Origin: Paraburkholderia sp. PGU19
GTDB lineage: Bacteria; Pseudomonadota; Gammaproteobacteria; Burkholderiales; Burkholderiaceae
Reading direction: 5' to 3'
DNA length: 64,000 bases
Assembly: GCF_013426915.1 (NCBI RefSeq)
Contig: NZ_AP023182.1
Location: 558,001 to 622,000, forward strand
Shown: piece by piece, positions 1 to 64,000 of the stretch
How the letters are laid out: the number at the start of each line of letters is the position of its first letter
How positions within the stretch are numbered: position 1 is the stretch's first letter
The notes under the pieces: generated by a model
Seen by the model: only the letters and a program-made list of their open reading frames with translations
Databases searched by the model: none
What the model was told of the DNA's origin: nothing
Program-made: the position numbers and the translations under genes

Positions 1-408
1 CCCGCTGATCTTTACGATCGCCCCGCCACACGCTTTGCGGCAGGCTTCATCGGCCATTCGAATCTGCTCGAAGGCGAAGTGGATGCTGCGCGCGGCGCCG
101 CCGGCGAGCCGGTCCTGCTCGCTGCGGGCGGCCGCATTCCTTTGCCGCTCGGCGCAGCGGGCGCGACCGCCACGCGTCACACGCTGCTTCTGCGTCCCGA
201 AGCGCCGCGTCTCGTCGAACCGCACAGTGGCTTCGTGGCCGGCACGATCGCCGATGTCGTGTTCTTCGGCAGCGACACGCGCGTGTCGCTTTCGATGAGC
301 GACGGCAGCGAGCTGACCGTACGCTGCGAGCGCAGTGTGACACCGCGCATCGGCGACAAGGTGGGGCTCACGTGGGATCCGCATCGCACGACGTTGCTGC
401 ACGCCTGA
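1..408 (+). CDS. ABC transporter ATP-binding protein, C-terminal part (polyamine/iron type)
   Basis: This is the 3' end of a gene that begins before the window; frame 1 is open from base 1 to the TGA at 406-408. The visible 135 residues start just after the nucleotide-binding domain with the spacer pattern 'PADLYDRPATRFAAGFIG', typical of PotA/FbpC-like ATPases. They continue into a TOBE-like substrate-regulatory domain ('GDKVGLTWDPHRTTLL'). The Walker motifs lie outside the window. The stop is 9 bases before the fused permease gene, so the two almost certainly form one operon for an importer of the polyamine/opine/ferric-ion class. The substrate cannot be read from this part. Confidence 0.85.
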   Translation, partial: PADLYDRPATRFAAGFIGHSNLLEGEVDAARGAAGEPVLLAAGGRIPLPLGAAGATATRHTLLLRPEAPRLVEPHSGFVAGTIADVVFFGSDTRVSLSMSDGSELTVRCERSVTPRIGDKVGLTWDPHRTTLLHA

Positions 409-417
409 GGAGCTCCC

Positions 418-2199
418 ATGACCATCGCTATTCATGCGCTGCGCGAAAACGAAGCCTCGCGGCGCGGCCGGTCCGTCGTGCTCACGCGCTGCATGCGCTT
501 TCTGCCGATCGTGCCGACGCTGCTGTTCCTGCTGGTGTTCTTTATCGTGCCCGTCGGCGAGATACTGCAAGGCGGTCTCGTCAGCGCCGACGGTCAGATC
601 GGCTTCGCGCAGTTCGAACGGATCGCGCGCACACCGGTTTATGCGAAGGTGCTGTGGATCACCTTCGCCATCTCGTTCCTGACGGCGGCATTGTCCATCC
701 TGCTCGGCTATCCCGTCGCGTACATGCTGAGCCGGCTGTCGGAGCGCGTGCGCGAACGCTGGCTGCTATGGATCATGCTGCCGTTCTGGACCAGCTATCT
801 CGTCAAGACTTACGCGTGGATGCTGCTGCTCTCGAAGACGGGCGTGCTCTCGACGATCGCGCTCTCGCTCGGCCTTGTGCACGAGACGAGCGGCACGATA
901 CCGTCGCTGACGGGCGTGCTGATTGGCATGGTGCATTCGATGCTGCCGCTCGCCGTCATGACGATGCTTCCCGTCATGCGCGGTATCGACGACCGGCTCG
1001 CGCAGGCGGCGGAAACGCTCGGCGCGGAACGCAGCACCAGCTTCTTTACGGTGTTTCTGCCGTTGTCGTCGCCGGGCGTGGCGGCGGCGGGGCTGCTCGT
1101 GTTCATCTCGAGCCTCGGTTTCTTTATCGTGCCGACGCTGCTCGGCTCGCCGAAGGAAACGATGATCGCGCAGCTCGTGATCTCGTCCGTCCTCGAACTC
1201 TTCGACATGCGCTTTGCCGGCGCGCTGTCCACGGTGCTGCTGGTCTGCTCGATTGTCATCTTCTTCGTCTATGACCGCATGGTCGGCCTCACGTCGCTGA
1301 CGGGCGAAGTGACGGAGCGCTCGCGCGGCTCGCGCGCGCAGGGGTTCAGGCTCGCACTGCTGATGACGGCGGGCCGTTTCTTCGCGCCGTTCATGATGCG
1401 CCGCAACGCGCTCGCAGACACGGTGGCGCGCGCCGCGAGCCCGCTCGGACTCTATACGTGCGTCATCATGGCGCTGCTCGTGGTGCCGGTGCTGTCGGTG
1501 ATTCCGTATGCGTTCACGTCGAGCGACTACATCGCGTTTCCGCCGAAGTTCTTCAGCACGCGCTGGTTCGGCACCTTCATGGATTCGCCCGTATGGCGTA
1601 GCGCGATCATCCGCTCGTTCGAAGTCGGTCTGGGCACGGCGCTGCTGTCGCTGCTGCTCGGCTTCGGCGCGACGCTCGCGATGACGCGCATGCCGCGCCG
1701 TGCGAGCAAGCCGGTGTTCGCGCTGCTGGTCGCGCCGTTGATCGTGCCGCGCATCGTCGTCGCAGTGGGTCTGTTGTATCTGTTCGGCCGCCTGGGACTC
1801 ACGGGCACGAATCTCGGCCTCATCGTCGGGCATACGGTGCTGGCGATTCCTTACGTGGTCGTCACGCTCGCGGCTGGCTTCCAACGCTTCGACTGGCGTC
1901 TGGACGACGCAGCTCGCGTGATGGGCGCCTCTCCGTTGCGGCGCATTACGTCGGTCGTGCTGCCGCTGCTCATGGCAAGCGTCACGGCGGCGTTCCTGTT
2001 CGCGTTTCTCGTTTCCTTCGACGATCTGACGATCGCGATCTTCGTGAGCGGCGGCATCAATTCGACGCTGCCGAAGCAGATGTGGGACGACATCCAGCTC
2101 GCGATAACGCCGACGCTCGCCGCCGTGTCGACGACGCTGGTCATTCTCATCGCGCTCGTCGTGGCGGTGTCTTCCTGGCTCAAGCGCCGCGCGCGCTGA
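418..2199 (+). CDS. ABC transporter permease, two fused permease domains
   Basis: This is a 593-residue inner-membrane protein in which two binding-protein-dependent permease domains (PotB-like, then PotC-like) are joined in one chain. Each half carries an EAA-type loop that docks on the ATPase. The first is near residues 195-215 ('AQAAETLGAERSTSFF'), the second near 495-515 ('DDAARVMGASPLRRI'). Most members of this class use two separate ~280-residue permeases, so the length fits a fusion. The ATG at 418 is preceded by GAGGAGC. It follows the ATPase gene by 9 bases and sits 27 bases before an acyl-CoA synthetase gene. No periplasmic binding protein is visible; it probably lies upstream. Confidence 0.88.
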   Translation: MTIAIHALRENEASRRGRSVVLTRCMRFLPIVPTLLFLLVFFIVPVGEILQGGLVSADGQIGFAQFERIARTPVYAKVLWITFAISFLTAALSILLGYPVAYMLSRLSERVRERWLLWIMLPFWTSYLVKTYAWMLLLSKTGVLSTIALSLGLVHETSGTIPSLTGVLIGMVHSMLPLAVMTMLPVMRGIDDRLAQAAETLGAERSTSFFTVFLPLSSPGVAAAGLLVFISSLGFFIVPTLLGSPKETMIAQLVISSVLELFDMRFAGALSTVLLVCSIVIFFVYDRMVGLTSLTGEVTERSRGSRAQGFRLALLMTAGRFFAPFMMRRNALADTVARAASPLGLYTCVIMALLVVPVLSVIPYAFTSSDYIAFPPKFFSTRWFGTFMDSPVWRSAIIRSFEVGLGTALLSLLLGFGATLAMTRMPRRASKPVFALLVAPLIVPRIVVAVGLLYLFGRLGLTGTNLGLIVGHTVLAIPYVVVTLAAGFQRFDWRLDDAARVMGASPLRRITSVVLPLLMASVTAAFLFAFLVSFDDLTIAIFVSGGINSTLPKQMWDDIQLAITPTLAAVSTTLVILIALVVAVSSWLKRRAR

Positions 2200-2226
2200 A
2201 TCCCGGGCATTTCAATCGGTACAGAT

Positions 2227-3768
2227 ATGCATCGCTATCCGGAATACTTCGCTCACCGCCATGCAGACGACGAACTCGACTGCGTGCCACTGCTCGCGGC
2301 GGGATTGCGCCGTGCACCGTTGCGCACCGTCGCGCACTTCGACGATCAGGCGATCACGTGCCATGACATCGCGCGGTACGTCGCGCAGTTGCAGCGGTGG
2401 TTCGCACGCGAAGGGCTCGTGCCGGGCGACCGCGTCGCCGTGATGCTCGGCAACAGCGCAGAGCACGTTCATCTGATCTACGCGCTCGTGCTGAGCGGGC
2501 TCGTCTGGGTGCCGGTGAACACGAAACTGCGCGCAGCGGGCCTCGAGTATCTGCTGCTGCACGCGGAGCCGAAGCTGCTCATTATCGATGACGAATTCGA
2601 GGCCGTGACCGCGACGATCGACTGCGCTGCGACGCGGCGCGTGCGCATCCCCGCGTTCGATGCGCAGGAAGCGCATGCCGCATTCACGAGCCCGAGTATC
2701 GGCGTGCACGATCCGCTGTGCATCATCTATACGTCGGGCACGACGGGTGCGCCGAAGGGTGTTGTCTTCACGCACCGGATGATGCGCATCGCGGGCGAAG
2801 CCGCGCTGTGCGTCGCCGATGTGCGCGAAGGCGACCGGCTGTTTCTGTGGGAGCCGCTGTGTCATATCGGCGGTGCGCAGATGCTGCTGCTTCCGTTCCT
2901 CGAAGCCGTGACCTTGCACGCAGTGCCGCGCTTCTCGGCCTCGCAGTTCTGGCCGCAGATCCAGCGCGCCCGCGCGACGCAGCTGCATTACCTGGGCGGC
3001 GTGCTCGATATCCTGATGCAACTGCCGCCCGACGCGCAGCCCGAAACGCACACGCTGCGCGTCGCATGGGGCGCGGGCGTGAGCGCCTCTGCGTGGATGG
3101 CGGTGCAGGCGCGGCTCAACTTGCGCCTGCGGGAATGCTATGGCATGACCGAATGTTCGAGCTTCGCGACGGCGAATGCGACGGGCAAGCCAGGGTCGAT
3201 CGGCCGCGCGCTGCCGTGGATCGAGATCGAACTGCTCGACGAGGAAGGCCAGCCCGTGAAGGACGGCGAAGCAGGCGAGATCGTGTTGTCGAGCAAGGTG
3301 GAGGGCACGTTTTTGCCGACCTACCTGAAGAATCCCGACGCGACCCGAGCCGCGTTGCGCAACGGCAGACTGCACACGGGCGACCGCGCGCGACGCGATG
3401 CCGACGGCGATTTCTACTTCATCGGCCGGCAGACGGACAGCATGCGGGTGCGTGGCGAAAACGTATCGGCGTGGGAGATCGAGCGCATTTTCGCGGAGCA
3501 TCCGGCCGTTCACGCCAGCGCGGCGATCGGCGTGGCATCGGCGATCGGCGAGCAGGATATTCTGCTCAACGTGCAGTTCAAGGACGCCCCTGTGGACTGG
3601 GAAACCATGCACGCGTGGGCGCGCGAGCGGCTCGCCAGTTTTCAGTTGCCGCGCTATTACCGTGCGGTGGAAAGCTTCGAGCTGACCGCGAGCGAGCGCA
3701 TCAAAAAGCATCTGCTGCCGCGCAGCGTGGACGACGCTTGGGATCGGATGGACAAGGCTCGAATGTGA
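2227..3768 (+). CDS. AMP-dependent acyl-CoA synthetase/ligase
   Basis: A 513-residue member of the ANL adenylating family that would activate a carboxylic acid to its acyl-CoA via an acyl-AMP. The phosphate-binding loop 'YTSGTTGAPKG' lies near residue 168. The 'ECYGMTE' motif is in the middle, the A8 hinge region 'GDRARRDADGDFYFIGR' near 384, and a C-terminal lysine region 'SERIKKHLL' near 490 corresponds to the catalytic Lys. The gene is close behind the ABC permease and just before an IclR regulator. Uptake followed by CoA activation of an organic acid is a reasonable inference, but the substrate is unknown. Confidence 0.85.
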   Translation: MHRYPEYFAHRHADDELDCVPLLAAGLRRAPLRTVAHFDDQAITCHDIARYVAQLQRWFAREGLVPGDRVAVMLGNSAEHVHLIYALVLSGLVWVPVNTKLRAAGLEYLLLHAEPKLLIIDDEFEAVTATIDCAATRRVRIPAFDAQEAHAAFTSPSIGVHDPLCIIYTSGTTGAPKGVVFTHRMMRIAGEAALCVADVREGDRLFLWEPLCHIGGAQMLLLPFLEAVTLHAVPRFSASQFWPQIQRARATQLHYLGGVLDILMQLPPDAQPETHTLRVAWGAGVSASAWMAVQARLNLRLRECYGMTECSSFATANATGKPGSIGRALPWIEIELLDEEGQPVKDGEAGEIVLSSKVEGTFLPTYLKNPDATRAALRNGRLHTGDRARRDADGDFYFIGRQTDSMRVRGENVSAWEIERIFAEHPAVHASAAIGVASAIGEQDILLNVQFKDAPVDWETMHAWARERLASFQLPRYYRAVESFELTASERIKKHLLPRSVDDAWDRMDKARM

Positions 3769-3835
3769 TATCGCTATTCGATACCGCTTTAGGGTCATGC
3801 GATAATTCGCCAACAATCGACAAGATGAACATCTG

Positions 3836-4678
3836 ATGACCGACGCGCCTAAAGTTCCGCGCAAGCGTAAGAGCCCAGCGACGAAGCCGCAGGCCGAGGC
3901 GGCGGATCCGACTGCCTCTTCGCTGTACGTGCAGTCCGTCGAAAAGGCGATGAAAGTGCTCACCGCCTTCGACGGCAGCAAGCGTCAGTTGTCGCTGTCC
4001 GAGATCTCGTCGCTCACAGGTTTTGACCTGAGCGCGACGCAGCGCTTCACGTTCACGCTCGCGGCGCTCGGCTATCTCTTGAAGGATGCCGACAGCCGCA
4101 AGTACGAGCTGTCGCCCAGGCTGCTGGACTTTACCTACCATTACCTGACGTCCAACGAACTCGTGAGTCGTGCGACGCCTTATCTTCAGCAACTCGGCTC
4201 GGAGACGGAGGAAGCCACCAATCTCACCGTGCTCGACGACACGGACATCGTGTTCGTGCTGCGGATCGTGAGCCGCAATGTGTTCAACGCCCACGTGATT
4301 ACTGGCTCGCGTCTGCCCGCATACTGCACTGCACCGGGGCTCGCAATCCTGGCGACGCTCCCGGACGGAGAAATCGACGACATCCTGTCGCGCACGAATC
4401 TCGTGCCGTATACGTCGTCGACCGTGTATCAGCCGCGCAAGATCAAAGAGCGCATCGCGCAGATACGAAAGCAGGGGTACGCGCATACGGAAGACGAATA
4501 CTTCGTCAGCGATATTTCGACGGCGGCGGCTATCATCAATGCGCACGGGCGAGGGATCGGCGCGGTGAATATCGCTGTGGCAAGATCACGATGGCACGCC
4601 GACCGCGACGAGCGGCGCTTCGCCGATCTGGTCATTTCCACGGCGTCGGCAATTTCAACGCGGCGTCGCGTCGAATAG
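3836..4678 (+). CDS. IclR-family transcriptional regulator
   Basis: A 280-residue regulator with a basic, disordered N-terminus (about 25 residues). A winged helix follows ('VQSVEKAMKVLTAF ... LSEISSLTGFDLSATQRF'), then a GAF-like IclR effector domain to the end. It lies 67 bases downstream of the acyl-CoA synthetase on the same strand and probably controls the transporter/synthetase operon. The short AT-rich spacer at 3769-3835 may carry its promoter. The length is slightly above the family norm because of the N-terminal tail. Confidence 0.87.
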   Translation: MTDAPKVPRKRKSPATKPQAEAADPTASSLYVQSVEKAMKVLTAFDGSKRQLSLSEISSLTGFDLSATQRFTFTLAALGYLLKDADSRKYELSPRLLDFTYHYLTSNELVSRATPYLQQLGSETEEATNLTVLDDTDIVFVLRIVSRNVFNAHVITGSRLPAYCTAPGLAILATLPDGEIDDILSRTNLVPYTSSTVYQPRKIKERIAQIRKQGYAHTEDEYFVSDISTAAAIINAHGRGIGAVNIAVARSRWHADRDERRFADLVISTASAISTRRRVE

Positions 4679-4825
4679 CGCTAGTCGTACTCCCACTGTT
4701 TCAATTTGTGCGTCGAATGTCGCGCGCAGTCTCGCCGGCGATGAAAGCGCCTGGCGCGCCCCGAGGTCTGTGATCCGGGACGTGACCTTGCGGTTGGCGC
4801 GAGAGGGACCAACCTTGATCACGCA

Positions 4826-4936
4826 GGTTTGACAATCTGCCGCGCCACCATCGAACGCCACGGACGACGCTTATGGGCGACGTTGCGTTCCCCCGCGGGC
4901 AGATGCGGTGCAGTAGTGGCGAACTGCATAGCTACG
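4826..4936 (+). pseudogene. Sensor histidine kinase C-terminal fragment
   Basis: Frame 2 reads 'GLTICRATIERHGRRLWAT' here. This matches the G2 box and last beta strand of histidine-kinase ATPase domains (usual form GLSICRxIIExHGGRLWA). The second Gly of HGG has become Arg. Nothing upstream in 4679-4825 or downstream in 4937-5068 continues a kinase, so this is a relic. The rest of the 4679-5068 interval holds no other recognisable gene. Confidence 0.5.
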
Positions 4937-5068
4937 ACATACCCTCATCGTCAAGCTGTCGCTGCCGCCCATGCCACGATAAATGTCCGTAGCGAATCGT
5001 TGGCTTTGAAGAAATCGAGACGTTGTTCCATGCTGCTCCCGGTGGTGGTTTAGAGGAGGGCGAGCGCT

Positions 5069-5629
5069 TCAATGCTGCGCCGGTTTGACGTCGAACGCAA
5101 TCCGCCCCGCGGGCAGGAAGGTGAGCGAGATGACAGCACCTCCCTTGACTTCCGGAAAGTGGTGGCTGCCCGGCGCGGGCGCAGTCCAACCGCCATAACA
5201 CCAGCCGTTCGGACCCGCGAGCGCAGCGTCTTCATCGAGCGGTACCACCAGATTGATCTCGCCATACGGGTGCAGATGATCATCGGCGCGGAAACTGCCT
5301 TCCGGGTTGTCCTGGGTGTTACCTGTGCTATCCAACAGCACCGCTGTTGCGCTGAAGAAGAGCGTCTCCGCGCTGGGCATGACGACTCGTGAGCGACGGT
5401 AACGCGGGCCAGTGACCTCGATATCGGCCGCCCAGCCCTCCTTCACGCCGAGGGTAATCAGTCGCGCGAGGTCCTTGTACAACTCGCTTTCAATGCCGTA
5501 TTTCGTATTCAGCCATTGCTCAAATTCGGTACTCGTGGTCATGTCCTTGACCTCTTGCAGAAAGGGGATGAAGCGGGCGACAAGTTCATTTTTGCGATTT
5601 GTGAATTGGCTTTGAGTCATGTTTGACAT
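5069..5629 (-). CDS. DUF4863 protein, 4-hydroxylaminobenzoate lyase-like
   Basis: A 186-residue soluble protein. The C-terminal half looks like a small beta-barrel with 'HPYGEINLVVPL', 'GWCYGGWTAPAPGSHHFP' and 'GGAVISLTFLPAGRIAF'. This pattern resembles DUF4863, the family of PnbB hydroxylaminobenzoate lyase, which converts 4-hydroxylaminobenzoate to protocatechuate and ammonia in nitroaromatic breakdown. The recognition is from memory of the motif, so the enzyme activity is an inference. It lies downstream of a broken SDR gene on the same strand with a 92-base gap, and both are divergent from an AraC regulator. A second possible start is nine bases downstream, at 5620. Confidence 0.6.
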   Translation of the reverse strand: MSNMTQSQFTNRKNELVARFIPFLQEVKDMTTSTEFEQWLNTKYGIESELYKDLARLITLGVKEGWAADIEVTGPRYRRSRVVMPSAETLFFSATAVLLDSTGNTQDNPEGSFRADDHLHPYGEINLVVPLDEDAALAGPNGWCYGGWTAPAPGSHHFPEVKGGAVISLTFLPAGRIAFDVKPAQH

Positions 5630-5721
5630 AGCACGCCGTGAGCGTCGGCGAAACCCGATGGCGTTACACGCATCACGCCCTTCGGGATCGACGATGGATG
5701 GAAAGGGATTGACGGCTTTGC

Positions 5722-6454
5722 TTAGGCCAGGCCGCCGCTCACCGGAATATAGTGGCCGGTGGTGAAACCCGACCCCTCACTTGCGAGAAACGCGATAGTT
5801 TTGGCCGCGTCGGTGGGACGGGCGAGCCGTTTCATCGGTATGCCCGCAGCAATCGCTTTCAGGCGTTCGGGCGGAATCAGCCTGTCCGCGGTGGCACCTT
5901 CCACCGTGGTCGGTGCAACAAGGTTGGCGGTGATACCGTGCGGTGCGAGCTCAAGCGCGATGTGCCGTACGAACTGATCCAGGGCCGCCTTGGAAGTCCC
6001 CAGTGTGATCATCCCGACCCGCGCACGAGTGGATGGCAGGGCACTCATATAGATCAGCCGTCCGTTGCCACGCGACATCATGCCTGGTACAACAGCCTTG
6101 TACCACGAATGCGGCATGCAACTCGGTGTCGAGCTTACCGCCGAGTTGCTCCCAGCTCAGATCGGCAAACGAGGTAATGACATACGGCGTCAAGGCGCTA
6201 TGCACGAGAACGTCGATCTCGCCCCAACGCTGATTGACTTCATTGACCATCGCGGCAACATCGTTGGCATCGGTGACGTCGGCTTTAATCGCTATGGCTT
6301 CTCCACCGGCCGCGACGATGGCTGCCACCACGTCGTCGGCCCGGGCTGCGCTGTTGCGATAATTTATAACGACCCGGTGCCCTTGTTCGGCCAGCGTCTT
6401 CGCAGTAGCCCCGCCAATGTCGCCGCCGCCCCCCGTGATTAGCGCGATTGACAT
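5722..6454 (-). pseudogene. Short-chain dehydrogenase/reductase, frameshifted
   Basis: The N-terminal part from ATG 6454 is a clear Rossmann fold (TGGGGDIG near residue 7, then 'VLVHSAL'). Near 6099-6103 the frame is lost. The neighbouring frame carries on with 'KAVVPGMMSRGNGRLIYM', 'SALPSTRARVGMITLGTSKA' and the usual C-terminus 'FTTGHYIPVSGGLA'. A single missing base explains the change. The catalytic Ser and Lys are present, but the expected Tyr of YxxxK is Leu (LGTSK). So even a repaired gene might lack normal dehydrogenase activity. It may instead be a sequencing error in an unusual SDR. Confidence 0.75.
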
Positions 6455-6753
6455 GAGGCCACCTCCACTTTTTCATACTTGAAATAGCTGCCCTGACCGG
6501 CCGCACGCGCGGTCAGTTCTTCATGGATACGACGCTCCACATAGATCAATTCAATTGTGCGCATGCGCAAAGTAACTCCTCTGTCAGGCTAAGGTCGAGC
6601 AGTGCGCTCGCGTGTTTCTGCGACGGAAAAACCGGGTGTTGCGTCATGACCCCGGCGCTACATATCAGGCTACGAGTGGCGATTCTTGCTCAAAGCATCT
6701 GTTCGATCCATAATCAATCGATCAATTTTCCTATCGGATCGTACATATTTTCT
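6455..6753. other. Divergent intergenic region between SDR and AraC genes
   Basis: About 300 bases separate the minus-strand SDR start and the plus-strand AraC start. It should contain both promoters. The stretch 6700-6750 is markedly AT-rich compared with its surroundings. I could not identify a convincing repeated operator. An in-frame extension of the AraC gene upstream to 6523 exists but lacks family similarity. Confidence 0.4.
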
Positions 6754-7677
6754 ATGGACCCGCTTTCCGACGTGTTCTCCCTGCTGAAGGTCAAAAGTGT
6801 GCTTTCGGCGCGCTTTGAGGCTGCCGAACCATGGGCCTTGAGATTTGCTGCCTATCGTCATGTCAAATTCGTCGGGGTCATCAAGGGCGATAGATGGGTA
6901 TGGATTGAAGGCGTCACCGCGCCCACGAAAATGAAGGAGGGGGACTTTTGTCTCCTCACTGACGGATCACCCTACTGTTTCGCCAGCGATCCGGGCGTGG
7001 AACCGGACGACGGGGAGAAGGTGCTTGCCACTAACTTGGGGGCGGACAGAATTGTTCGCTATGGTCGGGGAGAAATGTGCGCGATCAGCGTCGGAGGACT
7101 GTTCGAGTTTGACGGTGACATGAGCGGGCTGCTGCTCAATTTACTGCCCCCGCTCGTTCTCGTTTCCGCGGATTCTCCGGATGCCAGATCGCTTCGCGCG
7201 GCCCTCGAACTGATCAGGGCGGAGACAGAGTCAGTCCGGCCCGGCGCGGCCGCAATGGCGGGCAGCCTCGCGAATATTGTGCTGGTGAACATCCTGCGGG
7301 CTCATCTTGCCGCGAGCCCGAGATCAGCGGGCTGGCTGGGCGCGTTGTCGGATCCACGGATCGGATCAGCGCTCAGGATGGTGCATGAACAATTAGCACG
7401 TCGCTGGAAAGTGGAGGAACTGGCGTCGAAGGTCGGTATGTCACGCACCGCGTTCATTGAGCGCTTCAAGGATCTCGTGGGGCTGCCTCCACTGGAATAT
7501 CTGATCCGCTGGCGCATGACGATTGCCAGGGATGCCTTAAAGACGGGCAACGACAATCTCGCAAGCATCTCCGCCGCTGTCGGTTACGCATCCGAAACCA
7601 CTTTCAGTTCGACTTTCAAAAGGATGTTTGGTCAGAGCCCCAGCCGGTATCGCGCGGAAGCACGGGGCAAAATTTGA
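6754..7677 (+). CDS. AraC-family transcriptional regulator with cupin-type sensor
   Basis: A 307-residue protein if started at the ATG 6754, where the typical family opening 'MDPLSDVFSLLKVKSVLS' begins. Residues about 1-190 form a cupin_6/AraC-binding sensor domain. Residues about 205-300 hold two helix-turn-helix motifs ('VEELASKVGMSRTAFIERF' and 'ISAAVGYASETTFSSTFKR'). It is divergent from the SDR and DUF4863 genes and is the natural candidate to control them. The reading frame extends upstream to 6523, but that part looks like non-coding sequence. Confidence 0.88.
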   Translation: MDPLSDVFSLLKVKSVLSARFEAAEPWALRFAAYRHVKFVGVIKGDRWVWIEGVTAPTKMKEGDFCLLTDGSPYCFASDPGVEPDDGEKVLATNLGADRIVRYGRGEMCAISVGGLFEFDGDMSGLLLNLLPPLVLVSADSPDARSLRAALELIRAETESVRPGAAAMAGSLANIVLVNILRAHLAASPRSAGWLGALSDPRIGSALRMVHEQLARRWKVEELASKVGMSRTAFIERFKDLVGLPPLEYLIRWRMTIARDALKTGNDNLASISAAVGYASETTFSSTFKRMFGQSPSRYRAEARGKI

Positions 7678-7919
7678 ATGCTGGGGGCAGGGTTTTCGCG
7701 CTGATAACCAATGCACTGGTGGATGGACCACGCAAGCAGCCGCTAAAAGCAGGTGGCCGATGTACGGCAGTTCAGGGACGCTTCGCTGCGAAGACGCGGA
7801 GGGAGGAGGTGGATCATAAGTATTCCTCTGCAGATGGCGAAACCTGACATTCACGATCGCCACCCGTCGAGACCTTCGATATAGTTGAAAATTTCAATCA
7901 TTATTCTATAATTGGCAGC

Positions 7920-8405
7920 TTGGCCGACGAATGTTTCGGCGGGCAACGGCGGAGCCATCTCTTGTATTCCGACTTCCTGACCTTCAGGCTTGATCTGACC
8001 AGCGAGTTGCTGATCAACCGGGCGAATGCGGTGTACCGCGAGCGCTGGAATCTCGATGTGCGCGGGTTGCGAATTTTGCGTCTCGTGTGCGCTGAGCCGG
8101 ATATAACCCCAAAAGGGGTGTCACAACGGGCCCTGGTCGAAAAAACCCTGCTCTCCAAAGTTCTTGCCGACCTTGAAACACGGGGGTTGATCAGCCGGGA
8201 CACGCATCCGGCTGACCGCCGCAGCGTCGCGCTGCGCGCTACGGATTACGGATTCGAGGTGGCGCAACTTTCCGAAGTCGTGGGAAAAGAACTGGAAAAA
8301 GAGCTGGTTGCAGCGCTAACTGCCAGCGAGCGTAAAGCGCTTGAAAATCTGCTCGACAAGCTTGCAGATAGCCTGCGTGACAGAGAAGTGCAGATGCGTG
8401 CGTAG
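7920..8405 (+). CDS. MarR-family transcriptional regulator
   Basis: A 161-residue winged-helix protein. The recognition region is 'GVSQRALVEKTLLSKVLADL' and the wing is 'RDTHPADRRSVALRATDYG', as in MarR proteins. An in-frame stop lies at 7908-7910, so translation must begin at the TTG 7920 or another rare start further in. No strong ribosome site is visible, so the start is uncertain. It is 35 bases before the M20 amidohydrolase gene, in the same direction, and probably regulates it. The interval 7678-7919 holds nothing recognisable. Confidence 0.82.
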   Translation: MADECFGGQRRSHLLYSDFLTFRLDLTSELLINRANAVYRERWNLDVRGLRILRLVCAEPDITPKGVSQRALVEKTLLSKVLADLETRGLISRDTHPADRRSVALRATDYGFEVAQLSEVVGKELEKELVAALTASERKALENLLDKLADSLRDREVQMRA

Positions 8406-8440
8406 GCAGAATTACGGCTCAACGGAACAAGGAGTTATCT

Positions 8441-9709
8441 ATGTCGAAATTGATCACAACGATGGTGGGCGCGATCGATAGCCTCCTGCCTGAGCTTGAG
8501 ACTGTCTACAAGGACCTGCATCAGCATCCCGAACTGTCGATGCAGGAAGTGCGCACCGCGCAGATTGTGGCGGATTATGTGGAGAAGTTCGGCTACGAGG
8601 TGACCCGCAACGTTGGTGTGACGGGTGTGGTGGCTGTGCTGCGCAACGGCGATGGTCCGACCGTCATGCTGCGCGCCGACATGGACGCGCTGCCGATGGC
8701 TGAAGCCACGGGGCTGCCCTATGCGAGCACTGTCAAGGCCAAAGATGAGGACGGGATCGAGGTTGGGGTGGCTCACTCGTGTGGCCATGATCTGCATGTG
8801 ACCTGGCTGATGGGCGTGGCACGTCTGATGGCCGGGCACCGCGATGCCTGGCGCGGCACGCTGATGGCGGTTTTTCAGCCCGGCGAGGAAGTAGGGCGCG
8901 GTGCACGCAGCATGATCGAAGACGGCATGGTCGTGCGCTTTCCGAAACCCGACGTGATTCTCGGGCAGCACGTGATGGTTGGCGCAGCAGGCACAGTTGG
9001 CTATCGCAGCGGCACGATCCTGTCCGCGGGCGACAGTCTGAAGGTCAGGCTGTTTGGCCGTGGCTCGCACGGTTCACAGCCGCAGACCTCGATCGATCCC
9101 GTCATCATGGCGGCATCGACCACGTTGCGCCTGCAGACCATCGTCTCGCGAGAGATCTCGCCGCGCGATAGTGCCGTACTTACCATCGGCGCGCTGCAGG
9201 CGGGCACGAAAGAGAACATCATTCCCGACGATGCCACGCTCAAACTCAACATGCGCACCTTCGATGAAGACGTGCGTGAGTACATGCTGGGCGCGATCCG
9301 CCGAATCTGCTGTGCAGAATGCGTAGCCTCGAACGCGCCGCGGGAGCCCGAATTCACGACGCTATCGAGCTATCCGCTCACCGTCAACGACGACGCCACC
9401 TGTGAGCGTCTGCGCAACACGTTTGAGGCGCATTTCGGCGAGCGCGCCTATGAAACGCAACCGGCTGCGGCGAGCGAGGATTTCAGCGTGTTCGGTCGAG
9501 AATGGGGCGTGCCATACGCATTCTGGTTCATCGGCGGGACCGATCCCGAGGAATTTAAAAGGGCAGTGGCCGCGAAGAAGCTCAACGAAATTCCCAGCAA
9601 CCATTCCCCAAAGTTTGCACCTGTGCTCGACCCTACGCTGCGTACAGGCCTCGAAGCCATGCTTTGTGCTGCCGGCGCCTGGCTCGGCAATGAAGACAGT
9701 ACAACGTGA
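8441..9709 (+). CDS. M20-family amidohydrolase (hippurate/N-acyl-amino-acid hydrolase type)
   Basis: A 422-residue metallopeptidase-like amidohydrolase of the M20D group, which cleaves N-acyl amino acids or related amides. Metal-site motifs are 'LRADMDALPM', 'HSCGHDLH' near residue 111, 'PGEEVGRGA' near 146, 'LGQHV' near 174 and a C-terminal 'NHSPKFAP' near 386. A dimerisation (lid) domain lies in between. AAGGAG sits 12 bases before the ATG. Its stop overlaps the start of the TRIC-like gene, so the two are translationally coupled. The substrate cannot be told from sequence. Confidence 0.88.
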   Translation: MSKLITTMVGAIDSLLPELETVYKDLHQHPELSMQEVRTAQIVADYVEKFGYEVTRNVGVTGVVAVLRNGDGPTVMLRADMDALPMAEATGLPYASTVKAKDEDGIEVGVAHSCGHDLHVTWLMGVARLMAGHRDAWRGTLMAVFQPGEEVGRGARSMIEDGMVVRFPKPDVILGQHVMVGAAGTVGYRSGTILSAGDSLKVRLFGRGSHGSQPQTSIDPVIMAASTTLRLQTIVSREISPRDSAVLTIGALQAGTKENIIPDDATLKLNMRTFDEDVREYMLGAIRRICCAECVASNAPREPEFTTLSSYPLTVNDDATCERLRNTFEAHFGERAYETQPAAASEDFSVFGREWGVPYAFWFIGGTDPEEFKRAVAAKKLNEIPSNHSPKFAPVLDPTLRTGLEAMLCAAGAWLGNEDSTT

Positions 9710-10350
9710 ATTCCCATACGATTTATACAGTCCTCGATCTGGTTGGGACATTTGCTTTTGCTATCAGCGGTGCCGTCGCGGCACGACAACGGCGGCTCGA
9801 TCTCTTCGGCATTGCTTCCGTCGCGTTCATGGTGGCGTGTGGCGGCGGTATCGTACGGGACGTCTGTATCGGCGCCATTCCACCTGCTGGACTTTCGAAC
9901 TGGCGCTATCTGGCTACGTCGCTCTCGGCGTCCGGGATCGCGATTCTCGCGTATCCACAGGTTCGTCGTCTGCGTCAGCCGGTGCTGTTTTTCGATGCGA
10001 TTGGCCTCGGTTTGTTCGCGGTGTCGGGTGCGCAGAAGTCACTCGTCTATGGTCACAACGCAGAACTCGCGATCCTGTTGGGTATCGTGAGCGCGGTCGG
10101 CGGCGGTGTGATGCGCGATGTGGTGCTCTCGCGGGTGCCAGCCATTCTTGAGCGCGAGATCTACGCGTCGGCGGCGCTTCTCGGCGCTGTGGTACAGGTG
10201 GCGTTCTCATACGCCAACTGGACGGCCTGGTGGACGCCGTGGTTCGCAACGTTCGCGTGCGTCTTGGTTCGGCTCGCCTCACTTTACTTCGGCTGGCGGC
10301 TGCCGGTGTTTCAGAGGCGTCGAGCAACTGTAGTTCGCGACAACCAGTAA
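9706..10350 (+). CDS. TRIC/UPF0126 family membrane protein (glycine or cation permeation)
   Basis: A 214-residue inner-membrane protein with seven likely helices. It has the internal repeat typical of the family: 'GGGIVRD' near residue 45 and 'GGGVMRD' near 131. Bacterial relatives (YadS/YicG-like) have been described as TRIC-type cation channels or glycine transporters. It starts with GTG 9706, overlapping the TGA of the M20 gene by four bases. That coupling suggests transport linked to an amino acid released by the hydrolase, which is an inference. Confidence 0.85.
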   Translation: MNSHTIYTVLDLVGTFAFAISGAVAARQRRLDLFGIASVAFMVACGGGIVRDVCIGAIPPAGLSNWRYLATSLSASGIAILAYPQVRRLRQPVLFFDAIGLGLFAVSGAQKSLVYGHNAELAILLGIVSAVGGGVMRDVVLSRVPAILEREIYASAALLGAVVQVAFSYANWTAWWTPWFATFACVLVRLASLYFGWRLPVFQRRRATVVRDNQ

Positions 10351-11194
10351 CCGTGCCGGCAAAGCTGCGTGAAGCGCTGGTGATGCGGCGCTGAAGCGTG
10401 AGCGCACGATGTGGGTGAGAGCTGCCCTCCATTCGAACGCTCTACCCCGTATGGCGTCTGAGCTCGTGCAGGACGTCAACATCGACGTCACCCCAATTCA
10501 TGCATACATGCACGCCCTTGCTCAAGACGAGGTCTTCGAGGAAGGGCGTAACACAACGCCTGTTGCAGTGGCGAGTTTCGAACGCCGCCTCCCGCTACTG
10601 TGACGCGGTTGGCGCCAGCTTGATAGTCAGGGTGCCAGTTGTCTGATAGCTCACATCGCGCCTGTCGATACTGGACCCGTTGATGCGAACTCTGCCACCC
10701 TCAGTGCATCCGCCGCGGGCGTGCCGTTGTTGGCGCGCTGGGACACAACTCGAGGCCGTCGCCATTGAGCAAGAAGGTCAGCTCGGCGGGTGCCCCGGGG
10801 GGATGCCGACGCGACGTGTTGAGGCAGGGTTCGACGGCTTGCCTTTCCCGTTCCCGTTGTGCCGGAACTGCCGCACTGAACACCTTCGCTCTTGCCACGT
10901 ATCGCCACTTCGCTTGGGGCGGCCACATCCTTGACGACGAGCTTGACGTCGAACTGATGGTTGCCGTCAATCGTGATGGTACCGGTGTCCATTACGGCGC
11001 GGTCGTTGAAGTCTTCAACGGCAATTTTCCTGCGGGTTGGGCGAACGTACAGTCGGCCACAAACGGCCGTTCAGCAAGCGAGCAAACCTGCCACTGGAAT
11101 GGTTGCATTGCTCCGGAACGTGACGCACGATCTATGCGCACAGTTCGGCTGTAACCACATTCAGGCGTCTTCGTTCGTGAGGCAGCTTCCGGTC
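10351..11194. other. Region without an identifiable gene; possible decayed minus-strand gene
   Basis: About 840 bases lie between the TRIC-like gene and the second IclR gene. On the minus strand, 10992-10651 is open and begins 'MDTGTITIDGNHQFDVKLVV', a plausible beta-strand-rich start. Protein-like text then moves between frames down to about 10600 ('TTGTLTIKLAPTAS'). This looks like a gene with several frameshifts, but I do not recognise the family. No RNA gene or element end was seen. Confidence 0.3.
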
Positions 11195-12094
11195 TCATTT
11201 TCGACCCTTGAACCCGCGCTCTACGTGAACGATTCGTGCCATCCTCACGCGATTCGAAGTACTTCGGGAACAGTAAGTCGAGGCACTCTGATCGATGTCA
11301 CGGATGAGCGCAGGATGCGGCGGATCAATGTCACGGATGAGCACTGGATACAGCGGACTAAAGCTCTGCGACTCCACTGCCCCCAGTGAGAACCGGCTTC
11401 CGCATGTCTGCGAAACGCGCGAACTCGCTTCAACCAAGCGCGCGATAGCCATTTCTTTGATCGACGACACTTCGACGCTCGCGCCAATCAAGGTCAGACA
11501 GGCAACGGCTTCTTCCTGCACGTCCGGAATCGGAGCGCTTATGGCGGCGAGGCCGGGGATGAGCACGGACTCCGCTTCGTCATATCCACGCCGACGAACC
11601 GTTGCCAGACGATCAAGCAGATTTGACGGCGGCTTTTCGTGATGCTTTGTTACAGCCAGCTCGATCAGATGGTCTCGTATCTGAGAGGGCATGAATGCGA
11701 GCATCGCGCGCCCCGTTGCTGAGTTGGTCAATTGGAACGTCGATCCGACAGACAGCGTCGTAATAAAAGGAACATAGCTGCGTTCCCAACGAACGATGGT
11801 TGGACCACGATCACCAAGGACATTGAGTAAAGTAGGTAGACCAGTGTCGGCGACTAATTGCGGCATGGCTTCGCCGGCAAGCCGCAAAGGATCGAGGCGT
11901 CCGAGCGCGGACGCGCCGATGCGCTGCGCAGCGGGTCCCAGGTCGTAAAGCCCGGTGTTTTCGTCCTGAACCGCCAAACCGCTCGCAGTCAGGCTGGCGA
12001 GATAACGATGCGCAAGGCTGTTTGGCATGCCTGCTGTACGCGCCAGTTCCCGCAACGGCGCAGCCTTGCCGCCTGCGACGAGCGCAAGAAGCAT
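11195..12094 (-). CDS. IclR-family regulator with altered ends
   Basis: An IclR-type winged helix ('LRELARTAGMPNSLAHRYL') and effector domain are clear. Both ends are unusual. Upstream of ATG 12094 the frame still reads family-like residues ('RRIQSADEATE') but meets a stop, with a GTG at 12140 in another frame. One indel in the purine-rich stretch near 12125-12140 would restore a normal N-terminus. At the 3' end about 55 extra residues follow the usual end ('SRFSLGA'). They run through two copies of a 20-base repeat that looks like an IS end. The regulator may therefore be damaged by an insertion at its 3' end. Confidence 0.7.
   Translation of the reverse strand: MLLALVAGGKAAPLRELARTAGMPNSLAHRYLASLTASGLAVQDENTGLYDLGPAAQRIGASALGRLDPLRLAGEAMPQLVADTGLPTLLNVLGDRGPTIVRWERSYVPFITTLSVGSTFQLTNSATGRAMLAFMPSQIRDHLIELAVTKHHEKPPSNLLDRLATVRRRGYDEAESVLIPGLAAISAPIPDVQEEAVACLTLIGASVEVSSIKEMAIARLVEASSRVSQTCGSRFSLGAVESQSFSPLYPVLIRDIDPPHPALIRDIDQSASTYCSRSTSNRVRMARIVHVERGFKGRK
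11290..11342. repeat. Two direct copies of a 20-bp motif, possible IS21-type end
   Basis: The motif GATCRATGTCACGGATGAGC occurs at 11290-11309 and 11323-11342, differing at one base and spaced 33 bases start to start. Multiple short direct repeats at a terminus are typical of IS21-family elements. No istA/istB gene is present nearby, so this would be a relic. It lies in the 3' extension of the IclR gene. Confidence 0.5.
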
Positions 12095-12140
12095 TTCCGT
12101 CGCCTCGTCTGCCGACTGGATGCGCCTCTTCTTTCTTCAC

Positions 12141-12613
12141 TTCTGCAGAAGTTCCGAACGTCTGCTTCGCAACAAGGTGAATGGCTCTTCTGGGTCCGGG
12201 TGCTGTCTTCCGGCAGGAGGACAGCGGTCGTTCGACGTAACAGCTGATACAACGACCGCGGAGCGACCAACAGCTGCCCTTCGCCGGCGACCGGCCCAAT
12301 GACCGCAACGGCCGATGACTTTTCCGGCAGTGGCCATGCCAAGCGGTTGTTTGACTCTGATACCTGCTGTTGAACGTCTGACGACTCGACCGTTGGCTAT
12401 GGAGACGCGCGCTGACGTCGGTGGCAACGAACATGGCGATCGAGCGCGGCGATCGGCGGTTTGGCCATTTCCTGCCATCGCCGCTTGCGCCCGCAGACGC
12501 TCAAACTGCCGTTCCGCGAATGGCAGGCAGCCAACAGATGACAAGGCCAGAGTTGATACACGACCGACATCCGGGTTCGGCGTCTGCGTGGTGGTCGAAA
12601 AAAACGTCAGATC
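12141..12613. other. Intergenic stretch, nothing recognised
   Basis: This ~470-base interval separates the 5' end of the second IclR gene from the 3' end of rtcB. Several open frames exist on both strands, but none shows a recognisable domain, good ribosome site or family-like composition. Confidence 0.5.
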
Positions 12614-13834
12614 CTAACCTTTCACACAAACCACCTGCCGCAGCGTATGCACCACCTCGACCAGACTCCGCTGCGCGGTCATCACCGCGTCGATGTCCTT
12701 ATAGGCCATCGGAATTTCGTCGATAACCCCTGCATCCTTTCGGCATTCGACATGCTCCGTCGCGCTGATCTGATCCTGGACCGTGAAGCGCCGTTTGGCC
12801 TCTTTACGGCTCATTGCGCGCCCGGCGCCGTGACTGCATGAGCAGAAGCTCTCTTCGTTGCCGAGGCCGCGAACGATAAAGCTCTTCGCGCCCATCGAAC
12901 CGGGTATGATGCCGAACTCGCCCGCCCGCGCCGACAACGCTCCTTTACGCGTTACAAATATGTCGACGCCAAAGTGCCGCTCTTTCTGTACGTAGTTGTG
13001 GTGGCAGTTCACCACGTGCTCGTCGATGGTGAAGGGTTTGCCGATCGTTGCGCGCACCGCGTCGATCACGGCATTCATCATGACCTCACGGTTGCAGCGC
13101 GCGTATTGCTGTGCCCAGCCGACCGCTTCCACGTAGTCATCGAAGTGCCGGCTGCCTTCCCTCAAGTACGCGAGATCCTTGTCCGGAAGATTCGCAAGGT
13201 GTTGACGCATGTCGGCCTGGGCCAGCGTGATGAAGAGGCTGCCGATCGCGTTGCCCACGCCGCGTGATCCGCTGTGCAGCATGAACCAGACGCTGTCATC
13301 GCCATCGAGACATACCTCGATGAAGTGATTGCCGGTGCCGAGCGTGCCTACGTGCGCGTGATTGTTCGTGCGCGCGAGGGAAGGATACTTGTCGACGATG
13401 CGCTGAAAACTGGGCGCCAGCAGCTTCCAGGCGTCGTCGACGGCTGGCGGGGGACGCGACCATGCACCCGGATCGCGTCGCCCCATCGCACCGCCGTGCG
13501 GCACGGCGCGTTCGATCGCGCTGCGCACGCGGGAAAGCGAAGCGGGCAGGTCCGCGGCCGTCAACGTTGTACGAACCGCCATTATCCCGCAGCCGATATC
13601 GACGCCCACGGCCGCCGGGATGATTGCGCCCTGTGTCGGAATCACGCTGCCTATCGTCGAGCCTTTGCCCACGTGCGCGTCCGGCATGACGGCAACGTGC
13701 CTGAATACGAACGGCATGCGGGCCATGTTTCTCAACTGCCGGCGACACGCCTCCTCAATAGCCACGCCCTGTGCCCACATCTTCACGGCCTTGCCGCTTG
13801 CCACTTCCATTAGTTGATAATCGACCGGACTCAT
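12614..13834 (-). CDS. rtcB: RtcB-family RNA-splicing ligase
   Basis: A 406-residue RtcB protein. RtcB joins RNA 2',3'-cyclic-phosphate or 3'-phosphate ends to 5'-OH ends with GTP and Mn2+. Key motifs: 'PDAHVGKGSTIG' near residues 51-62, 'GVDIGCG' with the metal Cys at 82, 'GTGNHF', 'HSGSRGVGN', and near residue 340 'CSHGAGRAMSR', whose His is the guanylylation site in this family. The length is typical of the compact bacterial type. No rtcA or RtcR gene is adjacent; the neighbours are a damaged IclR gene and an IS110 relic. The start ATG 13834 fits the conserved N-terminus. Confidence 0.93.
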   Translation of the reverse strand: MSPVDYQLMEVASGKAVKMWAQGVAIEEACRRQLRNMARMPFVFRHVAVMPDAHVGKGSTIGSVIPTQGAIIPAAVGVDIGCGIMAVRTTLTAADLPASLSRVRSAIERAVPHGGAMGRRDPGAWSRPPPAVDDAWKLLAPSFQRIVDKYPSLARTNNHAHVGTLGTGNHFIEVCLDGDDSVWFMLHSGSRGVGNAIGSLFITLAQADMRQHLANLPDKDLAYLREGSRHFDDYVEAVGWAQQYARCNREVMMNAVIDAVRATIGKPFTIDEHVVNCHHNYVQKERHFGVDIFVTRKGALSARAGEFGIIPGSMGAKSFIVRGLGNEESFCSCSHGAGRAMSRKEAKRRFTVQDQISATEHVECRKDAGVIDEIPMAYKDIDAVMTAQRSLVEVVHTLRQVVCVKG

Positions 13835-13995
13835 GCCTCTGTCCCTTCGTCAGCTTCGCTCATCGGCACGGGTCAGTGTGCGCGGTACGGCATTAGCGTG
13901 AGCCGGTTTTTCTGTTTCGACAAGTATTCACATGTACTCGAGCGCTCAGCACAATCCCGTTGTATTCGAGGTTGACACCGGAGGCGTGAAGCATC

Positions 13996-14160
13996 CGCAT
14001 CGTCCACGAAGCGGGCCCGCGCGGCTATGGACTTTACGGTCAGCTCGTGCGGAAGGGATTCGACTGCATCATGTGTGCGCCGTCACTGATTCCGAATAGG
14101 CGCGACAAGCGCTGCGTCGCAGCGATTTACGGCAGATCAGGGTCAACGGGCACGCGTTAA
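13996..14160 (+). pseudogene. IS110-family transposase fragment
   Basis: The frame from 13996 reads 'RIVHEAGPRGYGLYGQL' and then 'GFDCIMCAPSLIPNRRDKR'. This is the conserved middle of the IS110 DEDD transposase domain (usual form YEAGPCGYGLxRQL...APSLIP). It runs to TAA at about 14160 without the rest of the protein. The surrounding 13835-13995 and 14161-14313 contain no gene; the first should hold the rtcB promoter. Confidence 0.7.
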
Positions 14161-14313
14161 TTGAGCATTGGCATTGCAAGACAGCCCTATCGATCCGGTC
14201 GCTGAGCACGGCATTCCCCGTACCGCACGTGACGGGACTAGACTTAAGAGGTTGATACGCGGACCGCGCCTTTCTGATGCGACGTTCGCGACCGTTCCTT
14301 CAGGGAGCCGTTC

Positions 14314-14856
14314 ATGAATGACCGGACGTATAACGTGCTCTTTCTTTGCACCGGCAACTCGGCGCGCAGTGTGATGGCAGAGGCGCTACTTCACACACTG
14401 GAGAATGGTCGGTTTCGCGCCTACAGCGCAGGAAGTAATCCGATCGGAAAGATCACTCCTTTCGCCATCGAACAGGTGCGCATGACGTGGTATGACCTGG
14501 CGAATCTGCGCAGCAAATCGTGAGACGAGTTCGCCCTATCCGAACCGAGCGCACCCCATATGGACTTCGTTATTACCGTGTGCGATCAGGCCGCTGGGGA
14601 TGTATGTCCAGTGTCGCCCGGCCATCCCGCATCTGCACACTGGAGATTCTTCGACCCCGCCGCCATGGAGGGTTCGGATGAGAGCAAACGTACTGCATTC
14701 AAACGCGTTTTCCAGCAGATTCGATGCAGGGTCGAGGCGCTCGTCGAGGTGCCACTGGACGAACTCGACGCCGCCGCCATTCGCGCCGCGGTGCGACGGA
14801 TTAGCGACATTGACGTCACGGCCATCGGCACATCCGGGATGCTGACGCGAGGCTAG
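14314..14856 (+). pseudogene. Arsenate reductase/LMW phosphatase-like gene with one nonsense codon
   Basis: ATG 14314 opens a low-molecular-weight phosphatase fold with the P-loop 'CTGNSARS' at residues 11-18, as in thioredoxin-linked ArsC. Codon 70 (14521-14523) is TGA. The same frame continues without a shift through 'DEFALSEPSAPHMDFVITV', 'CDQAAGDVCP', 'HWRFFDPAA' and a normal C-terminus to TAG at 14854-14856. Relatives have Trp in the 'RSKSWDEF' position, so TGG to TGA is the simplest explanation. The full reading would be 180 residues. No other ars gene is nearby. Confidence 0.8.
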
Positions 14857-15018
14857 AGCTTTCGATGAGCAATTCCGATTGTCTGGTTTTCCGGTGGCGG
14901 CTACGGCCGACGGACGGTTCGATGAGCGCGGCGCACAGTTTGCCGCGCCCTTGCAGGGCACGCGACTCTGCCCGAATTGATCATGAGCGCTGGTGGGTGC
15001 GTCCGTATGGAGACCAGC

Positions 15019-17015
15019 ATGACAAACCGGCTTGCTACAGAATCCTCGCCTTATCTCCGCCAGCATGCGGACAACCCGGTGGATTGGTATCCGTGGAGCG
15101 ACGAGGCGTTTCGCCGCGCGCGCGAGGAAAACAGGCCGATCCTTCTGTCGGTGGGCTACGCCGCGTGCCACTGGTGCCACGTCATGGCGCACGAGTCCTT
15201 CGAGAATCCGCGCATTGCCAGCCTGATGAATGAGCGCTATGTCAGCATCAAGGTCGATCGGCAGGAGCGTCCCGACATAGATGAAATCTACCAGCAGGTC
15301 AGCCAGATGATGGGACAGGGAGGCGGCTGGCCGCTTACCGTGTTTCTCACGCCACAGGGAGAGCCGTTCTTCGGCGGCACCTATTTCCCCCGGACGATCG
15401 CTATGGCCGCCCCGCGTTCGCGCGCGTGTTGATCGCCCTGAGTGAAGCCTGGCGGCATCGGCATGATGAACTGCGGGACACCATTGTGCAGATTCAGCAG
15501 GGCTTCCGGCAGTTCGATCAGGCACAGCAGGGCGGGCCAACCGCCGCTGTCGAAGATCTGCCTGCACAGACAGCACATGCCTTGACACGGGACACCGACC
15601 CGGCTCATGGGGGGCTCGGCGGCGCGCCCAAGTTCCCCAATCCGAGCTGTTACGACCTCATGCTACGCGTCTATGAACGAAGCCGCGAACCCTCGCTGTT
15701 TGACGCATTGGAACGCACACTCGACCACATGGCGGCGGGCGGCATCTATGACCAGGTCGGCGGCGGGTTCGCCCGCTATAGCGTCGACGCGCATTGGGCC
15801 GTGCCGCACTTCGAGAAAATGCTGTATGACAATGGCCAGCTTGTAAAGCTGTACGCGGATGCCTATCGCCTGACTGGCAAGCGAACATGGCGCTGCATCT
15901 TCGAGGAGACCCTCGCCTATATTCTGCGCGACATGACGCACCCCGAAGGCGGCTTCTACGCCAGCGAGGATGCCGACAGCGAAGGCCAGGAAGGCAAATT
16001 CTATTGCTGGATGCCCGCCGAGATCAAGGCAGTCCTTGGCGAGTCCGAAGGCGCACTGGCCTGCAGGGCCTACGGCGTGACAGAACGCGGCAATTTCGAG
16101 CACGGCGCCACGGTACTCCACCGTGCGGTCGAGCTGGACGCGCTGGAAGAAACGCAGCTCGCAGGCTGGCGCGAGCGGTTGCTGGCGGCGCGCGCCCGAC
16201 GTGTGCGCCCTGCCCGGGACGACAACATTCTCACCGGTTGGAATGGTCTGATGATCGCGGGGCTCTGTGCCGCCTTCCAGGCGACGGGTGTCCCCGAGTA
16301 TCTCAGCGCGGCAAAGCGTGCCGCCAATTTTATCGGGAACGAACTGACACTTGCCGATGGCGGCGTATTCCGGGTCTGGAAGGACGGCGTAGCCAAGGTG
16401 CCGGGGTTCCTCGAGGACTACGCCTTTCTCTGTAATGCACTGCTCGACCTCTACGAATCATGCTTCGACAGGCGCTACCTCGATCGTGCGATCGAACTCG
16501 CGACCCTCATCCTCGACAAGTTCTGGGAGGACGGGCTGTATTTCACACCGTGCGATGGCGAGCCCTTGGTGCACAGGCCCCGTGCCCCATACGACAGCGC
16601 CTCGCCATCTGGCATCTCATCGAGCGCATTTGCCTTCGTGCGTCTGCATGCACTCACCGGGCGCGATCTCTACCTTGACCGTGCCGAGCACGAATTCCGG
16701 AGATACGAGACGGCAGCAGGCAGCGTACCATCCGCCTTCGCGCACCTCATGGCCGCGAGCGACTTCGTGCAGCGCGGCCCGCTCGGGATCGTCTTTGCCG
16801 GCGAGAAAGATTCAGCCGCAGTGCTGGCAACTGGCGTTCACCGTGCCTACCTCCCCGCACGCGTGCTGGCTTTTGCAGAACACGTGCCGATCGGCCGGGA
16901 GTGTCACCCGGTCGACGGCCGGGCCGCGGCATATGTGTGCCGGAATCGCACGTGCGCTGCACCCATGACCGAAGGCAACGCGCTCCTTGAATATTGCTTG
17001 TCCGGTAGGGTGTGA
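15019..17015 (+). pseudogene. DUF255/YyaL-like thioredoxin-domain protein, frameshifted
   Basis: The N-terminal frame from ATG 15019 has '[18 protein letters not shown]' and the thioredoxin-like 'CHWCHVM' near residues 50-56, typical of DUF255 (spermatogenesis-associated protein 20 family). After 'FFGGTYFP' the frame breaks in a run of five C at 15387-15391. One additional C would give the usual '[11 protein letters not shown]' and join the second frame. That frame runs to 17015 with a six-hairpin glycosidase-like domain ('GGIYDQVGGGFARYSVD', 'WNGLMIAGL'). The joined product would be about 665 residues, a normal length. A homopolymer base-call error is possible. Confidence 0.85.
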
Positions 17016-17341
17016 CGGTGCCGGACCGATCCATGCACGCCCATTTTGAACCCCGGCTTGTCAACGACCTGTTTGGCGACCCTAGTCTGTATGTGGACTT
17101 TCGCGACGAACGCCGCGCTGTTCTTTTCGATCTCGGCGATATCAGCAGACTGCTGCCTCACCAACTGATGCGTTTTTCGCGTGTGTTTGTTACCCACACG
17201 GACATGGACCATTTTTGCGGCTTCGACTATCTCGTGCGCGTGATACTCGGGCGCAAGGTTGGCATCGTCCTGTTCGACGGCACTGACTTCCTTGAACAGG
17301 TCGAAGAACGGCATCGTTCGTCGGACGCCTGTTACCCCTGA
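17012..17341 (+). pseudogene. MBL-fold hydrolase, N-terminal fragment
   Basis: About 109 residues resemble the start of an RNase Z-like metallo-beta-lactamase protein: 'FGDPSLYVDFRDERRAVLFD', then 'SRVFVTHTDMDHF', which is the H-x-H-x-D-H metal motif with the second His missing (HTDMDH). The frame ends soon after, so the remaining metal ligands and most of the fold are absent. It overlaps the end of the DUF255 gene by four bases. A second, similarly truncated relative lies at 35061-35312. Confidence 0.65.
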
Positions 17342-17382
17342 TACCATGAGCCGTGACCCTCGCAGGACGAGTGGAGGCGGGT

Positions 17383-17730
17383 ATGCACTTCGATGCGTTT
17401 TCCTTCGGTTCCATCCGCATAGATGGCGTGACTTTCGAGCATGACGTGGTGATCGACCGCGGGCAGGTTCGCAAGCGCAAGAAAAAGCCATCCAAGGCGT
17501 TCCGCGAATTGTTCGGGCATACACCGGTATCTACGGCTGAGGCTATTCCCTGGAATTGCCAGTGCCTTGTGATCGGCACCGGCACCGGGGCACTGCCGGT
17601 GATGGACGAGGTAAGGCGGGAGGCCGAGCGCCGGAAAGTCGAACTCGTTATCGTGCCGACGGAGGAGGCTATCGCCAGACTCAAGGTGAAGACGGAAGGA
17701 ACCAACGCGATTCTGCATGTCACGTGCTAG
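17383..17730 (+). CDS. Mth938-like domain protein (DUF498 type)
   Basis: A 115-residue single-domain protein. It opens with 'FGSIRIDGVTFEHDVVI', followed by a basic loop 'RKRKKKPSKAF', 'GHTPVSTAEAI' and 'LVIGTGTGALPVMDEV', the usual order in the Mth938/AAMDC fold. The biochemical role of this family is not established. The ATG at 17383 is chosen because GTGGAGG lies just upstream and the conserved fold starts there. The gene stands alone between an MBL relic and a convergent GYD gene. Confidence 0.78.
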   Translation: MHFDAFSFGSIRIDGVTFEHDVVIDRGQVRKRKKKPSKAFRELFGHTPVSTAEAIPWNCQCLVIGTGTGALPVMDEVRREAERRKVELVIVPTEEAIARLKVKTEGTNAILHVTC

Positions 17731-17866
17731 GGGGCGCATTGGGTGCAGCGTTTCACAGGCGAGCCAGTTCGACCGGAACACCGCAGGTCACCAGGCCGCC
17801 TTGCCACGAAAAGCCGGCTGAGCGCGCTCGTCCCGATACGCCTTCGCAGGGGGACATGCATCACGG

Positions 17867-18154
17867 CTACAGCGCCCCGATGAAATCGCTCCACACAGTC
17901 GCTTGCATCGTTTCGGTGGCGGCATGCCCATAACCTCGGATGATCAGCGCCGCAAGCTCAAGCTGTTTCAGATCATTCGACTCGACAATGTCCACGACGT
18001 CGAATCGCCCGAGTGTCAGATAGCTCTCTTTCCAGGTGACGGCAGGGCATTCAGCTTTGATCTTCTCCGACACGGTGGTGGCGATCTGTTTGAGTTCCTT
18101 GGGGTCCTTGAACGCGTCAGGAGCGAGGCGGCTGAGGATGACGTAGGTAGTCAT
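17867..18154 (-). CDS. GYD-domain protein
   Basis: A 95-residue protein beginning 'MTTYVILSRLAPDAF', with 'LGRFDVVDIVES' in the middle and a ferredoxin-like alpha/beta pattern typical of GYD-domain proteins. GGAGG lies shortly upstream of the ATG at 18154. The function is unknown; these small proteins are common in soil proteobacteria. The 18155-18401 interval upstream contains only its presumed promoter. Confidence 0.8.
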   Translation of the reverse strand: MTTYVILSRLAPDAFKDPKELKQIATTVSEKIKAECPAVTWKESYLTLGRFDVVDIVESNDLKQLELAALIIRGYGHAATETMQATVWSDFIGAL

Positions 18155-18401
18155 GTAATACCTCCGTGGAAAATTGCTCCACGCTCGGGCACGGTAGTCA
18201 CTTCAATGCGGACGGCCACCGATCGGGCGGTGCATTCCCGTTCATCTTGATTATAGTCAGGTCGCTGTCCTTCGGTCCTGAGGTCGCGGGCCGCCGTGAA
18301 CGAGTGTTCCAGTAATACGTGACGCGGGGCGTTGGCCTTCGAAGCTTTCCATGACGGGCGGAATGGATTCTTACTGTCAGCAGGCGGCCTGGCATCAGGA
18401 C

Positions 18402-19091
18402 TCAGACGTGAGGGGCAATGGCCAGTTGGGCTTGCGCGCGGCGCACGTCACGGCGGCCCCAGAGCGGCGGGCTCATGACCTCGTCATAGTCGGCAAACAT
18501 TATGTTAAAGCTGATGCTCACGCGTGCCTGCGCACTCGTATTTGCGGACACCGAATGGGGTAGCCATGCCGGGAATATCAGCAACGTGCCTTCGCTGACC
18601 GGAACGACCACCTGATCTGTGTTGTACGCCGTTAACTCAGTGACGGGTGGACGGATGATGGCCGTCTGCGGGCGCGGATCATGGAAGTTGATCGTGTCCG
18701 CGCCGGTTTGCGAGCGCAGGTAATACACGCCGCTCAGGAAGTTGTTTGGATGAGTGTGCATCGCGTGTGTCCCGCCTGGCGTCAGCACATTGATCCAGCA
18801 TCCGGTGAGGCGAAATGGGGCGTTGTCCACTTTGAGAAATGTGAGTACGTCGCGCGCGGCCTGGTCGATAAGCGCGATCAGCGCAGCGAGCTCGGGCTTT
18901 TCATGTTGTTGATGGCTGGATTGCCATGTGGTGCCGCTATGGGTGCCTTCGCCGCTCCGAATCAGGGCGTCGACGTACGCCATCAGATCCCGATCCAGGG
19001 GTTCGTAATACGCTGGATCGAGGCGGCGCTGCCACACGAAAGTCGGAAAGAGACGAATGATGTCCGGAGTGGAAGTGGAGATTGTCATCAT
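18402..19091 (-). CDS. 2OG-Fe(II) oxygenase-type protein (TIGR02466 group)
   Basis: A 229-residue cupin-fold oxygenase. The Fe ligands are likely in 'AMHTHPNNFLSGVYYL' (His112/His114) and 'LPHSVSAN' (His179). Arg190 in 'ARVSISFN' is the probable 2-oxoglutarate anchor. The N-terminal opening 'IIRLFPTFVWQRRL' is typical of TIGR02466 proteins, whose substrates are unknown. It is alone on its strand, downstream of a pseudogene-rich zone. Confidence 0.82.
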   Translation of the reverse strand: MMTISTSTPDIIRLFPTFVWQRRLDPAYYEPLDRDLMAYVDALIRSGEGTHSGTTWQSSHQQHEKPELAALIALIDQAARDVLTFLKVDNAPFRLTGCWINVLTPGGTHAMHTHPNNFLSGVYYLRSQTGADTINFHDPRPQTAIIRPPVTELTAYNTDQVVVPVSEGTLLIFPAWLPHSVSANTSAQARVSISFNIMFADYDEVMSPPLWGRRDVRRAQAQLAIAPHV

Positions 19092-19485
19092 TCAACGCCT
19101 GATGCGCTGCATGGGATACTCACTTGTCACTATAGGTCGGATGCCGGCACTTGTTTCCTGCATGCGTTGTGCGGTCAAAGGCGCGCAGATGGAACCAGCC
19201 TTGGCCAGTTGTGGATCGCGGAAGTCGGCCCCCTTCGGTCACCCGCGCATGCCGCAGTGCAGTCAGACAAGCGCCACGTCAACGCGTAGCGCCGCCACGC
19301 TATGGGCCTCGTGCGGCTTGATCCAGTCGCTCTGACCAGCTAGTCTTTGGCGCCCGCGCGTCGTGCAGCCAGTTCCGGCTGTACCGTGTGACGGTTGCGA
19401 TGCGACCGCGCCGAGTCGCGCGGGAGCGTCTGACGGCCGGAGTGGGACCCAAAGGGGGCGCCGATGGCCTCATCTTGTCTGCTTC
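19092..19485. other. Intergenic stretch, nothing recognised
   Basis: About 390 bases between the oxygenase start and the DUF1269-like relic. Open frames exist, but none has a recognisable domain. The part next to 19091 presumably contains the oxygenase promoter. Confidence 0.45.
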
Positions 19486-19993
19486 TCAGGGGAAGATCGG
19501 TGTCGTGGGCTCCGCGCCTTCGAGATCGGCCTTCGGAAAATGCTGCGCGACCATCTGCTCGATCTCATGTTCGCGCGATCCAGGCACGTCGGCCATGATC
19601 AAGAGCTGGCCATCACGTATGGCGCCACGAAAGCGTTCGAGTCGTGCATTCGGTTCGTCGACGCCGATCATCGTGGCCGTCCAGGCCCCGAAGCCGGCAC
19701 CCGCCAACGTCAATGCGACGACGGCTCCGCCCGCAATTGCGAGCTCCGCGGGAGGAAACGCCAGTGCCACGAGGCCGAGAAGCGCGCCGGTCGCACCGGC
19801 GCGCCACGCCGCGTTCGAGCGAGTGCACGACATCGCTGCTTTGCAGCAAGGATGCCTCGGGTTACTGTTCGAGCGCGACACTGTGATTCGCGAGAACATG
19901 GATATGTCGCCATGTGATCCGTGCCTGCGGCAAGTCGTCTACGATCGCCTTCGCCGTCGTCGTGTCAGGTACGAGAAAATAAAGACGTCTCAT
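19486..19993 (-). pseudogene. DUF1269-like glycine-zipper membrane protein, two lesions
   Basis: From ATG 19993 (GGAGAG upstream) the frame reads 'MRRLYFLVPDTTTAKAIVDD', a typical start for small membrane-associated stress proteins. It meets TAA after 'HSVALEQ', continues in frame with 'PEASLLQSSDVVHSLERG', then shifts one frame near 19805. There a glycine-rich membrane segment follows ('GALLGLVALAF', 'AGAGFGAWTATMIG') and a C-terminal alpha/beta unit ending 'AEPTTPIFP'. At least one nonsense and one indel are required, so real decay is likely. The intact minus-strand gene at 26752-27294 has the same architecture. Confidence 0.7.
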
Positions 19994-20104
19994 GTCGGCT
20001 CTCCATCAATCAAGCGTTCCCGCCGACGGGTCGATGCTGTTTATCGTACGCCTGCCGCAGGCAATCAGAGAGGGCGTAGGTGACCTTCCCCGGAATTATC
20101 GGGC

Positions 20105-20512
20105 CAGCTGAAACTTGAGATCAGCGAGCAGACGATCTACAACTGGCGGCAGCATTTCGGCGGTCTGAAGGCTGAGGATGTGAAGCGGCTCAAACAGCTC
20201 GAACAGGAGAATGCGCGACTGGAGAAGATGGTGGCGGAGCGGCATCTCGAGCTGGATGTGACGAAAGAGATCAACGCAAAAAAGTGGTGCGCGCGCCCTC
20301 CCGCCTGCATGCGCGAAAGCATGGGGCCTGTCGGAGCGACGTGCGCGCGCGCTGATGTCGCTCGCGCGGTCAGCGTTGCATTACGGATCGAAAAACTTGC
20401 TCGAGCGGGACGCGCCTGTGCTCGCCGAAATGAGCGCACTCTGTCGGCGCAATATCCGAGCTATGGTTACCGTCGAATCCAGATCTTTCTCGGGCGCAGG
20501 GTCACGCATTGA
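20105..20512 (+). pseudogene. IS3-family transposase remnant (orfA end and orfB start)
   Basis: Frame text 'KLEISEQTIYNWRQHFGGLK' and the leucine-zipper part 'LKQLEQENARLEKMVAERHL' are the end of an IS3 OrfA. OrfB-like words follow in shifting frames ('MSLARSALHYGSKNLLERDA', 'LSAQYPSYGYRRIQIFLGR'). The DDE catalytic core is absent. The element is truncated on both sides, next to an Edd fragment. Confidence 0.75.
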
Positions 20513-20604
20513 CGGCGGCGTAAATCCGACACCAGACGGCGGCGCAGGTGGAGTAAACGACTCGACCATGCCCCGCGGGGAGTCGCGCGCCCCAACGCTT
20601 TCCG

Positions 20605-20947
20605 TGCTGCGGGAGCGCCGCTTCAAAGTGGCGCTGGTGCTGGTCACGGACGAGCGCATGTCAGGCGCATCAGGCAAGGTGTCGGCGGCGATCCACGTCG
20701 CGCCGAAGGGCTCAACGGCGGCCCGCTGGCGCGTGTGCGCGACGGCGATATCGTGGTGCTGGATGCGGAAGCCGGAACGCTGTCGGTGCGCGTGCCGGAA
20801 GCGGAATGGAACTCCCGCGAGGTCCGCACGCCGGTTCTCGCGCGTTACCACGCCGGCATCGGACGGGATCTGTTCTCGGGTTTCCGCCGCAATGTCTCGC
20901 CGGCGGAGGAAGGTGCCTGCACGTTGTTCGTGTCGGCGAGGGCGTGA
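20605..20947 (+). pseudogene. Phosphogluconate dehydratase (Edd) C-terminal fragment
   Basis: 'RRFKVALVLVT', 'ERMSGASGKVSAAIHV' and, after a frame change near 20730, 'RVRDGDIVVLDAEAGTLSVR' and 'GIGRDLFSGFRRNVSPAEEG' match the C-terminal domain of the ILVD/EDD dehydratases, closest to 6-phosphogluconate dehydratase of the Entner-Doudoroff pathway. The Fe-S binding N-terminal two thirds are missing. Confidence 0.7.
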
Positions 20948-21026
20948 GTTGACGATCGATCGTTGTCGGCTTCTGCAGGGGGGGCGCAGTTCATCCCTGG
21001 TTTCGTCCCCCTGCCGGGGCCGGCTC

Positions 21027-21052
21027 ACTTTCTTTGCATTGCCAAAGAAAGT
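21027..21052. repeat. Burkholderia-type intergenic hairpin repeat
   Basis: ACTTTCTTTG at 21027-21036 pairs perfectly with CAAAGAAAGT at 21043-21052 across a six-base loop. This CTTTCTTTG/CAAAGAAAG stem, next to a GC-rich CCCCTGCCGGGG stretch, is a pattern I have seen repeatedly between genes of Burkholderiaceae. It may act as a transcript hairpin. Confidence 0.6.
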
Positions 21053-21112
21053 AAGAAAAGAATGGCGCACCCGGAGCGAACTGCACATTCATTCACACCA
21101 TTGGGAACGGCG

Positions 21113-21589
21113 CATGCCGGACTGGCTCGCTTCTGCCGTGGCCGGTGTTGTGGTTGGCGCCTTGTTCATCGTGCTTGAGTTCTTCTGGTCGACAATGGTC
21201 CTCAATGAAAGCCCGTGTCGACCGACCCACAAGATCGCGGCGATGGTGATGGGCCCGAGTGCGCTCGAACAGATGTCTCTCTTCAGCTTTGGCATCGTGG
21301 CGACGGCACTGGTACTGCACTACGTGCTCGGCGCCATCATGGCCATGGGGATGATTCTCGGAGCGGTCATTGCGCCTTTCCACTTGGATTCGAATGGGGG
21401 CATGGAGGCTGTCATCGGGGTAGCCTTCGGGATCGTCGCGTATGTGTGGAACATGTCATGACGGCCGTGTTCCCATGGTTCGTCTCGGAGCGGGGATCCG
21501 GACCCTTGTTGGCAAACTTGCTGTTCGGTGCGGTCACCGCGATCGTCTACGGCATGCTGAAACGGCGCACGCAGGACGCGATGCACTGA
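21113..21589 (+). pseudogene. Four-helix membrane protein, frameshifted relative of 28821-29354
   Basis: ATG 21113 opens 'MPDWLASAVAGVVVGALFIV', followed by hydrophobic segments 'LFSFGIVATALVLHYVLGAI' and 'HLDSNGGMEAVIGVAFGIVA'. Near 21452 one base is missing and the next frame continues 'MTAVFPWFVSERGSGPLL' to 21589. The same arrangement ('FNLDSSMGMASLAGG', then 'TQFFPWFVEARNWASLL') is intact at 28821-29354. The two copies flank the cytochrome oxidase operon. The function is unknown. Confidence 0.7.
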
Positions 21590-21616
21590 CGCGCCGTTTT
21601 TTTCCCGGCGCGCCGA

Positions 21617-21670
21617 TAGAGTCTGTTCACTTGTGCGACGTACGCACGTCGCACATGTGAACAGACTCTA
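21617..21670. repeat. 54-bp near-perfect palindrome
   Basis: TAGAGTCTGTTCAC at 21617-21630 pairs with GTGAACAGACTCTA at 21657-21670. The inner parts pair through to the centre at 21643/21644. Of 27 base pairs, only two are mismatched (21631/21656 and 21642/21645). No T-run follows, so it is not a textbook terminator. It stands between the broken membrane gene and the oxidase operon. Confidence 0.9.
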
Positions 21671-21978
21671 AACACCCGGCGCCCTCGAGAGACGGCCGCC
21701 TCGGCAACCAATTCTGGCGGCGGCCGTTTTGCATTGCATCGCAGCAAGTGACTCCTCTATTCGCACGATCCGTATATGGGGCGCGCTTCCCCCTTGCGCT
21801 GCCTTGCACGTTGCAGAGGAGAGGACTACCTTTGCTTTAGAGCCGCTTGCAACGCACAGCGAAGCGGTCCTGGCAGAAGTGCCTGCGCAGGCAGTACGAA
21901 GTACTGCAAGGCGGCACAACGACGCCAGGAGCCTTTTTTGTTAGCGGCTCCAGCGAGTGACGCGCAGCGAGGTGGCGT
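21671..21978. other. Leader region of the oxidase operon
   Basis: About 300 bases between the palindrome and coxB. A second GC-rich inverted repeat (GACGGCCGCC ... GGCGGCGGCCGT, about 21691-21728) is present. The promoter of the cox operon should lie here, but no clear -35/-10 pair or regulator site could be assigned. Confidence 0.4.
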
Positions 21979-23127
21979 ATGGCGCTTGCGATTACCCTGA
22001 GCCTGATCATCGTATTGGCGGTAGGGTTTCATTTTGCCAGTCCCTGGTGGATCACACCGATCGCCTCGAACTGGGTGCGCATGGACGACATGCTGACGAT
22101 CACGATCGTCATTACCGGCGCGCTCTTCATCGCGATCAACCTGTTCATCGTGATCGCACTGGTGCGCTACCGCCACCGCAGGGGTCATCGCGCTGCTTAC
22201 GAGCCGCACAACAAGCGGCTGGAATGGTGGTTGATCGGCCTGACGTCTGTCGGCGTGGCAGCGTTGCTGGCACCGGGGCTCTTCGTCTACGCGGACTACG
22301 TACGGCCGCCACCTAACGTGCTGCAGGTGGAAGTGCTCGCCCAGCAATGGCAATGGCGCTTCCGCTTTGCCGGCCCCGGTGGCAAGCTGGGCACGTCGGA
22401 CGTGCGCTACATCAGCAACGACAACCCCTTCGGCCTGAACCCCGGCGACCCCAACGGCCGTGACAACTACCTGATCGAGACGCCCGAGGTGCACCTGCCG
22501 ATCAACCGGCCGATCCAGGTCCTGACACGGTCGCGCGACGTGCTACACGACTTCTACGTACCGCCGTTCCGTGCGCGCATGAACATAGTGCCGGGCATGG
22601 TGACCACCTTCTGGTTCACGCCGACCAAGGCAGGGCGTTACGACATCCTGTGCGCGCAGCTTTGCGGTATCGGGCACTCCAACATGCGCGGCGTGGTGGT
22701 GGTGGAAGACGAAGCATCGTTCTCGCGCTGGCTGGCGCAGCAGAGCACGTTCGCGCAGCGGCAGCAGGCCAAGGTTCAGGCCGCACCCGCCGCTGCAGGC
22801 GGCAGCGCCCGGGCGCTCGCTGATCAGGGCAAGGCGCTCGCAGAGGCCAAGGGCTGCATCGCCTGCCATACCGTGGACGGCAGTCCGCGCGTGGGCCCCA
22901 CCTGGAAGGGCCTGTACGGCAAGACCGAAACGATGGCCGACGGCAGCACCGCGAAGGTGGACGAAGCCTATCTGCGCGCCTTCATCCGCGACCCGAAGGC
23001 CCGCGTCGTGAAGGGCTTCTCACCCATCATGCCAAACTTCGACCTGAGCGAGCAGGAGCTGACCGCGCTGGTGACCTACATCAAATCGCAAGGCGGCCCG
23101 GGCGCCAGCAGCGCAGCCCAACCCTAG
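21979..23127 (+). CDS. coxB: Cytochrome c oxidase subunit II with fused cytochrome c domain (caa3 type)
   Basis: A 382-residue subunit II. Two N-terminal transmembrane helices (about 1-25 and 38-63; a third hydrophobic segment near 85-105) precede the periplasmic cupredoxin domain. CuA ligands are in 'VLHDFYVPPF' near 183 and 'CAQLCGIGHSNM' near 225. After a linker, a class I cytochrome c domain has 'CIACH' near 294 and a Met ligand near 'PIMPNF' about 350. The fused haem c defines a caa3-type oxidase that takes electrons directly from cytochrome c. It is the first gene of the operon, 13 bases before coxA. Confidence 0.93.
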   Translation: MALAITLSLIIVLAVGFHFASPWWITPIASNWVRMDDMLTITIVITGALFIAINLFIVIALVRYRHRRGHRAAYEPHNKRLEWWLIGLTSVGVAALLAPGLFVYADYVRPPPNVLQVEVLAQQWQWRFRFAGPGGKLGTSDVRYISNDNPFGLNPGDPNGRDNYLIETPEVHLPINRPIQVLTRSRDVLHDFYVPPFRARMNIVPGMVTTFWFTPTKAGRYDILCAQLCGIGHSNMRGVVVVEDEASFSRWLAQQSTFAQRQQAKVQAAPAAAGGSARALADQGKALAEAKGCIACHTVDGSPRVGPTWKGLYGKTETMADGSTAKVDEAYLRAFIRDPKARVVKGFSPIMPNFDLSEQELTALVTYIKSQGGPGASSAAQP

Positions 23128-23140
23128 CGGAGCAGACGCA

Positions 23141-24895
23141 ATGTCCTACGCGCACACCGATCACGTCCCGCAAAGCTTCTGGACCCGCTATGTCTGGAGC
23201 CAGGACCACAAGGTCATCGCCGTGCAGTATTCGCTGACGGCCATCTCCATCGGCCTGGTCGGCCTTGTGTTGTCGGACCTGATGCGGCTGCAGCTCGGCT
23301 TTCCGGGCAAGTTCAGTTTCATCGACGCCAACCACTACTACCAGTTCGTCACCATGCACGGGATGATCATGGTGATCTACCTGCTGACGGCGCTGTTTTT
23401 GGGCGGCTTCGGCAACTACCTGATCCCGCTGATGCTGGGCGCCCGCGACATGGTGTTCCCGTTTCTCAACATGCTGAGCTACTGGGTCTACCTGCTGGCC
23501 GTGCTGGTGCTGATGGCGAGCTTCTTCGTGCCAGGCGGGCCGACCGGCGCAGGCTGGACGCTGTATCCACCCCAGGCCATCCTGCCGGGCACGCCGGGCG
23601 TGGAATGGGGCATCGTGTTGATGCTGGTGTCGCTGGCGATCTTCATCGTCGCGACAACGATGGGCGGCTTGAATTACGTCACCACCACGCTGCAGGCGCG
23701 CACGCGCGGCATGACGCTCATGCGCATGCCGCTCACGGTGTGGGGCATCTTCGTGGCGACCATCCTGGCGCTTCTGGCGTTTCCGGCACTGTTCGTGTCG
23801 GCGGTGATGATGCTGCTCGACAAGACACTCGGCACCAGCTTCTTCATACCGGCTGTGGTGTCGATGGGGCAGACGCTCAAGCATGCCGGCGGTAGCCCGC
23901 TGCTGTTCCAGCACCTGTTCTGGTTCTTCGGGCATCCGGAGGTCTACATCGTCGCGCTACCGGCCTTTGGCATCGTGTCGGACCTCATCAGCACGCACGC
24001 GCGCAAGAGCATCTTCGGCCACAAGATGATGGTGTGGGCCATCATCATCATCGGTGCGCTGAGCTTCGTAGTCTGGGCGCACCACATGTTCATCGCCGGC
24101 ATGAATCCGTACTTCGGCTTCTTCTTTGCCACCACCACACTCATCATCGCCATCCCGACCGCCCTCAAGGTCTACAACTGGGTGCTGACGCTGTGGCGCG
24201 GCGATATCCACCTGACCGTGCCGATGCTGTTTGCCATCGGCTTCATCAGCACCTTCGTCCTGGGTGGGCTGACCGGGCTCTACCTCGGCAACGTGAGCGT
24301 GGACATTCCGCTTTCGAACACGTACTTCGTGGTGGCGCACTTCCATATGGTGATGGCCGTGTCGCCGATCCTGGTGGTGTTTGGCGGCATGTATCACTGG
24401 TATCCGAAGGTGACGGGCCGCATGCTCAACGACACGCTCGGGCGCGTGCACTTCTGGGTTACCTTCCTCGGCACCTATGCGATCTACTTCCCGATGCACT
24501 ATCTCGGCATCCTGGGCATGCCGCGGCGGTATTACGCGTATGAGGGCTACAGCTTCATTCCACCTTCGGCGCAGACGCTCAACACGTTCATCACCGTCGT
24601 TGCGCTGATCGTTGCGGCGTCGCAGTTGCTGTTCCTGTACAACCTGGCGTGGAGCCTCGTGCGCGGCAAGCGTGCCGACAGCAACCCCTGGCGGGCCACC
24701 ACGCTGGAATGGCAGACGCCGCAAACGCCGCCAGTGCACGGCAACTGGGGCGCCGCACTGCCCGTCGTCTACCGCTGGGCGTACGAATACAGCCCGCCGG
24801 GGCACGAGGAAGACTTCGTCCCGCAAAACCAGCCGCCAGCGACGGCGCCTGAACCGGCCCACCCGACGCTTGAACCCGGCGAGGCACGCGAATGA
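23141..24895 (+). CDS. coxA: Cytochrome c oxidase subunit I
   Basis: A 584-residue haem-copper oxidase core with about 12 helices. Haem a/a3 and CuB ligands are in 'TMHGMIM' near 71, 'FGHPEVYIVALPAFG' near 263 (the Glu of a type A1 D-channel is present), 'WAHHMF' near 312 and 'VAHFHMVM' near 399. The C-terminal tail is Pro-rich. It reduces O2 to water and pumps protons in the inner membrane. It overlaps the following subunit III gene by four bases (ATGA). Confidence 0.95.
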   Translation: MSYAHTDHVPQSFWTRYVWSQDHKVIAVQYSLTAISIGLVGLVLSDLMRLQLGFPGKFSFIDANHYYQFVTMHGMIMVIYLLTALFLGGFGNYLIPLMLGARDMVFPFLNMLSYWVYLLAVLVLMASFFVPGGPTGAGWTLYPPQAILPGTPGVEWGIVLMLVSLAIFIVATTMGGLNYVTTTLQARTRGMTLMRMPLTVWGIFVATILALLAFPALFVSAVMMLLDKTLGTSFFIPAVVSMGQTLKHAGGSPLLFQHLFWFFGHPEVYIVALPAFGIVSDLISTHARKSIFGHKMMVWAIIIIGALSFVVWAHHMFIAGMNPYFGFFFATTTLIIAIPTALKVYNWVLTLWRGDIHLTVPMLFAIGFISTFVLGGLTGLYLGNVSVDIPLSNTYFVVAHFHMVMAVSPILVVFGGMYHWYPKVTGRMLNDTLGRVHFWVTFLGTYAIYFPMHYLGILGMPRRYYAYEGYSFIPPSAQTLNTFITVVALIVAASQLLFLYNLAWSLVRGKRADSNPWRATTLEWQTPQTPPVHGNWGAALPVVYRWAYEYSPPGHEEDFVPQNQPPATAPEPAHPTLEPGEARE

Positions 24896-25503
24896 CCACA
24901 CTGCGCCGCTCCTTCGTTCCTGACGCGCCACCTGTCTTGCGGAATGCGAGCCGCGTCGGCCTGATCGTCTTCATGGCGGTGGCAACGACATTGTTTTCAT
25001 TGCTGCTGTTCGCCTATGCAATGCGCATGCGCGAGCCCGACTGGCGGCCGATCCCGCATCCGGCGCTGCTGTGGTGGAACACCGGCGCGCTGGTTCTGGC
25101 AAGCATTGCTATGCAGCGTGCCCGGCAGCTGACCTTACACCGCGCGGCGTGGCTGGTGTCCAGCGGTGTGCTGGCGGCCGTGTTCGTGATCGGACAAATG
25201 ACCGCCTGGCGCATGCTGTCGGCGGCCGGGCAGACCGTCACCGTCAATCCCTCCAATAGTTTCCTCTACCTGCTCACCGGCCTGCACGGGTTGCATGTGC
25301 TGGGCGGGCTGGTGGCCTGGGCGGTGACGATCGTGCGTCTCCAGCGCGGGGACCCCTTCCGAGCCCAGCGCGCCATCGCGCTGTGCGCCATCTACTGGCA
25401 TTTCCTGCTGGCTGTCTGGCTCGTGCTACTGGCGGCGATGTGGTGGATCACCCCTGGGTTCGTCGCCGCCATCTGCGGGCCGCTGTATGGAGCCGCGCCA
25501 TGA
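24892..25503 (+). CDS. Cytochrome c oxidase subunit III, first copy
   Basis: A 203-residue five-helix protein with the subunit III pattern 'FLYLLTGLHGLHVLGGLVAW' in the middle and 'IYWHFLLAVWLVLLAAMWW' at the end. It lacks the conserved helix-III glutamate context seen in longer relatives, but the overall match is good. Its start overlaps coxA and its stop overlaps the second subunit III gene, so all are co-translated. Confidence 0.82.
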   Translation: MTTLRRSFVPDAPPVLRNASRVGLIVFMAVATTLFSLLLFAYAMRMREPDWRPIPHPALLWWNTGALVLASIAMQRARQLTLHRAAWLVSSGVLAAVFVIGQMTAWRMLSAAGQTVTVNPSNSFLYLLTGLHGLHVLGGLVAWAVTIVRLQRGDPFRAQRAIALCAIYWHFLLAVWLVLLAAMWWITPGFVAAICGPLYGAAP

Positions 25504-26207
25504 CCACGCCCACGCTCCCGACCGAATCCGCTGCCACCACGCCCACCGACGCCGGGCCTGACGGCTGGCGCGGCATCGTCACGGACTGGTCGGCCGACCG
25601 CGAAGCCTTCAAGGTGCCGTGGGGCAAGGCGATGATGTGGATCTTCCTGCTGTCGGACACCTTTATCTTCAGCAGCTTCCTGATAGGCTACATGACGGTG
25701 CGCATGTCGACCACGGTGCCGTGGCCTGACCCTTCCAAGGTATTCGGGCTCACTGTGGGCGGCGTGGATGTGCCCTTGCTGCTGATCGCCATCATGACGT
25801 TCACCCTGATCACCAGCAGCGGCACCATGGCGATGGCTGTCAACTTTGGCTACCGGCGCAACGCAAAACGCGCCGCCGCACTGTTGCTGGCGACTGCGCT
25901 GCTGGGCGCGACCTTCGTGTCGATGCAGGCCTTCGAATGGACCAAGCTGATCGTCCATGAAGGTATCCGCCCCTGGGGCAACCCGATGGGCGCGGCGCAG
26001 TTTGGCGCGTGCTTCTTCATGATCACCGGGTTCCACGGCTTTCACGTGACCTGCGGTGTGATCTACCTGCTGCTGATCGCACGCAAGATCCTTCAGCCGG
26101 GGTTCACCGAGCGCGGCAACTTCCAGATCGTGGAGATTGCCGGCTTGTACTGGCACTTCGTCGACCTGGTGTGGGTGTTCATCTTTGCGCTGTTCTATTT
26201 GTGGTGA
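25500..26207 (+). CDS. Cytochrome c oxidase subunit III, second copy
   Basis: A 235-residue five-helix protein. It opens with a hydrophilic ~40-residue tail, then 'MMWIFLLSDTFIFSSFLIGY', 'MQAFEWTKLI', 'TGFHGFHVTCGVIYLLLIA' and 'GLYWHFVDLVWVFIFALFYL'. This is the closer match to classical subunit III. The ATG 25500 overlaps the previous stop by four bases. Two tandem subunit III genes in one operon is unusual for mitochondrial-type oxidases but is seen in some caa3 clusters. Confidence 0.88.
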   Translation: MTTPTLPTESAATTPTDAGPDGWRGIVTDWSADREAFKVPWGKAMMWIFLLSDTFIFSSFLIGYMTVRMSTTVPWPDPSKVFGLTVGGVDVPLLLIAIMTFTLITSSGTMAMAVNFGYRRNAKRAAALLLATALLGATFVSMQAFEWTKLIVHEGIRPWGNPMGAAQFGACFFMITGFHGFHVTCGVIYLLLIARKILQPGFTERGNFQIVEIAGLYWHFVDLVWVFIFALFYLW

Positions 26208-26215
26208 GGCAGATC

Positions 26216-26557
26216 ATGGACCACACCGATCCTGCCCATCTACCCGACGCCGCGCACGGCCAGCAGCATCCGATTGGTATCTACCTGAAAATCTGGGGCC
26301 TGCTGTTCGTACTGAGCACGATGTCGTACATGGTGGACTACTTCCACGTGCAGGGCCTGCTGCGCTGGGCGCTGATCGTCGTGCTCATGATCGCCAAGGC
26401 CGGGCTGATCGTGTCGATTTTCATGCACATGATGTGGGAGCGGCTGGCGCTGGTGTACGCCATCCTGATACCGCCCCTGTGCCTGCTGGTGCTGCTGGTT
26501 CTGATGGCTGCCGAAGCGCATCACACCTTCGGCATGCGGGAACTATTCTTCCATTGA
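26216..26557 (+). CDS. Cytochrome c oxidase subunit IV (prokaryotic type)
   Basis: A 113-residue protein with a His-rich start ('MDHTDPAHLPDAAHGQQHP') and three hydrophobic helices, the last two 'IVVLMIAKAGLIVSIFMHMM' and 'YAILIPPLCLLVLLVLMAA'. Size, position after subunit III and topology fit the CtaF/CyoD-like subunit IV. It starts eight bases after the preceding stop and is the last gene of the operon. The bases 26558-26751 downstream show no clear terminator. Confidence 0.85.
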   Translation: MDHTDPAHLPDAAHGQQHPIGIYLKIWGLLFVLSTMSYMVDYFHVQGLLRWALIVVLMIAKAGLIVSIFMHMMWERLALVYAILIPPLCLLVLLVLMAAEAHHTFGMRELFFH

Positions 26558-26751
26558 CCCCTTCGCCGACCGTTCCTCAGCCGACGGCCGTTGCGTCCCT
26601 CGCTCCTCGAAGAGCTCGGCCTGAAGTCGTCCTGCAAGACGAGCGGTGGCAAGGGCCTGCCTGGAACCCACCGCTCTGAATACAAAACGACCCAACAAAG
26701 CCGTTCCTATTTCCTGGCTCGCTGAAAATCTCAGCGAAAAACACCTTCAAA

Positions 26752-27294
26752 TCAGGCGTGCTTCTCGCTGAATTCGTTGAGCGGCACAGGCTGCCTGAGC
26801 GGATCGAAGTCCGCCCACCGCCCTTGTTGCCAGCGGCCGGTCGCACGTTCGATCGCCCCGCCTCCCGCATCGCGCAGCACCCGTGCGGCTTCTAACTGGC
26901 TCTCCGGCGACACGTGTACGGCGACCAGCACGCCGGAATCACGGGTATCTTCGTAGCTGGCTTCACGCGTGCTCACCATCGCGCCGACCAATGAACCGAC
27001 ATACGCACTCACCCCGGCCGCGATCAGCGACACGATAAGCGGCGCTGAAAACGCTGCGAAGATCCCGACGCCGACCATGGCGCCAACCACTGCGCCAATC
27101 GTGACGCCCATCTCGGCACCCTTCGGCGCCTCCCTCGCGTTTGCGTCGGTGCCGGTATCGACTCCGTGCTGGCCGGGCGGATTGACGAAAAACAGTGTGA
27201 CGTCCTCCTCGACGAAACCGGCATTGAAGAGCCGTTGCGCCGCGTCTTCAGCGGCGGGGAATGTCGTAAAGCGTGCTGCGACGATGAGTGACAT
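26752..27294 (-). CDS. Glycine-zipper membrane-associated protein of unknown function
   Basis: A 180-residue protein that starts at ATG 27294 behind a strong GGAAGGAGG. It has an N-terminal alpha/beta part ('AARFTTFPAAEDAAQRLF'), a glycine-rich membrane hairpin ('GVTIGAVVGAMVGVGIFAAF' and 'VSAYVGSLVGAMVSTR') and a C-terminal alpha/beta part ('GVLVAVHVSPESQLEAARVL'). This resembles DUF1269-like stress proteins. It is convergent with the oxidase operon. A broken gene of the same design lies at 19486-19993. Confidence 0.7.
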   Translation of the reverse strand: MSLIVAARFTTFPAAEDAAQRLFNAGFVEEDVTLFFVNPPGQHGVDTGTDANAREAPKGAEMGVTIGAVVGAMVGVGIFAAFSAPLIVSLIAAGVSAYVGSLVGAMVSTREASYEDTRDSGVLVAVHVSPESQLEAARVLRDAGGGAIERATGRWQQGRWADFDPLRQPVPLNEFSEKHA

Positions 27295-27389
27295 GTGGCC
27301 TCCTTCCATCGTTGACTAGCGGTTGCAGAGTATGCCGCCCCACCTCACCCGCGCCGAGGCAGAGGTGCGTGCGGTGGCACGCGCCGGGA

Positions 27390-27692
27390 CTATGCCGTGG
27401 TGCCGCGATCGGGTTCCATGCCATCCACTCTGAACAGTCCGCTATGTAACACTACTCCTTTGTCGCCGTTCTGGTCGATCGCTTCCGCGCAAACTGAACA
27501 GATACGATTGCGGCGTTGTCGAAAGCAGCCATTGGGGCGGATTCCAGCGCGGACTGGGCGCCGAAATGATCTTTCAGCGCCTCGGCGGTAATTGCCGCAT
27601 TCAACCGGCTCACTGTCGACGCGCGCCGTAAAGCGCACTGTCAGATTCGCGTCGTCGAAGGCCGGCTGCTCGTCGGGAAAAGTGATGTGCAT
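27390..27692 (-). pseudogene. DUF1488 protein with compensating frameshifts
   Basis: From ATG 27692 the frame reads 'MHITFPDEQPAFDDANLTV', a typical DUF1488 start, through 'VECG'. An extra G near 27600 then pushes the true reading ('ITAEALKDHFGAQSALE') to another frame for roughly 90 bases. A missing base near 27510-27520 restores it ('RNRICSVCAEAIDQNGDKG'). The frame as written stays open, so a protein with a scrambled middle could be made. The function of DUF1488 is unknown. Confidence 0.6.
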
Positions 27693-28820
27693 AAGGGAAT
27701 CCTCATGGGCTGGCCGCGGCGGAATCGCACTCATGGCGAACCCTTCATTGCGCTAGCGATGCATTGGCAATTCCACCGGCGTACCAAGACGTATGGATCC
27801 GCCCCGACGTCCACTTGCGGAGTCGCGGCGGTACGGTCCAGAGTTTATCGAGCTCGCCCAGACGCAAGCGCAGGCCGATCGCAAACAGCGACACAAGCAG
27901 CGCGATTTCGATGATTGTGCAGCTGGTCACCGTGGGCCAGCACCGGATCGGTGGGGAGGATCGCCGCGAGCAGCAAAGACGGGCCCTAGCGGAGATGCAA
28001 CACGTAGACGCGGAAGAGAGTCAGTAGCGGAATCGCCGCTAGCATGGTGCGCAGAAGGTGCGCGTCGGCCGACCGACGAGCAAATCGAAGTGCCACCGGA
28101 CGATCCCACGACGCAGGTCACGCCAGCTCGGGACAGCACACCGGCCCAGTGCGATCGTTCCCGGCTCAGCGTGCGAGCAAAGGCAGGGAACTTGAGGGCC
28201 GTTGCTGCCCGGCAGGTTCTCGGTTTCGAGGCTTGCCAGTCGAACCACGTTCGGATCCATGTGGATCGCCGCCACTGCTATGGAGTATTGACCATTACGT
28301 TCGCGGCCGTGTCACCCGATACGCTCGCGGCTATGGTGAGACGCCTGACCGCGCTACCGTGGGCGCTCGATGCGTACTTTTATTCCTGAGCATCGCCTCA
28401 GGGGAACGAGCTTCCAGTGTCCTGTACTTCCAGAAGCATGTCGTCGACGTCGAGTTCGTTCGAGCAGTCGCCTTCTAACGGAGGCGGCTTGTACCGTTCG
28501 TCAAAGCGTCGCCGGACGGAAGCCCCAGCCGGTCCCGGAACGCCCTTCGTTGGGCCGTGTCCATCGCGGCGTTGCGATCTGGGGTTTCGCAGGCATTTGA
28601 TCCTCCACTGCGAGCTAAAAGACCAATTACCGATCCGCTGACAGGTCTGCCGCGTCCAATAACTGACGTGCCTCAAGGGTCTCTTGCACGTACAGTTCAT
28701 CACGTCACGTCGTCGCCAGAACGTGGATCATCCGTCGGGGTGGCGATAGCCATGCGGCGCTATCAGTCTCGTGAGTTGGAGGACTAGAATGAATTATCCG
28801 AATCAATCGGGAGAGAAATT
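27693..28820. other. Degenerate region with possible cation/proton antiporter scraps
   Basis: No intact gene is present in these ~1.1 kb. On the minus strand 27930-27745 reads 'IIEIALLVSLFAIGLRLRLG', which resembles the second helix region of CPA1-type Na+(K+)/H+ antiporters. Nearby in another frame is 'LPTDPVLAHG', a motif like their APTDP signature. The order is not that of an intact antiporter. On the plus strand 28284-28389 reads 'FAAVSPDTLAAMVRRLTALP', family unknown. I regard all of this as relics. Confidence 0.35.
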
Positions 28821-29354
28821 GTGGAACTTCACATGGAATCCCATCATTTCACGCACGGCCAGCCCGACTGGCGGGCAGCCGCACTGGCAGGCGTCATCGC
28901 GGGCGCTGTGTTCCTGGCGTTAGGGGTTATCCTGATGGCACTGATGACGGGCGGAAGTCTGCTGGAGCCCCCACGCATGGTCGCCGCGATCATGCTGGGA
29001 CGAGGCGCATTGCAATCGCAGCAAGCATTTTCAATTGGCATCGTGCTCGCGGCCTTTGTGGTGCATTTTGCCCTTGCCATCGTATTGGCGCTTATCCTCG
29101 GTCTGATCATGACGTCATTCAACCTTGACTCGAGCATGGGGATGGCTTCACTGGCGGGTGGCGCTTTTGCTGCAGCCGTTTACCTGATTAATTTCTACGG
29201 CATGACACAGTTTTTTCCGTGGTTCGTAGAAGCGCGCAACTGGGCCAGCCTGTTAGTTCACATCGTCTTCGGCATCGTGACGGCGAACCTGTACATGAGA
29301 CTAGAGCGCAAGACATCCCGTAGGGTCAAGGCGGACGCGGGCGGCCCGTCGTAG
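28821..29354 (+). CDS. Four-helix membrane protein of unknown function
   Basis: A 177-residue membrane protein starting at GTG 28821 (GGAGAG upstream) or ATG 28833. Hydrophobic segments are 'ALAGVIAGAVFLALGVILMA', 'FSIGIVLAAFVVHFALAIVL', 'LAGGAFAAAVYLINFYG' and 'LLVHIVFGIVTANLYM', with 'FNLDSSMGM' and 'QFFPWFVEARNWA' in loops. The paired copy at 21113-21589 is frameshifted. I do not recognise a named family. Because a relative sits on each side of the oxidase operon, a link to respiratory membranes is possible but speculative. Confidence 0.72.
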   Translation: MELHMESHHFTHGQPDWRAAALAGVIAGAVFLALGVILMALMTGGSLLEPPRMVAAIMLGRGALQSQQAFSIGIVLAAFVVHFALAIVLALILGLIMTSFNLDSSMGMASLAGGAFAAAVYLINFYGMTQFFPWFVEARNWASLLVHIVFGIVTANLYMRLERKTSRRVKADAGGPS

Positions 29355-29712
29355 TCCGGTGCCGTGCTGATGGACCGGTCTCCAGAGCAGAAAAGGCTCG
29401 CCGCGTAATAACATGAGCAGGACGCTGCAATCGGGGCAGCCCTTCCGCGCTACCTTGACGCAACAGGCGACGCTCCAGACGGCGCTGGAGAACCGCAGCG
29501 CGGCGGCACAAGCCGCTGCGCTGAGCCGCATTCTCGGGTGCTGGCCGACCGGATCGCCGCGTCGGTCGTCGCGCGCTGACAAGCTGGGAATGCCGATACA
29601 TCCCGTCATTCGACGAGGGCGGCGTCTCGAACGTGTGATACTTAGGAAGGCAGAGCGGCAGCGCGGGCGCATTGCGCGTCACGAATGGCTCCACGATGCG
29701 TGACTTTCGATC
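29355..29712. other. Intergenic stretch, nothing recognised
   Basis: About 360 bases. An open frame at 29413-29703 (+) exists but has a shuffled Ala/Arg-rich composition with no domain. The region should carry the promoter of the DUF2244 gene. Confidence 0.4.
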
Positions 29713-30213
29713 ATGTATGCATACTTCAGGCAGTCGTACGGGCCTGGCCGTTTTGACGGCGAGGGAGGTGTGCCGACCCGCGAGTGGCGCCTCAAACGCA
29801 ACTGCTCGCTCACGCCGCGGCAGTCGCTCGGTGCGACCGTGTTCCTCATGGCGCTCGTCCTCGTGATCGGAGTGGCAGCGGCATTCGCATTCGGCGTGTG
29901 GCTCGCGCTGCCTTTCTCGATGTTTTGCACCGTGGCTGTCGGCATCGCCTTTATCGCCTACGCCAGGCACGCGACGGACGGCGAAGTGCTGACGTTCGCG
30001 CCCCCGTTCGTGATCGTCGAAATACACGAGCGCGGACGCCGCACGATGCATCGGATGAATGCGGCCCGCCTGGCCGTGTCTCTCGGCGACAGCGATGGCG
30101 CCGTCTACCTTTGCGACGGCTGGCAGCGTATTCCCGTCGGACGGCAACTACCTGCCGCCGCTCGCGCGGAGTTCGTGCTCCAATTGCGCCGCTTTATCGC
30201 GGCCGACTGTTGA
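29713..30213 (+). CDS. DUF2244 membrane protein
   Basis: A 166-residue protein. The family hallmark 'REWRLKRNCSLTPRQ' lies near residues 25-39. Two transmembrane helices follow ('SLGATVFLMALVLVIGVAAA' and 'LPFSMFCTVAVGIAFIAY'), then a cytoplasmic PH-like beta domain ('GRRTMHRMNAARLAVSLG ... QRIPVGRQL'). DUF2244 genes are often found near respiratory oxidase genes, and this one is about 3.2 kb downstream of the cox operon. The role is unknown. Confidence 0.78.
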   Translation: MYAYFRQSYGPGRFDGEGGVPTREWRLKRNCSLTPRQSLGATVFLMALVLVIGVAAAFAFGVWLALPFSMFCTVAVGIAFIAYARHATDGEVLTFAPPFVIVEIHERGRRTMHRMNAARLAVSLGDSDGAVYLCDGWQRIPVGRQLPAAARAEFVLQLRRFIAADC

Positions 30214-30367
30214 CATGCCGGCCGATGATCGCTGGCATTGCAGATCGGCCGCACAGCAACGCGCCGAGCGCCCCGACGATGCCGATACCGCACGCGATGC
30301 TCACGCCAATGATCGGCGCCACGCGAAATGCGCCGCGCACTCGGTATCGTTCGGGGAGGTGTCCATC

Positions 30368-30769
30368 ATGGCAATCGACGTTAAGGCCCCCATCTACGAA
30401 CTCGGCAAGACGGTGACATACGTTACCGTCAACGGCGTGAAGCACGCGATCGTGCGCGCCGACGCCTGGTTCGAGCAGATCGGATCCGGGAATGCCCCTG
30501 CGCCGCGCCGCAAATCGTTGTCGGTTCGGTTGCGCGACGTGATCAAAAGCGGTGGGAAATCCTGTGGCGTGCAAGCCGTCAAGCTCGCCCTCAACCAGGA
30601 CCATCGGGCCTGTCACGCAGCGGTGAATCGGGTGACTCACTACCCAGCAGATCAGCCGACATTCACGGCTGTCTCCAGGAAGAAGCCGCGTCCGGGCATT
30701 TCATCGCATGGCAAAACCGGGCGTGGCAAGGTCGGCGTGGGCGGCATGCGTACCAGGTCGCACAGCTGA
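30368..30769 (+). CDS. Hypothetical basic protein
   Basis: A 133-residue basic protein starting at ATG 30368, with GGGGAGG nine bases upstream. The first 80 residues look structured ('VKAPIYELGKTVTYVTVNGV', then a Lys/Arg-rich helix). The last 40 are Lys/Arg/Gly-rich and disordered. I do not recognise a family. It stands alone and is convergent with the next small gene. Confidence 0.5.
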   Translation: MAIDVKAPIYELGKTVTYVTVNGVKHAIVRADAWFEQIGSGNAPAPRRKSLSVRLRDVIKSGGKSCGVQAVKLALNQDHRACHAAVNRVTHYPADQPTFTAVSRKKPRPGISSHGKTGRGKVGVGGMRTRSHS

Positions 30770-30806
30770 CGTTGCGCGGGTCGAGGTGCAACTTCCTGGT
30801 TCGGGG

Positions 30807-31169
30807 CTAACGGGACGGGTCCCGCTTTTCTTTGACCGCGTTCGCCCTGTCTTTCCGCCGGATCAGAACGTTAGTCACCGCGGCCGCAATGAACGCGACG
30901 AAAGTGGAAGCCGACGACGCAATGAGTGTCTTTTCCTCGGTATCCAGCGACGGCGTTGTTGGTTGATGTGGGAAAGCGGATCTGAATGGGACTGCCGGGG
31001 CGCTTCCCGACATGGTTTGTGACGCGTTTTTCGACTGCGCGACGAGTACCTGCGGCAGCTGTTCCTCCGACGTGTAACGTACAAAAAGGGCGGCCGTTAC
31101 GCAAAAGAAGCCCACAAACAGACCAAGGAATAGCCGACAAAACAGCCCGAGCCTGGTGAAGTTTTCCAC
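30807..31169 (-). CDS. Hypothetical membrane protein
   Basis: About 120 residues from GTG 31169, chosen because GGAGG lies just upstream. One N-terminal helix ('LFCRLFLGLFVGFFCVTAAL') and one C-terminal helix ('LIASSASTFVAFIAAAVTNV') enclose a Ser/Pro/Gln-rich external loop, and a Lys/Arg-rich tail follows. No known domain. The frame extends upstream to 31304 without support. Confidence 0.5.
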   Translation of the reverse strand: MENFTRLGLFCRLFLGLFVGFFCVTAALFVRYTSEEQLPQVLVAQSKNASQTMSGSAPAVPFRSAFPHQPTTPSLDTEEKTLIASSASTFVAFIAAAVTNVLIRRKDRANAVKEKRDPSR

Positions 31170-31708
31170 GCTGCCTCCGTCTTCGTCGGCAGTTACCGCA
31201 CTCTTATATTGCACCAGAATCACGCGCAATGGCGACGGCCCGGCAGACGCGAGGTGGACCTTTACCACGCGGTCGAGGCAGTGCAGGTGCATTCGCTGAC
31301 GCACCGTCGCCAGTCCGGTGTGCTGCAGGGGCGGCTCGATGCCGTGCAGACATCGAACGTCACGCTGCAGCTACGGCTCGCGCCGCGGCGCGAGGCAGGT
31401 CCCGGCAGTGTCCGTCCAGCCCGCGCGAAGACGCCTCCGGCACATACAGCCGCGACTCGCATTGGCTGTGCTCCGTCCAGCGCGGGCCTCGGGCACGGCG
31501 CAAGGTAGTGGCAAGGGCCCGCGACGGCACTGTCAAGTTGACGAGCGTAGGTTACGTGTTTGGCTCAAGAGTAGTTATCCTGATCAGATAATTCATTCGG
31601 CTGCGGTTCAGACAGCCCAGTCATGCCATGTGGCGAGGCGTTCTTTTAGTATGGCGCGATGACTTGCCGCGTTCATTTGATGTCCGGGCATCGTGCTCCA
31701 CTGAAAGC
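31170..31708. other. Intergenic stretch, nothing firmly recognised
   Basis: About 540 bases between the small membrane protein and the porin relic. Open frames in 31209-31508 have no family signature. The bases 31590-31708 may be a scrambled part of the former porin gene. Confidence 0.35.
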
Positions 31709-32007
31709 CGGTCGCAGCATGGGACTTCGCGACGGGCTACAGCTATACGTACGCGACGACGTCCAACTGCATCACGAGCAGTGCACGGTACCAGCAGTTC
31801 AACCTCTCCGAATACTATCCGCTTTCCAAGCGCACGGGTCCTTATGCGTTGCGGGCATATCAGCGCGCGAGTGGCCAGACGCCCGGTAATAACGGTGCCG
31901 GCAACATCATCAATGCGACGGCAACGCTGAGCGATCGCTTTTACTCGACGCCGTCTTCATCCCGCAGCATGGTCGGTGTGGGTGTGGGTATCGTGCATCG
32001 GTTCTGA
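31709..32007 (+). pseudogene. Gram-negative porin C-terminal fragment
   Basis: The frame through 31720 reads 'WDFATGYSYTYATTSN', 'SARYQQFNLSEYYPLSKRTG', 'QRASGQTPG' and ends 'MVGVGVGIVHRF'. These are the last beta strands of a Burkholderia-type trimeric porin with the C-terminal Phe needed for outer-membrane assembly. A TGA in the same frame just before this and the lack of a signal peptide or earlier strands show it is a tail only. Its terminator at 32030 is still perfect. Confidence 0.85.
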
Positions 32008-32029
32008 CGCCGTCTGAATTGCCTGAAGC

Positions 32030-32063
32030 ATAAATAAGCGCCGCGGTTGCGGCGCTTATTTAT
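32030..32063 (+). terminator. Rho-independent terminator of the former porin gene
   Basis: ATAAATAAGCGCCGC (32030-32044) pairs perfectly over 15 bp with GCGGCGCTTATTTAT (32049-32063) across the loop GGTT. The A/T-rich outer stem provides the U-tract in either direction. Confidence 0.9.
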
Positions 32064-32288
32064 GGAATTACATCCGATTCCATGAATTGTCAGGGCGAGT
32101 TCTTAGCGTGTTGGTGACGTTGAAGTACTGGAGCTGCGTGAACGAGCATAAGCATGGCGAAGACTACGAAATAAAGCCCAGCAAGGGTTTCGGGTAGGCG
32201 TATGTAGTCTCGTGTGAGGCAATGCGTGGTTGAACCTGGTGACTGCTGCTCCAGCCAGATATTGCGGAAACCACAGGGGCAACAGCGA

Positions 32289-32330
32289 GAAGGGCCAAGC
32301 TAGAAGGGCCAGGCTAGAAGGGCCAAGCTA
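32289..32330. repeat. Three tandem copies of a 14-bp unit
   Basis: GAAGGGCCAAGCTA is repeated three times head to tail (32289, 32303, 32317), the middle copy with one A-to-G change. It sits in the otherwise featureless interval 32064-32539 between the porin terminator and the YbaK gene. It may be a slippage product. Confidence 0.85.
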
Positions 32331-32539
32331 TGACGCATGGTCGCCGTCGTCCAGTAGTGGATCGGGGTATTATTGGCGAAAGCGGATCCCGGTACCGTAC
32401 GGGGCATCCTCCTATTCGTCGTCATGTCCGCGCAGGCGTGGCGCTGTCGCCAGCATGTTTTTCACACGCAAGCGAAAGCGAACTATTCTTAAGGAATCTC
32501 GCGCAATAATCTCCCGTTTTCCTCCCGAGGAGGTGTGTC

Positions 32540-33025
32540 ATGTCGATTTCTGCTACTCTCCAAGACTGCCTGCGCAGCAAGGGCTCCCAGTACGAAATCG
32601 TCCATCATCCGCACAGCCATTCCAGCATCGAAACCGCGGCGGCCGCGCATATTCCCGGCGATCGCCTCGCCAAGACCGTGCTTTTTGAAGACGAGCACGG
32701 CTATGTGGCGACTGTGCTGCCATCGACCTACGCCGTTCGGTTGTCCGAGCTTTGGGCAAAGACCGGGCGCCACCTTCTGCTCGCCAAAGAGGTCGATCTG
32801 CGGGAACTGTTCAAGGATTGCGACATGGGAGCGCTACCGCCGGTATGTACGGCCTATGGCATGAGAACCTATCTTGACGAGAGCCTCGCCCAGCAACCGG
32901 ACGTGTATTTCGAGGCCGGCGATCATGAGGCGCTGATTCATATGGGCACGGTTCATTTCCTGGACCTGATGGACCGGGCCGAGCGGGCACGCTTCGCCCG
33001 TCGCATGCACGGTGTGTCAAGTTGA
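32540..33025 (+). CDS. YbaK/aminoacyl-tRNA-deacylase-domain protein
   Basis: A 161-residue single-domain protein of the YbaK/ProX superfamily, which clears wrongly charged aminoacyl-tRNA in trans. It carries 'YEIVHHPHSHSSIETAAAAH', 'LAKTVLFEDEHGYVATVLP' (the KTV/catalytic-lysine region) and 'ALPPVCTAYGMRTYLDESL' (the GxxxP-like loop). A strong GAGGAGG precedes the ATG. The tRNA specificity is unknown. A second superfamily member is broken by IS701 at 60438-62446. Confidence 0.8.
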   Translation: MSISATLQDCLRSKGSQYEIVHHPHSHSSIETAAAAHIPGDRLAKTVLFEDEHGYVATVLPSTYAVRLSELWAKTGRHLLLAKEVDLRELFKDCDMGALPPVCTAYGMRTYLDESLAQQPDVYFEAGDHEALIHMGTVHFLDLMDRAERARFARRMHGVSS

Positions 33026-33058
33026 CCGGCGCCTGCCCGGCACGGCACGGTTTGCGCA

Positions 33059-33304
33059 GTGCGGCATAGAGTGCGCTGCGCCACCGACCCTTTTCCCGAG
33101 GCAGTGCAACGCATTGATACGGTCTCGAAACAGTTGACGGCCAGCTTCGAACGCGAACGACACGTGAAGTTCCAGATGGAAAACCACAGGATCACGCTAG
33201 CAGGTCGGGTGGCGACCAAGGCCGACAGACGGCGGGCGGAACAGGACGGCGGGTGTCCGGATGCTATCCGGGGCGTCGTTAATCGTATCCAGGTACGGGC
33301 CTGA
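33059..33304 (+). CDS. BON-domain-like fragment
   Basis: An 81-residue frame whose second half reads 'HRITLAGRVATKADRRRAEQ' and ends 'AIRGVVNRIQVRA', the classic BON pattern for phospholipid-associated periplasmic domains. There is no signal peptide, the first BON helix is weak, and the start would be a GTG. It may be a relic or a small single-BON protein. It lies 33 bases after the YbaK gene. The bases 33305-33552 hold nothing recognisable. Confidence 0.4.
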   Translation: MRHRVRCATDPFPEAVQRIDTVSKQLTASFERERHVKFQMENHRITLAGRVATKADRRRAEQDGGCPDAIRGVVNRIQVRA

Positions 33305-33552
33305 TCTGACTGCAGGCCCGCGTAGTGAAATGGGTGCGCGTAAGATCCTGTCGGGCCTCACGATGGCCGTCCTGTCCGGAGGATACCTGGCTGCGGACGC
33401 TTAGAGTTGGTGTTCTCCGGCATTGTCCGAGGTCAATGTCGAGGACGCGTAGTATTGCGACGGTTATACGAAACGCTGAATCGGGAGAGTCAGCCACTGG
33501 GCGCCACTGCGGAGCGCCGCGCTAACGACACGCTCGTGCTGCGTGCGGGCGC

Positions 33553-34200
33553 TTAGGCGCCGAGATAACGCTCGAACCACTGCACCGCGTACCGCGCAAC
33601 GGCTTCCAGTGTGCCGGGCTCTTCGAACAGGTGGGTCGCGCCGGGGACGATCACAAGATCCTTCGGACATCCGAGCAGAGCGAAAGCATCCCGGTTGACT
33701 TCGATGACAGTGGCGTCGAGCCCGCCTACCACCAGCAACGTAGGCGCCTGGGCCGCGGCGAGGACGTCGCGTCCGGCGAGATCGGGCCTGCCGCCTCGCG
33801 AAACGATCGCCTCAATCGGGACCGACGACACGTGCGCCGCGCGGATCGCCGCAGCAGCGCCCGTGCTCGCGCCGAAGTAACCAAACGAGAGACGTGTCGT
33901 CTGCTTCGCCGCGATCCAGGCCGTTGCTCGCGCAAGACGCACGGCCAGCAGTTCGATGTCGAAGCGGGCAGCGGGACCGGTGTCTTCGTGCTCGGAGAGC
34001 AAGTCCATCAGCAGCGTTCCGATGCTGGCCCGATTGAGTTCGGTGGCCACATACTGGTTACGAGGGCTGAACCTTGAACTGCCGCTGCCGTGCGCGAACA
34101 GAACCAATGATTGAGCGTCCTGTGGCAGCGCAAGCGTGCCCATCAGGAAGGCGTCTTCCACCGGAATGGTGACTTCCTGCATTTGGAGCCGAGGGTCCAT
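33553..34200 (-). CDS. Alpha/beta hydrolase (dienelactone-hydrolase-like)
   Basis: A 215-residue compact hydrolase. It has 'LVLFAHGSGSSRFSPRN' (oxyanion loop), the nucleophile elbow 'GYFGASTGAAAAI' near 110, the acid in 'LLVVGGLDATVIEVN' near 165 and the base His in 'GATHLFEEPGTL' near 192. Proteins of this type are often fused or linked to phosphoribosyltransferases, but none is near. The substrate is unknown. Confidence 0.85.
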   Translation of the reverse strand: MDPRLQMQEVTIPVEDAFLMGTLALPQDAQSLVLFAHGSGSSRFSPRNQYVATELNRASIGTLLMDLLSEHEDTGPAARFDIELLAVRLARATAWIAAKQTTRLSFGYFGASTGAAAAIRAAHVSSVPIEAIVSRGGRPDLAGRDVLAAAQAPTLLVVGGLDATVIEVNRDAFALLGCPKDLVIVPGATHLFEEPGTLEAVARYAVQWFERYLGA

Positions 34201-34290
34201 GGCGTCCTCAAGCCGGGTACGACATTTTCCGACCCAATACGCGACGCGCTCACCGTCATTGACGCGGGCGCGCTGATGCTGAGCAAGGCA

Positions 34291-34614
34291 TCAGATTGCC
34301 CGGCAGGCTTCCGCGCATCTCCGGCACGCATCGCTGCATGTGCCGCAGTGCTCAGGCGCATGCCGCGCACATTCATCGGCGCACTCGTCACAGATCCGCG
34401 CGCAGAGTTCGCAAAACTCGGGTGCGAAATGGCTTTGTCGAGCCAACGCCGCAGATGTAAGGCGGCATAGCGAAGCGCAATCGGCGTTCAGGCGAATACA
34501 TTTGGCCATGTTTACCCGGCCCGGTTCATCGAGGCAGGCGGATGCGCAGCGATCGCAGGCAGCGGCACAGGCATCGCAGGCTTCAATAGACGGCTGATAG
34601 ATTTCGGGGTTCAT
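34291..34614 (-). CDS. Four-helix-bundle copper storage protein (Csp3-like)
   Basis: A 107-residue protein with 18 cysteines, nearly all spaced as CxxC or CxxxC along four helices ('ACDACAAACDRCASAC', 'CELCARICDECADECA', 'CGTCSDACRRCAEAC'). Csp proteins line the bundle core with Cys thiolates and hold many Cu(I) ions. No signal peptide is present, so it is of the cytosolic Csp3 kind. The ATG 34614 is chosen because the helical domain begins there. No copper exporter or CueR-like regulator lies close by. Confidence 0.87.
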   Translation of the reverse strand: MNPEIYQPSIEACDACAAACDRCASACLDEPGRVNMAKCIRLNADCASLCRLTSAALARQSHFAPEFCELCARICDECADECARHAPEHCGTCSDACRRCAEACRAI

Positions 34615-35060
34615 CGACGAGGCTCCAGACTTGAATAGCGTTATTCGGCACCGCCGCGTGCTCTCCTCCAAGGGTTGCGAATGAGTTCAGGGCCGAGCAG
34701 CGCGGCTCTCATAGCAGAGTAGTCATTAGTGTCGGTGCCGTAAAGCGAAGCGGCGAGTCGGATTTCTCGCGAGTGGCTTCGTTAAACGTTTCGAGTTTTA
34801 TTCGTAGAGCGTCATGCCAACAGCGGTTCCGAGAAGCGCAGAGGGTATTCTGAGCAGGTACGGGGCGAACCCAATAGCCGGCGGAACGTCGCGACACACT
34901 GATCGTTGCGAGCGGGGCTACGTAGCGGCTTTGCACCAAGACCCGTTAACAAAATGAACAAAGAGGCTGTTTACTCTCGATGAACCCTGGTAACCTTTTC
35001 GTTGCTGAGCCAGAAAATTGGGGCCGCCAAACATCACGATCCCGGCCTTGCGGCAAAGCG
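34615..35060. other. Intergenic stretch, nothing recognised
   Basis: About 450 bases upstream of the Csp gene, up to the MBL relic. No open frame with family similarity. The portion next to 34614 should contain the Csp promoter; no clear CueR-type dyad was found by eye. Confidence 0.45.
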
Positions 35061-35312
35061 TCACGCGCAGCAGATGATCGAAGGCGGATATTGGTCCATG
35101 TGCGTATGGGTACCGAACATGTGTGACAAACGCAGCAGTTGGCCCGGCATTAGATTCGCGATATCGCCGATATCGAAAAGGAGGGCACGCCGTTCATCGC
35201 GAAAGTCCACGTATAGACCCGGATCGCCAAACGTGTCATTGACTAGCGATGGTAGGAAGATGGCGTACATTAATAGGTCGGCGCGGCGCATGAAGTGCAG
35301 CCTGGGTGTCAT
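35061..35312 (-). pseudogene. MBL-fold hydrolase, second N-terminal fragment
   Basis: The 83-residue frame reads 'FGDPGLYVDFRDERRALLFD' and 'RLSHMFGTHTHMDQYPPS'. It keeps HxHxD of the metal motif, then is cut off exactly where the motif should continue with His. It is closely related to 17012-17341 and truncated at almost the same place. The remainder of the fold is missing. Confidence 0.65.
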
Positions 35313-35369
35313 ATCGGGGCGTCGCGCCGTCTAGTTGGCCACTACGGTATGGGGCTCGGTACGCGCTAC

Positions 35370-36554
35370 TCAGTCCCGGCTTGTGAAAACCGTCAATACC
35401 CCCGTGTAGCCGTACAGGTGACTCCTTGCGATCTCGCCGCCGGCGAAGAAGCCCACCAGCGGCACCTCGCCCAGGGCATTCCGCACCGTCTGCAGTTCCG
35501 CATGCCGCGCTCCAAAATGCGGCCCGCCGCGTCCCGCGCAACTGACATACAGCGCGCCCGACAGGTGGGCTGTCGTGCTGCTTTCCAGTTCCGCCCGGAT
35601 CTCCGTCGCAATGCGCACCAGATCTCGCCTGGCGGCCTCGGCATTGCGCGTGCAAAACGCCAGATGCATGCCTGTCTCGATCTGATCCGCAATCGCCAAT
35701 ATCCGGTGCCGGGGATCGACACCGACCAGGTGCCGCACGAACGTATCCGCGCCGAATTTTCCGGGCCATGTCGGCACATCCTCGGCACCGGTGCTCAAGC
35801 CCACCAGCGTGGTCGACAGGGCCTGTGACAGTTCATCAGTTGACAGATCCTCGTCGAGCCCAAGATCCTGCAACACGCAATCGAGCGCGGGCTTGCCGTC
35901 CAGCGTGACCACCAGATTGTGTTCGGCCCGGGTGATGGTACGCACCGGCCCGGCAGGTTGGCAGCCCTGCGTCACACGTGAGATCAGACCGACATCGGGC
36001 CCGAACAGCACGCCGGACAACCCGCCGCTGAACACACCGTCGGCGAAGTGGAGCGGACGGTTTCGCGCCGAGGACAGACCGCCGAAAAGATAGCCTGTGG
36101 TCGTGCGGGCACTCAGTTCTTGCAACAATTCCTGCAGGTCCGGTGTGGTGCCCTCGGCATGAACGAGGGCCGTATGGGCGACGAACCTGGAGGACCCCGC
36201 AGGCAGAGGCTGTTGCCCGGAGAAGAGCCGGAACGACTCCCGCGGCAGCGGCGCGAGCATCAGCGCCAGGGCCGGTTCGTCGATGTACTCGACGCCGCTG
36301 GCGGCCACGCCGACGCCGACCGTACCGACCCAGGCGACGCCTGGGTACGCGCGCCGCAGTTCGTCGAGGATCGCCGCGGACTCGGATGCGTAATAGTCGC
36401 TCAGGTAACACCAGCCGAGCGTGAACTGTGCGGATACGTGTTGCTCTGCCGCACTCGCCGTCATCCGGGTGTCAAGTTGCTGCCGGCACTCGGCGAGCGC
36501 CACTCGCCAATCGGCGTCAGCAGCGTGAGCGTGGACAAACGAAGCGTGGTTCAT
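35370..36554 (-). CDS. FIST-domain signal sensor protein
   Basis: A 394-residue protein from ATG 36554. The N-terminal FIST_N domain includes 'FTLGWCYLSDYYASESAAIL' and 'GTTPDLQELLQELSARTT'. The C-terminal FIST_C domain includes 'ETGMHLAFCTRNAEAARRDL' and 'GALYVSCAGRGGPHFG'. FIST domains are thought to bind small ligands such as amino acids and often pair with signalling proteins. Here no kinase or cyclase domain is fused or adjacent. Confidence 0.85.
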   Translation of the reverse strand: MNHASFVHAHAADADWRVALAECRQQLDTRMTASAAEQHVSAQFTLGWCYLSDYYASESAAILDELRRAYPGVAWVGTVGVGVAASGVEYIDEPALALMLAPLPRESFRLFSGQQPLPAGSSRFVAHTALVHAEGTTPDLQELLQELSARTTTGYLFGGLSSARNRPLHFADGVFSGGLSGVLFGPDVGLISRVTQGCQPAGPVRTITRAEHNLVVTLDGKPALDCVLQDLGLDEDLSTDELSQALSTTLVGLSTGAEDVPTWPGKFGADTFVRHLVGVDPRHRILAIADQIETGMHLAFCTRNAEAARRDLVRIATEIRAELESSTTAHLSGALYVSCAGRGGPHFGARHAELQTVRNALGEVPLVGFFAGGEIARSHLYGYTGVLTVFTSRD

Positions 36555-36920
36555 GGCACAAACCTGCCGAAGGCAACAACACGCCGGCGACGACATCGCG
36601 GTCGAGGTGGCGTTCAGGGAACAAACAATCTGTGATTCAAGGTGTACTCATCGAGCGCTCGAACACAAGAGAGATGGTAACACCCCGGCCCAATGAAGCT
36701 CTGCCCCGCGTCCCTGATTTGAAGACTGCCGGGTGCTACATTACCTATTGAAAAGCAGCGCGCAGCGACGATATCACGAGCGCTTCCGGCTCGCGCGCAG
36801 CTGGACGTTTCACTGGGTTCCCGTCGTCCGGAGCATCGTCGCGCGCGCCACCGGCGTAGCAGCACTTGCGTCGTGCATCTCCAGGCTCCACTGACTGCCG
36901 GACTTCGAGGGATCACCACC
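36555..36920. other. Divergent intergenic stretch
   Basis: About 365 bases between the divergently transcribed FIST and DUF29 genes. It should contain both promoters. No recognisable gene, repeat or regulator site. Confidence 0.4.
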
Positions 36921-37370
36921 ATGACAAGTTACGATCAGGACATTATCGCGTGGGCCCGGGAACAGGCAGCGCTGCTGCGCGCCGGGCGGTTTGAGGAAAT
37001 CGACGTCAAGCACATCGCCGATGAAATTGAGGACGTGGCCAGAGATGAAGTGCGTGACATGACGCACCGCATAGCGAGCCTTACCGTTTGGCTTCTCAGG
37101 TGGAAGTACCAAGAGTTGCGCTCGCCGAGCCTGCATTCGATGATCCGCGTGCAGCGCGAGCGGCTGAAGGCGCAGCTGAGGGGCACGCCCAGCCCGAAGT
37201 TAAGCCTCGCCGATGACGAGTGGATCAAGGATGTGTGGGCCGACGCCCGCCAGCAAGCGAGCAGGGAGACGAGTATCGGGTTTGCGTTCTTGCCTGAGCG
37301 CTGCCCGTGGGCGATGGAGCAGGGCCTCGATCCGATGTTCTGGCCGGACCAGGGCAGGCGCGCGCAATGA
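36921..37370 (+). CDS. DUF29 family protein
   Basis: A 149-residue helical protein with the DUF29 hallmarks: 'YDQDIIAWAREQAALLRAGR' at the start, 'HIADEIEDVARDEVRDM' and a central helix 'ASLTVWLLRWKYQ'. The function is unknown; these genes are found mostly in cyanobacteria and proteobacteria, often in variable regions. The ATG 36921 follows a GAGG. Confidence 0.85.
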   Translation: MTSYDQDIIAWAREQAALLRAGRFEEIDVKHIADEIEDVARDEVRDMTHRIASLTVWLLRWKYQELRSPSLHSMIRVQRERLKAQLRGTPSPKLSLADDEWIKDVWADARQQASRETSIGFAFLPERCPWAMEQGLDPMFWPDQGRRAQ

Positions 37371-37535
37371 GAGCACCCCGGTGGATCGGGACTTCTCCGC
37401 TGCGCCACTGAACCGGCGGCATTACTGCGTGCCGGCGGGGCACAGGAATCGACCGCCTGAACATCACCGCGGAACTTGAATCGATCGACGCGGCGAGAGG
37501 CGGGACTATGACCAGTTCGATGATGGGGACGTGGA

Positions 37536-37778
37536 ATGAGCAAGAGCCTGTGGACGTATGAAGAAGTGACCGCTGCGGTCGAGGAAGAGATCAAGCTCCA
37601 ACTCAGGAAAGCTGATTCAGTGTTGTCCGAGGTAACGCGCAGCACGTATCGCGACTACGCCTTCGGTGCATATCTCGCATGGGAAGCGGTCACGCGGACG
37701 TGTATGACGGAACAGCGTTTTGCCGAAGCCAGGCGTCTTGCCAACATGGTCGAGTTCCCGAATTCCGAACGCCCATGA
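37536..37778 (+). CDS. Small hypothetical protein
   Basis: An 80-residue, mostly helical, charged protein ('TAAVEEEIKLQLRKADSVL'). GGGGA lies upstream of ATG 37536. I do not recognise the family. It is 165 bases after the DUF29 gene, in the same direction. Confidence 0.5.
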   Translation: MSKSLWTYEEVTAAVEEEIKLQLRKADSVLSEVTRSTYRDYAFGAYLAWEAVTRTCMTEQRFAEARRLANMVEFPNSERP

Positions 37779-37992
37779 TCCATCCAGAAAACGTTGGGTA
37801 TCCCCTCGTTGAATGGTTGACGACGTCTCACACGTTCCAGCGCGTTTCGGCGGGGCGCTTGACAACGCGCTGGCTGGTCCTGGGCAACCGGATGTCGTGA
37901 AGGCGACAAAACATAACGACTGGGTTGGGCACATTGATGAGACCTGATGGCAGGAGGCGATCTGCTTCCTGCTTACGCCATACCATTGAGAT

Positions 37993-38334
37993 ATGAAATC
38001 CAGCACTGTCACGCGCAAACACGAACACTTCTATGTCCTTGACGAGAAGAACACGCCTGTCGAGGTATTTGACCGCGGCGAATGGTCGCGCTGGATGTCT
38101 GGGAACGAACAGATCTTTCGCCGCACGTTGCTGGAAGAATCCGGTGTGACAATCACGACCCGCTTCCGCGGTGTGTCCGGAACCAGTAAGGGGGAGGTCC
38201 GGCTGTTCGTGACGCGCATTGCCGGCATGCAACCGCGGGACAACGAGAGCTACGGAGCACGTACCCTCGATGAGGCGCTGGAGCAGCATGAGCGCATCGT
38301 ACAGAAAATCCTCCTGATGCTGACCAGGCGGTGA
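37993..38334 (+). CDS. Small hypothetical protein
   Basis: A 113-residue protein with a beta-rich N-terminal half ('HEHFYVLDEKNTPVEVFDR'; 'VTITTRFRGVSGTSKGEVRL') and a C-terminal helix ('TLDEALEQHERIVQKILLML'). Codon use is consistent with a real gene. I do not recognise a family or function. Confidence 0.5.
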   Translation: MKSSTVTRKHEHFYVLDEKNTPVEVFDRGEWSRWMSGNEQIFRRTLLEESGVTITTRFRGVSGTSKGEVRLFVTRIAGMQPRDNESYGARTLDEALEQHERIVQKILLMLTRR

Positions 38335-38358
38335 GCAGACCGCGCCAAAGTGGGGGCT

Positions 38359-38640
38359 CTATGCTGCGATATGATGAGTGCAGTAGTAGCCTGCGGGCGT
38401 CGGATACCATCGCTCGGAGCATGATCGTAACTGGTCATTCAGGACGGCCGTCCTCGGCCGCAGAAGGCCCTGAGCATGAGTTGGTCGCCACGCCTCTGCT
38501 GCCGCTTCACAAAGCGCTACGACCGCCGACGGAGCGAAGCTGGACATGATCGGCCCGCCATGACGGTAGCGGTCCCCGTAGTTCACGATAAAGCGCTGGT
38601 CGTTCTCGAGGTAACCGATGAAATCATCCAGTCTGGCCAC
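38359..38640 (-). pseudogene. ISKra4-like transposase C-terminal fragment
   Basis: The minus frame reads 'LDDFIGYLENDQRFIVNYGD', 'YRHGGPIMSSFAPSAV', and near its end 'AVLNDQLRSCSERWYP'. These match the end of transposases of the ISKra4-type group (xxVNYGxRYRxGxPISxSxxESxV ... VLNDxL). The middle is scrambled and the catalytic core is missing. Confidence 0.6.
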
Positions 38641-39389
38641 CAGTTAGCCTGCTCGGGACTGCATGCCGCGTCGAGTTCCCAACCCAGCTTTCTCGGGAAT
38701 CAGGAGTCGCCGCCAGACCGGCGCGCTGACGCCGTGCAGACTGATTCGCAACTGGAGGATGGACGTCGCTTCGGAAGGTCGGAGCCACTATAAACTCTCC
38801 CTCCGCCCATACGCAGGCCAAAATTTAGCCCCGCTTTGGCGCGGTCTCCAAATGCGGAACCCCGATCTTGACTCTCGGGGGAAGTCCTTGCAAACACTAT
38901 CGGTCATGAACGGTCCTTCGAGCAGGCTGGTGATCTCTCATGGTAACGTCGGATTCATATCCCTCTACGAACGTTCTCTACCTGCTAATGACAGGTAGAC
39001 ATGGCCAAACCATTAAACCATTGGCTCCTCCCGTATCTCTTCATTTCCGAATAAATGGTCGAAGAAAAGAGGCGGAGACCATAAAAAGGTCCTGGGATTC
39101 GGGAATTCATGGGACGGGCGTCCAAGGCGATCATGCAGCGAAAAGATTGCTACAGCATCGCCGCGAGCTCGCCCATTCCTGTCCCCGTATGAGCTGTTGC
39201 GGGGACTGGGTCGCGACCTTCTCTCGTCGCCGCCGGGTGCGCTCACGGCAAGGTGATTTTGCGGGTGATTTCGGCCGTGACGTTGGGACGCGTGGCTGTG
39301 CCAAATATCGGGTGGAAGGTCGCGGGTGCGCTAACAACCAGGCCCATGTAATCGACGAGGAAATGGCCACGCGCCACGGGAGCGTCAAG
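38641..39389. other. Degenerate stretch, nothing recognised
   Basis: About 750 bases between two relics. All frames contain frequent stops or biased composition. No domain, RNA gene or IS end could be assigned. Confidence 0.4.
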
Positions 39390-39626
39390 CAAACATGTAC
39401 CGCGGTGAATTGCTGGAATTCGGCCCACATTTATGTGTTGGCGCTCCCAGTCGAAAGATGGGCGGACTACTTCGCTCGCAATCAGGTCCGCGTATCGCCG
39501 AAGCGCGGCGGCATTCGAATTTCATTTGCCATGTTCAATACGGTGGAAGACGTTGACCAGGTCGCCGAAATTATCCGTAAAGGGCTGAACGAAGAGAAGC
39601 CCGCAGCAACGGCTCAAGTCGACTGA
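39390..39626 (+). pseudogene. Class V aminotransferase C-terminal fragment
   Basis: The frame ending at 39626 reads 'AHIYVLALPVERWADYFARN', then 'VRVSPKRGGIRISFAMFNTV' and 'EDVDQVAEIIRKGL'. This is the C-terminal small domain of a class V (kynureninase/SufS-like) PLP enzyme. The PLP-lysine domain is not present upstream, so it is a tail. Confidence 0.55.
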
Positions 39627-39814
39627 CGAAAGAGCCACTCGCGCGACTTCACACTGTGATGGAGTGAAGATACTCCCCGTCGCGTCGCGCGAGTGCTACG
39701 CCGGTCGCTCTTTTGCGGTGGCTCTATGGATGTTGACAGATATCCCCTGTCCGACGTGGTTCGACAACTAATGATTGAACACCCGCCAGGAGCATTGCTC
39801 CCCTGAGCACTTGG

Positions 39815-39961
39815 CTACCCGAATTCCTGCAACGAATCCTGCTTCTTCGCAAGTCGAGCCACCGGCGCATCCGGCCGACCTGTCTTGGTCAAACAGCTCA
39901 AGGCTTCGAGCATGTCCCCGACGTGAAGCAGCAGTTCTCGTCTATCGAATCGGTCGTCCAT
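39815..39961 (-). pseudogene. Truncated copy of the unknown family at 53975-54496
   Basis: From ATG 39961 (GGAGA upstream) it reads 'MDDRFDRRELLLHVGDMLEA' and continues for 48 residues to a TAG at 39815. The full gene at 53975-54496 starts 'MDDRFDRRELLLHLGDMLEA' and stays similar up to residue ~45. Even the ribosome-site region is alike. The 3' two thirds are missing here. Confidence 0.75.
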
Positions 39962-40061
39962 CGCAGTATCTCCGGTCATCGCGTCCTTGGCTGAGCGTAA
40001 GGTCTGGTGTGCCGGTAAAATAGGGGCTCACCTGTCCATCCAGAGACTGACTAACGTCCGC

Positions 40062-40805
40062 ATGACTGTCGACCTGCACGCGCGCCATTCACTGCTGTCT
40101 AAGCCGCTTGCCACGCCGTTGCCGCTTGAGGTCCGGCCCGGAGGTGCGGTTCTTGAGTGTGAGCGCGGCGGCCGCCGATATGTCGTCTACTGCGGGCACC
40201 ATGAAAATTCATCGCCCCATGCTTCGGCCCGCTTACTGCGAAAGAAGCTGCGTGATGCGCGCGAGCAGGATGAGACGAGCTGCGAGGCAGCGCCTCTTTC
40301 GGGCCAAAGTCTGTCAGAGCAACACAGTGCATGGTCCTCTGTGACCGAGGGGGAAGATTGCGGAGACGGCGAGTCCGTCGCCGGTTGCGCGCGGTTCGGG
40401 TACCAGCTCGTCGCGTATGCTGGTCGCTCACCGGTGGGCTACTGCACCTTCGTAGTCCGTATCGAGGACGCCACCACCGGACAGCGTCCATCGATTGAAA
40501 TTGAGGTGCTTGAAATCTGGGTCATGCCTCAGCATCGCGGCGTTGGTGTCGGGGCCGCACTCGCCGAGTCCGTTGCTCAGCTGGCGGTAGCTGGGCTCCT
40601 TGAACTCGAGTTCCGTCTTTCGCACCAGCGCAAGGCGACGCACTTCAGTATTGCCGTTTTAGCGGATATTCACTCGTCATCTGGCGCGCACTTCCTTCAC
40701 CTTACCGTCAACTTCCTTCGCGCGAAGATTGACGAACTTGGCGTCCTGTTCTCGAGCGGGCTTCAGCACGTACTCTTTGACGACATTGAGCTGGAGCTAC
40801 GCTAG
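40062..40805 (+). CDS. GNAT-type acetyltransferase-like protein
   Basis: About 247 residues. The N-terminal ~110 residues are of unknown type ('RPGGAVLECERGGRRYVVYC'). The C-terminal part holds a GNAT fold with 'IEVLEIWVMPQHRGVGVGAA', including the acetyl-CoA loop RGVGVG. The final ~80 residues ('LRAKIDELGVLFSSGLQHVL') are atypical. The start is uncertain; the frame is open upstream to 39987. The substrate is unknown. Confidence 0.6.
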   Translation: MTVDLHARHSLLSKPLATPLPLEVRPGGAVLECERGGRRYVVYCGHHENSSPHASARLLRKKLRDAREQDETSCEAAPLSGQSLSEQHSAWSSVTEGEDCGDGESVAGCARFGYQLVAYAGRSPVGYCTFVVRIEDATTGQRPSIEIEVLEIWVMPQHRGVGVGAALAESVAQLAVAGLLELEFRLSHQRKATHFSIAVLADIHSSSGAHFLHLTVNFLRAKIDELGVLFSSGLQHVLFDDIELELR

Positions 40806-40878
40806 TTCCGGTGCCCCTTCTTTGCGCGGATTCCGCCTGGCTATACGAGCCACACAGGAGCCACAAAGGGAGGTTGTC

Positions 40879-41310
40879 GTGATTGAACAGATTCTCGCGT
40901 ATTGCGGTCCGTACCAGGCGGCCAATATTGACGACCTCCGCGGCCATAAAGGCGAGGGGTTCGAGTGCGTGCTGCTCAAGGGTGAGCGTGTTATTGGCAC
41001 CGGCACCAGATGGGCAAACGACGAGCCGATTAGACTCGATATCCCGACAGAAAACCGGGATGACCTGCTCGCGCACGCGAAGGCGAAACACCCGGACGTG
41101 CAATACGAGCCGGAAGGAATCTTCATGGGCAAGCTTTGGCATTTCGTTGAGGTAAGCGGAAGATGTCGTAACGTCTCTCTTTTTTCTGACTTCATAGACT
41201 TAGAGAGCCAAAAACGCGCAAAGCTCACATCTTCATATTCGTTGCGTAACAGACCAGCCGCCGGCAGAAGTGGCGGCCGCCGAACATGGCCGGTGCATCA
41301 TCCCCTTTAA
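40879..41310 (+). CDS. Hypothetical protein running into a SRAP relic
   Basis: GTG 40879, with GGGAGG upstream, opens a ~95-residue domain ('IEQILAYCGPYQAANIDDLR', then 'DIPTENRDDLLAHAKAKHPD'). I do not recognise it. After 'LWHFVEVSGRC' the frame loses protein character and overlaps, in another phase, the SRAP fragment. The original gene probably ended near 41170 and was fused by deletion. Confidence 0.4.
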   Translation: MIEQILAYCGPYQAANIDDLRGHKGEGFECVLLKGERVIGTGTRWANDEPIRLDIPTENRDDLLAHAKAKHPDVQYEPEGIFMGKLWHFVEVSGRCRNVSLFSDFIDLESQKRAKLTSSYSLRNRPAAGRSGGRRTWPVHHPL

Positions 41311-41422
41311 GCCGGAAAGCGTTGACACGTGGCTAAATTCGAATGGGTCGGACCTGGCGGCGCAGTATGCGATACTGGACGACAGAGACCGGCCATACTA
41401 CGCGCATCGGCTGGCTGCGTGA
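41246..41422 (+). pseudogene. SRAP (YedK/HMCES-like) peptidase C-terminal fragment
   Basis: Frame 2 reads 'VTDQPPAEVAAAEHGRCIIP', then 'FKPESVDTWLNSNGSDLAAQ' and 'YAILDDRDRPYYAHRLAA' before a TGA. This resembles the C-terminal end of SOS-response-associated peptidases that shield abasic sites. The catalytic Cys2 end is missing. Confidence 0.55.
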
Positions 41423-41782
41423 CCGCTCGCAATCATCGGCAGCTGATGAATGGACCTTTGGATTCAACCCTGCGCGCGCTGTGCTGATCTCCACGGGAAG
41501 GTGGCCGCTGAGCCTCCGTACCAAGACCTCACGCTCAACGGTGCTGGCGCGGCAAAGGATGCGCGAGTGGAAGAGCACCGCACCTGTGTTCGATGCCGCG
41601 GGGGGTTGCGAGAATTCTTGCCGGACCCCCGACGCGGTAGATTTGGATGTTACTGAAAGCCGGCCAGCATTAACGCAACCCTTGCTCGAACTTGTGAGAG
41701 CGCGACTGCACTCAGGATTTTCTCAAATCAGAAGGAGGCTGCGATGGGTGCAGTGTGGGAGAATCGTGTGATGGCGCCATGA
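41423..41782. other. Degenerate stretch, nothing recognised
   Basis: About 360 bases between two relics. An open frame 41343-41771 (+) exists but contains no family signature apart from its overlap with the SRAP fragment. Confidence 0.35.
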
Positions 41783-42019
41783 CGTTCAACGAGGAAAACG
41801 CAGTGCTTTGAGGCATTTCCTTACTCCATAACCTGCGCCTTTCTTGGGAAGGAAGTGCCATCTGCGAAGGAAAATCGAACTCAGCGCCGAAGAGTTCTTG
41901 AAGATGCGGGAATTGAAACAACGCCGCCGAGGTCTATCGACGAGGCAGCACTGTGCGCTTTGACAGCAAGTTTCCTACTTGAAGGGTGTGTCGTTGCGTA
42001 CGGCGATGAGCTAGGGTAG
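41783..42019 (+). pseudogene. C-terminal fragment, possibly DUF429-like
   Basis: An uninterrupted 78-codon frame without a start codon reads 'CFEAFPYSITCAFLGKEVPS', 'RTQRRRVLEDAGIETTPP' and 'DEAALCALTASFLLEG', ending 'VAYGDELG'. The order 'E-xxP ... K ... RRxxLExAGI ... DAALCALTA' resembles the end of DUF429 (RNase-H-like) proteins. The identification is tentative. Confidence 0.35.
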
Positions 42020-42113
42020 CCGACGCGCCAAGTATCCGCGGTTTCAGCACACCTTGGAGTGCACGCACAAGCGACCGCGGTCCAATCACGGCAATAACGT
42101 TGTAGGGGAACTC

Positions 42114-42788
42114 GTGCGTCTGAGACGACATCTAGCATTGCTGTTGCCATTGGTAGCTTTAGGCTCATCTGGAGCATGGGCGCGCGATATTCAATGTGCG
42201 ACCACCCGACAACCGGCTGAGCGCGTCATATGCGACCACGCCATCCTGAACAATGAATACGACGATATCTTCGCGCAGCAGCAGGCTCTGCTGAGAAGTG
42301 GGAAGCTCTCGCCCGAACAACTCGCTCAGTGGAGACAATCGCGGAGCACCTGCACCGACGTCCACTGCATCGACAGCGTATTTGCTCGCTGGAAGGCGAT
42401 GGCCAAGTCTGTCGAAACCAATTCTCGCACTGCAGTGGCTCCGGCTATAGCTTCCGTGACTGCTATGGCTCCGGTAGGACCCACTTCCGACGTAGTTCCC
42501 GAACCAAGTCCACAGGCATCCCCGACCTCGGAAGCATCCCTCGTGCAGCGGGGGAGTGCCGCTGGCATCGCGCTGCCGCAGCCTGTCGCTGGTCATGCCT
42601 CTGTGCCAGCGGTCGCTTCTGCTGCTTTCAGCGTGAGCAATCCGCGCGGCGCGACTGGCATGAGCGTCGGCCTGATGGCGGTCGTGTTTGTCGCGATTGG
42701 ATGCAGCGTACTCTTCTATCGCCGAAGGAGGAGCGGTGGAAGCACCGGGGAAGCACCAAGAAGTGTTCGCAGCAGGGACAAGCCCTGA
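42114..42788 (+). CDS. LprI-like N-terminal domain protein with C-terminal membrane anchor
   Basis: A 224-residue protein from GTG 42114 (AGGGGA upstream). A signal peptide ('LRRHLALLLPLVALGSSGAWA') is followed by a lysozyme-inhibitor LprI-type domain with four Cys ('IQCATTRQPAERVICDHA ... STCTDVHCID'). Then come a Pro/Ser/Val-rich linker and a C-terminal helix ('GMSVGLMAVVFVAIGCSVLF') with an Arg-rich end. It would face the periplasm and be tethered to the inner membrane. LprI family members inhibit lysozyme; activity here is an inference. Confidence 0.7.
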   Translation: MRLRRHLALLLPLVALGSSGAWARDIQCATTRQPAERVICDHAILNNEYDDIFAQQQALLRSGKLSPEQLAQWRQSRSTCTDVHCIDSVFARWKAMAKSVETNSRTAVAPAIASVTAMAPVGPTSDVVPEPSPQASPTSEASLVQRGSAAGIALPQPVAGHASVPAVASAAFSVSNPRGATGMSVGLMAVVFVAIGCSVLFYRRRRSGGSTGEAPRSVRSRDKP

Positions 42789-42804
42789 GCGGACGGTGCG
42801 GTAG

Positions 42805-43147
42805 GACCTTGCTTATGCTGCCGTCCGGTACGACTACCTGAAGGCAGAAGCCGCTCGAGCTCTTACACTTCGCGTGTTCAACATGCTCGCGGCGAGCGGA
42901 ATCCTTTTCATTGAGATTTTTCTGACGGGCATCCCGGACGCCGGCTTCATGGAAGCGGCAATGGATTGGTAGCTTATTTACCGGGGAGAAAAACAAATCC
43001 AGGCAATCCTGTCCGGTATCGTCGACTCGGACATCGCTTCAATACAGCAATATCGTGACCTCGAGAACAACATTACTTTTCTCGAAGTGTGGAGGAATTT
43101 ACGGCAGGCTAACTTGTCAACGGAAAGCGGTGGTTCGGCCTATAAAA
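42805..43147 (+). other. Possible relic: open frame with an internal TAG
   Basis: After a TAG at 42802 the frame reads 'DLAYAAVRYDYLKAEAARAL' and 'RVFNMLAASGILFIEIFLTG' to a TAG at 42970-42972. It then continues in the same phase with 'GEKQIQAILSGIVDSDIASI' and 'LENNITFLEVWRNLRQ'. The sequence has protein character and relatively low GC. No start codon or known family was found, so I treat it as a decayed gene of unknown origin. Confidence 0.3.
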
Positions 43148-43169
43148 AGGCCCGCTCGAAAGCGGGCCT
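43148..43169 (-). terminator. Rho-independent terminator of the HU gene
   Basis: AGGCCCGCT (43148-43156) pairs perfectly with AGCGGGCCT (43161-43169) across CGAA. On the minus strand it is followed by a run of five T (43148-43144). It lies about 20 bases past the HU stop codon. Confidence 0.9.
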
Positions 43170-43190
43170 CTACTATTCGCGACGCGGTGC

Positions 43191-43610
43191 TCAGGCAGCT
43201 GCATCCTTCAGCTTCTTCAGCGCACGCACCTTCAGGCGTACGGTCGCCGGCTTGGCGTCAAACCAGCGCTCTTCACCCGTGAACGGGTCCTTGCCGAAAC
43301 GCTTCTTTTTCGCCGGAACTTGCTGGACGCCAATCTTGAGCAGGCCCGACAGCGTGAATTCGCCGGCCCCCTTCTTGTGAACAGAACCCAGGATGGTGTC
43401 TTCCAGAGCCGCAAGGATGGCCTTCGCTTGCTTCGGCTCAACACCGGCCTGAGTTGCCACGTGAGCAGCAAGTGAGGTCTTCGTGAACGTATCTTTCAGC
43501 GGTTTGAGCGTTGTTACTGTTGCTGCAGCCTTCTTCGTCGGAGCAGCTTTGGGAGCTGCCGATTTGGTTGCAGGCTTTTTTGTTGCGGGCTTCGCGGCTT
43601 TTGTTGCCAT
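43191..43610 (-). CDS. HU-family DNA-binding protein with Lys/Ala/Pro N-terminal tail
   Basis: A 139-residue protein. Residues 1-35 form a basic tail ('ATKAAKPATKKPATKSAAPK'). Residues ~40-139 form an HU/IHF fold ('TKTSLAAHVATQAGVEPKQA', 'HKKGAGEFTLSGLLKIGVQQ'), with the DNA-clamping arm 'GKDPFTGEERWFDAKPATVR'. Such tailed HU proteins are typical of Burkholderiales. The gene is monocistronic with its own terminator. The basic tail may add non-specific DNA contacts. Confidence 0.92.
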   Translation of the reverse strand: MATKAAKPATKKPATKSAAPKAAPTKKAAATVTTLKPLKDTFTKTSLAAHVATQAGVEPKQAKAILAALEDTILGSVHKKGAGEFTLSGLLKIGVQQVPAKKKRFGKDPFTGEERWFDAKPATVRLKVRALKKLKDAAA

Positions 43611-43921
43611 TTGCGTCCTCTTTCTGGATTAGGAGAGTCGCTTAAGACGAAACACCCCTGAGCACTGAGCGCTCGGCACATGCACCGTCGTAAGCTGTGG
43701 CTAGCGTAGCAACGGCCTATTTGCAATGCAAGCAGAATAGCTCCTGAAACTGGGGATTTTGATGAGATTTTGGTCCTCGCCTATTGATTGCTTGCGACAG
43801 AAAGGAGCCGTGTGGCGGTGCGTACTGACGACCGATGAGTTCGAGTAGTAGGTGGGTTTCTCGCTACGGACAGGAATTCGATGTAGAGGCCGGCCCGATT
43901 GTCGACGCCTACGTGGTGTTA
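43611..43921. other. Upstream region of the HU gene
   Basis: About 310 bases between the HU start and the next minus-strand gene's stop. 43730-43800 is AT-rich and is the likely HU promoter area. No gene is visible. Confidence 0.4.
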
Positions 43922-44251
43922 TTAACTCTCCGCGCCGACTTGGCGAGCCAGTCTGAGCGCTTGCTGGGGCAAAATCACATAGAGTCCGACGATAACGCCT
44001 GCAAGGAGATTTAATGCAAACGCGAGAATCTGATGGTCATGCTGAATGGAATGGACGACAAGCGCGACAGGCGCAGTAAACAAGACGGACCATCCGAAGC
44101 TGGAAAGCCCTAGCATCGTTGCGCCCCATAGACGAAGTTTGGCGGGGGTCGGGAGTCCATGAGATGCGAAGCCTCGCCTAACCATGTAGCCAACGATAGG
44201 TAGCATCAGTGCAAACGTCGCTAACGTGACAGCAAGTAGTGGCATAAGCAT
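43922..44251 (-). CDS. Small hypothetical membrane protein
   Basis: About 110 residues from ATG 44251. Three hydrophobic helices: 'MLMPLLAVTLATFALMLPIV', 'FGWSVLFTAPVALVVHS' and 'ILAFALNLLAGVIVGLYVIL'. The start is uncertain because the frame remains open upstream to 44422, without protein character. No named family recognised. The 44252-44539 interval is intergenic and should hold the promoters of this gene and of the divergent cyclase gene. Confidence 0.5.
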   Translation of the reverse strand: MLMPLLAVTLATFALMLPIVGYMVRRGFASHGLPTPAKLRLWGATMLGLSSFGWSVLFTAPVALVVHSIQHDHQILAFALNLLAGVIVGLYVILPQQALRLARQVGAES

Positions 44252-44729
44252 GGCCGTTTTCAGCGGCTGGCCATGATGCCACCCAGACGGGCACCGCCAC
44301 GAGCATTTGTCTCCACACGCAAGACCACCAGACAGCCAGCCGCTTGCCGAACCCCATTGGCGGATACAGCAAAAAACAATGGGGGCTTCGTACGCATGCG
44401 TGTCGGCCGACACTTGGCTCAAACGTTAAACCAATCCAATATGGATTGTCTCCTGCAGCGGGCTCAAGTTATGGGATTTTCGGCCGTTATGCCGTACTTC
44501 CGAGAGACTCACTGTCAAGAAAAAAATAAGGCGGCACAGATGGCTGAAGTAGAGGTACGTAAGGTCGCCAACAAAGCTGGCGTCGTCAAATCGAATCTTG
44601 AAGCCAATGTGCTACGACAGATGCTTTGCCGCGGCGAACTCTGGACACTAATCCGCGTTGGCCTTGTTGGCCTAGTACAACATCCCGCAAATATCTTGAA
44701 TAATTAAACGATTTGGCTATTATGCCGGG

Positions 44730-45812
44730 ATGAGTCGAGGCCGTCACGCAACGTCAGTGAAGCTGACGAAGAAAGAAAAAGAGAAACTCCTGTCGCTGAT
44801 CGCACAGAAGACGGCCCCGCAGCGGGATGTGATGCGGGCTCGGATTGCGTTGTGGGCACATGAGGGACACTCGAATACCGTGATTGCGCGAGAGCTCGGT
44901 GTATCGGTGCAGACGGTCAGCACGTGGCGCAAGCGCATTGCGCGGCAAGGCGCACAGGGCATTCGAGAAGGTGAGCGCAGTGGCCGTCCGCCGCGCATTG
45001 CGCAGGAAACACGACTGCAATTGATTGCGTTGGCATGCGAGGCGCAGGAACCGCAGGGGCGGGTCACGCCGACGCTCGACGAGATTGTGGCGCGCGCAAT
45101 CGAGCGCGGCATCGTCGAACAGATCAGCCGTAGCCATGTTCAGCGGATCTTGCAGGCCGGCGACGTGCGCCCGCACCGGGTCCAGCAATGGCTACACAGT
45201 CCCGACCCCGCCTTTCGGGAGAAGGTCAATGTGATTTGCAAGCTGTATCGCAAGGCGCCCAAAAGCGCGGTGGTGCTCAGCATCGACGAGAAGACCGGAA
45301 TTCAGGCCATCGAGCGCAAGCATTCGGGGCGTGCGCCGGCGCCGGGACGGTTGCGTCGTCGGGAGTTTGAATATATCCGCCATGGCACCCAGGCGTTGAT
45401 TGCCGCGCTGGATGTGCATACCGGAAAGGTGCTGGCAGAGTGCCGCGAGCGGCGTACCCAGGACGATCTGGTAGCCTTCATGGAGCGCGTGGCTGCTGCG
45501 TACCCGGGCAAGCAGGTGCACGTGGTTTGGGACAACCTGAACACGCATCGCGCCCAGGCCGTCTGGCAGGCGTTCAATGCGCGACACGGCAGGCGGTTTC
45601 ACTTCCACTTCACGCCGTTGCACGCGAGTTGGGTCAATCAGATCGAACTATGGTTTGCGCGCTACACGCGCCGGGTATTGCGCCATGCCAGCCATACCAG
45701 CACCGCGCACCTGCGCGAGCGCACCGGGCAGTTTGTCCGTGAGCATAATCAGGCAGCGCGGCCCTTCAAATGGAGTTTCCGGGGCTATCCGCTACAAACC
45801 GGCGCAACGTAA
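44730..45812 (+). CDS. IS630-family transposase
   Basis: A 360-residue DDE transposase that appears intact. The N-terminal helix-turn-helix region ('HEGHSNTVIARELGVSVQTV') and a second winged-helix region precede the catalytic domain. Its acidic residues lie in 'VVLSIDEKTGIQAIE' (D near 186), 'HVVWDNLNTHRAQ' (D near 267) and 'ASWVNQIELWFARY' (E near 307), as usual for IS630/Tc1 enzymes. Confidence 0.92.
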   Translation: MSRGRHATSVKLTKKEKEKLLSLIAQKTAPQRDVMRARIALWAHEGHSNTVIARELGVSVQTVSTWRKRIARQGAQGIREGERSGRPPRIAQETRLQLIALACEAQEPQGRVTPTLDEIVARAIERGIVEQISRSHVQRILQAGDVRPHRVQQWLHSPDPAFREKVNVICKLYRKAPKSAVVLSIDEKTGIQAIERKHSGRAPAPGRLRRREFEYIRHGTQALIAALDVHTGKVLAECRERRTQDDLVAFMERVAAAYPGKQVHVVWDNLNTHRAQAVWQAFNARHGRRFHFHFTPLHASWVNQIELWFARYTRRVLRHASHTSTAHLRERTGQFVREHNQAARPFKWSFRGYPLQTGAT

Positions 45813-45826
45813 TCGAGGGGACCGAC

Positions 45827-46126
45827 GTGCCAGCCATACCCACCAAACATTACGCGGCCGAACTTCAGCGTCAACTACGCACCTTGCTCGGCCATGAGCA
45901 AATCGTTACGCAAGCCTACGGGCATCACCTGCTGATCAAACGTCTGGACGATGAGGAACCCACTGTTGTGGCGCGCCTCACCGGGCTCGGCCGCAATCGT
46001 TATGGCGCCGCCTTCCGTACCCACAACGGACGATGGGAACCGCTGCCCGGAACCGGTTCGCTCGAGGAGATGGCCGACGTCGTCGTCACGCTCCTGCACC
46101 CGTATTTACAGCCAGATAATTATTAA
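45827..46126 (+). CDS. Accessory protein encoded inside the IS630 element
   Basis: A 99-residue open frame that starts with GTG 45827, six bases after GAGGGG and 14 bases after the transposase stop, and ends 22 bases before the right inverted end. It reads 'KHYAAELQRQLRTLLGHEQI', 'YGHHLLIKRLDDEEPTVVAR' and 'WEPLPGTGSLEEMADVVVTL'. Composition and codon use fit a real protein. I do not recognise a family. Most IS630 elements encode only a transposase, so this passenger is unusual. Confidence 0.6.
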   Translation: MPAIPTKHYAAELQRQLRTLLGHEQIVTQAYGHHLLIKRLDDEEPTVVARLTGLGRNRYGAAFRTHNGRWEPLPGTGSLEEMADVVVTLLHPYLQPDNY

Positions 46127-46658
46127 AGCCAATTACGGGATGTTGTACTAGTAGCCGCCTTCGTGCTTCTCGTCATCAGTGGGCAGCTGAAGACAATGGC
46201 AGGCGAGCTTGTGGCCATATGGATTGTCGACGGCTCTCTCCTTGGCCACATGATGTGGCTCCAGCGACGCTACAAGCCTGTTTTTCTTGTCGGTGCAGCC
46301 ATCGGGCTCGTGCTTGGAAACTTGATGGGCGACGAGACCTTCTACGTCGCGTTCTCGTTTACCGCGGCAGGAATGGTGGAAACATGCGCTGCGGCACTTA
46401 TGCTGCCGAGTGTGAAATCGGCCAAAGGGCTCCTGCAGCCTAAAGTATTTGTCCGGTTCGTAGTGGGTCCCTGCATAGTTGCATCGATGCTTTCTGGCGT
46501 GGTTGCCGTTATCCTGCTTCAAGGAATTTTTACCACCCACCCACCCGTTTTCATCGTTTTCGAATTGGGTGATATCCGACGCTTTGGGCTTCCTGATATT
46601 TACGCCAGTGACGCTTGTCATGCTTTCGGGGGAGTGGAGGGCCACCAAAGTAGCCGCT

Positions 46659-47867
46659 CTAAGCTGTCTGCACATTTCTGTGCACATCTCGCTTTTTCTG
46701 CTTCACCGAGACCGGTTTCACTGATGCCGAGGCGCCAGCCAGAGCCTTCCTCTCCACAGACTGCAACGCCAGAGCTTGGCGCCGAATGTTGATGGCCGCG
46801 TTCAGGTCGCGGTTCATCTTTAAACCGCAGCCGCACGACAGCACGCGGTCGCGCAGCGTGATTTCGTGAATCGTCCCGCATCCCGAACACGTCTTGCTGC
46901 TCGGATAAAAGCGGTCGATCACGATCACTTGTGCGCCGGTCATTACGGCCTTGTATTCCAGTTGACGACGGAATTCGGAGAACCCGGCATCGGCGATCGA
47001 GCGCGCCAGAGAGCCATTGCGCAGCATCCCCGACACGTTCAAATCCTCAATGCCGATCGTTGAGTAGTTCGTCGCGAGCGTCGTCGTCAGCTTGTGCAAA
47101 GCATCCTTGCGGACGTTTGCGATACGCAAGTGCAGCCGGGCAAGCTTGGCTTTCGCTTTGGCCCGGTTGGCACTTCCCTTCTTTTTGCGCGCGAGCGATT
47201 GCGACAGGCGCACGATGCGCTTGTGCCCGGCGCGGTGCGGCTTCAACGCAGGCTCGGTCGTGCCATCACTGAAGGTCGCGAGCGTCGTAACGCCGAGATC
47301 GACGCCGACGGCGCCACGGTCCTGCTTCGCAGTCAGGCGGTCTTCCGTCTCGACGGCCAGCGCGACATACCAACCATCGGCCATGCGGCTCACCGTCGCC
47401 GACTTGACACGGCCCGCGAAGCGCAACGCCTCACGCATGCGAACGACGCCACAGCGCGGCAGCTTGACCACCTTGCCGGTCACCTCGACTGCGTGGCTCG
47501 TCGCATCCGCCGGCCCGTTGTCGGCACGGAACGAGTCGCGGATGCCCTTACGCTTGAAGCGCGGGTAGCCGGGCTTCTGGCCGAGCTTCACGCGCCTGAA
47601 AAAGTGCTCGAACGCGAGTCCGACGTTCTTGATCGCGGTCTGAGGTGCGCATTTCGTCACCTCAGCCATCCAGGGGAATTCGGCCGCCTTGATCGCGTTC
47701 AGTTGTTTGCGGAGCGCCGCCTCATCCGGCTTGCCGCCGGCCTCATACTGCCGCTTCCATTCCGCCAACGCCCAGTTATAGGCGAACCGGGACACGCCAC
47801 AGGCGCGTGCGAAATACACGCCTTGCGTGGCGGTCGGGTCGAGGCGGATTCTGTGGACGCGGATCAT
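46659..47867 (-). CDS. tnpB: TnpB, RNA-guided nuclease of an IS607 element
   Basis: A 402-residue TnpB that appears intact. The N-terminal part ('HRIRLDPTATQGVYFARACG') precedes the split RuvC domain: D in 'AVGVDLGVTTLATFSDG' near 188, E in 'STIGIEDLNVSGML' near 272, D in 'MNRDLNAAINI' near 353. A zinc-finger 'CSGCGTIH ... CGCG' lies near 326. TnpB proteins use an RNA (omega/reRNA) from the 3' end of the element to cut the empty donor site and so help keep the element. The ATG 47867 overlaps the tnpA stop. Confidence 0.9.
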   Translation of the reverse strand: MIRVHRIRLDPTATQGVYFARACGVSRFAYNWALAEWKRQYEAGGKPDEAALRKQLNAIKAAEFPWMAEVTKCAPQTAIKNVGLAFEHFFRRVKLGQKPGYPRFKRKGIRDSFRADNGPADATSHAVEVTGKVVKLPRCGVVRMREALRFAGRVKSATVSRMADGWYVALAVETEDRLTAKQDRGAVGVDLGVTTLATFSDGTTEPALKPHRAGHKRIVRLSQSLARKKKGSANRAKAKAKLARLHLRIANVRKDALHKLTTTLATNYSTIGIEDLNVSGMLRNGSLARSIADAGFSEFRRQLEYKAVMTGAQVIVIDRFYPSSKTCSGCGTIHEITLRDRVLSCGCGLKMNRDLNAAINIRRQALALQSVERKALAGASASVKPVSVKQKKRDVHRNVQTA

Positions 47868-48469
47868 CTGGCGGCTTGCACGAGCGCGTCGAGCAGTTGC
47901 CTGTTCTTCTTGCTGCGCGAGCCGTACAGGCGCGCCGAAAAGACGGTGATGATTTCCAGCACGTCCCTGGCGAGTTCTTCCTCGAACGAGGGCTGATCGC
48001 CCTTGTGGATGATGACGATTTCGATGTTCTGCGCCGCGCACATCGCGAACACCAATTCGGAGCCGAAGCGCAGGAGCCGATCCTTGTGCGTGATGACGAG
48101 GCGCTTCATCTGCTTGCGCAGAATCATTTCGAGCAGGCGGTTGAGGCCCTTCTTGTGATAGTTCATGCCGCTACCGAGATCCTTGATGACCTCGCAGCGC
48201 CACCCCTTCGCGGCGCAATAGCTCTCCAGCATCGCATGCTGGCGATCGAGATCCGCTTTCTGGTCGTGCGACGAGACTCGCGCGTAGCAGACCGTCGGTG
48301 CATCCTCATTGCCGAGACCCAACAGATCGGAGACAGCGTAATAGCGTGTGCCGCCCGCCGTCTTGCGAGCGGGCACCAGTTCGCCAGTCTCCTCCCACTT
48401 CCGCAGGGTGGAGATTGCGACGCCCAACATCGCCGCCGCTTCACCAATCTTTACAAGTCTCCTTTCCAT
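47864..48469 (-). CDS. tnpA: IS607-family serine recombinase (tnpA)
   Basis: A 201-residue small serine transposase. An N-terminal MerR-like helix-turn-helix ('LVKIGEAAAMLGVAISTLRK') binds DNA. The catalytic resolvase domain has the nucleophile Ser in 'CYARVSSHDQKADLDRQ' and the arginine-rich 'ITHKDRLLRFG'. This arrangement (HTH in front of the recombinase domain) is the hallmark of IS607. The start ATG 48469 is followed directly by the HTH and preceded by an AAGGAG. Confidence 0.9.
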   Translation of the reverse strand: MERRLVKIGEAAAMLGVAISTLRKWEETGELVPARKTAGGTRYYAVSDLLGLGNEDAPTVCYARVSSHDQKADLDRQHAMLESYCAAKGWRCEVIKDLGSGMNYHKKGLNRLLEMILRKQMKRLVITHKDRLLRFGSELVFAMCAAQNIEIVIIHKGDQPSFEEELARDVLEIITVFSARLYGSRSKKNRQLLDALVQAAR

Positions 48470-49013
48470 AACAACAGATTCTAGCAGATTCTGTAAGAAA
48501 ACCATGACTCTGCCCCACACCCTCTGGGTGTCGTTACTCTGAGTATCGGGGTAGCGCACGGCGAAATGCGACGACCATCGGACGCGGCCGAACTGTTCGA
48601 ATTGGCGGACTCAGCTCTATATATGGCAAAACGGATGGGGCGAAACCGCGTGGGTAGAGTGCAAGACGCGATAGCCACAGGCGAATCAGCGCCGTCCCGC
48701 CCCGTGGCTTCGGTTGCTCGTGGCGTCCTCTGAAGGTTAACTGCCGATTTCCAAGGTTGTCAGTGTCATGTCGACTTCGCCCGTACGCGTAACGATGAAC
48801 AAGGGATACCCGTGCGGCACCTGAGCAGCAGGGCAGGCTTTTTGAACACCCGGATGCCAGGCATTCACGTAGGTCGTTCTTCTGCGCAGAAAATGACGGC
48901 CTCACCTCGGAATTCGAGCATGTGACAGTCAAGGAGCGCCGCTCGCCGCGGAGCAGCTGCCGGCGGCAATGATGGAAAATCCCGATTCACGGTCGATGCG
49001 AGATGAAGATAAT

Positions 49014-49032
49014 AACGAGAATCGCTTTTATT
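49014..49032 (+). promoter_or_regulatory. Probable Fur box
   Basis: AACGAGAATCGCTTTTATT matches 14 of 19 positions of the common form AATGAGAATCATTATCATT. It lies 26 bases upstream of an iron-uptake gene pair, which supports iron repression by Fur. The rest of the upstream interval 48734-49013 holds no gene. Confidence 0.65.
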
Positions 49033-49058
49033 AACTCATCTCATTACCCTGACCCCAC

Positions 49059-49397
49059 ATGAAACTCGTCCGTACAGTATCCAGCATTACTTTGGCGCTG
49101 CTCACCGCATCTGCATCTCAGGCATATGCCGCCGACGAGTCCTACAGCCTGACCTTGAAGGACCACAAGTTTTCGCCGGCTGAACTTACCATCCCGGCCG
49201 GCAAGAAAGTGAAGGTGACCGTCAAGAACCTCGATGCGACGCCTGCAGAGTTTGAGAGCGATGATTTCAAGGCCGAAAAGGTCATTCCCGCTGGCAAGCA
49301 GGCGGACATTTTCATCGGACCGCTGAAAGCTGGCACGTACGAGTTCCATGACGAATATCACGAAGCCGAATCCAAGACCCATCTGACGGTCAAGTAA
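49059..49397 (+). CDS. Periplasmic cupredoxin-domain protein of an iron uptake system (FtrB-like)
   Basis: A 112-residue secreted protein: signal peptide about 1-24 (cleavage after 'ASQAYAA'), then a single cupredoxin-like beta-sandwich ('LKDHKFSPAELTIPAGKKVK', 'GPLKAGTYEFHDEYHEA'). Such domains accompany FTR1 permeases in EfeO/FtrB systems, where they bind or oxidise Fe2+ in the periplasm. It is 12 bases before the FTR1 gene and behind a Fur box. No P19 (FtrA) or polyferredoxin (FtrD) gene is seen next to it. Confidence 0.82.
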   Translation: MKLVRTVSSITLALLTASASQAYAADESYSLTLKDHKFSPAELTIPAGKKVKVTVKNLDATPAEFESDDFKAEKVIPAGKQADIFIGPLKAGTYEFHDEYHEAESKTHLTVK

Positions 49398-49409
49398 CGG
49401 AACAACACC

Positions 49410-50246
49410 ATGCTTTCCACCGCCCTTATCGTTTTCCGCGAAGTGCTTGAAGCCGCACTCGTCGTGTCCATTGTTCTCGCGGCAACGGAGGGTGTCGCTA
49501 ACCGGGGCTGGTGGGTTGGTGGTGGACTGGCGGGCGGCGTCATTGGCGCCGGCCTCATTGCCGTCTTCGCGGACGTCATTTCGTCGTTGGCCTCCGGTAT
49601 GGGACAGGAGGTCTTCAACGCGTGTGTCATGTTCGTCGCGGTTGTCATGCTGGCGTGGCACAGCATCTGGATGGGCAAGCATAGTCGACAAATGGCGCAG
49701 CAGATTTCTGCGGTTGGCAAGGCCGTCGCAGCAGGCAGCAGACCGCTTACCGGCCTCGCGATTGTCGTGGGTGTCGCAGTGCTGCGCGAGGGTTCGGAGG
49801 CAGTCCTGTTCCTGTATGGCATCGCGGCTGGCGACCCGGGGCAGACGCCTCAGATGATTGCCGGCGGGTTGCTGGGCATCTTCGGCGGTGTCGGCCTTGG
49901 TGCCGCCATGTATGCGGGCCTTCTGCAGATTCCGCTGAAGCGCCTTTTTGCCGTGACCAACGCGATGATTATCCTGCTTGCGGCGGGGATGGCCAGCCAG
50001 GGCATCGGTTTTCTGGTTTCGGCTGGAATTTTGCCCTCGTGGGGAGACAGCGTTTGGGACACGTCGTGGCTTCTCAAGGAATCGAGCATAGTCGGCAAAA
50101 TGCTGCACACGCTCGTCGGCTACACCGCGCGTCCGGCTGGCATTCAGATTGCGGCATACTGCGCCACGCTTATCACTATCGTGCTATTGGCGCGGACTGT
50201 CGGACGACCAGGGGCGCCTATTGGTCAGCCTCGACAACCCGCGTAA
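49410..50246 (+). CDS. FTR1-family iron permease (FtrC/EfeU-like)
   Basis: A 278-residue, seven-helix inner-membrane permease. Both REXXE iron-binding motifs are present: 'REVLE' near residue 10 and 'REGSE' near 127. It imports iron with help from the upstream cupredoxin protein. Two genes in one operon under a probable Fur box indicate an iron-starvation response. No downstream ferredoxin gene is visible, so the operon is shorter than the four-gene ftrABCD type. Confidence 0.9.
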   Translation: MLSTALIVFREVLEAALVVSIVLAATEGVANRGWWVGGGLAGGVIGAGLIAVFADVISSLASGMGQEVFNACVMFVAVVMLAWHSIWMGKHSRQMAQQISAVGKAVAAGSRPLTGLAIVVGVAVLREGSEAVLFLYGIAAGDPGQTPQMIAGGLLGIFGGVGLGAAMYAGLLQIPLKRLFAVTNAMIILLAAGMASQGIGFLVSAGILPSWGDSVWDTSWLLKESSIVGKMLHTLVGYTARPAGIQIAAYCATLITIVLLARTVGRPGAPIGQPRQPA

Positions 50247-50385
50247 GCCTCGCTCCGTTGCGCCGAATGTTGTCAGGCCAACACATGGCTGGAATAACGC
50301 TGCCCGGGGGCCGTTTAGCTGAACAGCGTCGCGAAGACTCGATGCTCGAGTCTGCGGGGCGGTTAGCCGGTGGAGCGGGCGTGCC

Positions 50386-50736
50386 ATGAGGAAATCAATC
50401 CAGCAGGACGACACCAGGTTGCTGGCCGCGTTGAGGGCTGAAGCGGGCAAATTCAGCGATATCAGCGAGCTCAGAATGTCTGGTTGCACAGGGTTCTCTG
50501 TGCACGGGAGAATAACGGCCTGTGCCTGTGGGAATCTGATTGCCCTCAGGCTTCCCGAACTCTCGGTCACCGCACTGCTGCAAACGCCCGGCTGCAGATT
50601 GTTCCAGCCATACGGACGGACGTCATCGCGGCACTGGCTGGCCTTTGCGGCAACCAGCCCAGCCTTCAATACGCTTGACGGATTATTTGAGGAAGCCGTA
50701 GCGTTTTCGCACGAATCACCAGGCGGCGACCGCTGA
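50386..50736 (+). CDS. Small protein, possibly TfoX-N-like
   Basis: A 116-residue protein. The core reads 'MSGCTGFSVHGRITACACGN', 'LIALRLPE', 'TPGCRLFQPYGRTSSRHWLA'. The order of a short beta hairpin, 'LxLP' and 'F..YG.....W' resembles TfoX N-terminal/YjbR-like domains. The assignment is weak. It lies 139 bases after the FTR1 gene; the 50737-50965 interval downstream is empty. Confidence 0.4.
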   Translation: MRKSIQQDDTRLLAALRAEAGKFSDISELRMSGCTGFSVHGRITACACGNLIALRLPELSVTALLQTPGCRLFQPYGRTSSRHWLAFAATSPAFNTLDGLFEEAVAFSHESPGGDR

Positions 50737-50965
50737 TGAATCGAATTGGGGTGTTGACGGGGCCGCACACCATAACGGCGCTGGCTGTCCGGGCCCACCT
50801 CAAGTCAATGCCATACCTGTGAGCCACCTTTCCCCTGCCGGCGCAGGGACTGCTTGCAACCATTGCCCGTGGGTAGGCGACCGAAAGCACAGTCCTCCTT
50901 GTACCTGGACCAGCGGAATCCGCGTCTGATTGTGTTCAGAGCGACGTTGTGAGGGCCGTTACCCG

Positions 50966-51667
50966 TCAGTTCATTCTTGCCCCATCGTCTCGTGCAGCAG
51001 CGCCAGCGCTCGCAGGGTAGAGTGAGGTGGCTGCCGATGCTGGCCTCAAAAAGGAGAGCAGCATCTCGACCTGCATCGCGGACACTGCCTCGATGGCAGA
51101 TGGCGCCGAGTAGTCCCGCCCGACAAACGCCTTCAGGGTGAACCGGTTGGAAACCACGTAATAGCCCATGGCGACCATGGTCACGTAGAAATCCAGCGCG
51201 TCTACCTCGGCTCGGAATTCCCCGGCAGCTGCGCCGCGCGACAGGGTTGCGCTCAACAGGCTAATCAACGGCGAAATGGCCTCTCGCAGTTTCGCCGAGC
51301 GCTCGAGATATTGCCCTTCGTGCAGATTTTCGTTGTTGATGAGGTTCAGCCACCGGGGGTTCGCCCGAAGGTAATCCCAAATGGAGCGCGCGAGCGCCCG
51401 AATGGCGTCTGCTGGTGGCAGCCCCGACAGGTCCAGACTTACCTCATGATTCGCGAACTCGACGTACATGGCCTCGAGGACGGCGACGTACAGACCTTCC
51501 TTGCTTTCGAAGTAGTAATAAAGCATCCGCTCGTTCGTGTCGGCAGCGGAGGCAATCGCGTCGACGCGCGCCCCGGCGAGCCCGTGCGCTGAGAACTGTT
51601 GCGTCGCCGCGTCCAGAATGCGTCGGCGCGTGCCCTCTGGGTCTCTTTTCACTTTGTGTTCGTTCAT
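50966..51667 (-). CDS. TetR-family transcriptional regulator
   Basis: About 233 residues from ATG 51667 (GGAG 12 bases upstream). The N-terminal HTH ('RRRILDAATQQFSAHGLAGA', then 'TNERMLYYYFESKEGLYVAV') is typical. The rest is the helical TetR ligand domain ('ARSIWDYLRANPRWLNLINN'). It is divergent from a small gene at 51781 and may regulate it. The ligand is unknown. An alternative start lies at 51682. Confidence 0.88.
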   Translation of the reverse strand: MNEHKVKRDPEGTRRRILDAATQQFSAHGLAGARVDAIASAADTNERMLYYYFESKEGLYVAVLEAMYVEFANHEVSLDLSGLPPADAIRALARSIWDYLRANPRWLNLINNENLHEGQYLERSAKLREAISPLISLLSATLSRGAAAGEFRAEVDALDFYVTMVAMGYYVVSNRFTLKAFVGRDYSAPSAIEAVSAMQVEMLLSFLRPASAATSLYPASAGAAARDDGARMN

Positions 51668-51780
51668 TGTCGGCTGCTCCATCTTTGCAGTGGAAAGCTT
51701 TGGTGACCCCGCCATTATGCGCGTCTTCCGCCGTCGATTTCCATGGACGCTACAATGTGGCCTTCGAGGAACGAGCTCCA

Positions 51781-52038
51781 ATGGACAAACGAAAATACGT
51801 TAACCACGCAGACGCGGTCTTCACGGTGTTCGAGATGCTGCGCAAGGAGCTTGCGGCAGGGTCTGATGACTCGCTCGTGCTGAGCCGGTTGCATGAGATT
51901 GCTTCGCTTCCGGCGGCTGACTTCTTCGCCGCGCTTGGTGACCTGGCAACAGGCCTGCCTGCGTATGCTGACCCATCAGACGTCCTGTCACGCTGCACTC
52001 CGCTGCCGAGCACACTCGCACAGCCGTTGGCACGCTGA
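51781..52038 (+). CDS. Small hypothetical protein
   Basis: An 85-residue protein with a helical centre ('ADAVFTVFEMLRKELAAGSD'; 'LHEIASLPAADFFAALGDLA'). It starts 113 bases from the divergent TetR gene. No known family. It ends just before an IS630 element, so its 3' region may have been separated from former neighbours. Confidence 0.45.
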   Translation: MDKRKYVNHADAVFTVFEMLRKELAAGSDDSLVLSRLHEIASLPAADFFAALGDLATGLPAYADPSDVLSRCTPLPSTLAQPLAR

Positions 52039-52064
52039 CTCAGTTGTATAGCAATGGCGCGCTA

Positions 52065-53232
52065 GTGTCCCGAGTTAGAAATTCATTGCCTTATTTGCGT
52101 TGTGTGTACTAACCTGGGTTGCAGGGTTCGCAAATAAGCGAGGCAACGATGAGAGGAAGACCGAAGGCGCCACTGGTCCTGAGTGGGTCGGAACGCGAAC
52201 AGCTCGTAGCGCTGACGATGCGACGCAAGACGGCACAGGCACTTGCCCTGAGAGCGCGTATTGTGCTGGCTTGCGCCGAGGGCATTGACAACAAGACGGT
52301 CGCGACAAGACAACGTGTCACCTCGCATACGGTTTCGAAGTGGCGTTCGCGATTCATCAATCACCGCGTGGACGGGTTGCTCGATGCACCGCGCCCGGGC
52401 GCACCGAGGACGATCGAGGACGCGCAGGTGGAGGCGGTCGTCGCACGCACGCTCGAATCCGTACCCACGGGCGCGACTCACTGGAGCACGCGCACAATGG
52501 CCCGCGAGATGGTGATGTCGCAGACAGCCGTGTCGCGGATCTGGCGTGCCTTCGGATTGCAGCCGCATCGGCAGGAGACCTTCAAGCTCTCCACTGATCC
52601 ATTTTTCGTCGACAAGGTGCGCGATATCGTCGGGCTGTATCTGGACCCGCCGCTCAAGGCCATGGTGTTGTGCGTGGACGAAAAGAGCCAGATCCAGGCG
52701 CTGGACCGCACCCAGCCTATGCTTGCCGCTGGCCCCGGGCATCCCTGAGCGACGCAGGCACGACTATATGCGCCACGGCACGACCACACTGTTCGCGGCG
52801 CTGGACATCTCCACGGGCGAAGTCATTGGCGAACTGCATCGGCGTCATCGCAGCGGTGAATTCCTGCAGTTCCTGCGCACCATCGAGGCCAATGTGCCAC
52901 CCCAACTGGAGGTCCATCTTGTGATGGACAACTACGGTACGCACAAGACTCCCTCGATCAATAACTGGTTGGCTCGCCATCCGCGTTTCCATGCGCATTT
53001 CACCCCCACATCTGCTTCGTGGATTAACCAGGTCGAACGATGGTTTGCCACGCTCAGCGAGACATACATCCGCCGTGGCACTCATCGCTCCACCCGGCAA
53101 CTTGAACAGGCGATTCGCCAATACATCCAGATCAACAACACTGATCCGAGACCTTTCAACTGGACCAAATCGGCCGACGACATCCTCTCCAGCGTCAAGC
53201 GATTTTGTCTACGAATTTCTAACTCGGGACAC
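52065..53232 (+). mobile_element. Second IS630-family element, different type
   Basis: CTAGTGTCCCGAGTTAGAAA at 52062 is mirrored by TTTCTAACTCGGGACACTAG ending at 53235. TA occurs on both sides as the target duplication (52063-52064, 53233-53234). The ends differ from those of the element at 44675, so this is another lineage. Its transposase gene is frameshifted. Confidence 0.9.
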
Positions 53233-53235
53233 TAG
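52149..53235 (+). pseudogene. IS630-family transposase, frameshifted
   Basis: ATG 52149 opens an HTH region ('ACAEGIDNKTVATRQRVTSH') and the first catalytic Asp ('[14 protein letters not shown]'). After 'RTQPML' an extra base near 52730 shifts the frame. The other frame continues '[18 protein letters not shown]', '[15 protein letters not shown]' and '[15 protein letters not shown]', giving the remaining Asp and Glu. The stop TAG is supplied by the element's very end. No slippery heptamer is obvious, so it is probably a true lesion or a sequencing error. Confidence 0.85.
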
Positions 53236-53383
53236 CAGTGCGAACCCTGACTGCACCACCTCGTCAGACAAGCGTCTGACATCTGGCAAGAGCTTGCCAG
53301 GCGCATGCGCATAAATTGCGGACCATTCTACGGTCGGGCACGCGGCGTGCGCACTCTGGTGGTTTCAACCTCGGGAGCACATG

Positions 53384-53836
53384 ATGACTACGCCCAACCT
53401 GCATCCGTCCGGTACCGGCGCGAAAATCGTTGGCAGCACCGGCGGCGCAGGGCCCGGACCGGAGGTGATGGCAGCGACCACGCTCAATGGCGACAAGGTC
53501 ATGTCATCCGACGGCGAACACGTGGGCAAGATAACCGACCTCATGCTGGACGTGCGAAGCGGACGGATTGCCTATGCAGTCCTCTCGACCGGGGGATTCC
53601 TCGGCCTCGGTCATACGCTGCACGCTATCCCGTGGAGCGCACTGACACTGGATGCGATCGACCGATGTTTCGTCGTGGACATCCCGGCCCAGCGACTCAA
53701 GGATGAGCCCGGTTTCGACAAGGACCACTGGCCTTCGATGGCGGACGAAAAGTGGGGCACCACGGTCCATCACTATTACAACCGCGAACCCTACTGGACC
53801 GCTACCCGTGCCATCCGCGAAGGACGCGACAGCTAG
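53384..53836 (+). CDS. PRC-barrel domain protein
   Basis: A 150-residue protein. After a flexible ~30-residue start comes a PRC-barrel: 'LNGDKVMSSDGEHVGKITDL', 'RSGRIAYAVLSTGGFLGLG' and 'HAIPWSALTLD'. The C-terminal tail is rich in Trp/His/Tyr. These proteins occur often in soil bacteria, sometimes with stress genes; the role is unclear. GGGAG precedes the double ATG at 53381/53384. Confidence 0.82.
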   Translation: MTTPNLHPSGTGAKIVGSTGGAGPGPEVMAATTLNGDKVMSSDGEHVGKITDLMLDVRSGRIAYAVLSTGGFLGLGHTLHAIPWSALTLDAIDRCFVVDIPAQRLKDEPGFDKDHWPSMADEKWGTTVHHYYNREPYWTATRAIREGRDS

Positions 53837-53974
53837 AAATCCTGCGGTAACCGCCTGCCTCGCCGCCGATAGCTGCGAATAGTTCTCATGGATTCTGAGT
53901 GGCCAGGCAGTCTCGTACGTCAGAATCCAATGGCCGGCGCCATATGACGACGCCGGTTTTTTTGCCATAGTGCC

Positions 53975-54496
53975 TCAGGATGTTGAGCCTGGCTGTGGCC
54001 ACGGCCACCCCTTCTTCTCGTCGGGCGCATCCCACTCAGCGAGCGGTGCTGCCTCGACCGAATCTTCGACCGGGCTTGCGTCGTCAAAGGTGATGGCCGC
54101 CAGTTCTTCCGAAGTGCCGCTTTTCAGCTCGGGAAGCCCGGTCCCAAACCAGCTTACCTTCTTCTGCATATGAGCGGCATATGCTTTCCAGCCATAAGTG
54201 TCGCCATCAAACAGGTCGTGCTGAACGGTCGACGCAAGCGCCTCGCGGTTAAGGTCTGCCTCGAGCAGTTCCTTGGGCCATAGGAAGAACGCGCTGGCGA
54301 CGCGTGCGCCAAATTCGGCCGCTGTCATCCTCGGCGCAACCATGCGGAGGAAGACGAAGGTTTCAAGCGATTCCTGTTGTGCCGCGAGTTGCGTGACCGG
54401 CGTGTCCGGCTGTCCGGTTTTGCTGAGACAGCTCACAGCTTCGAGCATATCCCCCAGGTGCAACAGCAGTTCGCGTCGGTCAAATCGGTCGTCCAT
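53975..54496 (-). CDS. Protein of unknown family (full copy)
   Basis: A 173-residue soluble, mainly helical protein from ATG 54496 (AAGGAG upstream). The N-terminus is 'MDDRFDRRELLLHLGDMLEA', then 'FLRMVAPRMTAAEFGARVAS' and 'AYAAHMQKKVSWFGTGLPEL'. The C-terminus is acidic and Pro/Trp-rich ('DEKKGWPWPQPGS'). I do not recognise a family. A second copy truncated after 48 residues lies at 39815-39961, which shows that the family has been duplicated in this region. Confidence 0.6.
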   Translation of the reverse strand: MDDRFDRRELLLHLGDMLEAVSCLSKTGQPDTPVTQLAAQQESLETFVFLRMVAPRMTAAEFGARVASAFFLWPKELLEADLNREALASTVQHDLFDGDTYGWKAYAAHMQKKVSWFGTGLPELKSGTSEELAAITFDDASPVEDSVEAAPLAEWDAPDEKKGWPWPQPGSTS

Positions 54497-54704
54497 TGCC
54501 GTATCTCCTTCCGTTGCGTTCCAGCCCAATAATACTCGCCGGTCTTGCTGCGTGTTCAGCAGGAGCGCGCGGTCTCACGTGCCGGCATCAGTCGACGAAG
54601 CCGCCTGTCTGTCTGCCATCTGCTTTCGTATCCGGCCAATCTCCGTGTCGATACCTTCAATGGCCAGGCCATGGAACTGAAGGTGCCTGCGCATGAACGA
54701 CCAT

Positions 54705-55165
54705 TGAGGCGCTGCGCTCGCAATGACGATGCACTGAAGCCCGGAACGAACCCGGGGATGGCGGAGATACCGTCGAAACACCACAAGGAGTGGAATCACG
54801 GCGAGGCCCGGCGCTGTCATGGCCGCCCATCCGGCAATGGCGCCGGTAGTCCCCGTCGCTTGATAGCCGACTGCGACCACGTAGAGTCCGATCAGGCGTG
54901 CTTCGCGTGACTACGACAGTCTCATTCGATTGGGCATCAGTCAGAACGCGTGTCGCTGCACGACCAGTTCGTCGCGAACGACAGAAATCGAGGCCAGACC
55001 GGCGAAGCTAGTCAGCGTCGCCTTGAGCAGCACGAGAAACAGACCGAACGCGTTCATGCTTTTCTCGGAAACAGCGTGCCCACCACACCTGACGCCAACA
55101 ACACGTAAAACGGCGGGACGAAGTATTGAGCGACCAGCGCCGCGACGCCGACGACGGCTAATCGT
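54705..55165 (-). pseudogene. Chromate transporter (short-chain CHR pair), decayed
   Basis: On the minus strand 55165-55054 gives the end of a first CHR half ('VAALVAQYFVPPFYVLLASG'). ATG 55057 then starts a second half, 'MNAFGLFLVLLKATLTSFAG', 'SISVVRDELVVQRHA', followed by at least two frame changes ('VLTDAQSNETVVVTRSTP'). It resumes with 'GLYVVAVGYQATGTTGAIAG' and 'MTAPGLAVIPLLVVFRRYL'. The two halves overlap as in chrA1/chrA2 gene pairs that export chromate. Neither is functional. Confidence 0.7.
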
Positions 55166-55247
55166 CATTCTTTCGACTCTTGATTCTCGCCAATACACCA
55201 CCTATTGTGGAAAGTGCCATAACGGCACAAGACATAAGGAGTACATC

Positions 55248-55406
55248 ATGCCGTCGCCCAGAAAGGCCTCGCCTGCTCACGGGGCTGAAGCCGAGATGTC
55301 GAGCAAGAAGAAGGTAGCCTCGCCGGCGAAGGGCGCCGGAAAGGCGCAGGGCGAGAAAAGCCCTCAAATGGCCAAGCAGCGCCCCAAGTCCAAGTCGAAA
55401 GCCTGA
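55248..55406 (+). CDS. Small Lys/Ala/Ser-rich basic protein
   Basis: A 52-residue, highly basic, disordered protein starting 'MPSPRKASPAHGAEAEMSSK' and ending 'PKSKSKA'. AAGGAG lies upstream of the ATG 55248, and a strong terminator overlaps its stop codon, which together support a real, separately transcribed gene. It resembles histone-tail-like or stress-related small proteins; no family is assigned. Confidence 0.6.
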   Translation: MPSPRKASPAHGAEAEMSSKKKVASPAKGAGKAQGEKSPQMAKQRPKSKSKA

Positions 55407-55446
55407 AACGGAAACGCCCCAGAAACGGGGCGTTTCCGTTTCAGGC
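55401..55446 (+). terminator. Strong hairpin terminator overlapping a stop codon
   Basis: GCCTGAAACGGAAACGCCCC (55401-55420) pairs perfectly over 20 bp with the bases 55427-55446 across the loop AGAAAC. The stem contains the TGA of the small basic protein. The TTTCCGTTT stretch in the 3' arm is U-rich, but no separate U-tail follows. Confidence 0.85.
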
Positions 55447-55806
55447 GAAGCCGATCGACTCGACGTACTTCACATACTGCTACTACCAGCAAAGGCGCCG
55501 ACGAAGGCCGCGTCGGTTCCGAGTCGAGCAGTTAAACATCGTCCGGCGGCCAATGCCTTTTCTGCTATTACATTGCCCGCGAGTATTGGGGCGGCCAGGC
55601 GTGGCCGGCGTCCATACATACGCCCGCGGCGACGGGGCTCCATTGACCAAACTCGCGCCGGGTTACTTGCGCAATGCGGGTCATGCGATTTCTCCCATCA
55701 TCGGCGCAAGGTGCCTATCAGGTCAGGCAGCGTCGAACGCACCTGACCTGCGGAACCCGCTCTCATTTCCTTGTCGGTAAGTTGCTGACTATGGCTGCAA
55801 CATCAA
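55447..55806. other. Intergenic stretch, nothing recognised
   Basis: About 360 bases between the terminator and the aspartase fragment. No gene, repeat or RNA was identified. Confidence 0.45.
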
Positions 55807-56062
55807 TCACCACTGTTCAAGCATTTCCTCCTTGCTTGCCACGCCGTCATTGACCACCTTTTCCAGCAGCGATTGCTCGGATGCCGCAGCCTGATTGACC
55901 AGCGCCGAAGCCCGAACATAGCCGACCTTCGCTTTCACCGACTGGTGCAATCGCCGTCGATTCGAGCAAATGGCCCTCGCTTGCAGCCTGATTCGCCTTC
56001 AGCGGACGCACCACGCGCTCATCGAAGAGATCAGCGGCCCGCTGTACCATGCCGATCGCTTT
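55807..56062 (-). pseudogene. Aspartase/fumarase-superfamily C-terminal fragment
   Basis: The minus strand reads 'ADLFDERVVRPLKANQAASE' and 'GHLLESTAIA'. In a second frame it then reads 'KVGYVRASALVNQAAASEQS' and 'LLEKVVNDGVASKEEMLEQW', ending at a stop at 55809-55807. This is the C-terminal domain of the fumarase/aspartase superfamily, related to the intact gene at 58950-60362 but clearly a different copy. One frameshift near 55950 and the missing rest mark it as a relic. Confidence 0.65.
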
Positions 56063-56094
56063 GAACAGCGACACGGCGATAAGCGGCATGGCAC

Positions 56095-56398
56095 GTCGGC
56101 ATCGGGCGTACTGCAGCTTCTGCTCGGCGCCGTCGTGCTGTACGGCGGGCTGTGCTCCGCGCTTCAACCCACACCATTGCAGCGCCGCTCTGACGACCGC
56201 AGCTTTTTCGTGAGCGGCGTATTCGGTGGCCTGCTGAGCGACCTTTTCGGGGTTTCCGGACCGCCGCTCGTCTTTCAGTTCTACCGGCAGCCATTGACGC
56301 TCGTCCAGATTCGCTGCGCCCTGTTACTGACCTTCGCTATAACGAAGATCGCCGCGATGTGCGAAGGCGTCGCATGTTTCAGCCTTGCTAACGCGTAG
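56095..56398 (+). pseudogene. TauE/SafE-family permease C-terminal fragment
   Basis: The frame reads 'VLQLLLGAVVLYGGLCSALQ', 'VSGVFGGLLSDLFGVSGPPL' and 'FQFYRQPLTLVQIRCALLLT', the C-terminal helices of a TauE/SafE anion exporter. The N-terminal half is absent. It meets the aspartase fragment almost end to end. Confidence 0.65.
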
Positions 56399-56510
56399 TA
56401 TTAGAGTTAGTGATACTGTTGACTGACCTGCTGTTTTCTTGAATTCGCCGCCCTACACTGGTTCCCAAGGTGCATCGACACAAGCACCAAACCGGAGACA
56501 GGAGACGATT

Positions 56511-57905
56511 GTGAACAAACAGGTTTTACTCGAAGACTTGCCGCTTCGCCCATTTCATGTGGGCGTCGCGTTCAGTGGAACTGGCGGTCAGTTCAGCGAC
56601 GGCTTCGTGCTCGGCATCATCGGCATCGCGGTCAGCATGGCCGCCGTGCCGCTGCATCTCGACGCGCTGTGGATGGGCCTGCTCGGCGCGGCATCGCTTG
56701 CGGGCCTGTTTTTCGGCAGCATGCTGGCCGGCCCGATTGCGGACAAATATGGCCGTCGGACGATTTTCGCGTACGACATGCTGCTGTTCACGGTCGTCTC
56801 TGCTGCGCAGTATTTTGTGACATCGCCATCGCAGTTGCTCGTCTTGCGGCTTTTACTCGGGCTCATTCTCGGTGCCGACTACGTGGTGAGTAAGTCCCTC
56901 GTGACCGAATACTCGCCGCGCCGTTATCGTGGCCGTTTGCTGAGCGTGCTCGCAGCAGCGTGGGCCGCAGGCTATGTCGGCGCATATCTCGCCGGGTTCG
57001 CCATGCGCGACATCGGCCCCGACGCGTGGCGGATCATGCTCGCGGCCAGCGGAATCCCCGCACTGTTGATTCTCCCGTTCCGCCTGATCGTTCCCGAATC
57101 GCCGATGTGGCTGATGAAACGGGGGCGCGGTGACGAAGCGCTTGCCATTGTCCGTCGCAGATTCGGCCCGGAAGTCACGCTCTCGGCAACAGTAGCGCCG
57201 CAGCAACGTCAGGGAGCATGGTCGCAGCTGTTCTCGCCCCGGTGGCGCAAGAACACGCTGGTCGGCTGCGTCTTTTATACCTGTCAGGTCATTCCATACT
57301 TTGCATTGGGTACGTTCGCGCCGAAAGTCCTCGAAGCTCTGCACGTCAAGGACAAATTCGTGGGCGGCCTCGTCTATAACGTCCTGCTTCTCGCTGGCGC
57401 AGCGATCGGTCTGCTACTGATCGACAGGATCTCGCGCCGCACGTTTCTCCTTGGAACCTTCTATCTCGCGGCGCTTGGCCTCGCAGTACTGACTTACGCG
57501 AGCTTCGGGCCGATCGGCACGATGATCGTCTTCGGCCTCTTCGCGTGCGTTCTGTCGGCGGCAGCGAACCTCGAATTCGTCTATCCGCCCGAACTCTTTC
57601 CAACGCACCTTCGTGCATCGGGTGTGGGTCTCGCGGTTGCATCGAGCCGCTTTGGTTCAGCCATCAGCACGTTCCTGCTGCCGATTGCTGTACAGCAGGT
57701 CGGTATTCATGCAGCGCTGGGTGTCTGTGTCGCGGTACTGCTATTCGGCGGTGTCTTCTGCCACGTCATGGCGCCCGAAACGGGCAGCGAGAATCTTTCC
57801 GATGTGAAATCGGACAGAGTTGCTGACGATCAGGTAGACGCTACAGGACACCATGAAGCAACGTTCGCGACCTCGGCGCCGGGTGGCAGCAAAACGCACC
57901 TGTGA
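56511..57905 (+). CDS. MFS transporter (metabolite:H+ symporter type)
   Basis: A 464-residue, 12-helix permease from GTG 56511, which has AGGAGA upstream. Loop motifs are 'AGPIADKYGRRTIFA' (motif A between helices 2 and 3), 'RLLLGLILGADYVVSKSLVT' and 'YSPRRYRGRLL' in the first half, and 'IDRISRRTFLLGTF' in the second. It belongs to the sugar/carboxylate porter type. It stands in front of a LysR regulator and an aspartase-like lyase, so uptake of aspartate, fumarate or a related dicarboxylate is an attractive inference. Confidence 0.88.
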   Translation: MNKQVLLEDLPLRPFHVGVAFSGTGGQFSDGFVLGIIGIAVSMAAVPLHLDALWMGLLGAASLAGLFFGSMLAGPIADKYGRRTIFAYDMLLFTVVSAAQYFVTSPSQLLVLRLLLGLILGADYVVSKSLVTEYSPRRYRGRLLSVLAAAWAAGYVGAYLAGFAMRDIGPDAWRIMLAASGIPALLILPFRLIVPESPMWLMKRGRGDEALAIVRRRFGPEVTLSATVAPQQRQGAWSQLFSPRWRKNTLVGCVFYTCQVIPYFALGTFAPKVLEALHVKDKFVGGLVYNVLLLAGAAIGLLLIDRISRRTFLLGTFYLAALGLAVLTYASFGPIGTMIVFGLFACVLSAAANLEFVYPPELFPTHLRASGVGLAVASSRFGSAISTFLLPIAVQQVGIHAALGVCVAVLLFGGVFCHVMAPETGSENLSDVKSDRVADDQVDATGHHEATFATSAPGGSKTHL

Positions 57906-57973
57906 CGATCCCGGAAGTAGACGGCGCACCAGTTGCGGGACGATAGGTAAGCGCACTCACATCAGGACGCGAC

Positions 57974-58957
57974 ATGCCGTCGAACAAACCCATTGATATG
58001 CATGCTGTACAGGTCTTCGTCGCTGTCGCGGAAGAGGGAAGCATGTCTGCGGCAGCAACCAGGATGGGCATCTCGCAGTCGGGCGTATCGCAGATCATCC
58101 GGCAGCTCGAAGATGAACTCGGTGTCGTGCTGGTCAACCGCACAACGCGCCCGATGGCGCTGACGCCGTTCGGCATTGCACTGAGAAACCGGGGGGCCGT
58201 GCTAAGCGAAGAAATCGCCAATCTGAAGGCGCAGGTCGTCGAAGCAGGACGAGGCATCAAGCCCGATCTGCGCATCGGACTGGTCGATTCGTTTGCGTCT
58301 ACGTGCGGTTCGGTTTTTACGAAGAAGCTGCTAGGCAAAGTGTCGCAACTGTCGATTCGTACGGGCCTGAGTCCGCAACAGGGCGAAGCGCTTCTGCGCC
58401 GCGACCTCGATCTGATCGTCACGAGCGACCCGCTGATCGACGCCAATGACGTCGTCAGGTACAAGCTCTTCTGCGAGCGGTACTTCGTCATAACGCCCAA
58501 GAACCTCAGAACGCCCGTGAAGAGCATCGACGACCTACGCACCCTGATCAACAGCTTGCCCATCGTGAGATTTAACCGGACTTCTCAGGTGGGCATGCAG
58601 ATCGAACGATACCTCCGGCGCATCGAGATACGCGCACCGAACAGGCTCGAATTGGACAACGCCGATGCACTGACCTCGATGGTAGCGGAAGGAATCGGCT
58701 GGGCCATTACGTCGCCGATGTGCCATCTTCAGGGCGTGACACATGCTGGCAATGTTGCCACCCATGTCGTCGAGAACATGGGCCTGGAGCGCTCGCTGTA
58801 TCTCGTCGCACGCCGTGACGAATACAACGTTTTCTTCGACGACGCGTGCGACACAGCGCGCGAAGTTATCGAAACATCGTTCCTGCCGAGACTGACAGCG
58901 CTCGGCGGGGGCATTGAACAACTTGTTACCGTTGGTAGAAGGAATCTCTATGAATAA
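57974..58957 (+). CDS. LysR-family transcriptional regulator
   Basis: A 327-residue LysR protein. The N-terminal winged HTH ('VFVAVAEEGSMSAAATRMGI ... GVSQIIRQLEDELGVVL') is followed by a two-lobe effector domain ('LRIGLVDSFASTCGSVFTKK'). Its last codons overlap the start of the lyase gene by eight bases (58950-58957), and it follows the MFS gene by 68 bases. A regulator inside the transcription unit suggests autoregulation of a transporter-regulator-enzyme operon. Confidence 0.88.
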   Translation: MPSNKPIDMHAVQVFVAVAEEGSMSAAATRMGISQSGVSQIIRQLEDELGVVLVNRTTRPMALTPFGIALRNRGAVLSEEIANLKAQVVEAGRGIKPDLRIGLVDSFASTCGSVFTKKLLGKVSQLSIRTGLSPQQGEALLRRDLDLIVTSDPLIDANDVVRYKLFCERYFVITPKNLRTPVKSIDDLRTLINSLPIVRFNRTSQVGMQIERYLRRIEIRAPNRLELDNADALTSMVAEGIGWAITSPMCHLQGVTHAGNVATHVVENMGLERSLYLVARRDEYNVFFDDACDTAREVIETSFLPRLTALGGGIEQLVTVGRRNLYE

Positions 58958-60362
58958 GCTTGCTCAGGGCGAAGCTCGCATTGAACGTGACTATGTGGGT
59001 GAAGTGACGATTCCCGGCGACGCACTGTATGGCGTGAACACGGTTCGCGGCGTCGAGAATCTCACGGTTTCACCGTTGACCATTGCCCACTATCCCGCGT
59101 TTCGCGATGCTTTTGCGCAGGTCAAATGGGCTGCTGCATTGGCGAATCGCGACAACGAGGTCATCACGGGCGAGCAGTGCGAGGCTATCATTGCCGCGTG
59201 CAAGGGAGTGATCGACGGGCGTTTCGACGCCTCGCTCGTGGTCGACCTGATGGAAGGTTCGGGTGGCACATCGACCAATATGAACTTCAACGAGGTCATC
59301 GCGAATCGCGCACAGCAGATTCTCGGGCACACTGTTGGAACGTATGAGGTCGTTCATCCGAATGATCATGTGAACGGCTCGCAGTCGACCAACGATGCGT
59401 ATCCCGCCGCCTTGAAGATCGCGACCCACGCGATGCTCGGTACGCTCATCAGCGAGGTCACGCAACTCGCGGCCCTGTTCAAGGGCAAGGCGACGGACTT
59501 CGCCAATATCCTGCATCTGGGCCGGACCTGCCTGCAGGATGGGCAGCCGATGCGTCTCGGTCAGCTTTTTGGCGGCTACGCGGCTCTGACTGAACGTCTG
59601 GCCGGAGAACTCGTCGCAGTTCGCGACAAGCTGCGCACGCTACCGCTCGGCGGCACGGCGATCGGTACGGGCTTTGGCGCACCGGCGGGTTATCGCGCAG
59701 CCGTATACGCGCATTTGCAGCGCGTCACGGGCGTGGAGTATCAGGCACCCGCCAATTCCTTCGATGCCATGCAGAACATGGATGTATTCTCTCGCGTCTC
59801 AGCTGAACTTCGCACGTGCGCGGTGTCTCTTGCAAAGATCGCTTCGGACTTGACGGTGCTGTCATCGGGTCCAGTCGGAGGACTTGGAGAGTTGAAATTA
59901 CCGGAGGCGCAGGCGGGCTCTTCGATCATGCCCGGCAAGGTCAATCCGGTGCTGCCGATGGCGATGATCCAGTTGAGCTTCGCAGTCGTGGGTAACGACG
60001 TCGCTGTTGCGCAGGCCGTTCAATACGGCGAACTGGAAATCAATCACTTCGAGCCGGTTGTCGCTTCCCGTGTTTTCGACAGCATCGCGTTGCTGACCAA
60101 CGGTATTCGGCGCTTTGGCGAAAAGTGTGTGAAGGGTGTCGAGGCTGACGCGGCACGCAACGAGAAGCATCTGCTGGAATCGATGGCGGTTGCGACAGCG
60201 CTAGTTCCCAGAATTGGCTATGCTCGCGTGAGCAAGCTCGCAAGACAATCAGTCGCCGAGGGTCGCTCACTGATCGCTATTCTGGCTGAGTCCGGCGTGC
60301 TTTCACGGGATGACGCGATCGCTGCGATCCGCAAGGCATCGTATCCAGTGTTCGAAGCCTGA
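58950..60362 (+). CDS. Aspartate ammonia-lyase/fumarase-superfamily enzyme
   Basis: A 470-residue lyase. The superfamily signature 'GSSIMPGKVNPVLPMAMIQL' with the SS loop lies near residues 322-341. Other conserved regions are 'SQSTNDAYPAALKIA' near 144 and 'LGRTCLQDGQPMRLGQ' near 189. Aspartase (Asp to fumarate + NH3) is the likely reaction; a related lyase substrate cannot be excluded. The start ATG 58950 has AAGGAATC upstream and overlaps lysR. The deacylase gene that follows was interrupted by IS701. Confidence 0.87.
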   Translation: MNKLAQGEARIERDYVGEVTIPGDALYGVNTVRGVENLTVSPLTIAHYPAFRDAFAQVKWAAALANRDNEVITGEQCEAIIAACKGVIDGRFDASLVVDLMEGSGGTSTNMNFNEVIANRAQQILGHTVGTYEVVHPNDHVNGSQSTNDAYPAALKIATHAMLGTLISEVTQLAALFKGKATDFANILHLGRTCLQDGQPMRLGQLFGGYAALTERLAGELVAVRDKLRTLPLGGTAIGTGFGAPAGYRAAVYAHLQRVTGVEYQAPANSFDAMQNMDVFSRVSAELRTCAVSLAKIASDLTVLSSGPVGGLGELKLPEAQAGSSIMPGKVNPVLPMAMIQLSFAVVGNDVAVAQAVQYGELEINHFEPVVASRVFDSIALLTNGIRRFGEKCVKGVEADAARNEKHLLESMAVATALVPRIGYARVSKLARQSVAEGRSLIAILAESGVLSRDDAIAAIRKASYPVFEA

Positions 60363-60444
60363 CCCAACGATGTGTGAAAAGCAGGCTCTGAGATGGTTTT
60401 GGGGCCGGTCTGTTTCTGGATCAATTCGAACGACAGCATGCTAG

Positions 60445-61945
60445 TACTACTGTGTCATATAAATAATTGCGCGCTCGATTGCTGTACTAGGGAGCGAGCC
60501 ATCGTTGCATGAGCCTTAGTCCAAGCAGGATGCGCAACGTGGTAATGGAATCAGGAACGTGGCGTTGAGCGCGCTGGACTGCCCCGGGGGATGTAATCCG
60601 AGGGAAGGGCAGGCAGCGCCCGTTCAAGGAAGTTTTTTTTATCGCGTCCACCTGATTGCATTCGCAGTCGCTGAGCCATCAGAAACCCATACGCAGCGAT
60701 ACTCAATGTGGCGTGGTGGTGAAAGCCACGCCAGCCTCGCCCTTCATAATGACCGAGCCCGAACTCCTGTTTCAGGTCCTGATAGTCGCGCTCGATGCGC
60801 CAGCGCATCTTGGTCACGAACACAAGCTGCTCAAGTGTCGCCTCCTCGGGGGCAGTAGCGAGAAAGTATTTGAGCGGCTCCGTATCGCCATCAGGCCATT
60901 CAATAAGCAGCCATTCTTCGTCGCGAACCGTACTTCGCCAATAGTCGTGATGTGCGGGACGAACCCGTACGGCGGCAAAGCGTGAGGAAAGTGCTGCGTT
61001 GCTACCTTCCCGCCAGGTTACGGTTTGCCAGGCGTTCACGGGTAATTGCATGGCCAGTTCCTTCACCGCGAGCGGTTTATGGCCGGGCGCACGGCGCAAC
61101 AACTTCGGTGGCTGACCGCGCCCGCTCCAGGGCTTGGGTGGAAGCGGCTCCGTACCTGGCGCCCACACAGAGGTGACCGGCCGGATCCCTACCGCGTACA
61201 ACAAACCCAGTTCAGTTATGCCCTCCCGGAATGCGGTTTCGTCGCCATACCCAGCGTCGGCCAGCACGATGCCCGGCGCAACGCCGGATGCTATGGCCTC
61301 GCGAAGCTGGGCCAGCGCAATCTGTGGCTTGGTCTGGAAAACTAGTTCGTCGGGAATGCCAGCGCGACGGGCACGTTCCCGGTCGTCAATCCATTCCTTG
61401 GGGATATACAATTGCCAGGCAATCGGCAAACTGCCCCGTTGCGTCGCGATCGACAGGCTCACGGCGATCTGGCAGTTATCCTGTTTGCCCAGTTGCCCAC
61501 AGTATTGTCGCGCTACGCCGACCGAATGCTTGCCCTTCTTCGGGAAGCCCGTATCGTCAATAATCCAGTAATAGCCAGCCTCTTCAGCAGCGTGCAGGCC
61601 TAACGCGGGCATCACCCATTCGCGTACCCGCTGCAGGACCGCCCGGTCAGACCATTCTGCCTTGGCCACAAAATGGTGAAGTGACTGGTGTTTCGCACTC
61701 GCGTGAAGTGGGTCAATATGCGCGGCCATCGGCTCGACGCTCTTGCGTGACAACGGCATTACCAAGCCCGAACAGTAACCCTTGAGGCCGGCATGGCGAT
61801 CGGCGTGCCCTAACGCCAGCGCCAGATGATTCAGATACGCGTCAAATTCGTCGACATCTTCTCTCATCGCGATCGCCCGAAGTCTGTATTATTCAATACT
61901 ACCAGGTATCGCTTCACTGCAAATAGATTTTGTGACACAGTGAGA
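60445..61945 (-). mobile_element. IS701-family insertion sequence
   Basis: A 1.5-kb element flanked by the 4-bp duplication CTAG (60441-60444 and 61946-61949), which fits the YTAR target of IS701. The imperfect ends are TACTACTGTGTCA on the left and TCTCACTGTGTCA as the reverse complement on the right. It contains one transposase on the minus strand. The element lies opposite in direction to the deacylase gene it disrupts. Confidence 0.87.
60551..61867 (-). CDS. IS701-family transposase
   Basis: A 438-residue DDE transposase, apparently intact. It has 'YYWIIDDTGFPKKGKHSVGV' with the first Asp pair near 100, 'GIVLADAGYGDETAF' near 202, and the Glu-containing C-terminal motif 'TKMRWRIERDYQDLKQEFGL' near 370, as in IS701 enzymes. 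The Arg/Pro-rich tail is typical. Confidence 0.92.
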   Translation of the reverse strand: MREDVDEFDAYLNHLALALGHADRHAGLKGYCSGLVMPLSRKSVEPMAAHIDPLHASAKHQSLHHFVAKAEWSDRAVLQRVREWVMPALGLHAAEEAGYYWIIDDTGFPKKGKHSVGVARQYCGQLGKQDNCQIAVSLSIATQRGSLPIAWQLYIPKEWIDDRERARRAGIPDELVFQTKPQIALAQLREAIASGVAPGIVLADAGYGDETAFREGITELGLLYAVGIRPVTSVWAPGTEPLPPKPWSGRGQPPKLLRRAPGHKPLAVKELAMQLPVNAWQTVTWREGSNAALSSRFAAVRVRPAHHDYWRSTVRDEEWLLIEWPDGDTEPLKYFLATAPEEATLEQLVFVTKMRWRIERDYQDLKQEFGLGHYEGRGWRGFHHHATLSIAAYGFLMAQRLRMQSGGRDKKNFLERALPALPSDYIPRGSPARSTPRS

Positions 61946-62446
61946 CTAGGAAAAGACGAAGTGTTGAAGCTTCTTGAAAAACGGGAGATCCCGTTTTCCT
62001 GTGAGGAGCACGACCCGGTACTCAACATGTCAGAGTCGGGAATGCTGACGCTTTCCGTTGTAGGGGCTCGCTGCAAGAACCTGCTGCTGCAAGACAAGAA
62101 GGGGCACTACTTCCTCATCGTGACAAGTGCCACCAAGTCGCTGGACCTCGCTGGTATCGCTGAAGCAATCGGCAGCAAACGCCTGTCGTTTGCATCGGCG
62201 GACACGCTCTTCGCGTTGCTGGGTATCCGTACAGGCGCGTTGAGTCCACTTGCACTGGTCAATGACGAGGCCAAATCGGTGCAACTTGTGTTCGATGACG
62301 AACTAGGCAGGGAAGGGTGCTTTCTGTTTCACCCACTCGAGAACAATGCGAGCGTATCGCTTTCCCGAAGCGCGCTGGACACCTTTCTCCGCAACATTGA
62401 TCATCCGGCAAGCTGGCTACCTCTCGCCGCCAGAAAATCCGATTGA

Positions 62447-62888
62447 AGCCGGTGTAGGCGTAGCGCGGATGTTCGGTTGGACGCCGATACTGTCGGCCGG
62501 TGTCCGTAGGTTCGCGCGGGAGCGGACGGTGACGCTAATGTGGCGTGAGGGGGCGCACCGTCGGTCTGAGTCTATGTCGAGTCTCGATTGGTGAACGGCT
62601 GGGTGCGGCCACTTCGGACGTTTGGCGCGCCTGCCAAGACTGTCGACAATCGTCGGGGACACACGTTGAGGCAATGCCCTCCGCTTGACAACAATCTGAT
62701 GGTTTTCCATGAGGCGGCTAAGACTCCATTGAAGCTCTAAAGTGGGCTGTGAAGCGGCACAACGATCCCAGCTTGACGACCCTATCGGTGATACACCCTA
62801 CACCGATCAATCTGAGGGAAGCTGTTTTGGGACCGGCGGACGGATTACAGATGTCGTGCGGACTGCCAGATGTGCCCTTGCGTGCGAA
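62447..62888. other. Intergenic stretch, nothing recognised
   Basis: About 440 bases between two convergent genes. Open frames on both strands show no family signature. No terminator hairpin stands out. Confidence 0.4.
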
Positions 62889-63644
62889 CTATTTATCTAA
62901 TGCTCCGTTCTCAGAGACCCATTTCAGTGTCACCAACCACAAGTCATGTCCGCGGTGCATGAGGCTTTCATTGCTTTGCCGGAGGCGAATAGCACCTGCG
63001 CCTTTGCCCACTTCGTCCATCGTAACAACGCATACTCCGTCTTTCGGAGTCAGATACCAGGTGTGGTAAAAGGTTGGTTGAGTGCCCGGTGCATAGCCGT
63101 ACCAGCCAATACGCGTATTAGGGACGAATTCATGAATCCTGCTTTCGAGCGATAATCCGAAAGTCGTCCATCGGAACACGCTATTTGCGTGCAGAACAGT
63201 TCCTCCGCCACCGACGATGCGTACGTCCTTTGAGTTTGGGTACCATCGCGGCCAATCGCGCGCATCGACGATTTTGCTCCATACGTGTTCGCAGGATGCG
63301 TCAACAACAATCTCATTGTGCGAAAACAGGTCTGCGGTGGAAGGGTCAAAGCCATCCGGCCAGTGAATCTCTTGTGAACGGTTCACTAGATCTGACCGCA
63401 TCGTCCTGATTGCGTCAGGTTGCGACTGAGCATGCGCGGCGTCTTCCTGATCACCCGCATAGCTCGCACCAGATGCGATGGCGAGCCCAAGGGCCAAGCC
63501 CGCAACCAGAACACCTGTATGAGAAAGCCGGGAACGGGGCGTGTGATCGCCTCCCGACGAAACCGGGTCGTCCAGCGTCGGGCCTGATGTACGTACGATT
63601 GAATGTGTTTTCGCGCCAGAAAGACCAATATCCTTGAACGTCAT
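62889..63644 (-). CDS. SRPBCC/polyketide-cyclase-like protein with N-terminal anchor
   Basis: A 251-residue protein from ATG 63644. After a ~40-residue cytoplasmic start, one hydrophobic segment ('GVLVAGLALGLAIASGASYA') acts as a signal anchor. A START-like SRPBCC domain follows ('EIVVDASCEHVWSKIVDARD', 'WPRWYPNSKDVRIVGGG', 'HTWYLTPKDGVCVVTMDEVG'). Such domains bind hydrophobic ligands. The location would be periplasmic or membrane-tethered. The function is unknown. Confidence 0.75.
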   Translation of the reverse strand: MTFKDIGLSGAKTHSIVRTSGPTLDDPVSSGGDHTPRSRLSHTGVLVAGLALGLAIASGASYAGDQEDAAHAQSQPDAIRTMRSDLVNRSQEIHWPDGFDPSTADLFSHNEIVVDASCEHVWSKIVDARDWPRWYPNSKDVRIVGGGGTVLHANSVFRWTTFGLSLESRIHEFVPNTRIGWYGYAPGTQPTFYHTWYLTPKDGVCVVTMDEVGKGAGAIRLRQSNESLMHRGHDLWLVTLKWVSENGALDK

Positions 63645-63858
63645 TTGTGTTTCCAAGTGAATTATACGTAGTGCAAACCAAGAAGGGTTTCTTACTTCTG
63701 GGGTTTGCAAGCGATCCGCCGGTGTAACGCGTTCTGCGACATGGACGGATAGAACAACTTCTCCTCAACTCATCGATAACCGTCAATCGCTTTTTGGGTG
63801 GGGACAGACGGTTAGCAACTGCAGCGAGTCAGCAACTGCAGGCGATGACGCGTCTCCA

Positions 63859-64000
63859 TCAAGCGTCCCACTGAGGCGCGAACGGAGGGGTGACGAAGCG
63901 CTGATCCTTCGGCAACGCGGCAATAGCGTTTCGATCATCGTCGTCAAGCTGGATCTTTGCCGCATCGAGATTCGATTGCTGGCTTTCGCGTCGCTGCGCC
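63859..64000 (-). CDS. Aldo/keto reductase, C-terminal part
   Basis: The minus-strand frame entering from the right window edge reads 'RRESQQSNLDAAKIQLDDDD' and ends 'DQRFVTPPFAPQWDA' with a TGA at 63861-63859. This is the C-terminal end of a 2,5-diketogluconate-reductase-like aldo/keto reductase ('FAPxWD' ending). The catalytic Tyr/Lys/His lie outside the window. It probably is transcribed towards the SRPBCC gene. Confidence 0.7.
   Translation of the reverse strand, partial: AQRRESQQSNLDAAKIQLDDDDRNAIAALPKDQRFVTPPFAPQWDA

Follow-up and report, generated by a model that had tools for sequence, protein, structure and literature searches.

Diguanylate cyclases produce the signal molecule c-di-GMP. 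The closest relatives of the locus described here are two cyclase genes of the MASE1-PAS-GGDEF type, one on the P. hospita mHSR1 plasmid pmHSR1_P (524553-526505) and the other in genome G160 (contig G160:C4), both of which are uninterrupted and encode 651 aa. On this gene family, the available part of PMC6335245 offers only a broad comment on redundancy, along with a reference. The Tc1/mariner-like IS630 family of Burkholderiales is typified by a DDE_3 transposase, short inverted repeats, flanking TA and a CTAG context. Members of the IS607 family combine a MerR and Resolvase TnpA with TnpB and, according to the accessible portion of PMC6188088, insert at GG without target duplication. As given in the parts of the sources at hand, the ISDra2 TnpB cuts 15-21 bp from the target-adjacent motif, TAM (PMC8612924), and for one IS607 TnpB the main cut positions are 16 nt for the non-target and 22 nt for the target strand (PMC11061315).

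Within the window, the whole 64,000-nucleotide stretch of DNA that was analysed from the soil bacterium Paraburkholderia sp. PGU19, positions 44540-48733 very probably represent, as judged by sequence comparison, the inactivated remains of a gene for a membrane-bound diguanylate cyclase of the MASE1-PAS-GGDEF type, situated on a replicon of 1.44 Mb. With the same high confidence, we would ascribe to this gene two mobile elements, a 1.1-kb deletion and a frameshift as its lesions, and an N-terminal part from another lineage. The remnants, in three pieces of which the third is split by the second element, are collinear with a single gene (Table 1).

Table 1. Coordinates in the window of the cyclase gene pieces, the deletion junction and the two mobile elements
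Feature	Position	Strand	Basis
Piece 1, first 45 codons, divergent lineage	44540..44674	+	Length and register as orthologue residues 1-45
IS630-family element, ends GTACAACATCCCG...CGGGATGTTGTAC	44675..46148	+	Sequence; DDE_3 and HTH domains; inter-copy matches spanning 44672-46152; flanks of two copies
IS630 transposase, 360 aa	44730..45812	+	ORF; DDE_3 E 2e-24
Second IS630 ORF, ~99 aa from GTG	45827..46126	+	ORF
Piece 2, MASE1 remnant, orthologue residues 46-207	46151..46640	+	Alignment to orthologues; Pfam
Deletion junction, 2-bp GG microhomology	46639..46641	+	Base-level alignment to G160; P. hospita agrees
Piece 3 start, late-GGDEF sequence left of the IS607-type element, ending in the CC target core	46641..46655	+	Alignment to orthologues
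IS607-type element, tnpA (serine transposase) and tnpB	46654..48522	-	Limits from copies L002-L006, uncertain by ~2 bases; domains
tnpB, extent of the listed ORF; actual start probably further downstream	46659..48041	-	ORF; domains
Piece 3 main part, final GGDEF residues and C-terminal tail (TLSIGVA...LYMAKRMGRNRV...)	48523..48733	+	Pfam; alignment

The pieces were aligned locus by locus with 17 loci, which amount to ten distinct genes as judged by scores, some loci having been fetched twice. Piece 3 and the two parts of piece 2, 2a and 2b, were found in order and in one frame in 15 of these, bearing out the initial annotation in its claim that one MASE1-GGDEF gene had been struck by an IS630 and an IS607-type element; the remaining two, L056 and L057, are a 42% paralogue. 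The expectation that a single protein would match all the pieces in order thus holds for 2a, 2b and 3, and only weakly, in 11 of the 17 loci, when piece 1 is included. The best orthologue, that of G160 (locus L034), has amino acid identities of 97% (2a), 100% (2b) and 91% (piece 3, over 65 residues; 88% over 68), and that of P. hospita mHSR1 95%, 100% and 85%. Both genes have the order of parts seen in the window and match it at the level of residues (95-97% in 2a, 100% in 2b and 85-88% over 68 residues of piece 3), whereas in the window copy residues 208-577 are missing, the frame is shifted, the two elements are present and the N-terminus is divergent.

Uninterrupted orthologues, defined by at least 54% identity to the G025 protein and the absence of internal stops, are present in 10 of 144 genus genomes (PGU19 itself being one of the 144), with the cut-off set at the gap between 54% and 44% identity; the best matches to the G025 protein in 20 further genus genomes reach 39-44% only. 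The G025 orthologue (66% over piece 2a) served as the first reference and was later replaced by those of G160 and P. hospita. Among the uninterrupted relatives, those whose sequence was read from end to end are 631 and 651 residues long and possess MASE1, PAS and GGDEF domains, and in three orthologues the domain limits are 46-316 for MASE1, ~331-442 for PAS and 463-624 for GGDEF; the uninterrupted 651-aa gene of the P. hospita mHSR1 plasmid has its GGEEF motif. The initial annotation had looked to an uninterrupted orthologue at the syntenic site. In the genomes and records compared, none was found there, and the intact genes lie in other surroundings: outside the cyclase gene, the window matches only in fragments, ~25 kb off on the same G160 contig and >400 kb from the orthologue on the P. 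hospita plasmid. A plasmid megablast of positions 40000-52000 returned 10 records, none of which covers 80% of the query.

The IS630 element lies after codon 45 of the cyclase gene. It has the DDE transposase, terminal inverted repeats and TA duplication of its family. The duplicated TA occupies 44673-44674 on one side and 46149-46150 on the other, the context being CTAG; further copies occur in G020 (95%) and in at least five places in G094 (79%). It also carries an extra small ORF 3' of the transposase, for which no Pfam family was found (queried as a longer 118-aa reading) and which was seen likewise in all five of the other loci checked, at one of which only the C-terminal end of the transposase was found. 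As claimed initially, the frame continues across the element, from GLVGL to VAAFV, and the G160 orthologue reads through this point unbroken.

Piece 1, on the near side of the IS630 element, is a different matter. Its 45 aa have no Pfam match at E 1, and a match directly upstream of the other pieces in the same frame is seen in 11 of the 17 loci with weak scores (E 0.3 to 2e-9, the best being to G160); five loci have no match, and in L056 the match lies elsewhere. Being weakly matched by itself, it is assigned to the cyclase gene by its register and position. It is 40-42% identical in amino acids to the G160 and P. hospita proteins, which are 89% identical to each other there, and these same orthologues match piece 2a at 95-97%. 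Since piece 1 is in register but far more divergent than piece 2a, the gene can be regarded as a mosaic, and we infer that its lineage switch falls at or beside the IS630 element. Homologous recombination within or next to the conserved VAAFVLLVISGQLKTMAGE stretch would have brought in the first 45 codons from a separate lineage of this gene family. The DNA of piece 3 is 84-85% identical to both orthologues, and these share 94% with each other in that part; piece 3 is thus more distant from them than they are mutually, so that there may have been more than a single exchange. The disparity between 40-42% and 95-97%, together with the lack of synteny with the orthologues, could also be read as different genes having been thrown together by rearrangement. 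This is hardly credible: piece 1 ends at orthologue residue 45 and piece 2 starts at 46, the best orthologue of piece 2 is also that of piece 3, which largely refutes such an origin for both, and a mosaic of homologous alleles fits piece 1 better than an unrelated gene. The description of one gene broken by insertion therefore stands as to the single gene, but it had missed the recombination, the more divergent lineage of piece 1 and at least one additional lesion, a frameshift.

This frameshift lies within piece 2, where a short tandem run at ~46532-46546 differs in length by a net four bases (as assembled; a sequencing error is possible). Over 499 columns, the DNA of this piece is 95% identical to G160 and 93% to P. 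hospita. It matches the Pfam MASE1 domain in two different frames, 46151-46549 (E 2.8e-4) and 46542-46652 (E 8e-4), both matches falling below the curated cut-off of Pfam. Piece 2 is thus a MASE1 remnant, as first annotated, but it ends at 46640 and not at 46658. The sequence that follows in the orthologues is absent over 1108 bp, corresponding to residues ~208-577, which take in roughly the final third of MASE1, the entire PAS domain and most of GGDEF. The loss of the GGDEF core between pieces 2 and 3 had been recognized, and the GGEEF segment is indeed gone; the end of MASE1 and the PAS domain had not been counted in. Piece 3 matches the end of the Pfam GGDEF profile (positions 123-161 of 161) at E 1e-5, above the cut-off; a lack of any GGDEF match here had been named as grounds for abandoning the single-gene reading. 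In both orthologues GGEEF stands at residue 544, inside the deleted part, and with the GG(D/E)EF motif deleted the remnant is predicted to be unable to act as a cyclase. As far as sequence can tell, the loss of cyclase function is clear.

The second element has Resolvase and MerR domains in one product and OrfB_IS605 / Cas12f1-like_TNB domains (Pfam) in the other, and hence the MerR-type N-terminal DNA-binding domain on a serine transposase, plus TnpB, of the IS607 family. It differs from that family in no notable respect, the neighbouring deletion being a separate lesion. Its target is a CC (GG) core late in GGDEF, and uninterrupted sites for this copy and three others reveal insertion at GG without target-site duplication beyond the core. 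The three others, 99% copies in the same genome that were found among the 40 scored of 100 first-look candidates, are all clean insertions: the uninterrupted L002 site is seen in G160 and G094, that of L004 in 11 of 15 genomes and that of L003 in 5 of 15. The flank matches at these empty sites overlap by 2-4 bases, and for L004 in two genomes they lie one base apart; the comparison covered L002-L004, L005 being an 82% copy and L006 a 45-bp remnant.

The relation of this element to the deletion is settled by the bases on its left. Positions 46639-46653 correspond at 13 of 15 positions to the orthologue bases immediately upstream of the 48520 side, placing the end of the deletion 13-15 bp left of the element. 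The GGDEF end, described initially as reappearing after the IS607-type element, does so, but 15 bp of late-GGDEF sequence also stand to its left; the element accordingly does not border the deletion and was inserted cleanly. An early reading of the deletion as bounded by the element was dropped in view of these 15 bases. It is extremely unlikely that the element made the deletion, whether its ends were attached to two separate CC sites or two copies within one gene recombined. The distance of 13-15 bp and the CC at both element borders would agree with such an origin, but base-level alignment places the intervening 15 bases on the right-hand side of the deletion, so that neither deletion border is at an element end, and the insertions of the other three 99% copies are clean.

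For the tnpB product, matches with E-values of 0.001 or lower were obtained to 16 solved chains, some of them TnpBs, and in the alignment with a solved TnpB-type nuclease it has D, E and D at what we take to be the RuvC motif positions. By these residues, it qualifies as a putative RNA-guided nuclease. Conceivably, the IS607-type element was once present in the full-length gene and excised, upon which TnpB, with the flank beside the tnpB end as its guide, would have cut the empty site ~15-16 bp from the TAM and faulty repair would have removed 1.1 kb on this side. The presumed RuvC motifs are consistent with this scenario, as is the location of the deletion, which lies on the guide side, where tnpB is, at 13-15 bp from the point of insertion. 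That distance compares with the cut positions reported in the available parts of PMC8612924 and PMC11061315, and on the element strand the opposite flank, core included, has the sequence GAGGG, one of two TAMs given in the latter. We nevertheless deem it very improbable: it is a single case, the element would have had to be copied or inserted anew at this very site, the three other copies lack deletions, the published TAMs are from a different group of IS607 TnpBs, and GGG is preceded by different bases in the other copies here. Moreover, no Rfam family was found in 44400-48800 up to E 0.1, the tnpB end included. The reading that we prefer is a deletion through a microhomology-type event, with the clean insertion close by as a distinct lesion.

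The lesions would have accumulated one after another once the cyclase gene had become dispensable. The initial suggestion that its loss was tolerated or selected holds in its first half, tolerance following from the fact of the loss, but a dead gene collects lesions anyway. Positive selection for the loss, e.g., for lower c-di-GMP, is compatible with this explanation and would fit the multiple lesions in one gene; in addition, another MASE1-PAS-GGDEF gene of this genome seems to contain a frameshift, and so, at a different place, does its counterpart in G094. We consider it unlikely, given that lesions gather without selection and that both shifts in the paralogues fall on runs of G, which leaves room for assembly errors.

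If TnpB did seed the deletion, IS607/TnpB elements would erode the gene on their guide side, a mutational cost of RNA-guided transposon retention, and one-sided deletions that begin 13-20 bp past the tnpB end would be predicted to be generally in excess. The locus itself is a case of common gene decay, the history of which is unusually legible. It cautions that two insertion elements within a gene need not account for its lost part, and provides a base-level example of the decay of a signalling gene on a large secondary replicon.

Among 144 genomes of the genus, its own included, a search for relatives of the cyclase (threshold E 1e-60) gave matches in 30. In ten of these the protein is 54–100% identical to the reference from genome G025, and all ten are open and free of stops (634–739 aa between stops); the matches in the remaining 20 are 39–44% identical to it. 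The two nearest orthologues, from genome G160 (contig C4, locus L058, 9841–11796) and from the P. hospita mHSR1 plasmid pmHSR1_P, are each 651 aa long and combine MASE1 (46–316), PAS (~331–443) and full GGDEF (463–624) domains, all above the Pfam cut-offs. At 15 of the 17 loci examined, pieces 2a and 2b (the MASE1 remnant before and after a frameshift) and piece 3 (the end of the GGDEF domain) match in order and in a single frame; the other two loci represent a paralogue at 42% identity. The three are 97%, 100% and 91% identical to the G160 protein, respectively. On account of these ordered, same-frame matches and the high identity, pieces 2 and 3 can be assigned to one MASE1-GGDEF gene, as the initial annotation had claimed for all the pieces; for piece 1, it is location and reading register that speak for membership. 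That observation stands with corrected borders, and its interpretation is supported in part.

Layout of the interrupted cyclase gene in the window
Feature	Position	Strand	Basis
Piece 1, 45-codon open stretch from ATG	44540 (start)	+	sequence, ORF
IS630-type element	between piece 1 and MASE1 remnant		ORF, Pfam
MASE1 remnant	from 46151	+	Pfam, sequence
IS607-type element, tnpA and tnpB	~46654–48522	−	Pfam; limits from other copies
End of GGDEF domain	48523–48733	+	Pfam

Pfam detects MASE1 weakly and in two frames in the middle remnant, and matches the terminal piece to the last 39 positions of the GGDEF profile. A short ACCC-type run at ~46532–46546 is 4 bases longer than in both orthologues, and downstream of it MASE1 continues in a different frame. 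The initial list of lesions has the two elements right but misses this frameshift within piece 2. The catalytic core was likewise rightly reported as lost between pieces 2 and 3, GGEEF (residue 544) being gone, but the loss is larger: orthologue residues ~208–577 (1108 bp) are missing, covering the rest of MASE1, the whole PAS domain and GGDEF to beyond GGEEF. The 4-base change and the deletion total a multiple of three, which returns piece 3 to the frame of 2a; this has a chance of one in three and needs no explanation.

The limits of the IS607-type element, with a CC core, were taken from the other genomic copies (L002–L006). Just upstream of piece 3 the orthologues read ...TTGGGCCACCGAGGTAGCCCTCTGGGTG..., and the window has GGGCCACCAAAGTAGCC to the left of the element and CCCTCTGGGTG to its right; the orthologue sequence is split across both sides, and therefore the element inserted cleanly into CC. 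The deletion ends 13–15 bp left of the element, with GG common to both deletion ends, and the two are separate lesions. A TnpB cut at the emptied IS607 site, from which the deletion started, is very improbable: the deletion end does lie on the guide side of the insertion point, and published cuts fall at 15–21 bp (PMC8612924) or mainly at 16 nt on one strand (PMC11061315), but this would be a single case that calls for additional steps, and nothing similar is seen at three sister copies. At least three further 99% copies were found among the 40 of 100 candidates scored. Comparison shows clean insertion of L002 against G160 and G094 (flank matches overlapping by 4 bases), of L004 against 11 of 15 genomes searched (nine with a 3-base overlap, two with the flank matches one base apart) and of L003 against five of 15 (overlap 2–3 bases). 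These agree with the insertion at (G)GG without duplication described for the IS607 family (PMC6188088). L006 (G000:C5:445353-445397, own genome) is a 45-bp remnant of the same element, retaining the tnpA-side end only.

The orthologue sequence runs uninterrupted through the IS630 site, bearing out the frame continuity proposed there, and piece 1 corresponds to residues 1–45 in both length and register. It is, however, only 40% identical to G160 and 42% to P. hospita in amino acids (61% and 59% in DNA), whereas these two share 89% (94% in DNA) in this part and the window is 95–97% identical to them over the next 125 residues. A comparison pair of orthologues, L022/L023, shows 87% over the first 45 residues and 96% in the next part. 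Against G160 there are 52 differences in 135 bases left of IS630 and 13 in 375 bases to its right, where the first 20 bases are free of differences; the stretch preceding the ATG is likewise divergent (70% to G160 over 147 columns). The front end thus appears to come from another lineage, with the switch at or next to IS630. Piece 3 is also somewhat more divergent (84–85% in DNA to G160 and P. hospita, against 94% between them). Within the IS630-type element, the transposase is followed by a second ORF (45827–46126, ~99 aa) with no Pfam match. The same order holds at each of five further loci compared (Cupriavidus, Caballeronia, Variovorax, G020 and G094; 48–95% identity), only the C-terminal transposase end preceding the ORF in Variovorax. 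It is a conserved passenger gene of the element; six plasmid records contain a match.

The lesions are seen directly, and the locus most likely represents ordinary gene decay: allele exchange would have supplied the front end, the first of several lesions would have abolished function, and drift would have followed. The genome comprises five contigs totalling 11.2 Mb, and the window is part of the 1.44-Mb contig C4. Matches to plasmids assign it to Paraburkholderia, close to P. hospita, a single P. hospita record matching in two pieces at 94%. The gene occupies a different site from that in G160 or P. hospita: matches outside it are fragments only, at a distance of ~25 kb on the G160 contig that carries the gene and of >400 kb on the P. 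hospita plasmid. Upstream of the gene, the window has ~180 bp extra (44257–44457) between two blocks that in G160 are ~25 bp apart (L058, 9732 and 9757). The G160 gene adjoins a histidine-kinase-like gene (HATPase_c, RsbRD_N), whose own-genome counterpart (L134, G000:C3:1814262-1815683) lies on another contig, with the paralogous MASE1-PAS-GGDEF gene ~4 kb away; the region has thus been rearranged. This paralogue (L056, around G000:C3:1819632-1820987) and its relative L057 (G094:C4) are 91% identical in DNA, and both read frameshifted ahead of the GGEEF motif, in different places at G-runs, which may reflect slippage, phase variation or assembly error. If these frameshifts are real, both MASE1-PAS-GGDEF genes found in this genome are broken.
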